Virus record (IMG/VR): IMGVR_UViG_3300034012_002414
Span: 1-23,264 of that record
Source of the DNA: a virus
Length of the DNA: 23,264 nucleotides
Direction: 5' to 3' (one strand)
Shown here: positions 1 to 23,264 of the stretch, piece by piece
How the letters are laid out: each line of letters starts with the position of its first letter
How positions within the stretch are numbered: position 1 is the first letter of the stretch
The notes under the pieces: generated by a model
The model's database searches: none
What the model was told of the DNA's origin: nothing
What the model saw: only the letters and a program-made list of their open reading frames with translations
Translations under genes and position numbers: made by a program

Positions 1-3
1 CTC

Positions 4-76
4 GCCCGAGTAGCCCAGCGGAAGAGGCAAGCGATTTAAAATCGCTTCAGGGTGGGTTCGAATCCCACCTCGGGTA
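4..76 (+). tRNA. tRNA with anticodon UAA (Leu codon UUA), short variable loop
   Basis: A complete cloverleaf can be drawn by hand. The acceptor stem is 4-10 with 69-75 (7 bp, first pair G-U). The D stem GCC/GGC is 13-15 with 26-28 and its loop carries GG at 20-21. The anticodon stem is 30-34 with 42-46 around the loop TTTAAAA, giving anticodon TAA at 37-39. The T stem is 52-56 with 64-68 around TTCGAAT. The discriminator base is A76 and CCA is not encoded. The anticodon reads UUA, a frequent codon in the A+T-rich phage genes here, so the tRNA probably supplements host decoding. The variable region (47-51) is only five bases, whereas bacterial tRNA-Leu normally has a long variable arm. Amino-acid identity is therefore inferred from the anticodon only. 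Confidence 0.93.
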
Positions 77-90
77 TTATCTGATTTTAA

Positions 91-522
91 ATGGCAGCAC
101 AACGCAAGAAGCACACGGAAGCTCAACTGAGCGGTATTCGCGCATATCATCACAATAAATCATGTCCGTCGTGTAACGGCAATAAATATACAGTCGTAGA
201 AAGTCGCAAGACTTTTGATGCGACTCGAAGAAGGTACAAGTGTCACGATTGTGATTATCGTCAAACTATGTACGAGATTTCTTCAGAGAGCTTTGAAGAG
301 CTGAGGAGTCTTAGATCGAAGTTGCGTACTATTAAAGACGCACTTGCAGATTTTGATATAGTACTCATGGACGCTCCTTCGCCATGTAGCGTACCTCTTA
401 CTTACGACACTATCCCCTGTTTAGACTGTGTTCACTTAACGCCCAACGGCTGCTCTTTTGATATTCCTGAAGCACAGACGGAAGAAGCTAGAGGTTGTAA
501 TTTATTTCAGGCGATTGTCTGA
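91..522 (+). CDS. Zinc-ribbon protein with NrdR-like N-terminal domain
   Basis: A 143-residue protein. Residues 25-54 hold a C-x2-C...C-x2-C zinc ribbon (C25, C28, C51, C54) with an Arg-rich stretch (RRR at 46-48) before the second pair. This closely resembles the N-terminal zinc ribbon of the NrdR repressor of ribonucleotide reductase genes. The ATP-cone that follows in true NrdR is absent. Instead there is a helical linker and a second Cys cluster (C110, C113, C121, C136) that may bind another metal ion. DNA binding is plausible by analogy but the target is unknown. The ATG lies just after the tRNA with no visible Shine-Dalgarno. It is the first gene of a plus-strand run that continues with a glycosyltransferase. 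Confidence 0.75.
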   Translation: MAAQRKKHTEAQLSGIRAYHHNKSCPSCNGNKYTVVESRKTFDATRRRYKCHDCDYRQTMYEISSESFEELRSLRSKLRTIKDALADFDIVLMDAPSPCSVPLTYDTIPCLDCVHLTPNGCSFDIPEAQTEEARGCNLFQAIV

Positions 523-550
523 TAGTATGCTGGCATAAGCCGCGCTACAG

Positions 551-1321
551 ATGGCAGCCTCAATTCCAGTATTAGGCACTGCGATAGTTAATAATCCTTA
601 TTGGCTACACAGGCTCTTTATGAGCATCGACTATCCGGTCGACAATTTTTTTGTCATAAACAACAACGGCCGTGGGCAAATTACGGACGCGGTCGAAAAC
701 GTTCGAAGTTTGTCTAATCCGTTCGTAAAGAAAGTTCACGTCACCCATATGCCCGCAAATGTCGGGTGCTCTGGAGCCTGGAATTTAATTATTAAGTGCT
801 TCATGAAAGCACCTTACTGGGTTGTCTCAAATCATGATGTGATGTTTGAGCCCGGTTTTTTACAGGAGATGAACGCTAAGGCTCAGGATCCGGAGGTGGC
901 TACGGTTCACGGTTCTGGAGGTGGTTGGGATATTTTCCTTCTTAAGGACTGGGTTGTGAATAAATACGGTTTGTTTGACGAGAATTTATACCCTGGTTAC
1001 TGTGAAGATATGGATTATGGTATGCGTTTTATTCACGATGATTTAAAACGTGTTTTGACGTTAGATCATGATTATTACCACGGAACTAAGAAGGATTACT
1101 CAGATGGATCTCAAACATGGCGATCAGAACCAAACCTTCAGACAGCTGTTCATGTCGCACACGAGCTCAACAAACGTTATTTACACATGAAGTGGGGAGA
1201 AGCGTGGCAAGCTCATGTCGAAGGAGAGACACATAAGACACCTTTTAATGTTTCTGAACTTCCCATCGACTTTACAACTTACGATTTAGAGTTCGTTCGC
1301 CGCAAGCATTTAGGTTTCTGA
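551..1321 (+). CDS. Glycosyltransferase, GT-A fold (GT2-like)
   Basis: A 256-residue protein. It opens with a beta strand and nucleotide-sugar-binding region typical of GT2-like enzymes (residues 5-40), followed by a VGCSGAWN segment (71-78), where this family often has an N-x-G-x-x-x-A/G-x-N-type motif. At 94-96 the expected metal-binding DxD is written Asn-His-Asp. A conserved acidic patch, YCEDMDYGMR (150-159), may hold the catalytic base and acceptor site, as the ED motif does in rhamnosyl- and GlcNAc-transferases. No signal peptide or membrane segment is seen. It ends one base before the next ATG, so it is probably cotranslated with the methyltransferase-like gene. Donor and acceptor cannot be named. 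Confidence 0.8.
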   Translation: MAASIPVLGTAIVNNPYWLHRLFMSIDYPVDNFFVINNNGRGQITDAVENVRSLSNPFVKKVHVTHMPANVGCSGAWNLIIKCFMKAPYWVVSNHDVMFEPGFLQEMNAKAQDPEVATVHGSGGGWDIFLLKDWVVNKYGLFDENLYPGYCEDMDYGMRFIHDDLKRVLTLDHDYYHGTKKDYSDGSQTWRSEPNLQTAVHVAHELNKRYLHMKWGEAWQAHVEGETHKTPFNVSELPIDFTTYDLEFVRRKHLGF

Positions 1322-1322
1322 C

Positions 1323-2009
1323 ATGGACGTTCGTCACGTTATTTCTTCAATGTGTTTGTCCGTTGATGATGATCCGGCGGCACAAAACTTTTTGCACTGG
1401 CCTTTAGTGTGTAAAGCGGTTTTATACGCGTCTAAAGTTCGTTTAGATGTTGATAATCCTTTTGCGAATGCTTTCCCAGGCGACCACTATCGTCTGATTT
1501 CTGGACTGCTTTCTGTTCTTGATAATGAAGGAGGTGTTCGTAATATCGTAGATATCGGTACACACTACGGTACTGGAACACGTGTAATGCTTGACTTTGC
1601 GCCCGATGCAAAAGTCACAACATTTGACCTTACTGGTTGGGACGAGTTCCCTGTAACATATTTAACTTGTTCTGACTTTGTTAGTAATGGCGGTCGGCTC
1701 ACTCAATATTTAGAGAATCTTCAGCACGCTGATGTTTTCGAGCGACATAAACAACTGTTTATTGATGCAGATTTCATTATGTGTGATGGACCTAAAGACG
1801 GCAGCTTTGAACGTGAATTTATCAAAAAGCTATCAACACTTTCTTTCCCTAAGAAACGTCGTTTCCTGTTCTTAGACGATATTCGCTTTGAGTCTGAGAT
1901 ACCGCTGTGGCGATTGATCCAGAGCCCTAAGGTTGATCTCACCTCTTTTGGGCACTTTTCTGGTTCTGGGTTAGTTGATATCAGCGACGGTTTAGTTTTG
2001 TTTGATTGA
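1323..2009 (+). CDS. Class I SAM-dependent methyltransferase-like protein
   Basis: A 228-residue protein with a recognisable Rossmann methyltransferase core. Motif I is VDIGTHYGTGT (76-86), the SAM-binding glycine loop. An acidic strand end follows at FDLTGWD (101-107), then a DGPKDGSFE segment (155-163) and a FLFLDD strand (181-186). The arrangement resembles the Methyltransf_24 and cephalosporin-hydroxylase-like families that modify sugars or small molecules. Position directly after a glycosyltransferase suggests glycan methylation, but that is inference. The ATG overlaps the end of the previous gene's neighbourhood by design: the upstream stop is at 1319-1321 and no Shine-Dalgarno is visible, consistent with translational coupling. 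Confidence 0.7.
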   Translation: MDVRHVISSMCLSVDDDPAAQNFLHWPLVCKAVLYASKVRLDVDNPFANAFPGDHYRLISGLLSVLDNEGGVRNIVDIGTHYGTGTRVMLDFAPDAKVTTFDLTGWDEFPVTYLTCSDFVSNGGRLTQYLENLQHADVFERHKQLFIDADFIMCDGPKDGSFEREFIKKLSTLSFPKKRRFLFLDDIRFESEIPLWRLIQSPKVDLTSFGHFSGSGLVDISDGLVLFD

Positions 2010-2015
2010 GTACAA

Positions 2016-2378
2016 ATGGATAAATTTTTAGAAGAGTTTCCGTGCACAGGTTGTTCCTTGTGCTGCAAGAACTTGAGTAGTATCCACGAGGACGCTCTTA
2101 AGTTCCCTAAGGGTTCGATTGTGCGAATTGCCGCAGAGACGTTTCCCTTTAAATGGGATTCAACCGGCGCCTGTGAAAAGTTAAAAGACGACAAGTGCTC
2201 TATTTACACTGGCCGACCTTTACTGTGCAACGTGAAGGCTTTATCGCTTCTATGGGCTAGAGAGCTCAAATGTGACCCACTCGATATCTACGCTTTAACA
2301 GCTACTAGCTGTAATAATCTTATTGATGAAGCAGGCTTGGATCCTGAGTTTAAAATTAATCCAGGTCAGTTTAAGTAG
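2016..2378 (+). CDS. CxxCxxCC-family protein (YkgJ-like metal-chelating domain)
   Basis: A 120-residue protein with the signature C10-x2-C13-x2-C16-C17, followed by C53, C61 in DKCSIYTGRPLLC, and C71. This is the pattern of the YkgJ/PF03692 family, described as putative zinc- or iron-sulfur-cluster-chelating proteins. Members are often found beside modification enzymes and their biochemical role is not settled. The gene starts 6 bases after the methyltransferase-like gene and its stop directly abuts the next ATG. Two further Cys residues or none may be needed for the cluster; I cannot tell from sequence. The family assignment is firm; the function in a phage is unknown. Confidence 0.82.
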   Translation: MDKFLEEFPCTGCSLCCKNLSSIHEDALKFPKGSIVRIAAETFPFKWDSTGACEKLKDDKCSIYTGRPLLCNVKALSLLWARELKCDPLDIYALTATSCNNLIDEAGLDPEFKINPGQFK

Positions 2379-2651
2379 ATGCCGTTTTATTCGTCTTACA
2401 CCAACGGCAGTCGGTTGGTTAACAAGCTAAAGACCTTATTGGACAGCAAAAACTTGTCGTCGTTTGCGCTAAGTAAACAAGCTAACTTATCGCCTACAAC
2501 GACAAGAAAGATTTATGGCGATCCTGCTTATATACCATCACCAGATGTCTTAGAGAAACTTTGCGTAACTCTAAGTTGTGTACCTGGCGATATATTAGAT
2601 ATCCGAGGTAATATAGAAGAATCAGCCGTGGTAGTGTCCGGTGTTTTCTAA
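2379..2651 (+). CDS. XRE/Cro-type helix-turn-helix protein
   Basis: A 90-residue protein. Residues about 13-76 fit the XRE fold: a first helix (LVNKLKTLLDSKNL), then ALSKQANLSPTTTRKIYGD forming the helix-turn-helix, then VLEKLCVTLSCVPGDILDI, the typical final helix with the 'GDIL' ending. It is a DNA-binding regulator candidate, possibly acting on phage or host promoters. The ATG follows the upstream stop codon with no gap, so it is probably translationally coupled. Its last 11 bases overlap the GTG start of the following structural-type gene, which is an unusual position for a regulator. Confidence 0.85.
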   Translation: MPFYSSYTNGSRLVNKLKTLLDSKNLSSFALSKQANLSPTTTRKIYGDPAYIPSPDVLEKLCVTLSCVPGDILDIRGNIEESAVVVSGVF

Positions 2652-3138
2652 AGCCGATTACGAATTAGCTGCTCGCATTCTCGGTTTGCCCGTACCGGAG
2701 ACTCCGGCTGAACAGGCTGCAGCTACTCCTGTTACAGCCGAAGTTCTGCGTCGTTTTGGCCAAGGCCGAGCCCCTATGCCGGGGATGGAGCAAAACGGTT
2801 TTTACACTGGGGCCACGCATTCGCTTAATGGGTATCCCGATAACACGATGCCTATGCAGCACGCTCAACTGGCTTCTCGTTTACGGACTGAGCCAGAACG
2901 GCCCCATCAAGATGCTTACTTAATGGAGCTGATCCAGTCTTTAGAGCCCGATGAGTTTGAGCTCGTTATTGCACTGTTAGAACAACTGGCCGATCAAGAG
3001 GAGCAAGAATCAGATCGACTGTCTTCTCAGCGTCCGCTTGAATACGACATGCCGAACCTGGGTTCTAATTACAGTGTGTTGAACGCCCCCGCTTCGAACA
3101 GCATCGAACCTTCTCGCGCTTACCAGCCCTTAAGCTGA
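2641..3138 (+). CDS. Unknown protein, 165 aa, GTG start
   Basis: No family recognised. The N-terminal 40 residues are Ala/Pro/Glu-rich and include PVTAEVLRRFG (30-40), a motif that reappears almost unchanged in the scaffold-like protein (residues 160-170). Residues about 93-125 form an acidic helical region (MELIQSLEPDEFELVIALLEQLADQEEQE). The rest is polar and probably flexible. The GTG start overlaps the end of the HTH gene by 11 bases; I see no better in-frame start before residue 46. The TGATG junction with the next gene (3136-3140) indicates coupled translation. It is the first gene of the 2.6-5.8 kb cluster that looks structural. Confidence 0.65.
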   Translation: MFSKADYELAARILGLPVPETPAEQAAATPVTAEVLRRFGQGRAPMPGMEQNGFYTGATHSLNGYPDNTMPMQHAQLASRLRTEPERPHQDAYLMELIQSLEPDEFELVIALLEQLADQEEQESDRLSSQRPLEYDMPNLGSNYSVLNAPASNSIEPSRAYQPLS

Positions 3139-3377
3139 TGGAATTAAACGCTCGCCAACGACAACTGCGAGAGCGTGATGTCCGTAAGTTGTCTCCAGAT
3201 CTAGACGCAAATACTTTTATGCGTCTGTACCTAGAAAGTAACTTTCCGCAGACAGCGGCGTACCCCTCCGCTCTTCAAAACGAGCGTGGTGTAAGTGCTG
3301 ATAATCAACAAGATCCTATAAAATTAAGTAAGAAACCCCTAAGTGGGACTAGCTATGACAATCCTGGGGGTTATTGA
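3138..3377 (+). CDS. Unknown protein, 79 aa
   Basis: A small protein of no recognised family. The N-terminal 30 residues are strongly basic and helical (LNARQRQLRERDVRKL), and the C-terminal half is polar and disordered, ending in GTSYDNPGGY. Its ATG shares bases with the stop of the preceding gene, and it is followed after three bases by the next gene, so it sits inside a compact operon of probable virion proteins. It could be a small head or ejection component, or a chaperone of one. Confidence 0.6.
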   Translation: MELNARQRQLRERDVRKLSPDLDANTFMRLYLESNFPQTAAYPSALQNERGVSADNQQDPIKLSKKPLSGTSYDNPGGY

Positions 3378-3380
3378 TTA

Positions 3381-3902
3381 ATGGCTTCTCCTGTTCCTGC
3401 AGCTGCTATAGGTAAGTTTGGGGGCTTGACTCCTGGAGGCTTACTTCAAGAGATCCTGGGCAACCTAGCCGTTGCCGGTGGTGGGGCTCTTCTTGGAGCA
3501 GCTACCGAATCGATGGTGCCTCAAGCTCCTCAAGGGAGCTCTGGCAGCAAGTACATGATCACCTTGCAGGATGTCAAGGAGATCCAAAAGTACGTAGACA
3601 ACGAGAATTATCGCCGTAGTCTGCTCAACATGATGCCTGGCGGACAAGATCTGCCCATGCTGAACGCTGAAGAGATTATTGCTACTCGTGAAGCTGAGCT
3701 TCGCCGTTCAGCCGATGAAGCCGGTGCTCGTGAATATGCGATTGAGAGCTTGAGTGTTCCTCGCGCAGTTATCCCCGCGATGGCTAATCAAATCGCACCT
3801 AGTGCTCAAGCCACGTCTCAAGCGGCTCAGCAGTTTCTTCAAAGTTATCTGCAGCGTCCTAATATAGATCCATCATTAGCAGAAGTTGCGAGGGGCATGT
3901 AA
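3381..3902 (+). CDS. Putative internal virion/ejection protein, Gly/Ala-rich N-terminus (173 aa)
   Basis: No family recognised. Residues 5-45 are Gly/Ala/Leu-rich and hydrophobic (GKFGGLTPGGLLQEILGNLAVAGGGALLGA), compatible with a membrane-inserting segment. A central acidic helical part follows, and the C-terminal third is Gln/Ala-rich (ATSQAAQQFLQSYLQ). The same plan of a hydrophobic glycine-rich head and a helical Ala/Gln-rich body occurs in the next two genes. Small proteins of this kind in podoviruses (for example T7 gp14 or P22 gp7 class) are ejected to form a channel; this is an analogy, not homology I can show. Its stop overlaps the next ATG (TAATG at 3900-3904). Confidence 0.55.
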   Translation: MASPVPAAAIGKFGGLTPGGLLQEILGNLAVAGGGALLGAATESMVPQAPQGSSGSKYMITLQDVKEIQKYVDNENYRRSLLNMMPGGQDLPMLNAEEIIATREAELRRSADEAGAREYAIESLSVPRAVIPAMANQIAPSAQATSQAAQQFLQSYLQRPNIDPSLAEVARGM

Positions 3903-4534
3903 TGAATCCATTAGTCGGTGGTTTAGGCAAGATTGCTCTTGGTGGCCTCGCTACTGGTGGAGCGATGTATGGCCTAGAACGATTATTCGGCGGCGGCCAG
4001 GAGCAGCAAGCTAACGATCCTCTCCGGCAGCTGTCGGAGCAAGAGTATCAAAATACAATCGAGTTTCGGCGCCGAGCTCAAGAAGCTCAAATTGAAGCCG
4101 AAAAAGCACGGTGGGCACGCGAGGCCGCTGCTCGTACAGCCGGCGCTACTGAAGCTCAAACTGCTGCAATTCTTGAAGAACTTCGCGGAGACCGCGCTCT
4201 TCGCGAAAAGATCGCTCTTGCGAACTTAGATCCCCGCTTGTACGCGCAGCGTGCTGCGGTTGATCAAGCTAACTGGGAGCGTTCTCAAGAGCTGAACCGA
4301 ATCGCGGGAATGGAGCAAACCCGCGAGTTAACTCGACGTCAGATCGAAAACAGCGTGATTTCCGCGTGGCAGGGCATCACTCAAGCTCAAATTAATGCTG
4401 ATGCTCTTATCGCTCAGGGGATGATGAACCTTGCCTATTCGGCAGGTGTTCCTAATCCGAATGTTCTGCAGGCTGGCGCTAGCCTTGCAGCGCAAGGTGC
4501 CGCAGGTTTTAGCGCTCCCAAATCTCAGATTTAA
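3902..4534 (+). CDS. Putative internal virion/ejection protein, coiled-coil (210 aa)
   Basis: The first 32 residues form a hydrophobic Gly-rich segment (NPLVGGLGKIALGGLATGGA, then LFGGG). Residues about 45-140 are a long charged helix rich in Ala, Glu, Arg and Gln (QEAQIEAEKARWAREAAART and onward), a likely coiled coil. A more hydrophobic Ala-rich tail follows. It matches the architecture of its neighbours on both sides. It starts inside the stop of the preceding gene and is separated from the next by two bases. I infer a role as an internal virion protein delivered with the DNA; no catalytic motif is visible. Confidence 0.55.
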   Translation: MNPLVGGLGKIALGGLATGGAMYGLERLFGGGQEQQANDPLRQLSEQEYQNTIEFRRRAQEAQIEAEKARWAREAAARTAGATEAQTAAILEELRGDRALREKIALANLDPRLYAQRAAVDQANWERSQELNRIAGMEQTRELTRRQIENSVISAWQGITQAQINADALIAQGMMNLAYSAGVPNPNVLQAGASLAAQGAAGFSAPKSQI

Positions 4535-4536
4535 TC

Positions 4537-5274
4537 ATGGCTCTCCCCGCTATTGGTGCTGCTATTGCTGGAGGAGTTGCCTCGGCTGGAACCGGAGCTC
4601 TGCTCGGCGGTCTTTTTGGCGGTGGGAGTAGTGGAGGAGGCCAGCAGCCTGGTGACGTCTACGCGCAATTCGCTGCGCAAATGGCAGCACAGAACAATCC
4701 TTTAACTGCTGCTTACCAAGGACTTAGTCTTCTTCAGGGTGCTCTAGCTGGCGCTATCGGACAAGAAGCGACTACAAAGGCATCATCTCAGTTAAGCATC
4801 TTGACTGAGGCCCTTCAACGTGCCCAGAAAGAAGCCACGCTTCAATCATCCGTTGCTGGATATGCCTCTGGTAAAGGGTTAGACACTCTATACAACTTAG
4901 GCCAAGCTCGACTCAACACGGAGCTACAGTCTCCGCAGTTATTGGCTCAAGCCGGATCAGCTGCGCTAACAGGTCAAAATCAACTAGCCAATCAGCTAGG
5001 TGCAACTAATCTTGGCGTTAAGCAATACCAAGAACAACTGCGTGGCGATGTAGCCAAGAATCAAGCTGATACTCTTAATCAGGTGTATCAGACTCGTGCA
5101 CAGAATGAAGGTCTTCTGGCTCTCGGTGCACAACAGTTTGAAAACGCGGCTCAATTAGATCGCGTTCGGACTCTTGGTGATCTCGCTAAAACCAAGGCAG
5201 CTACTAAAGCACAGCTAGCCCTCAAACAATTTGGAGCTAACCAAGCTCTTGCAGGCACACGAGCTTTTGCGTGA
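4537..5274 (+). CDS. Putative internal virion/ejection protein, Gly-rich N-terminus (245 aa)
   Basis: Residues 2-40 are a Gly/Ala hydrophobic segment ending in a glycine run (ALLGGLFGGGSSGGG). The remaining 200 residues are Ala/Gln/Leu-rich helices with few aromatic residues, including several LAQ/LANQLG-type turns, consistent with a long helical bundle. It is the third successive gene with this plan. No enzyme motif is visible. Its TGA at 5272-5274 overlaps the GTG start of the next gene (GTGA), so the two are probably cotranslated. An alternative would be a tail-fibre-associated or head-fibre protein. Confidence 0.55.
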   Translation: MALPAIGAAIAGGVASAGTGALLGGLFGGGSSGGGQQPGDVYAQFAAQMAAQNNPLTAAYQGLSLLQGALAGAIGQEATTKASSQLSILTEALQRAQKEATLQSSVAGYASGKGLDTLYNLGQARLNTELQSPQLLAQAGSAALTGQNQLANQLGATNLGVKQYQEQLRGDVAKNQADTLNQVYQTRAQNEGLLALGAQQFENAAQLDRVRTLGDLAKTKAATKAQLALKQFGANQALAGTRAFA

Positions 5275-5801
5275 TTAAATCAACTATTGGCGACTCCACA
5301 ACTGTTGGAGGCTGGATTAACTCTTTAGATAAATCTCAGCAAGATGCGTTCAAGCATTACGCAAAGAACGCTACGAGTGATATTGAGGCTTATCTGTATG
5401 CTCGGTTTTTAAAGCCAAGTTATACGGGGTCTATTGCTGACCTAACCGCGTGGGTCAGCGAGAAATACCCAAAGGAAGATTTACGCAAGATCTTGTTGAT
5501 TGAGATCGATGCGATGAAAACTGATCTGCACAACGTAAGGCAAATGACCCTTACCGGAATGCTTGATCACGCCACAGCTGCGACGAAGATTGCAGTTCTT
5601 CAGAAAGAGATACGCTCCCACATTCAAGCTGTTCGTCAGCTGACGGACGGGTTGGATCGGCGCGGCCTGCTTCTAGCAGGTGCTGATCGGTGTATGCGGG
5701 AATTAATGAACAGCTTTGAAGACGTCCCTGCTGTTTACTCGTTGTTAGAAGACGCATCGATCGTTGTTTGGAGCACGATCGAAAAAGAAGAGAAAAGCTG
5801 A
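5271..5801 (+). CDS. Unknown protein, 176 aa, GTG start
   Basis: No family recognised. The protein is mostly helical with balanced charge and without the Gly-rich head of its neighbours. It contains regularly spaced charged residues (for example KYPKEDLRKILLIEIDAMKTDLHNVRQM at about 64-91, given here in outline) and a helical C-terminus ending EEKS. The GTG start forms a GTGA overlap with the preceding stop. It is the last gene of the 2.6-5.8 kb cluster and is followed by a stem-loop (5808-5831) before the convergent gene. It may be a chaperone or assembly protein for the neighbouring virion proteins; this is only a guess from position. Confidence 0.6.
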   Translation: MIKSTIGDSTTVGGWINSLDKSQQDAFKHYAKNATSDIEAYLYARFLKPSYTGSIADLTAWVSEKYPKEDLRKILLIEIDAMKTDLHNVRQMTLTGMLDHATAATKIAVLQKEIRSHIQAVRQLTDGLDRRGLLLAGADRCMRELMNSFEDVPAVYSLLEDASIVVWSTIEKEEKS

Positions 5802-5807
5802 GTTTGC

Positions 5808-5831
5808 GAAGGTAGATCGCAACCTACCTTC
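5808..5831. terminator. Stem-loop between convergent genes, possible bidirectional terminator
   Basis: GAAGGTAG (5808-5815) and CTACCTTC (5824-5831) form a perfect 8-bp stem with an 8-base loop, in the 76-base gap between a plus-strand and a minus-strand gene. A second weaker hairpin (GGAGT/ACTCC, about 5860-5878) lies beside the minus-strand stop. Neither has a run of T, so intrinsic termination is not proven. Confidence 0.4.
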
Positions 5832-5877
5832 TAACCCGTTCTGGCTTCGTGGGATATCGGGAGTATTGAGTAACTCC

Positions 5878-6960
5878 TTATCCAACGGGCTCCATTAACG
5901 CTAGCACGTTTAGTACAGGCGTTCTAAATATACCCATGAAGTAGTCATTCACACCCATGGACATCACTAGTTCTTCGTCATCAACAAAACAACCAAAAGG
6001 CAGTATGCAAGCCGGTTGATTTGAAATGTCGTTTCCGACTGGATCTGTCCACGTGACAAGATCATCGTTTGTCGAACCTATGAATAAAGGCTCATCAGTC
6101 ATACGAGTGATCTTTGTTAAGTCTTTGTCTAAACAATATGCACCTAGTGCATAGACTAAATAGGGCCTGCGGTCTAGTTCATGACACATAAATTTCCAGT
6201 GGTAGAAAACAAGCCACTCGTCTTCTACAAGAACTGGAGCGGTTGAGTTAAAGGTCGGGTGGTCTGAGGTGACCTTTTTCAAGCAATCTGAGTTAATTGT
6301 CTTATCAGGCTGGTTTGGTGTCTTGATTACGATCGGTTTAGTCGAATAAAGCAATCGAAGATCAGGGCCGTCTGAAAAGAAGCACCAGTTTTTTTCTGCT
6401 CTTCCGTCAGCGTGGTTATTCCCTATAGGCGGGTAGAACTTATCAACTAAGCTTCCAAATTCATTCACAACCCCGGTACATACTTTGGGGCTCTTACACA
6501 TTTTGTGCTTAGTCGCATCCCATTTAGTTGCGTATGTGCTTGTTACAAACTGACAAAGTAAATTATCGTCTGGAGAAATAAAGATTCTCGGGTCCTCATA
6601 ACTTAGTTTATGGGGTGTGTTAATAAGTTTTCGAGGAGCAACAATAGTGTCGTCAGTAAGAAGTTGACCAATCCAGATATCTGTAGGTGTGTTGTTATAG
6701 TAAAAATATTTCATATCGTGCCTAAACACAAAATGTTCTGGCTGTGATCGCCACGCAATTAAAGTTGCCCCACGGTGCTTAATAACGCAAGGACTAAAGT
6801 TAGCAAAGCTATCTTTTGGCAGTCCTGAGTTTATGCGTGTAAACACACCTCCAATCTCGTGGGCCTGATCAAAAACTGAAGGGAAACCAGATTTACTCGG
6901 TGTGAATGCACGCTGAATGACTCGATTGTTGTACGTGCGATAGCGATGAAATTGTGTCAC
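5878..6960 (-). CDS. Five-bladed beta-propeller glycosidase/phosphorylase-like protein (GH130-like)
   Basis: A 360-residue protein. YEDPRIF (121-127) and EKNW (189-192) are the kind of conserved blades seen in GH130 and related GH43/GH32-type propellers, which cleave or phosphorolyse beta-mannosides and related glycans. Further propeller-like strands occur at FSPCVIKHRGATLIAWR and near the C-terminus. No signal peptide is present. The start is GTG, chosen because it forms a GTGA overlap with the stop of the GT4 gene just upstream on the same strand; the two form one transcription unit. A role in trimming or building the same glycan as the GT4 enzyme is inferred. The GH130 label rests on short motifs and overall length only. 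Confidence 0.65.
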   Translation of the reverse strand: MTQFHRYRTYNNRVIQRAFTPSKSGFPSVFDQAHEIGGVFTRINSGLPKDSFANFSPCVIKHRGATLIAWRSQPEHFVFRHDMKYFYYNNTPTDIWIGQLLTDDTIVAPRKLINTPHKLSYEDPRIFISPDDNLLCQFVTSTYATKWDATKHKMCKSPKVCTGVVNEFGSLVDKFYPPIGNNHADGRAEKNWCFFSDGPDLRLLYSTKPIVIKTPNQPDKTINSDCLKKVTSDHPTFNSTAPVLVEDEWLVFYHWKFMCHELDRRPYLVYALGAYCLDKDLTKITRMTDEPLFIGSTNDDLVTWTDPVGNDISNQPACILPFGCFVDDEELVMSMGVNDYFMGIFRTPVLNVLALMEPVG

Positions 6961-8129
6961 TTGCTCAGCTCCTCCATTGCTTTGTTAAAGGCTTCAGCGA
7001 TTCGATCCCAGCGGTACGCAGGGTTTTGTGTGACTTTATAGCAGGACTCAGCGATGTCGTCGTAGAAACCTTTGTCCTCGTACAACTTAGTAAGCATGGC
7101 TGCCATATCCATCACGTCTACGATTCCTCGCTCGACTCCTAGATCCTTGTCATAAATCCAAGCAGCTATATCCGCTAAGAGAGCACTCTTCTTCCAGATG
7201 TCACTGAATGACGTGTGGTTTGGCAGTACAAGTGGTTTTTTGCAGGAAGCGTGTTCAAAAGACACAAGACCCCACCCTTCTCCATTTGCTGTATTAATTC
7301 CGACGTCACAGGCATTATAGATTTTATTTAGTAGATCATCAGGAGGTGCGTTTGTGTAATCAATATTCGTTGATGTCATTACGAGGCGCCCATCAGCTTG
7401 AAGTCCTTTCCGCTTCATCTCTGTGTCAAAAATTGCCCTGACGTCCCAACCGAGATCTTTTTCACTCATGTGTAGATACAGGAGCGTGTTCGGTTTATCG
7501 ACGGCAAATTCTGCAAACGCCTTGATCGTTAGATCAATTTGCTTGCGAGGTTGGTTACGGTTGGCGTTAAGGACAATAAATTTATCTTCCGGCAGTCTCA
7601 ACATTCGTCGAGCTTCGTTTTGATCCATTGGGAAAAACTTCCCTTGATCCAGACCGTGCGGCACTACGCCAAATAATTTTGGTTGAACCCCTTGAGACAT
7701 CAAACGATGTGCTTGTTCAACAGAGAAGGTGATCGCAAAGTCCCAGTCCTTGATATATGACAACATAGAATTAACATAATATGCTGAGTCAACTGGAAAG
7801 TACGCTATGAACTTGAATTTAAGTGAGTCTTTGAGCAGGTGCACCCGCTCCCAAACTTGATTAACGATCCAGATGTCGTTAAGACAGATAATAAAGTCAG
7901 GTTTTTCTTCTTCAACCACCCGTGGCAGGCGACCGATACCAAAGCGATCGCCAGGGTTCTGTGTCCCAGCCGGGTAAACTTTATATGGTAGATCGTGCGG
8001 ATCACCTGCGTAGTTAATGCCAAACACTACAATTTCATGTGTGTTAGCTAGGTGCTCTAAGATACTGTGTGTAACTCTAGCGAAACCAGTATTAGAAAGA
8101 ATGTCGCCGTACCAGAGAATTTTTGCCAT
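6957..8129 (-). CDS. Glycosyltransferase family 4-like (GT-B fold)
   Basis: A 390-residue protein with GT-B architecture. The N-terminal Rossmann domain begins AKILWYGDILSNTGFARV, where SNTGFARV resembles the acceptor-side glycine loop. The linker PHGLD (157-161) precedes the donor domain. Conserved donor-site features are NANRNQPRKQ (188-197) and GEGWGLVSFEHASCKKP (283-299), which contains the E-x7-E pair (E284 and E292) of retaining GT4 enzymes. No membrane segment is seen. It leads a two-gene minus-strand unit with the GH130-like gene, divergent from the terminase. The sugar donor and target cannot be read from sequence; modification of virion proteins or host glycans are both possible. 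Confidence 0.88.
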   Translation of the reverse strand: MAKILWYGDILSNTGFARVTHSILEHLANTHEIVVFGINYAGDPHDLPYKVYPAGTQNPGDRFGIGRLPRVVEEEKPDFIICLNDIWIVNQVWERVHLLKDSLKFKFIAYFPVDSAYYVNSMLSYIKDWDFAITFSVEQAHRLMSQGVQPKLFGVVPHGLDQGKFFPMDQNEARRMLRLPEDKFIVLNANRNQPRKQIDLTIKAFAEFAVDKPNTLLYLHMSEKDLGWDVRAIFDTEMKRKGLQADGRLVMTSTNIDYTNAPPDDLLNKIYNACDVGINTANGEGWGLVSFEHASCKKPLVLPNHTSFSDIWKKSALLADIAAWIYDKDLGVERGIVDVMDMAAMLTKLYEDKGFYDDIAESCYKVTQNPAYRWDRIAEAFNKAMEELSK

Positions 8130-8177
8130 TTGGCAGTAGAATCTTGCTAACAGTATACAGACACTTTTTAGAAGAAC
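8130..8177. promoter_or_regulatory. Divergent intergenic region with possible promoters
   Basis: These 48 bases separate the minus-strand glycan cassette from the plus-strand terminase, so at least one promoter is expected here or just inside a gene. TATACT on the minus strand (8151-8156) is a good -10 match, but I see no convincing -35. The plus strand carries AGAAGAAC just before the terminase ATG, a weak Shine-Dalgarno. Confidence 0.3.
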
Positions 8178-9701
8178 ATGCCGAGTAGAGAAACTTTTGC
8201 ATATCGTCGTGCACTTAAGCTACGTGCAGCAAAGGCTATAGACGGAGAGAGTGCTGCGATTGATAATATCTTTTTAAGAGCTTCTGATGACTTCCATACG
8301 TTCTGTACGATTATGGATAAGGCGCCGGCCACCCACATGCTTGAGTGGCATAAGCACTTAATTACTGGTGAAAGCAACAGGTACTTACTGGATATCGCTG
8401 GTCCCAATTTAGATATCCTTGCGCCCAGGGGTAGCGCAAAGAGCACAGTACTTAATATGTTTACTGCTTGGATTATTGGAAGACATACAACAGCAGGTTT
8501 ACCTCTTCAGATTATTTACTGTTCATATAACATCGCCACGGCCATACCAAAGAGTCGGATTATTAAGCAGATTATCGACTCATCTACATACCGGAAAATT
8601 TTTCCGAAAGTTCAGCTCCGCTCTGGTATGCAGTCGGATATTGGTTGGAGTATTGATTTTGATTATGCAGGCATTAGCCGTGTGGGTGACGAAGAATTTA
8701 CGCTTCGTGCAGCAGGCCTTCGAGGCTCTATTACATCAAAACGTGCTCATCTTGTTATCGTAGATGACCCTATCAAGTCTAGTACTGATATTAAGAACCC
8801 TACTATTAGAGAAGAAATGAATAATAACTGGAGCTCTGTGATCGCCCCGATTATTTTTGAAGGTGGTCGAGCTATTTGCTTAGGCACCCGATTCCACCCA
8901 CTAGATATCCATAAAACGATGTTTGTTCCCGATAAGGGGTGGAAACAAGTTCAGCAGGAGGCCCTTACTTACGATGACGACGGGGAGCCTGTGAGCTATT
9001 GGCCAGAACAATGGTCTGTTGATTACTTGCTAGGTCAGAAAGAACTTGACCCTGTTGCTTTTGCTTTCCAGTATCAGCAACAACCTGTAATGACATCGGA
9101 TTTAGTCCTATCTCCAGATCTACTTGTTAAAGGGGATGTGGTTACAGAGTTCGACAGCCTCGCAGTAGGCATCGACTTATCGGCTAGTAAAAACGAGACT
9201 TCTGATTACACTGCGTTTGTACTCGGCGGTAGATTAAAGGATAAATACTATATTATTGACGCTCATCAGGTGCGCTCTATCGGTAACCTTGAGAAGATAG
9301 ACCTTCTATGCAAAATGCTTGTTGAGTGGGGCATCTTGCAAGAAGATAATGATGGTAAATACTTTCCGACCTACTCCACTTGCTCACTAGTCGTCGAGTC
9401 CGTGGCTTACCAAGCATCCCTAGCCGCTGACCTTAGACGTGTGATGCTTAACGAATGGGGGCTGGGTAATCTTCATATTCACGAAGTCAAAGGCTTTCGA
9501 GGCGATAAGATCTCCAGATTTAGAGGCACTCTTGGGCTTTTGGAAAATAAAAAAGTCGTATTCAACCGCTATCGAAAGTTCGATATTTTATTCGATCAGC
9601 TGATCAACATAGGTGCTACTTCGCACGACGACTTACTAGACGCTTATACGCACTTAGTATGCTTCTTACAGCGTCGCGGAAACTTTGAGATGGAGTACTG
9701 A
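8178..9701 (+). CDS. Terminase large subunit
   Basis: A 507-residue DNA-packaging motor. The ATPase domain has a Walker A motif APRGSAKST (82-90), a Walker B strand LVIVDD (192-197) and a coupling motif CLGTRFH (234-240). The C-terminal RNase H-like nuclease shows the metal-binding acidic residues: D333 in VGIDLSAS, E407 in SLVVESVAY and D484/D485 in HDDLLDAY. Length and domain order are normal for the family. The enzyme docks on the portal, pumps DNA into the prohead and cuts concatemers. I see no small terminase subunit in the window. Start chosen at the ATG following AGAAGAAC. Its last base is the first base of the next gene's ATG (TGATG). Confidence 0.95.
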   Translation: MPSRETFAYRRALKLRAAKAIDGESAAIDNIFLRASDDFHTFCTIMDKAPATHMLEWHKHLITGESNRYLLDIAGPNLDILAPRGSAKSTVLNMFTAWIIGRHTTAGLPLQIIYCSYNIATAIPKSRIIKQIIDSSTYRKIFPKVQLRSGMQSDIGWSIDFDYAGISRVGDEEFTLRAAGLRGSITSKRAHLVIVDDPIKSSTDIKNPTIREEMNNNWSSVIAPIIFEGGRAICLGTRFHPLDIHKTMFVPDKGWKQVQQEALTYDDDGEPVSYWPEQWSVDYLLGQKELDPVAFAFQYQQQPVMTSDLVLSPDLLVKGDVVTEFDSLAVGIDLSASKNETSDYTAFVLGGRLKDKYYIIDAHQVRSIGNLEKIDLLCKMLVEWGILQEDNDGKYFPTYSTCSLVVESVAYQASLAADLRRVMLNEWGLGNLHIHEVKGFRGDKISRFRGTLGLLENKKVVFNRYRKFDILFDQLINIGATSHDDLLDAYTHLVCFLQRRGNFEMEY

Positions 9702-10588
9702 TGCACGACTTCAATTTTCTAGTGTTTGTAGCGGCTCATGATCCGTTATCTAAGTTTGATGAGCTACTGAAAACCCTCCGTGGGTACGAAGAAATCCCTG
9801 GCGTAAAAGACATCTTTATTCATATAGATGCCGCACATGAAACAGATAAGGAGATATTAATTGAACTCTTAAAACCTAACGTTAGTTTTAATTCTTTAAG
9901 TGTTATCGTAGCTCCTGAGTCCTACGAAGGGTACGCTTTAACTTGGGCGCATAAAGGTCTTTTAAGGGAAGCTGTCTTAAACAAATATTATGACTTTTAC
10001 GTGTATACAGAGAATGATATTTTGTTTGATAGTGAAAACTTTTTGTACTGGTACTTATACAAAGATAAGTTGAAGTCGTTAAATCTAGAGCCGGGTTTTT
10101 GTCGTTACGAAACTTATGGTTCTAAGCTTGTGCCTTTTGATAACCACAGGGTATGGCAGCTCAATAGTTTGACTAAGAATGTTTGGGGGGATCGTCCGTA
10201 TAAAGTCGATTGCTATCTGACGCCTCTTGATGATTTTGTTGGTTTTGTATCTCTGGGAAATCCCTACATGGGCATGATGATCCTGGATCAAGAGATGGCA
10301 GAACAGTATGTAAATTCAACAAGTTTTGATCCTGTAAATAGTTTTAGTCTTACCCAGTTTCGTTGCTGGCCGTTGGCTGACAGGAGTTCTATGGGGCTAG
10401 CTTTTGAAAATTTACGAACCGATCAAGAGCACCGCCGGGTGGTGCCTGTTGTTCAGGTGGGAGGAGCGCTTCAAATAGCTCCCTGCGGCTTGGTAGAACA
10501 CTGTGACACAAAGTACAGTAAAGAGTTAGAAGAAAAATTAGGGTCTGTTCTCGATATCTCACAGATGTTTGGTTATGCTTCTTACTGA
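9701..10588 (+). CDS. Glycosyltransferase-like protein, GT-A type
   Basis: A 295-residue protein beginning with a strand-loop, FLVFVAAHDPLSKFDELLKT, typical of GT-A enzymes. The pattern IFIHIDAAHETDK (38-50) and the acidic YTENDILF (102-109), which may be the DxD-like metal site, support a glycosyltransferase. WAHKGLLREAV (82-92) resembles the helix that precedes that site. No closer family can be named; a branching-enzyme type is possible. It is fused by a TGATG overlap to the terminase stop and overlaps the DUF3310 gene at its own end, so it belongs to the packaging operon. Function in virion glycosylation is inference. Confidence 0.65.
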   Translation: MHDFNFLVFVAAHDPLSKFDELLKTLRGYEEIPGVKDIFIHIDAAHETDKEILIELLKPNVSFNSLSVIVAPESYEGYALTWAHKGLLREAVLNKYYDFYVYTENDILFDSENFLYWYLYKDKLKSLNLEPGFCRYETYGSKLVPFDNHRVWQLNSLTKNVWGDRPYKVDCYLTPLDDFVGFVSLGNPYMGMMILDQEMAEQYVNSTSFDPVNSFSLTQFRCWPLADRSSMGLAFENLRTDQEHRRVVPVVQVGGALQIAPCGLVEHCDTKYSKELEEKLGSVLDISQMFGYASY

Positions 10589-10871
10589 TACAGACAAAGT
10601 AAAAAGTCTGTCCGATCTAGGTCTAAAAGTTTTTCAAGTTATGTACGATCCGGTTAATCACCCAAACCACTACACGCAAGGTTCTATTGAAGTGATTGAC
10701 TTTATGGAATCTTGCTTAACCCGAGAAGAGTTTTGCGGCGGGTGCAAAATGAACGTCCTGAAGTATGTCTCGCGTGAGAAATTTAAGAACGGTACAGAGG
10801 ATCTAAAAAAAGCCCGGTGGTATTTAGACCGTTTAATCTCCTATTTGGAAGATGAGGTCAGAACGCGCTAA
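10575..10871 (+). CDS. DUF3310 protein
   Basis: A small protein with the DUF3310 pattern: VNHPNHYTQGSIEVIDF, then NVLKYVSREKFKNGTEDLKKARWYLDRLI. DUF3310 proteins are widespread in phages and are sometimes annotated as nucleotide kinase-like, without firm biochemistry. Three starts are possible: TTG 10569, ATG 10575 (98 residues, used here), or ATG 10641 (76 residues), which sits just before the conserved domain. None has a clear Shine-Dalgarno. The first two overlap the end of the preceding glycosyltransferase-like gene by 14-20 bases. Confidence 0.85.
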   Translation: MLLTDTDKVKSLSDLGLKVFQVMYDPVNHPNHYTQGSIEVIDFMESCLTREEFCGGCKMNVLKYVSREKFKNGTEDLKKARWYLDRLISYLEDEVRTR

Positions 10872-10894
10872 GATAAACCAAACAGTCTCTTTAT

Positions 10895-11179
10895 ATGGAT
10901 ATTCGAGCTTTTGGCTCCGTATATGGGCAGACGTCGATGCTGCCTTATGCGAGCGGTTTTGGGTGGGCGCCTGGCCTAGGTCGTAAAAATTTTCCTACGT
11001 GTCGCGCAATTTTCATTGAATCAAAGTCCAACAACAGTAAAGATTATTTAACCGTAGAGCTTTCCGATGCTCCTGGCCAGCAATCCACGGCTCTTAACCT
11101 AGAGGGAAATACGCTTATACCTATTGCTTGTACTGCGCTTATTAGCGGCTCTGTAAACGGCGTTTTTGTACTGTACTAA
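10895..11179 (+). CDS. Small beta-rich protein, putative structural (94 aa)
   Basis: No family recognised. The sequence is rich in alternating hydrophobic residues, Gly, Ser and Thr (for example LIPIACTALISGSVNGVFVLY at the C-terminus), suggesting a small all-beta protein. Such proteins next to terminase and portal genes are often capsid decoration or connector proteins. The ATG is 24 bases after DUF3310, and the stop TAATG overlaps the next ATG. Confidence 0.6.
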   Translation: MDIRAFGSVYGQTSMLPYASGFGWAPGLGRKNFPTCRAIFIESKSNNSKDYLTVELSDAPGQQSTALNLEGNTLIPIACTALISGSVNGVFVLY

Positions 11180-11469
11180 TGGATCCTTACGCACAAGCTG
11201 CTTTTGGTTTTGCTAAAGCATACCAAATGAACATGCAAGCCGCTGATGAGCAGCGGCGAGCTAATCAGCCGTCCACTAATGCTTTTGCGCAAGGGGTGAC
11301 CGACGAAGAAACAGACTATCGCTTCTCCCCAACACCACAAGCACCCGTGCCTCCTACGGAGGAGTACACAGGTGTTCAGTCTGAAGGCGGTACTGTTTTA
11401 GATCAGTCAAACGGCACGCTGCTCTCTCGCGCAAAGCAAAAAGCTTCTAGGTACCTCCAAGGAGCATAA
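11179..11469 (+). CDS. Unknown protein, 96 aa
   Basis: No family recognised. It begins with a helical Ala/Met/Gln-rich stretch (DPYAQAAFGFAKAYQMNMQAA) and continues into a polar Pro/Thr/Glu-rich, probably disordered region, ending in a short basic helix (LLSRAKQKASRYLQGA). The helical head and disordered tail suggest a small virion or assembly component. It overlaps the preceding gene by one base. It is followed by an inverted repeat that leads into the GT17-like gene. Confidence 0.55.
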   Translation: MDPYAQAAFGFAKAYQMNMQAADEQRRANQPSTNAFAQGVTDEETDYRFSPTPQAPVPPTEEYTGVQSEGGTVLDQSNGTLLSRAKQKASRYLQGA

Positions 11470-11481
11470 TTGAGTTAATAT

Positions 11482-11504
11482 AGTGAGACCCTTAAAGTCT
11501 CACT
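11482..11504 (+). promoter_or_regulatory. Eight-bp stem-loop abutting the GTG start of the GT17-like gene
   Basis: AGTGAGAC (11482-11489) pairs perfectly with GTCTCACT (11497-11504) around the loop CCTTAAA. The stem ends at the base before the GTG start at 11505 and there is no Shine-Dalgarno outside it. It could be an RNA element affecting initiation, an operator, or a weak terminator for the upstream genes. Confidence 0.5.
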
Positions 11505-12320
11505 GTGCTCTTAGACTGTTTTACTTACTTTAATGAGCGTGAGCTGCTTGAGCTTCGAATTCGGACTCTTGAAGATTACGTTGACGGATTTTTAATTACA
11601 GATGCAAATCGAACTCACGCCACAGGTGAGTTAAAGCCTTTCACGTGTTTAGAAACTATTCGTGAGCTTGGGCTGCCTGAAGAAAAAATTCAAGTTATGC
11701 ACGTAGAGCTGCCCTCTATGGAGGAAGCTCCGGATCCTTGGATTCGTGAAAGGGGCCAGAGGGACGCACTAGGCGTGGGTCTTCACCTGATGGATGACGA
11801 TGATATCTTTATCTGTTCTGATTGCGATGAAATTACAAACCCTAGTAAGTTACCTGACGTAATTGAAGCTGTACGTGAGCATAAGGATAAAGTAGTTCGT
11901 CTTTCGATGTCGATGCACTACGGGAGGGCTGATCGACAACTTGTATCGCCAGAAGGTGAGTTATTTGACTGGCGTTGCGGCGTAGTGAGCACAGTGGGAC
12001 AACTTAAGGATTTTGGTACGTTGTCTTCTATGCGCTCTACACAAAATAATTTTTATGTAGGCAGTCGAGACGCAGGCTGGCATTTCTCGTGGATGGGCGA
12101 TTCGGATAGACGTCTAACAAAACTGAAATCTATTGCCGAAGCTTACATTTGGGATCGGCCAGAGGTTCAAGAACTATGTAAAGAGTTCGAGCCTGATGAG
12201 GGTAATACAGACATGCTGGGGCGACCAGACCATTTAATTACCTCCTACCCTGTCGAGGATTTACCCGAGGAAGCGGTTAAACTGGAAAGAGTTAGAAAGT
12301 ATTTGCTTCCGGATGGCTAA
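11505..12320 (+). CDS. Glycosyltransferase family 17-like
   Basis: A 271-residue protein. The N-terminus DCFTYFNERELLELRIRTL (4-22) and FLITDANRTHATG (29-41) match the GT17 pattern (relatives of beta-1,4-GlcNAc transferase III, also found in phages and large viruses). DDDDIFICSDCDEI (97-110) supplies the DxD metal site, D106-C-D108-E109. RMSMHYGRAD-like and HFSWMG regions follow in the second half. The GTG start is chosen because the family motif begins at residue 4. The end of the gene overlaps a small basic ORF whose ATG is at 12313. GlcNAc transfer is the family's known activity; the acceptor here is unknown. Confidence 0.82.
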   Translation: MLLDCFTYFNERELLELRIRTLEDYVDGFLITDANRTHATGELKPFTCLETIRELGLPEEKIQVMHVELPSMEEAPDPWIRERGQRDALGVGLHLMDDDDIFICSDCDEITNPSKLPDVIEAVREHKDKVVRLSMSMHYGRADRQLVSPEGELFDWRCGVVSTVGQLKDFGTLSSMRSTQNNFYVGSRDAGWHFSWMGDSDRRLTKLKSIAEAYIWDRPEVQELCKEFEPDEGNTDMLGRPDHLITSYPVEDLPEEAVKLERVRKYLLPDG

Positions 12321-12471
12321 GAGTATGCCGGCTGAGCTGCTTAAGAAGTTTGCAGCTGATCGTGAAGCCACCAAAGCCCCCAGCGGTGAGGAAGTGAGTG
12401 GTTCTAGCGAAAAGATGGCACGAGCAAAGGCTAAAGCCAAGAAGGCCAAAGAAAGCCTGTCTAAAAATTAA
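12313..12471 (+). CDS. Small Lys/Ala-rich protein, 52 aa
   Basis: An ATG inside the last codons of the GT17-like gene opens a 52-codon frame ending at TAA 12469-12471. The product is highly basic and helical, with a C-terminal Lys/Ala repeat (MARAKAKAKKAKESLSKN). The frame fills almost the whole gap before the portal gene. It could be a small nucleic-acid-binding or head-assembly protein. Codon use looks ordinary, but the overlap start (ATGGCTAA) and lack of a Shine-Dalgarno leave some doubt. Confidence 0.6.
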   Translation: MAKSMPAELLKKFAADREATKAPSGEEVSGSSEKMARAKAKAKKAKESLSKN

Positions 12472-12487
12472 TTCTCTTACGAGAATT
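12470..12487 (+). terminator. Weak stem-loop before the portal gene
   Basis: AATTCTC (12470-12476) and GAGAATT (12481-12487) form a 7-bp stem with loop TTAC, followed by TTC. It is A+T-rich with a very short T run, so it would be at most a weak terminator or an RNA-processing hairpin, 20 bases before the portal ATG. Confidence 0.4.
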
Positions 12488-12506
12488 TTCACACCCGTGG
12501 GTATAG

Positions 12507-14732
12507 ATGTCCAGCTCGATTGAAACTAGGAAAAGATTCACCGAGATCTTAGAGGCGTCTCGTACTCAAGATCGGAGCAACCAGTCATCGACTATGGTTG
12601 TTCTGAGTCATTTGCAGCAGATGACCCTTTTGATGATCAAAAAGGGTCTTGCTTTTTACTGTGATCAAGACACTTTTAAGAGCCGCACTAAGTTCTTAGA
12701 AGACATTATTGCTTTAAACAAATTAGACATTCGTTTCCCTGCGATTATTCGCAACTTTTTGATCGATGGTTGCGGGTTGTTTTATTTTCGACCAGATCCA
12801 AAACTTAAATATCAGATTTATTTCTTTAATAAAAATCAATATCGTGTCTATCACGACGTAAATGGTAACGTTGAAGAGGTTGTAATTGTCTATAGCTATA
12901 AAATCAAGAACGCTAATTTAGGTTTACCTAGTAATAGTTACGGGCAGAACAAACGCTACGTTCGGCTAACCATTACAGCTGATGAAATCAGCGAAGTTGA
13001 GACTGATACTGAGCTGAGTTTTGACTTAGAGCCTGGTGCTGTCCTAACTCCGACAAAAAAGAGGCAAAACACACTTGGTTTTATCCCGGCAGTTGAGGTT
13101 TTAAACAAACCGAACGCTAGCGGTACGGAAGGTGAGGGCGAATTTGACCCATTTATGGAGCAGATCGTTCTTCACGATCAGCTGACTCGTAATATTGCGA
13201 AAAATATTGAGTTTTTTGGCAACCCGACCTTAATTAGTTCGCGCCCACGAAGCGATCTGGTCGAAGCGAACGACGCTCAGGGCAATTTCCGGCCAACAAT
13301 CAGCAGCCAATCTGGTTTTGCTGGTGTCGACAGTCCTTCGACTCGTGTCAGTGAGCCTTTTGGCGCTGGTATGGGTTCTGGTTTGCGCGTTCCGCGAATT
13401 ATCGCCAACGTCGAGCCATCGGATCGCGTGGGTTACATGACCCCGGACCCCGTTAATGGGGATATGAACCGGTATACGCTTCTTCTTCGCGAAGAAATTC
13501 GTACCGCGTTAGGTGGAGTTGACGAAATATCAATTTCTGCTGGCGCCACCGCAACAGAAATCAAAGGTTTGATGGGTCGTGCTCAAGCTACGGCTTTACG
13601 GAAGAACAAGAGTTTCCTGACTTACGGTTTTAACCGTTTGCTGGAGATGATGATTTATCACCAAGAAGTTATTTTCCGTGAGTCGTTTATTGCTGCAGCA
13701 GGGCTTAAAGAACCCAAACCTCCGACTGAAGAAACGGAAGAAAGTCTGCAGAAATATCAGACTTCTTTAGCTAAGTTTGAGTCGAAAGTTACTCAGTCTA
13801 TTCAACTTGCGCTACAGGAGAATAAAGTTCCTCCCGGAGTTATAGGGCTACCGGAAGATGGGGATCGTACTGTAACTTACAGGTATCAAGGTGATGTTTA
13901 CGAAGACACTGCCTACGACATAAACCAAAAGTCTATTGTCGTCCGTAACTTACAAGAACTCGGTGTGGATAGCATCGAAGCTCTTAAGTTCCTGTTTCCT
14001 GAAAAGACTGATTCTGAAAGAGCCGAAATGCTGAAGGGCTTCCCCTTCCGTATGGTTCAACAAACACAATCAGCAATGCAACAATTTCTGGTATTATTAA
14101 GCCAGATGTTGCAGTCTCCGCATCCTCTTGCGCCTAATCAGCCTCTTGCAGCTGATCCTAGACTGAATATCACTCCGCTCCTTTACAGGACATTCGACCA
14201 CCTCGCGGAAGAACTAACTTACTCGGGTAGCTATGAGCCAGCAGATCCAAGCTTCGACCCCGAGCCCGGTCTCCCCGGCGGCAGCCCCGGCGGTAATTTC
14301 GGACCAGGGCTCAACCGCCTACCCGCAATGGGTGGCGCAAACCTCTACCCCGGCGGTAGCTTCGGTTCCTACAGCCCAACCGCCGTCGCAGGTGGCACCG
14401 GCTTCGGTCCCTTCTACCAACAACCAGTACAACCAGTTAACGTCGCAGTCCTCCCCCAGCAATCCCTGGGAAGCAGCGATGGGTACCCTGGAACGGGTAC
14501 TGTCCCAGGTCAATTCGCAATCCCTCAACCAGGTTCCGTCGTCTCCTTACCAGACAATTTCGGAACCGGCTACTCAACTGAGCAGTCAGAATTTACAGGC
14601 CCAACCCTGGGCTTACCAGGCACCCCAGGTAGCGCAGACCTTGCCTACCAGCGTCTCACCGACCCAAACTTCCTCGCCGATTTCTACGGCCCCGCAAACG
14701 AGCGTAAGCCCCGTAACCGCCGAGGTCGTTAA
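12507..14732 (+). CDS. Portal protein with long Pro/Gly-rich C-terminal extension
   Basis: A 741-residue portal candidate. Residues about 1-570 have the helical and beta composition of a portal core, with the wing/stem-like region IKGLMGRAQATALRKNKSFL and a central EIRTALGGVDEISIS segment. The position after terminase and before scaffold and capsid supports the call. From about residue 575 the protein turns into a Pro/Gly/Ser-rich extension ending in a basic tail (ANERKPRNRRGR). This extension, from 14233 onward, overlaps the scaffold-like gene in the +1 frame. The codons of the extension are C-ending and regular (GGC, TTC, TAC, AAC), so this frame looks genuinely coding. Portal oligomers form the DNA entry channel and docking site for terminase. 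Confidence 0.78.
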   Translation: MSSSIETRKRFTEILEASRTQDRSNQSSTMVVLSHLQQMTLLMIKKGLAFYCDQDTFKSRTKFLEDIIALNKLDIRFPAIIRNFLIDGCGLFYFRPDPKLKYQIYFFNKNQYRVYHDVNGNVEEVVIVYSYKIKNANLGLPSNSYGQNKRYVRLTITADEISEVETDTELSFDLEPGAVLTPTKKRQNTLGFIPAVEVLNKPNASGTEGEGEFDPFMEQIVLHDQLTRNIAKNIEFFGNPTLISSRPRSDLVEANDAQGNFRPTISSQSGFAGVDSPSTRVSEPFGAGMGSGLRVPRIIANVEPSDRVGYMTPDPVNGDMNRYTLLLREEIRTALGGVDEISISAGATATEIKGLMGRAQATALRKNKSFLTYGFNRLLEMMIYHQEVIFRESFIAAAGLKEPKPPTEETEESLQKYQTSLAKFESKVTQSIQLALQENKVPPGVIGLPEDGDRTVTYRYQGDVYEDTAYDINQKSIVVRNLQELGVDSIEALKFLFPEKTDSERAEMLKGFPFRMVQQTQSAMQQFLVLLSQMLQSPHPLAPNQPLAADPRLNITPLLYRTFDHLAEELTYSGSYEPADPSFDPEPGLPGGSPGGNFGPGLNRLPAMGGANLYPGGSFGSYSPTAVAGGTGFGPFYQQPVQPVNVAVLPQQSLGSSDGYPGTGTVPGQFAIPQPGSVVSLPDNFGTGYSTEQSEFTGPTLGLPGTPGSADLAYQRLTDPNFLADFYGPANERKPRNRRGR

Positions 14733-15156
14733 TCATTTCGGTATTGAAGCTCCTGGCATTCTGAATCAGTACGCCTGCTCTCTTGAGGATCTCCTCATGG
14801 AGCAAGCTCAGCAGATGGATGCTCTTTCTGCTCGCCATGATGCGATGCAGACCATCCTGACTGATGCGAATCACCTGGCCGAATACACTGATCGTTATTT
14901 CACCGAAGTGGTCCCCGTGGATATTGACGGCGACACTCAGGTGTACCAGGGTCAGCAACAGGCTTACCAGCCTCGTTATGACATGCCTGCTCCTCCTGCT
15001 AATGCTGGCGGCTCCAACACTGGTGCTCAGCCTCAACAGCAGTGGGAGCAGTTCAGCGATGTCATGAACCGCAACCCTGAAAACGCTTGGCGTTATCTGA
15101 GTCAGATGGGTCCCGAAGCTATGCGCAGCAAGCTTCTGTTTATGGATCCTGCTTGA
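14233..15156 (+). CDS. Scaffold-like protein, 5' half overlapping the portal gene
   Basis: A 307-residue protein if started at ATG 14233. Residues 1-160 are Pro/Ser/Gln/Thr-rich and disordered and lie inside the portal frame. Residues about 160-220 (PVTAEVVNHFG, then LEDLLMEQAQQMDALSARHDAMQ) form helices. After a Gln/Pro-rich linker comes a short helical C-terminus, NPENAWRYLSQMGPEAMRSK. Disorder, Gln richness, a helical coat-binding-like tail and position between portal and capsid suggest a scaffolding protein. An internal start at ATG 14479 has a better Shine-Dalgarno (GGGAAG at 14468-14473) and would give 225 residues, still overlapping portal by 254 bases. The frame is closed by a stop at 14215, so no readthrough from farther upstream. 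A strong terminator follows at 15181. Confidence 0.7.
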   Translation: MSQQIQASTPSPVSPAAAPAVISDQGSTAYPQWVAQTSTPAVASVPTAQPPSQVAPASVPSTNNQYNQLTSQSSPSNPWEAAMGTLERVLSQVNSQSLNQVPSSPYQTISEPATQLSSQNLQAQPWAYQAPQVAQTLPTSVSPTQTSSPISTAPQTSVSPVTAEVVNHFGIEAPGILNQYACSLEDLLMEQAQQMDALSARHDAMQTILTDANHLAEYTDRYFTEVVPVDIDGDTQVYQGQQQAYQPRYDMPAPPANAGGSNTGAQPQQQWEQFSDVMNRNPENAWRYLSQMGPEAMRSKLLFMDPA

Positions 15157-15180
15157 TAGGTTAGGAAAGCAAGAGGATTA

Positions 15181-15204
15181 GCCCTCAATTTTGAGGGCTT
15201 TTTT
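15181..15204 (+). terminator. Rho-independent terminator after the scaffold-like gene
   Basis: GCCCTCA (15181-15187) pairs with TGAGGGC (15192-15198) around ATTT, followed by six T (15199-15204). This is a canonical intrinsic terminator closing the portal/scaffold transcript. Confidence 0.9.
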
Positions 15205-15236
15205 CTTGCTATCGTTTATTTACTTGGAGAAACACT

Positions 15237-15371
15237 ATGCGAACTCTTGGTGATCGTCCTTACAGGACTGCGCCCGAAGTCAAAACTGAAGAGCCGGTAG
15301 TAAACGAGCCCACGCCGGTTGAAGAAGCTACTGAATCGAATAACTTTGATGAGTCAGTGGTAATCAATTAA
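15237..15371 (+). CDS. Small acidic protein, 44 aa
   Basis: ATG 15237 is preceded by GGAGA (15226-15230) at good spacing and opens a 44-codon frame ending at TAA 15369-15371. The product is acidic and Pro/Glu/Val-rich after a basic head (MRTLGDRPYR). It is probably unstructured. The good ribosome-binding site directly after a terminator suggests a real, separately or read-through expressed gene. No function can be assigned. Confidence 0.65.
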   Translation: MRTLGDRPYRTAPEVKTEEPVVNEPTPVEEATESNNFDESVVIN

Positions 15372-15372
15372 T

Positions 15373-15699
15373 TTAATTTTCGTTTTTACCTATCCGCCTT
15401 TCAATTTCTTTTTCAGCTAATCGTTCTGCGGCTGCCAGGATACGAATACCAGCGTAACCAATAATAAATGAGGTCGCTATGGCCTCATTTTTTGTAAGTT
15501 TAAATCTTTCTTCGATCGCTGGACTTACAAATGTAGCCAGCATGAAGCCAACAACAGAGGCCTTGATTAAATAAGGTATAACTTTCCTTAGCCCCCGTGG
15601 GTGCGTAAGACTTTCAGTAATTGATCCTGAGAAACAGGCTATCGATGCTTCAGGATCTTCAAAAAACACTGTAAGTGCCTTCTCAAAATGGGGCTGCAT
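15373..15699 (-). CDS. Holin-like small membrane protein
   Basis: A 108-residue protein with two hydrophobic segments: residues about 42-60 (PYLIKASVVGFMLATFVSP) and 72-90 (AIATSFIIGYAGIRILAA). They are joined by a short loop and followed by a charged C-terminus (ERLAEKEIERRIGKNEN). This resembles small class II or LydA-type phage holins that permit lysis. No endolysin is adjacent. It stands alone on the minus strand between plus-strand genes; its stop lies one base from the small acidic ORF. The start ATG has TAAGG five bases upstream. Other small membrane proteins cannot be excluded. Confidence 0.6.
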   Translation of the reverse strand: MQPHFEKALTVFFEDPEASIACFSGSITESLTHPRGLRKVIPYLIKASVVGFMLATFVSPAIEERFKLTKNEAIATSFIIGYAGIRILAAAERLAEKEIERRIGKNEN

Positions 15700-15763
15700 T
15701 TTGCCTTACAGAGCTTCGTAACTATTTTAAACCAAGTAAAATTAAAGTATCTGGAGTGTCACT
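15700..15763. promoter_or_regulatory. Divergent A+T-rich intergenic region
   Basis: The 64 bases between the minus-strand holin-like gene and the plus-strand gene at 15764 must hold the 5' signals of both. TTGCCT (15704-15709) with TATTTT 16 bases later is a weak promoter-like pair on the plus strand. GGAG just before the plus ATG is a clear Shine-Dalgarno. The promoter assignment is tentative. Confidence 0.3.
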
Positions 15764-16567
15764 ATGGTGTATACACCGCAAACTAATTGGAAATACGATA
15801 AAAACTTATATCACCCGATTCAGTCCGGCCCTCAGCGCACTGGAGACAATTTAAATCTAACAAATACGTATTTAACAATTTCTAGCGGGTATGTAACACC
15901 TTCTGGAATTAATCAAACTTGGTACGGTGTTTTAGATGAAGGTGCTGATTTTGGCTTAATCCCTGTTGGCCCTCCGAACTTAAGCGGCTACTTCACTACT
16001 GACTGGAAGGCAGTTCCGCCGGCTCCGTCTGGTTATTGGACAAACTATGAGAACGTACTGCCCCACAGCTCTGGTTTACTAGATACATATGTAGGTTTCA
16101 GAGCGCAAGGTTTGTACCGTGTCGCAAATGCGACAGTACAGACTGCTTATGGGCCTCGACCAGGGCTGCGTAACTTCGGTACGCATATTTGGTACGGAGA
16201 ACAGATTCCTGATAATCAAAACTATGACCCGTTTAAAACACCTAGTTCTAACGACAGCAGTCTCGACGGCGGAGGAATAACCGGGGGTGGCGTAACCCAC
16301 CCTGCAACTCGCTCACCTACTCTCACCAACCCAACAAACGACACTTCAGGATCACGTGCCGCGTGGGTTTACCATTATCCGATTTATTGCCAGTCGTTTA
16401 CTGAAACTCGGTACACAGGTGTTCCTGGCCAGATGGGTATACCGGTGCGGAATAGTTATCGCGGCAAGTCACTTCGTTACGTCCCTAACTACGGTTCTGT
16501 ATACGGTGTACTTGGAGAAGGTGTGCGTAACATGGTGCGTACGTTTAGTCCTGGGACAAAGATTTAA
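15764..16567 (+). CDS. Putative structural protein, 267 aa
   Basis: No family recognised. The protein is rich in Tyr, Pro, Gly, Asn and Thr with almost no long helices, suggesting a beta-structured virion protein such as a decoration, fibre or minor capsid component. A Gly-rich linker occurs around residues 168-177 (DGGGITGGGVTHP). The ATG has GGAG upstream. The stop TAA at 16565-16567 interlocks with the stop of the antisense endonuclease gene (16564-16566), leaving no intergenic space. It lies between scaffold and capsid genes, consistent with a head role. Confidence 0.6.
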   Translation: MVYTPQTNWKYDKNLYHPIQSGPQRTGDNLNLTNTYLTISSGYVTPSGINQTWYGVLDEGADFGLIPVGPPNLSGYFTTDWKAVPPAPSGYWTNYENVLPHSSGLLDTYVGFRAQGLYRVANATVQTAYGPRPGLRNFGTHIWYGEQIPDNQNYDPFKTPSSNDSSLDGGGITGGGVTHPATRSPTLTNPTNDTSGSRAAWVYHYPIYCQSFTETRYTGVPGQMGIPVRNSYRGKSLRYVPNYGSVYGVLGEGVRNMVRTFSPGTKI

Positions 16568-17025
16568 ATGTGAGTCCAGGTGCGTCTTTGGAGGATGTTG
16601 TTAATCGATTGCCTAGAAGTATCGAGCTCCTGCGCAATTAGAGGAGCTCGATAGTACTTAGGGTGCGCCCCTTCCTGCAGAGCTCTTAGACAGAGTACTT
16701 GCTCTTCATTCAGCTTTGCTTTTGCGTTTTTCTCTCCTCGTAGGACCTCTGACGAGCTTTCTGAACGTGGTATCCAGGAAACATTTCCTGGCTCGTAATC
16801 ACCCGTATCCCCTTTCCTCGACAGAGAGGTTCCTACAGGCGCCTCACCCATGTCGTTATAAAAGTTCTCAAAACACTCTAACCACTCATTACACACCTTT
16901 ACCCCCTTGTTTCCATAGTATTTATAGTTAGCAGCGTTTTTGTTATAGCACCTTGTTTTCATGTCCATCCAGGCTTTATAGGTTTGTGTATTGGACAGAC
17001 CGTGTTTTTTATTGAAGCGAGCCAT
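16564..17025 (-). CDS. Free-standing homing endonuclease, HNH-type family
   Basis: A 153-residue protein from ATG 17025 (a GTG two codons upstream at 17031 is also possible). The N-terminal 90 residues follow the layout of phage HNH-like homing nucleases: YKAWMDMKTRCYNKNAANYKYYGNKGVKVCNEW, shown here as its landmarks YKAW, RCYN, YYGNKG and CNEW. A degenerate core LSRKGDTGDYEPGNVSWI replaces the usual DR-x-D...N motif. Residues about 110-150 form a helix-turn-helix (LIAQELDTSRQSINNILQ), the usual DNA-binding tail. The gene is antisense to its neighbours and sits just upstream of a group I intron in the capsid gene, outside the intron. It may cut intron-less capsid alleles. Confidence 0.8.
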   Translation of the reverse strand: MARFNKKHGLSNTQTYKAWMDMKTRCYNKNAANYKYYGNKGVKVCNEWLECFENFYNDMGEAPVGTSLSRKGDTGDYEPGNVSWIPRSESSSEVLRGEKNAKAKLNEEQVLCLRALQEGAHPKYYRAPLIAQELDTSRQSINNILQRRTWTHI

Positions 17026-17110
17026 AACCACTAAGACTGCGACAACACTCTAGCCCACAGGAGTCCTTAAGGTTTATATTTGAGAAGTACTTTCTCCTCG
17101 GAACTTATCG

Positions 17111-18459
17111 ATGTTTATCGATAGCTGAATGCTCAGATTGTCGCCTAGTTAAGCAATTAACTAGTGAAAATCGGGTGAATTCAGGGAAGCCCTAACGTAG
17201 AGACGAGGGTAATCCTGAGCGAAGCCAAAGGTACACCTTTGGAACGTGCAGAGACTACCGGAGAGGTTTAGCCCTCTTAATAACCGGCTAGAGCGCCCGA
17301 CACCCCACGTGGGTGAAGAGATAGTCCAGACCTCGGGGAAACCTGAGACAATCTGAATGACTTTCCGAAGATTTTAGGTGCGGAGCTGTACCGTCCTCAT
17401 CCGGCGTATATCGTCGAGATGGCGGCTGAGCCCGTGGTTGTTCACGACTTCTCGAAACAACCCGGCCAGACTGTGCAGCTGGACCGTTACCGCTTCTTCG
17501 GTAATCCTGGCTCTAAGGAATCCCGCGAGCGTACTGCTGAGCAGACCATTGGTACTGCCAACAGCCGCAATATCGTGAAGGATAAGGTGCTGGTGACTCT
17601 TCGCGAGTACACCGGTCCTGCTGACCCGAGTGATCCCACTCAGCCCAGCACCTTCAAGATTGCGCGTGAGACCCTGATTACCGCCCAGCGTCTGCTGCTG
17701 GACACCGGTAACCTCACCACCTTCCACCAATCCATCGGCAGCCTGACTCTGCTCGACGACTATCGTCGTTGGCGCGACCGGGTGTTCATCAACGAACTTC
17801 TGAAGGCTGTTTCCAAGGGTCAGGCTTCTGACACCCAAGGCGGTTACTACTTCCCTGGTGATCTCGCCACCGGTGCTCTGACCTACACCAACGCCGAGCA
17901 AGCTAAGTTCGACGTTAAGGATGACCTGCTGCGCGTGGTGAAGAGCCTGCGTAAGCGGAACACTCCTACCTTCCAAGATGGTTTCTATCGCTGCGTTTGC
18001 GATCCGACCTTCCTGATGCACCTGCGTCAGAACAGCGACTTCCGTGAAGTTGCTCGTTATCCTGGCAACGGGCAGATCAACCCCCTCATGTCCGGTATGC
18101 AGCCCAACGCTGCACTGTACATGGGTCAAGGCTTCGGTCAGGCTACCTTCGTGGCCGGCGAGCCGATCATGCCCACCGGCTTCGTGTTTGAAGGCGTGCG
18201 CTTCTTCGAAAGCACCAACATGCCTACTCAAACTCAGAGCGCGACCATCGCCTCCAGCACCGCTAACTACAACGCTGCTGTCGGTATCTTCTTCGGTCCT
18301 CAGGCCGTTGGTGTTGGCATCGGTGGCAACAATGCCCAGGTGCTCCTCAACAACAACGACGATTTCAGCCGCTTTATCATGATGATTTGGAGCCTGTACG
18401 CAGGTTTCGAACTCCTGAACGCTGACTTCGTCACCGTTGGTTACTCTTTCGACGCTTGA
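17111..18459 (+). CDS. Major capsid protein, split by a group I intron (join 17111..17122, 17350..18459)
   Basis: The long frame from 17350 to 18459 has no adequate start: the reading MAAEP at 17419 is preceded in frame by LNDFPKILGAELYRPHPAY, which looks coding, and the frame closes at a stop at 17344-17346. Joining ATG TTT ATC GAT (17111-17122) to AAT at 17350 gives MFIDNLNDFPKILG and a 373-residue product. The protein is helical then beta-rich, with a VCDPTFLMHLRQ strand and a late EGVRFFEST-GIFFGPQAVGVGIG region, resembling HK97-fold coats of the N4gp56/P22 kind. C-ending codons dominate, as in a very highly expressed gene. A possible GGAA Shine-Dalgarno lies at 17100-17103. Family assignment is by resemblance; the split is argued from RNA structure. 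Confidence 0.75.
17123..17349 (+). ncRNA. Group I self-splicing intron (IA-like), in the capsid gene
   Basis: The group I core can be drawn completely. P1: 17119-17122 with 17140-17143, plus a stem 17125-17128/17133-17136. P2: 17146-17152/17157-17163 with a GCAA loop. P3: 17171-17176/17295-17300. P4: 17181-17185/17214-17218. P5: 17189-17193/17206-17210. P6a: 17225-17231/17236-17242. P7: 17253-17257/17322-17326, with an extra hairpin pair (17262-17266/17273-17277) typical of IA introns. P8: 17301-17305/17311-17315. P9: 17332-17337/17342-17347 with a GAAA loop. The guide CAGATT (17134-17139) pairs with the start of exon 2 (AATCTG, 17350-17355) as P10. It carries no ORF. Exact ends are uncertain by two bases (17121-17347 is the alternative). 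Confidence 0.88.
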
Positions 18460-18473
18460 GGAGGTAACTAACA

Positions 18474-19352
18474 ATGACGATCAACCCTAACCAGATCTCA
18501 GTTTCCAAGATTTATCCTGGAAACTACACGAATGTTCTTCGTTACTGGCACGAAGAAAAAACCATGCAGTTTGAGAACGCCAATGGCGTTCCTACGAACT
18601 ACACCAACCAACCCGTCGGCGGCCCTGTCGGCGTGGTGTTCCGTCCCGGTTGGATTGCTCAGCAAGCCATCGGTTACGTTGACCTGAGCTATCAGGCACT
18701 GGGTACCAACAACCAGCTGGATTATTACACCCAGCCTTATGGTTCTGGTCAGAACGCTGCTAACCAGCCGTTCCTGAATGCCAGCGTGATCATCCCCTCC
18801 CCCGACTACCATAAGGATGTTCGGGCGGATATCACCAACGGTATCACTGCTCCCTCTGGTGCATTTGTGTACCGCACTTCGCTCCGTGTGGACGGCGGTG
18901 ATGTGGTCAGCTCCGGCGTTGCAGGTGGTTCTGCGACCCCTCAGCTGACCCTGATCCCTGCGGTCGGCCAAGGTCTCCGCAACACCACCACCGTGGTGTC
19001 TGGTCAGTTCGGTACCTCGATCACCGGCTCCAACAGCCGTATTGCTAACGGTAGCGTTGCTTCTACCAACATCATCAACAGCAGCAGCCTGTCTGCTCTG
19101 ACTGCTGATACTCAGTGGAAGCTGTTTACCACTACCAATCTCGGCGGTGCTGCCGCTTCTGGTCTGGCTCAAGGCTCGGGTATCTATGATCCTCGTGCTG
19201 GTGCTGGCAAACTGTCTGGCAAAAACAAAGCACTCGCTATTTGCGAAGTTTGCTGGATCGTTCCTGATGCTCCTCCGGAGCGTGCAGACCTGGCTCTGCA
19301 GCCCGGCGGTATCGTGGAGTCCACCGCTTACACCTCCACCTCTCCTTCCTGA
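18474..19352 (+). CDS. Putative minor capsid/decoration protein, 292 aa
   Basis: It starts 14 bases after the capsid gene with the strongest Shine-Dalgarno in the window (GAGGAGGTAACTAACA before ATG) and shares its C-ending codon bias, so it is made in large amount. The sequence is rich in Ser, Thr, Asn, Gly and Val and mainly beta, with polar loops; no family recognised. Location and expression signals suggest a capsid-associated or cement protein, or a second head protein. A strong terminator follows at 19383. Confidence 0.65.
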   Translation: MTINPNQISVSKIYPGNYTNVLRYWHEEKTMQFENANGVPTNYTNQPVGGPVGVVFRPGWIAQQAIGYVDLSYQALGTNNQLDYYTQPYGSGQNAANQPFLNASVIIPSPDYHKDVRADITNGITAPSGAFVYRTSLRVDGGDVVSSGVAGGSATPQLTLIPAVGQGLRNTTTVVSGQFGTSITGSNSRIANGSVASTNIINSSSLSALTADTQWKLFTTTNLGGAAASGLAQGSGIYDPRAGAGKLSGKNKALAICEVCWIVPDAPPERADLALQPGGIVESTAYTSTSPS

Positions 19353-19382
19353 TAAACTCAGAAGGCGAGCAAAGGGACACTA

Positions 19383-19406
19383 CCCCTCCTCCGGGAGGGG
19401 TTTTTT
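19383..19406 (+). terminator. Rho-independent terminator after the capsid operon
   Basis: CCCCTCC (19383-19389) pairs with GGAGGGG (19394-19400) around TCCG, followed by TTTTTT (19401-19406). This is a strong intrinsic terminator closing the capsid and decoration transcript. Confidence 0.92.
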
Positions 19407-19495
19407 ATTGGTTTCCTGTTCTTAATTAATTTTTTACGGTATTTAACACATTTCGCTGTCAGATTTAATGAGACGTACCGCGTTTATCCAGTTTT

Positions 19496-19759
19496 ATGGA
19501 AGATCGGGAACTCTCTGACCTTAAATTAGATCGTAAAGAGTGCCCTCGATGTGGCGCCACGTGGCTAGATGGGGTACATCACTGGAGAACTGGCTATAGA
19601 GGTAACGAATTAGACCTTGCGGGTTTAGTTTGCAATCGTGTGTCAGATCCTCAGTGTATTAATCCGAAAAAAGGGTGCACAGGAGGGGACACTTGGGAGA
19701 GTAGAGCTGACTTTTTAAAGAATTTTGAGCGCGACCTTAAGCGTATGCACGAAGATTGA
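19496..19759 (+). CDS. Conserved Cys-rich protein, 87 aa (cyanophage-type)
   Basis: A small metal-binding candidate with C-x2-C at residues 16-19 (CPRCGATW), then LAGLVCNRV, and a second Cys pair in PQCINPKKGCTGGDTW. The WLDGVHHW...DLAGLVCN...GGDTWE pattern looks like a small protein I associate with cyanophages, which is part of the reason for suspecting a cyanobacterial host. Likely zinc binding; function unknown. Separated by about 90 bases from the preceding terminator, with no clear Shine-Dalgarno. Confidence 0.7.
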   Translation: MEDRELSDLKLDRKECPRCGATWLDGVHHWRTGYRGNELDLAGLVCNRVSDPQCINPKKGCTGGDTWESRADFLKNFERDLKRMHED

Positions 19760-19802
19760 GGTATTTTGGTTTAAACTACTGCTCACATACTGACTTTTTC
19801 AG

Positions 19803-20258
19803 ATGTCCGCCAAAGTTTATAAGCCCAGTGGCGTCAAAATCGACGTAATTTCGACTCACGATGATGGTGAGTACTTTATGGTGCGGTCTAACACTACAGG
19901 TAAGGTGTTTTTTGCCCATAAGGATCAGGTCGATGAGTACACGGAAGATACAAACCCCGCACCGACAACAAATTCGTTGCAAACCCGCCGTGGTCGACGA
20001 CCTTTGAAGAAAGAAGAGGGCGAAGTGACTGTTGTGAAGCCGTTGCCCCCAACTGACAACCGTATCAACTTAAATAACCTGACCCCCGAGGGTTTGACCC
20101 AGTGTTTGCCTGGTGTCGGCCTCAAAACTGCCAAGGAAATCGTTGAGCTGCGACAGTCTCTCCCTGGTGAGCGCTTTACAAAGCTTGAGCAGCTTGAATC
20201 GATTAAACGTGTTGAGTGGAAAGAAGTTTTTGCAACTGGTGTGGTGTACGTAGAATAG
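19803..20258 (+). CDS. Helix-hairpin-helix protein (ComEA-like C-terminal domain)
   Basis: A 151-residue protein. Residues 1-45 form a small beta domain (VKIDVISTHDDGEYFMVRSNTTGKVFFAH region). A basic Pro/Lys linker follows (RRGRRPLKKEEGEV). Residues about 88-150 match a helix-hairpin-helix, NLNNLTPEGLTQCLPGVGLKTAKEIVELR (key residues L-PGVG-TA-I), the non-specific DNA-binding fold seen in ComEA-type proteins. A DNA-binding role in head completion or DNA handling is likely. It starts 43 bases after the Cys-rich gene. Confidence 0.75.
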   Translation: MSAKVYKPSGVKIDVISTHDDGEYFMVRSNTTGKVFFAHKDQVDEYTEDTNPAPTTNSLQTRRGRRPLKKEEGEVTVVKPLPPTDNRINLNNLTPEGLTQCLPGVGLKTAKEIVELRQSLPGERFTKLEQLESIKRVEWKEVFATGVVYVE

Positions 20259-20280
20259 AAAGATGTAAGGGACTGAAGCT

Positions 20281-20901
20281 GTGTCTCAGCTTTCTTTAAA
20301 CGAGCTCGAACAAATACAATCATATCTTGCACAACAAGGGGTAACGTTTAACGCAACCAGCACGGATGCGAGTAAGAGAGAAACAATATATGCCGCAGTT
20401 AATCAGTTAACACGTAATCCGGCACAGGTCTTCGGTTACGCTCTTGATGACTTTAACTTCAGTCGCGTCGCTTATCACCTTGGCTACAACATCGCTACAG
20501 TGCCTGCTGGTGACTATGCAAGGTTGCTAGAGGCTTGCAATAGTATCCCAAGTGAGTTTTATTTCGATAAAATTGTTCAGCAGGTTGAGCGCTGCGAAGA
20601 AGCTGAGCGCTTGACTGAGCTTGCAACTGGTCGGGCCACGAGTCGCCAGGAAACTATTCTTGGTGACGTCTCTCGTTCTATTTCAATTCAGGACAAGCGC
20701 GAAACAGCTCGAATTTGGCGGGAGAATTATTTGTTTGAGTGTGAACGCTTAGCGGGAATGCTCTACGTACCTAACTACAAGGATCCGGTGGCCTCCCGTT
20801 ATCGCTTTGAGCGAAGCGGCGGGGAGTTTATACAAGCTATTCCCGGACCGCCGGATGTCTCTAGGTCAGATCGTCTCTACTTTTACGCTAATTGGAGATA
20901 G
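20281..20901 (+). CDS. Putative head-tail connector or tail protein, 206 aa, GTG start
   Basis: No family recognised with certainty. The protein is largely helical, with many charged residues and clusters of Tyr and Phe, and lacks low-complexity regions. RVAYHLGYNIATVPAGDYARLL and the C-terminal FERSGGEFIQAIPGPPDVSRSDRLYFYANWR may be folded domains. Position after the capsid operon suits a connector or tail-tube component. The GTG start is used because no closer ATG exists; it follows the HhH gene by 22 bases. Confidence 0.55.
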   Translation: MSQLSLNELEQIQSYLAQQGVTFNATSTDASKRETIYAAVNQLTRNPAQVFGYALDDFNFSRVAYHLGYNIATVPAGDYARLLEACNSIPSEFYFDKIVQQVERCEEAERLTELATGRATSRQETILGDVSRSISIQDKRETARIWRENYLFECERLAGMLYVPNYKDPVASRYRFERSGGEFIQAIPGPPDVSRSDRLYFYANWR

Positions 20902-20932
20902 ACTGTCTCTATTAGTCTCGCGTTAGTTAGAG

Positions 20933-22744
20933 ATGCAATCCGGCGCACGTCTCGGCTTCGGTGCCCTTAGGCAGTTAGTTCAAGCCGTGGGCGGCGGCGG
21001 TCGAGCACGACAGGCTCTTAATACGCTTAAGCAAATTATGCCGGCCGGCCAGATGGCTTCTCCGGCAATTAATCAAGCCACTCGTAGGGCTGCAGTAAAT
21101 CTGGGTCTGGCTGACGAATTGACTGCTTTCCCCTCTGCTGTTTCGGCGCGAGGTGGCAATTTAGGTGTGATCGGTACTCGTAACGTACCCACGGCAAGGG
21201 AATTGGGTCAAGCGCCTGTGCCTCAGTGGGGAGCCGGCTCCCGTACCCCTTCTGCTCCTGCAGGTTCTCGCCCTGTAAATCAACTCCAGCCTCAACCTTA
21301 TCAAGGTCCTCGTACTCGAGGCGGCGATATTGTTCCTACGAGTTCTCCTGCTGGGGCAACCACCCCTACTCGCACTCAGTTTACTGAAGACTTAATTAGT
21401 ACTCCTGTCTCGCAAGGCCCCGCACGAGCACCCATGCAGGGTCCTTCGATGACGGGTACTCCTGTACAAGGTCAGCTGGATCTGCGTTTTGGCCCCGGCT
21501 CTCAAGCTGCTACCCAGTTCACAACTGGTAGGGGTGCTGTACGTCCTGCAGGTACGAATATCGCAGGTCAACCCTACCGTGGCGGCCCTGTGGCTACCGA
21601 ACGAAATCTTGAAACATTAGCTATCAACCGAGCAGCCTCTGAGCCTTTGGAGCAAGTAACTGCACGAGCACCTCAAGGCCAAGGTTCTTTCTTCCTTGAC
21701 AATGCACCTGATGTTTGGACCGGTGGTTATCGTATGCGGCCGGAACTGACTCAACAACTTCCTGCAGAAGTACAGCGCCGGATAGGCACCATGATGATGC
21801 GTGAGACAGTTGATGCAGGTCCGGTTGCACCTCGTGCTGCTTTCGGCACTGGGGCTGGTCCCGCACCTGCCGATGCACTCACCGACATGGCTTTTAAACG
21901 GGGAGCTGCTGCAGGCAACGAACTCGTGGATCTCGGAGCTCTCTTAAGCAATCCTAAGATTCGGGCCATGATTGGCCTCGGTGGAGCTGGCGCGTTTGCG
22001 GCAGGTATGGCCGGCATGATGGGCGACCGTGATCGCACTGGCGAAACAACTGCCGGATCGCCTCCGAATGTTCCCGGAACTACGCCCCCTGCTCTCTTCT
22101 TAGAGAACGACGGTACGCCTCTCGGAACTTCGCCTGGTGTAGCCCCCAGCGTGGTTGCTCCCGCTACTACAAATATTGATCCTGTTGTTTCAGCGCCTGT
22201 TGTGACTACAGGTGGTGTTCAAGCAGGCAGTGCAGTTCGCGAGGCTCTTGCTCAGTCCTCTCCGGCCGCTGCAGCTGTTCTTCGAGCTGTTGAACCAATG
22301 AGCCCTGAAAAATATCGGAGCATCGAAGAGTACACGGCTGCTCGTCAAGCCTTCGCGCAGGCCGAGCCTGAGATTCGCGAGCTGATGCGTTACATGGAAA
22401 CTCAGAGCCCTACCGCTGGCGGCGGTTTAGCAATGTGGGCTTACTCAAATCAAGATCTTGCTCGTAACTATCAAGCTCAGCAGCAAGCTCTTAAAAATCC
22501 TGCGATGAGTCAGCAAGGAGCAGAGTCTGTAACCACGCAGATTCTTGATGCCCCTATCGGATCTGAAAATAGTGCTACGGCTCCTTACAACGCCGCTATC
22601 ACAGCCGAAGCTGTAACCGGTGGCGGACAAGCTGCGCAAGCACTTAAGCAGGTGACAACCCCTCAACCTAAACCTTATCTGCAGCGAACTCAAGACTTCA
22701 TTCAACGGCAAGCGCCTAGGGCTGCTATGTACGCAGGTTATTGA
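20933..22744 (+). CDS. Large Pro/Gly/Gln-rich structural protein, 603 aa
   Basis: No family recognised. A helical N-terminus (GARLGFGALRQLVQAVGGGGRARQ) is followed by about 250 residues rich in Pro, Gly, Arg, Gln and Thr, probably disordered. A hydrophobic Gly/Ala/Met segment lies at about 343-362 (IRAMIGLGGAGAFAAGMAGMMG), and a helical Ala/Gln-rich C-terminal part follows. The hydrophobic segment and helical tail recall the putative ejection proteins at 3.4-5.3 kb, so this may be another internal virion protein. The ATG follows AGAG and is 31 bases after the preceding stop. Confidence 0.6.
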   Translation: MQSGARLGFGALRQLVQAVGGGGRARQALNTLKQIMPAGQMASPAINQATRRAAVNLGLADELTAFPSAVSARGGNLGVIGTRNVPTARELGQAPVPQWGAGSRTPSAPAGSRPVNQLQPQPYQGPRTRGGDIVPTSSPAGATTPTRTQFTEDLISTPVSQGPARAPMQGPSMTGTPVQGQLDLRFGPGSQAATQFTTGRGAVRPAGTNIAGQPYRGGPVATERNLETLAINRAASEPLEQVTARAPQGQGSFFLDNAPDVWTGGYRMRPELTQQLPAEVQRRIGTMMMRETVDAGPVAPRAAFGTGAGPAPADALTDMAFKRGAAAGNELVDLGALLSNPKIRAMIGLGGAGAFAAGMAGMMGDRDRTGETTAGSPPNVPGTTPPALFLENDGTPLGTSPGVAPSVVAPATTNIDPVVSAPVVTTGGVQAGSAVREALAQSSPAAAAVLRAVEPMSPEKYRSIEEYTAARQAFAQAEPEIRELMRYMETQSPTAGGGLAMWAYSNQDLARNYQAQQQALKNPAMSQQGAESVTTQILDAPIGSENSATAPYNAAITAEAVTGGGQAAQALKQVTTPQPKPYLQRTQDFIQRQAPRAAMYAGY

Positions 22745-22784
22745 TATAAAATAACTGGAGGGATTTAGGTCAACCGAGTAGTGT

Positions 22785-23264
22785 ATGGCTGAGCTTTACA
22801 TGTCACCGCGCAGCTACACCTACTCGGGTGGCGATTTAATTCCTTATCGTTCCCGTTCAGATTTTGAATCTGCGCCAGGTGTTGCGTTAGGGACAGAGCC
22901 TGGTGCTGGGGCTCCTGTCGCTGAGACATCCGCAGGTTACGGAGCTCCCCGTCAAGGCGGCGGATTCTTGGAAGGTTTAGACCGGGTCGCAGGCGCTCTT
23001 CTTCCTTTTGCTAATGCGGCCTTAGCGTTTAAGCGTGGTTATGACACCGGCTTGCCTTTACCCGGCAGCTACGGCGGAAACAACCGGATGGCTGGACAGG
23101 AACTTATGTTTACTGTCCTTCAGGATATGCGCGAACGAAATGAGCGTGCGGCAGAGCAAGCCCGCTCTGATCGAGAAGCTGCACGTGAGCGCGATCTCCG
23201 CAATCAAATTCTGCTGAAAGCTTACGAGAAGAAAGAAGTAACTCTCGATCAGCTTCTGCGAGGT
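22785..23264 (+). CDS. Structural-type protein, C-terminus beyond window (partial)
   Basis: ATG 22785 opens a frame that is uninterrupted for 160 codons to the window end. The first 65 residues are Ser/Gly/Pro-rich. Residues about 67-90 (GGFLEGLDRVAGALLPFANAALAFKRGYDTG) may contain a hydrophobic helix, followed by a highly charged Arg/Glu-rich coiled-coil region (RERNERAAEQARSDREAARER) and further helix. It resembles its neighbours in style and may be another internal or tail-associated protein. GGAGGGA (22757-22763) is too far upstream (over 20 bases) to serve as its Shine-Dalgarno; TATAAAATA (22745-22753) just before it could be a promoter element. Confidence 0.65.
   Translation, partial: MAELYMSPRSYTYSGGDLIPYRSRSDFESAPGVALGTEPGAGAPVAETSAGYGAPRQGGGFLEGLDRVAGALLPFANAALAFKRGYDTGLPLPGSYGGNNRMAGQELMFTVLQDMRERNERAAEQARSDREAARERDLRNQILLKAYEKKEVTLDQLLRG

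Follow-up and report, generated by a model that had tools for sequence, protein, structure and literature searches.

Whether two head-assembly genes of a virus can both be encoded, in different frames, by the same half kilobase of DNA is the question raised by the locus analysed here. In the window (that is, the whole stretch of DNA that was analysed, a 23,264-base virus record), two open reading frames (ORFs), 12507-14732 (741 amino acids) and 14233-15156 (307 amino acids), share exactly 500 nt, with the second at +1 to the first, which confirms the overlap of portal and scaffold-like genes in different frames that an earlier note on this DNA had described (Table 1). We consider it highly probable that this is a genuine out-of-frame overlap of two head-assembly genes; that both are translated, that the second protein is a scaffold and that the two tails have roles in assembly we infer from the evidence set out below. 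Half a kilobase would thus be double-coded, through at least five lineages, by two genes on which head assembly normally depends, and the overlap would be well suited as a natural test of how disorder in protein tails allows double coding.

The head module of the window is ordered as large terminase (8178-9701), portal, 307-amino-acid protein and major capsid protein (MCP; 17419-18459 plus a short first exon). The portal identity of the first ORF is supported by its sequence family (phrog_20475, E = 9e-164; phrog_64 (portal), E = 2e-6) and by a fold search with a structure model of low mean confidence, for which the best matches were portal proteins, T7 gp8 among them (Z up to 11.1 over ~250 residues). 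The final core helix of this model spans residues 556-572, past which pLDDT is mostly 25-40; the predicted fold stops at residue 572, where the overlap begins, and the overlap probably encodes a disordered portal tail (residues 576-741), in which the motif Gx[AP]DL is present in most loci.

The identity of the 307-amino-acid protein as a probable scaffold is based on gene order and predicted architecture, as no significant match was found in PHROGs, Pfam or PDB sequences. Its model (mean pLDDT 45, that is, low) is disordered to approximately residue 159 save for one helix at an NPW motif, followed by helices at residues 160-223 and 267-303, with a C-terminus predicted, at low confidence, to form a helical bundle. 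The alignments behind the structure models left out the GenBank row of S-EIV1. Given the lack of a match to any scaffold family and the low confidence of the model, the double-coded protein could instead have a different place in the head or virion, such as that of an ejected or a head-completion protein, yet we regard this as unlikely because the gene is placed between the portal and MCP genes, because a disordered arm, a helical body and a C-terminal helical bundle are predicted and because, among the ORFs listed between portal and capsid, this one alone looks helical or disordered.

Table 1 Features of the overlapping portal and probable scaffold genes and their surroundings in the window.
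Feature	Position	Strand	Basis
Portal gene, 741 amino acids, folded core to approximately residue 572, then disordered Gly/Pro-rich tail	12507-14732	+	PHROG, fold matches, model
Predicted hairpin inside the portal gene, where synonymous change is suppressed ahead of the second start	14077-14113	+	Folding prediction, without covariation support
In-frame stop (14215-14217) and ATG start (14233-14235) of the second gene	14215-14235	+	Start and stop contexts
Probable scaffolding protein gene, 307 amino acids, frame +1 relative to the portal	14233-15156	+	Open and conserved in all intact relatives; architecture
Double-coded overlap, 500 nt	14233-14732	+	Synonymous suppression in both frames, OLGenie-type ratios, recoding nulls
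Scaffold-frame NPW motif and predicted helix (residues 77-94; helix 78-94)	14461-14514	+	Conserved residues, model
Internal ATG, proposed alternative start; probably an ordinary Met codon	14479-14481	+	Not conserved outside the window clade
Portal-frame GxADL motif (residues 708-712) and predicted short helix (711-727)	14628-14687	+	G708, D711 and P720 invariant in clades A-C
Portal basic C-terminus (residues 731-741)	14697-14729	+	Final 20 residues with at least 5 K/R in every locus of clades A-C
Terminator-like stem-loop past the second gene	15180-15199	+	Consensus scan only; number found not above shuffles

The viruses that carry the overlap form a widespread, mostly uncultured group with kinship to a cyanobacterial phage, S-EIV1; among isolates, similarity in the portal (43%) or capsid (68.5%) was detectable for this Synechococcus phage alone. 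From the hundreds of relatives in the viral collection we sampled three clades, A (that of the window, L001-L080), B (that of S-EIV1, L081-L161) and C (L279-L358), to which contigs in metagenome-assembled genomes (MAGs) add lineages D (L410, L414, L415) and E (L413, L416). Portal identity is ~45-50% between clades A-C (clade C being ~50% identical to both A and B) and ~45-60% across the five lineages, and the +1 frame is open in every intact locus examined (clades A-C, lineages D and E, S-EIV1). The overlap, of which clades A-C provide 169 distinct sequences, is mostly 467-680 nt long across relatives: 488-515 nt in clade A, 554-635 nt in clade B, mostly 467-521 nt in clade C, 488-677 nt in other loci from the pattern scan and roughly 490-530 nt in lineages D and E. 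In three candidate counter-examples with a broken overlap (L173, L250 and L300/L403, the last being one contig), the portal frame is disrupted as well; we therefore discounted them, and they look like assembly or sequence errors. The relatives found as MAG contigs (L407-L416) lie in genomes labelled Euryarchaeota, Bacteroidetes, Crocinitomicaceae and Blastopirellula, with which these virus contigs were probably mis-binned. As regards which frame is the older, scans of viral contigs, genome contigs and a phage collection found no portal without the overlap, and RSCU codon usage gave conflicting answers among clades.

Open frames of this length are not readily produced by chance. When the portal tail was recoded synonymously with portal-core codon usage and +1 stops were counted, the recoded tails held on average 2.7-3.6 stops in the +1 frame and only 1.4% (window clade A) or 5.2% (S-EIV1 clade B) were stop-free, whereas all 44 + 44 of the real de-replicated sequences are; in the reverse recoding, of the second frame, the portal frame was never left open. 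For six representatives of the five lineages the product is 5.5e-10 if they are treated as independent, a figure that makes too much of independence, given the common ancestry of the lineages. Outside the overlap, the longest portal stretch without a +1 stop is 111-138 codons, with an average of 67-77.

Substitution patterns in clades A, B and C (44 de-replicated sequences each), a check that the earlier note had proposed for related phages, reveal synonymous suppression in both frames in all three clades. Synonymous variation is normal over most of the length of the portal core; inside the overlap, synonymous change is 0.39 (A), 0.30 (B) and 0.46 (C) of expectation in the portal frame and 0.35 (A), 0.46 (B) and 0.47 (C) in the second frame, and the third-position share of portal-frame substitutions falls from 0.64-0.70 to 0.31-0.43. 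Ratios of the dN/dS type, calculated with our own implementation built as in OLGenie (PMC7531306), are likewise low in the overlap for the portal (dNN/dSN: A, 0.30 (0.22-0.40); B, 0.52 (0.37-0.70); C, 0.54 (0.44-0.64)) and for the second frame (dNN/dNS: A, 0.42 (0.31-0.55); B, 0.26 (0.20-0.34); C, 0.52 (0.43-0.65)), against 0.77 (A), 0.78 (B) and 0.86 (C) in a same-frame control (that is, the +1 frame of the portal core). Constraint is seen in both halves of the overlap, the second-frame ratios for the 5' half being 0.32, 0.18 and 0.46 in the three clades. In clade B, a further control comprising the 150 nt upstream of the start, which are non-coding in +1, also gave 0.34; as non-coding constraint can lower the ratio, it is not proof by itself and other lines of evidence are needed. 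Taken together, the sequence comparisons show purifying selection on both frames of the overlap in several deep lineages.

The two frames have their strongest motifs in different places. Conservation at 14449-14472 is 0.37 in the portal frame versus 0.68 in the scaffold frame and at 14617-14640 it is 0.68 versus 0.25, although overall there is no correlation between the frames in conservation (r = -0.06). Within the scaffold frame, P78, W79 and A82 are invariant among the aligned members of clades A-C, and lineage E has NPY in place of NPW. Disordered tails would tolerate double coding because codons for A/P/S/T/Q read largely as G/S/P/A/T/R in the other frame, and because each frame has its strongest motif opposite a poorly conserved part of the other. 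K/R residues are few in the overlap. The substitution patterns in three clades and the structure models bear out the earlier suggestion that disordered, low-complexity tails are what is double-coded.

The start signals of the second frame are conserved as well. In the window, the open +1 frame begins at 14218, and the first ATG in it lies 15 nt past the in-frame stop. The clade A start is an ATG in 44/44 sequences, within TAT-GA and with no strong Shine-Dalgarno sequence (SD), and by protein alignment lies 12 nt further on than that of clade B, in which the portal codons CAA AAG GAG ATG AGT TAT GCA hold AAGGAG, 7 nt and ATG; this SD and ATG are invariant (21 aligned sequences; start contexts 44/44). 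An in-frame stop precedes the ATG by 18 nt (A) or 6 nt (B) in the loci listed; a few clade A loci are without it, and there the frame is open further upstream. Lineage D has GTG at the homologous start position with GGAG upstream. A few members of clade C (L353-L355, L357, L412) are without the ATG, the portal there reading YSGQY versus YAGQY, and this peptide together with AGTGGACAA (in two of them) suggests that a GTG lies one codon on in the second frame.

The earlier note had also proposed a start at 14479 that would shorten the overlap to 254 bases. This ATG with its upstream GGGAAG is retained, at the same distance, by most members of the window clade and could serve as a secondary start; as the sole start, in an otherwise real case of double coding, it is disfavoured and in our judgement very improbable, given that second-frame constraint extends to the 5' half of the overlap (see above), that the NPW motif with its invariant PW and other conserved residues lie upstream of it, that the Met is absent from the other clades and that clade B has its SD and ATG at the upstream start. 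Ribosomal frameshifting to a portal-scaffold fusion, also or instead, could be productive anywhere in 500 nt of overlapping frames, yet we give it hardly any credence, as the conserved start codon, the SD before it in clades B and D and the nearby upstream in-frame stop speak for independent initiation and against a frameshift.

From 50-80 codons ahead of the second start, synonymous change is already constrained in clades A and B, and weakly in C, that is, in DNA that encodes only the portal, and predicted RNA folding there is stronger than in codon-permuted controls in all three clades (mean z ~-2). It might be argued from this that only the portal is translated through 14233-14732, that the constraint comes from a structured RNA or from a signal in the DNA or RNA, and that the second gene starts after 14732. 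We see next to no chance of this, as the length variants keep both frames open, stops are absent from every intact sequence, second-frame amino-acid motifs are conserved at 30-35% identity between clades and substitutions are redistributed over codon positions; constraint on both frames contradicts the alternative, likewise raised in the earlier note, of a single constrained frame or a scaffold start past the portal stop. An RNA element that controls scaffold initiation nevertheless is possible. Constraint and predicted structure coincide at 14060-14232, where the hairpin loop of the window clade holds the invariant TGGTATTATTA, which occurs in exactly one copy in the window, with near-matches not above chance. 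Two-sided changes were seen in 0/48 pairs (window clade) and 2/58 pairs (S-EIV1 clade), the sequences being too similar for a covariation signal, and no sigma-70 promoter was found near the second start.

We propose that some ribosomes would read the portal gene to its stop at 14732, producing a core to residue ~572 and a flexible Gly/Pro-rich tail of ~166 residues that ends in the GxADL motif and a basic patch, and that other ribosomes, by a separate initiation at 14233, would read the shifted frame of this mRNA and make the scaffolding protein. In the latter, an arm rich in Ser, Gln, Pro and Ala (residues 1-166) would be flexible apart from a single short helix at NPWxxAF; after it would come a helical body and, at the C-terminus, a bundle of helices for which binding to the capsid protein is expected. 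Possible roles of the tails include contacts of the portal with scaffold or DNA while the procapsid assembles. We also offer, as a conjecture that is more likely wrong than right by a wide measure, that the overlap is functional and not just tolerated: the co-encoded tails might touch in the procapsid, and internal initiation tuned by RNA structure might couple scaffold output to portal translation and help to nucleate each shell on one portal.

Out-of-frame overlaps in tailed dsDNA phages usually measure a few bases. In lambda, Nu3 is comparable in that a head scaffold is encoded within a neighbouring head gene, but it has both the frame and the sequence of C; Rz/Rz1 is an out-of-frame nesting in a tailed phage, but Rz1 is a lysis gene. 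Same-strand out-of-frame overlaps of viruses (reviewed in PMC8227390) resemble the present case in their shifted frame and disordered products; +1 overlaps in reference viruses have a median of 14 nt (IQR 8-26) (PMC8903798) and 84% of the overlaps in viruses are shorter than 50 nt (PMC7017920). The olg genes of phage Fc02 (PMC9936078) are same-strand alternate-frame overlapping ORFs of a tailed phage, although they belong to a superinfection-exclusion region rather than head assembly and their starts are only 25 nt apart. No earlier report of an out-of-frame portal/scaffold overlap was found in the openly accessible literature searched, and we regard portal/scaffold as a new pairing within a known kind of arrangement, here an out-of-frame overlap of great length and deep conservation in a tailed dsDNA phage.

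The head module of S-EIV1 (KJ410740) has the same gene order and a homologous 554-nt overlap with the second frame open and conserved, but in its record the second gene is annotated only from after the portal stop (59863-60264), at ~40% of its length, and the overlap is not described. Prodigal allows a maximum same-strand overlap of 60 bp (PMC2848648), and therefore such pairs can be cut or missed by standard annotation; the shortened S-EIV1 gene, whatever program annotated it, is consistent with this limit. Elsewhere in the same genome (L081; KJ410740 60784-62010), a capsid-like frame without a stop (60934-61986, plus strand) is annotated as a minus-strand CDS and a partial plus-strand CDS, and the large terminase (L081:2541-5081; KJ410740 54080-56620) contains an intein splicing domain (PF14890, E = 1e-11) that the window terminase is without.

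Several further features of the window were observed around the two genes. The gap from scaffold to capsid is ~680 nt longer than in many relatives. A group I intron (RF00028, E = 2e-21; region 17111-17355, intron ~17123-17355) appears to interrupt the major capsid gene past its fourth codon, as MFID (17111-17122) joins NDFPKILG (from 17356) to give the N-terminus that is uninterrupted in intron-free relatives. Beside the intron, a minus-strand ORF of 155 amino acids (16564-17031), with no Pfam match, looks like an HNH-type homing endonuclease. Several carbohydrate genes surround the head module (551-1321, 5878-8129 and 11505-12320), with matches to glycosyltransferase families 2, 1 and 17 among them and one weak match of the glycosyl hydrolase 130 type.

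Follow-up and report, generated by a model that had tools for sequence, protein, structure and literature searches.

The major capsid gene (mcp) of the phage described here is interrupted after its fourth codon by a group I intron that, by sequence comparison, is genuine, well conserved and mobile. Elements of this kind are known; the place is unusual and the setting rich. Taking intron identity, splice sites and splicing together, we put the probability of this reading at about 0.92. The source is a virus record of 23,264 bases, IMG/VR IMGVR_UViG_3300034012_002414. This whole stretch is called the window, and all coordinates are window positions. The gene is laid out as follows.

17111–17122, plus strand: exon 1 of mcp, ATG TTT ATC GAT (M-F-I-D), as in FID-NDFPKILG of intron-less relatives; final base U, as group I requires.
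17123–17355, plus strand: predicted group I intron, 233 nt, ORF-less; ends in G at 17355 and has an in-frame UGA stop, 17126–17128; based on RF00028, covariation and the in-frame stop.
17356–18459, plus strand: exon 2 of mcp, 367 codons and the stop; based on phrog_1357 and the S-EIV1 homologue.

Identity of the Gene and Placement of the Exons

Judged by its capsid protein, the phage is related to the cyanophage S-EIV1 (a cyanobacterial virus), and by the same comparisons the interrupted gene is the major capsid gene. Its product is 68.5% identical to a region of S-EIV1, with 99% of the query covered, and in a search of 50,697 phage records at E 1e-5 S-EIV1 was the sole record matched by mcp. 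The profile match is to phrog_1357, major head protein, at E 9.9e-24; an N4-gp56 capsid model (30.1 bits, cut-off 60) and Pfam Phage_capsid_3 both scored under their cut-offs. In the S-EIV1 record (KJ410740.1, locus L081, positions 60784–62010), the annotation has two hypothetical proteins in place of the mcp frame, the first on the opposite strand and the second limited to the C-terminal part, an example of how gene callers can misread such genes. A record-wide RF00028 search found no intron in S-EIV1. Elsewhere in the window, a holin-like ORF lies shortly upstream of the capsid region (15373–15699, minus strand; phrog_2359, E 8e-07), and there is a tRNA gene at 4–76 (RF00005, 54.6 bits).

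An earlier reading of the window, made from the sequence alone, had proposed a group I intron after codon 4 and named a covariance-model search as a check. By cmscan, RF00028 matches at 17106–17348 over the whole model (1–253 of 253) with 87.6 bits and E 2e-21, the gathering score being 50, which bears the proposal out. The 5' splice site is marked by U17122, which pairs with G17140, and the last base of the intron is G17355.

The exons are placed by the relatives. Among the 80 nearest IMG/VR mcp loci, four carry the intron (L001, L003, L004 and L017). In 74 of the other 76, an M, L or V start codon is followed by FID-NDFPKILG; the intron-less L044 reads FID-NNFPKILG, the intron-less L018 reads MFID-NDFPK, and the N-terminus of S-EIV1 reads VFID-TDFPKILG. 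Of a further 93 intron-less loci, 72 start with FID and 21 with another F-x-D form, mostly FLD. Since the intron-less relatives run from F-I/L-D directly into NDFPKILG, exon 1 is taken as 17111–17122 and exon 2 as starting at 17356. This is the first exon that the sequence-only reading had given, 12 bases encoding M-F-I-D, and in the alignment of capsid N-termini with intron-less relatives no locus seen starts at MAAEP without the NDFPKILG part. That reading also had the right end coordinate for the intron, 17355, but it began exon 2 at the AAT at 17350, six bases off by the relatives and the terminal G. Joining the exons gives a capsid protein of 371 residues, two fewer than the 373 it had counted.

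Unspliced RNA read from the normal start encodes M-F-I-D-S-stop, and because of this in-frame stop, splicing would be needed for normal capsid synthesis. The earlier claim that neither half has a usable start overlooked an in-frame ATG inside exon 2 at 17419 (346 codons). The residues upstream of it are conserved at the protein level in the relatives and in S-EIV1, which carries VFIDTDFPKILGAELYRPH in that part; the true start of mcp is thus most likely the upstream one, and ATG 17419 was rejected.

Intron Types and the Upstream Endonuclease Gene

Immediately upstream of mcp lies a gene that the sequence-only reading had left unconnected to the intron; the invasion of the site in many related phages was also beyond its view.

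16564–17025, minus strand: free-standing gene for a predicted HNH-type endonuclease, 153 aa from ATG 17025 (alternative GTG start 17031); based on phrog_3377.
17026–17110, no strand: 85-bp stretch between the endonuclease gene and the mcp start, part of a possible recombination tract; based on identity profiles.

The protein matches profiles phrog_3377 (E 1.1e-32) and phrog_374 (E 8.3e-30), with no Pfam family above cut-off, no NCBIfam match and no PDB sequence match. Its reading frame is intact, with dN 0.090 and dS 1.24 between the window and L017, in a set (L062 left out) in which dS is saturated in 6 of 10 pairs.

Introns at the codon-4 site fall into three types. From 218 sequence-distinct mcp loci, with duplicates of one contig removed and with enrichment for introns because one scan sought them, 83 carry an intron at this site. 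Two are of type A, the window's type, 54 are type B with an inner ORF, 10 are short type B, 13 are type B cut by the contig end, and four are type C. The type B introns of related phages have the same insertion site and the same RNA core as the window intron, but they are mostly 821–827 nt long with an antisense ORF inside, whereas the window intron has 233 nt and no ORF. All 79 of the type B introns of about 821–827 nt, duplicates included, have an antisense ORF of 181–192 aa, located 5' of the core. The one such ORF tested, from the 826-nt intron of L087, matches HNH (phrog_59, E 4.5e-26). Homology of the window HNH protein to the type B inner ORFs was rejected, as blastp at E 10 gave no match between them.

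A scan for the intron-type 3' junction gave at least 120 stretches. When an exact match to the junction pattern without its leading G was demanded, 18 had the intron and 62 did not among the 80 matches listed, from which roughly one contig in five would carry it. RF00028 was above cut-off in 23 of 36 chosen records searched over their whole length. Ten of 11 records that are intron-less at the codon-4 site gave no RF00028 match and one gave a weak match of 18.9 bits; the record of L125, where the contig end truncates the intron, gave none.

Every one of the six type A contigs found (the window, L001, L003, L004, L017 and L085, in two lineages) has the HNH gene at this position upstream of mcp, so each has an ORF-less intron and an adjacent free-standing endonuclease gene. 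This is the arrangement of collaborative homing, in which, as described in the review PMC3984707, alleles that lack the intron are cut by a free-standing endonuclease, while a genome with the intron is protected by it. Here, the HNH enzyme would most likely cut intron-less mcp alleles at or near the codon-4 junction, repair of the break would copy the HNH gene, the leader and the intron into a co-infecting relative, and the intron would block the cut site in its own genome. Sequence comparison itself shows the identity, the splice sites and the conserved structure of the intron, its mobility by presence and absence across the phage group, and the position of the HNH gene with its link to junction alleles. 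We infer for the window the actual splicing, the cutting and the cut position, and we lean, at slightly better than even odds, towards collaborative homing of the window intron with the upstream HNH gene.

The strongest alternative, to which we give somewhat less than an even chance, accepts the group I intron but takes the HNH gene to be an unrelated free-standing mobile gene, with the intron spread by general recombination, by endonuclease-bearing intron relatives or by reverse splicing. It would account for the four distinct type C loci, which have an intron at the same site without a window-type HNH gene nearby and from which the gene appears dispensable for intron persistence, and for the different antisense ORF held by most introns at the site (type B). 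It would also suit the HNH gene before mcp in five intron-less contigs (L011, L013, L014, L020 and L062). Against it, besides the six of six type A contigs, these intron-less carriers (four distinct sequences) have one rare junction allele in common, ATCGAC-AAC, as would be expected under collaborative homing. Of 51 distinct intron-less loci of the same capsid clade without the HNH gene, 2 have that allele and 36 have ATCGAT-AAT, which flanks the window's intron. The leaders soften this point, since carrier-like leaders also exist without the gene: compared with L011, identities are 0.93 in L010 and 0.88 in L002 and L006, and L010, L002, L006 and L009 together span 0.85–0.93, all in loci without an HNH gene before mcp. 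Given these leaders and the two loci that have the allele without the gene, ATCGAC-AAC may be inherited rather than selected.

Also against an unrelated gene is a local peak of identity at the leader, intron and junction. The parts most alike between the window and L017 are the leader (0.90), the intron (0.957) and the first 60 bases of exon 2 (0.95), compared with 0.60–0.68 for the leader and 0.78–0.85 for those 60 bases in four intron-less relatives. In the gene after mcp, too, the window and L017 are closer to each other (0.91) than to intron-less loci (0.82–0.86), a pattern not expected from a purely local exchange. In a comparison of 4 carriers with 12 hand-picked non-carriers, the HNH carriers L013 and L011 share every one of the 40 bases leading to the junction. 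The tree nevertheless places L013 with L020, L019 and L025 (98%), and over those 40 bases L013 and the pair L019 and L025 are just 55% alike. The identity peak and the L013/L011 match would fit break repair near the junction. Of 29 relatives of the endonuclease, 9 are in contigs already named and 20 are weaker (34–52% identity) in other contigs. The independent lineages behind the association are few, two with the intron and about three without.

Mobility at the Codon-4 Site

On an exon-2 tree (FastTree, 211 rows), at least 29 changes in intron presence are needed, of which starred branches force 20; the shuffled mean is 62. The tree is unrooted, so that gain is not separable from loss, but this scattered presence points to a mobile element. 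L017, with the intron, and L018, without it, are sisters with 99% support.

The bases around the site also differ between alleles. With 13 intron loci that lack a visible 5' site set aside, GAT precedes the site in 70 of 70 intron alleles versus 109 of 135 intron-less ones (Fisher p 1e-5, kinship ignored). In the larger capsid clade (the MAVEP type), NTT-GAT-AAC is found in 63 of 63 intron alleles and 44 of 63 intron-less ones (p 8e-7, kinship ignored). By these counts the silent exon bases follow the guide of the intron, a pattern that co-conversion by homing would equally produce.

An old intron inherited vertically with repeated loss and with no present mobility is an improbable reading. 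The intron families do follow the capsid clades, A and C being in one and B in the other, and the unrooted tree leaves loss on an equal footing with gain. The number of changes on the exon tree, the intron-less sisters of intron loci, the identity peak around the intron and the antisense ORF kept in every type B intron of about 821–827 nt all speak instead for mobility.

RNA Structure and Splicing

The helices were located by eye and with a script, P1 being read by eye. Their positions, all on the plus strand, are as follows.

17119–17143: P1, exon CGAU 17119–17122 with guide GUCG 17140–17143, U.G at the splice site; read from the sequence; from one intron family to another, guide and exon change in step.
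17145–17164: P2 hairpin, GCAA loop; 94.9% of cells paired, two-sided changes in 7 of 8 pairs.
17171–17300: P3, 17171–17177 with 17294–17300; covariation alignment.
17181–17186 with 17213–17218: P4, enclosed by P3; covariation alignment.
17190–17193 with 17206–17209: P5, enclosed by P3; covariation alignment.
17219–17221 with 17245–17247: P6, and 17225–17231 with 17236–17242: P6a, both enclosed by P3; covariation alignment.
17253–17326: P7, 17253–17257 with 17322–17326; invariant.
17258–17287: P7.1/7.2 insertion, 30 nt, between P7 and the 3' strand of P3.
17301–17305 with 17311–17315: P8.
17329–17353: P9.0, 17329–17330 with 17352–17353, double compensation; P9, 17332–17337 with 17342–17347, GAAA loop.
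17137–17358: P10, guide AUU 17137–17139 with exon 2 AAU 17356–17358; GUU/AAC in L017 and L085.

The sequence-only reading had paired a complete P1–P9 core with GNRA loops on P2 and P9, a P3/P7 core and an extra P7 hairpin. Each of these is present, the extension of P7 being IA-like by its sequence. Covariation was examined over 65 pairs in 22 introns of the codon-4 site (alignment A1), with P1 left out. In these, 93.3% of cells are paired, versus 27–43% when the partners are slid. Two-sided changes occur in 28 of the 65 pairs, with a shuffled mean of 11.3 and none of 500 shuffles as high, and the covariation score is 0.199 versus 0.095 shuffled. The only covariation measure not clearly above the shuffles is the number of further pair types (45 versus 40.2, with 19 of 500 as high). 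Single helices show the changes directly: P9.0 is GA/UC in the window and CC/GG in most relatives, and the third P6 pair alternates between G-C and C-G. P10 is only 3 bp in the window and 2 bp in two type C rows, and from AUU/AAU in the window versus GUU/AAC in L085, exon and intron change together. P3 and P7 are paired in 100% of cells in the 22 sequences, with two-sided changes in 2 of the 7 P3 pairs. P4 and P7 are invariant across the 22 introns, and P7 for that reason gives no covariation test. In this alignment the inner P7.2 helix pairs in just 50% of cells, and neither it nor the innermost P9 pair is kept across families.

With this structure, the guide GUCG would pair with exon 1 CGAU in P1, and an exogenous G would attack after U17122. 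Exon 1 would then attack after G17355, with P10 (AUU/AAU) holding exon 2, and the product would be the 371-residue capsid protein. From the sequence, we regard self-splicing of the capsid intron as highly probable. The splice site is 12 bases after the first base of the AUG. An initiating ribosome, from the size of its footprint, should cover P1, and splicing and initiation on the same molecule would thus probably be mutually exclusive.

Two further readings of the intron find little room. A decayed intron that no longer splices, with the capsid made from the internal ATG at 17419, has that in-frame ATG and its 346 codons in its favour, but the core helices are intact and co-varying, the splice-site bases are kept in two lineages, and relatives as well as S-EIV1 conserve the part of the protein before 17419; we think it very unlikely. 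Weaker still, and rejected on the relatives' sequences and P9.0, is an exon 2 beginning at 17350 and adding N-L (373 residues): AAUCUG (17350–17355) is indeed fully complementary to CAGAUU (17134–17139) beside the guide, but the intron would end in C (base 17349), intron-less relatives lack the N-L residues, L017 and L085 read Y-L at that position, and 17352–17353 are occupied by P9.0 with its double compensation.

There is also a start-codon hairpin of mcp, from −12 to +19 (window 17099–17129), in intron-less relatives of the window's capsid clade. Its mean z is −1.9 over 31 distinct intron-less sequences, 27 of which are below −1, and it is maintained across ATG and TTG starts with differing stems. 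It is absent in the other capsid clade (mean z −0.17, 32 sequences). The intron site falls on its 3' arm.

The Capsid Gene as an Intron Hot Spot

The unexpected part is that, from the alignments of relatives, mcp is an intron hot spot, with about nine sites and as many as six introns in a single relative. The sites follow codons 4, 18, about 30, about 35, 48, 88, 107, 138 and 145, those from codon 30 to 35 being less exactly placed. In L114, mcp has four introns (347, 291, 248 and 976 nt), and joining the exons gives an open frame of 371 codons; that record has four RF00028 matches, two of them above cut-off. L190 (reverse strand, exons from 87 to 4045) has five complete mcp introns and the last 86 bases of a codon-4 intron at the contig end. 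Its joined exons make an open frame to the stop, and all five complete introns have an RF00028 match, two above and three below cut-off. Two of the L190 introns have long ORFs, one of them antisense, carrying what we take to be LAGLIDADG-like motifs. The same record (G011) has another group I intron match of 89 bits at 13213–13454, far from mcp.

Further interruptions, many near 900–1000 nt, follow codons about 31–36, 48, 88 and 107 in L114, L187 (whose boundary near codon 31–33 is uncertain), L086, L092, L145, L194, L096, L139, L154, L170, L188, L256 and L321. In the splice-aware alignment on which the survey draws, the alignments of L194 and L195 were left out, and the introns of L190 beyond about codon 145 were replaced by hand-set exons. 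Apparent 150-base introns near codons 183–194 in eight loci were rejected as artefacts of a variable-length loop because their length equals the minimum allowed. In the literature searched, we recognised no phage capsid gene with several group I introns, and a limited literature search found no report of introns in S-EIV1-like capsid genes.

Relation to Known Systems

Phage capsid introns and collaborative homing are both already known. The mycobacteriophage LittleE resembles the window in having an intron in its major capsid gene, documented by RT-PCR and N-terminal sequencing and called "most likely a group I" in PMC3706429, which also cites a capsid intron in the lactococcal phage Tuc2009. 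It differs in the length of its intron, about 819 bp, in the putative endonuclease gene that this intron contains, and in belonging to a different phage group. The closer parallel for homing is the group I intron in psbA of S-PM2 with the free-standing F-CphI, where, as described in PMC6083498, the enzyme cuts intron-less alleles and the intron blocks self-cutting. A DNA search with the window intron matched 39 records, S-PM2 psbA among them at E 3e-7, with 68.3% identity across 62% of the query; a few of the other records had better E-values. Like the window, S-PM2 is a case of a cyanophage group I intron with an adjacent free-standing endonuclease gene. In contrast to the window, its intron lies in psbA and not in a capsid gene, its enzyme is of the Endo VII type rather than HNH, and its cutting is proven where that of the window enzyme is presumed. 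For several introns in one capsid gene, there is Faustovirus E12, a giant virus of amoebae, with 12 introns, five group I and seven spliceosome-like, according to PMC6247863; the likeness concerns the multi-intron L114 and L190 and not the single intron of the window. The available text of a paper on bastillevirus introns (PMC11878797) makes no mention of capsid.

Since capsid protein is needed in large amounts and the site is 12 bases after the first base of the AUG, an intron here is a strong test of how well such a gene tolerates a ribozyme. One view, which we offer only tentatively and with the odds against it, is that intron and endonuclease make up a weapon-and-shield pair in which the enzyme cuts the mcp start of co-infecting relatives, the owner being protected by the intron or by a silent junction allele. 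That contest would have made mcp an intron trap, with virion production waiting on splicing. One phage group holds alleles with the intron alone, with an inner ORF, with an outer endonuclease gene, and intron-less with or without that gene, which makes the steps of homing directly comparable.
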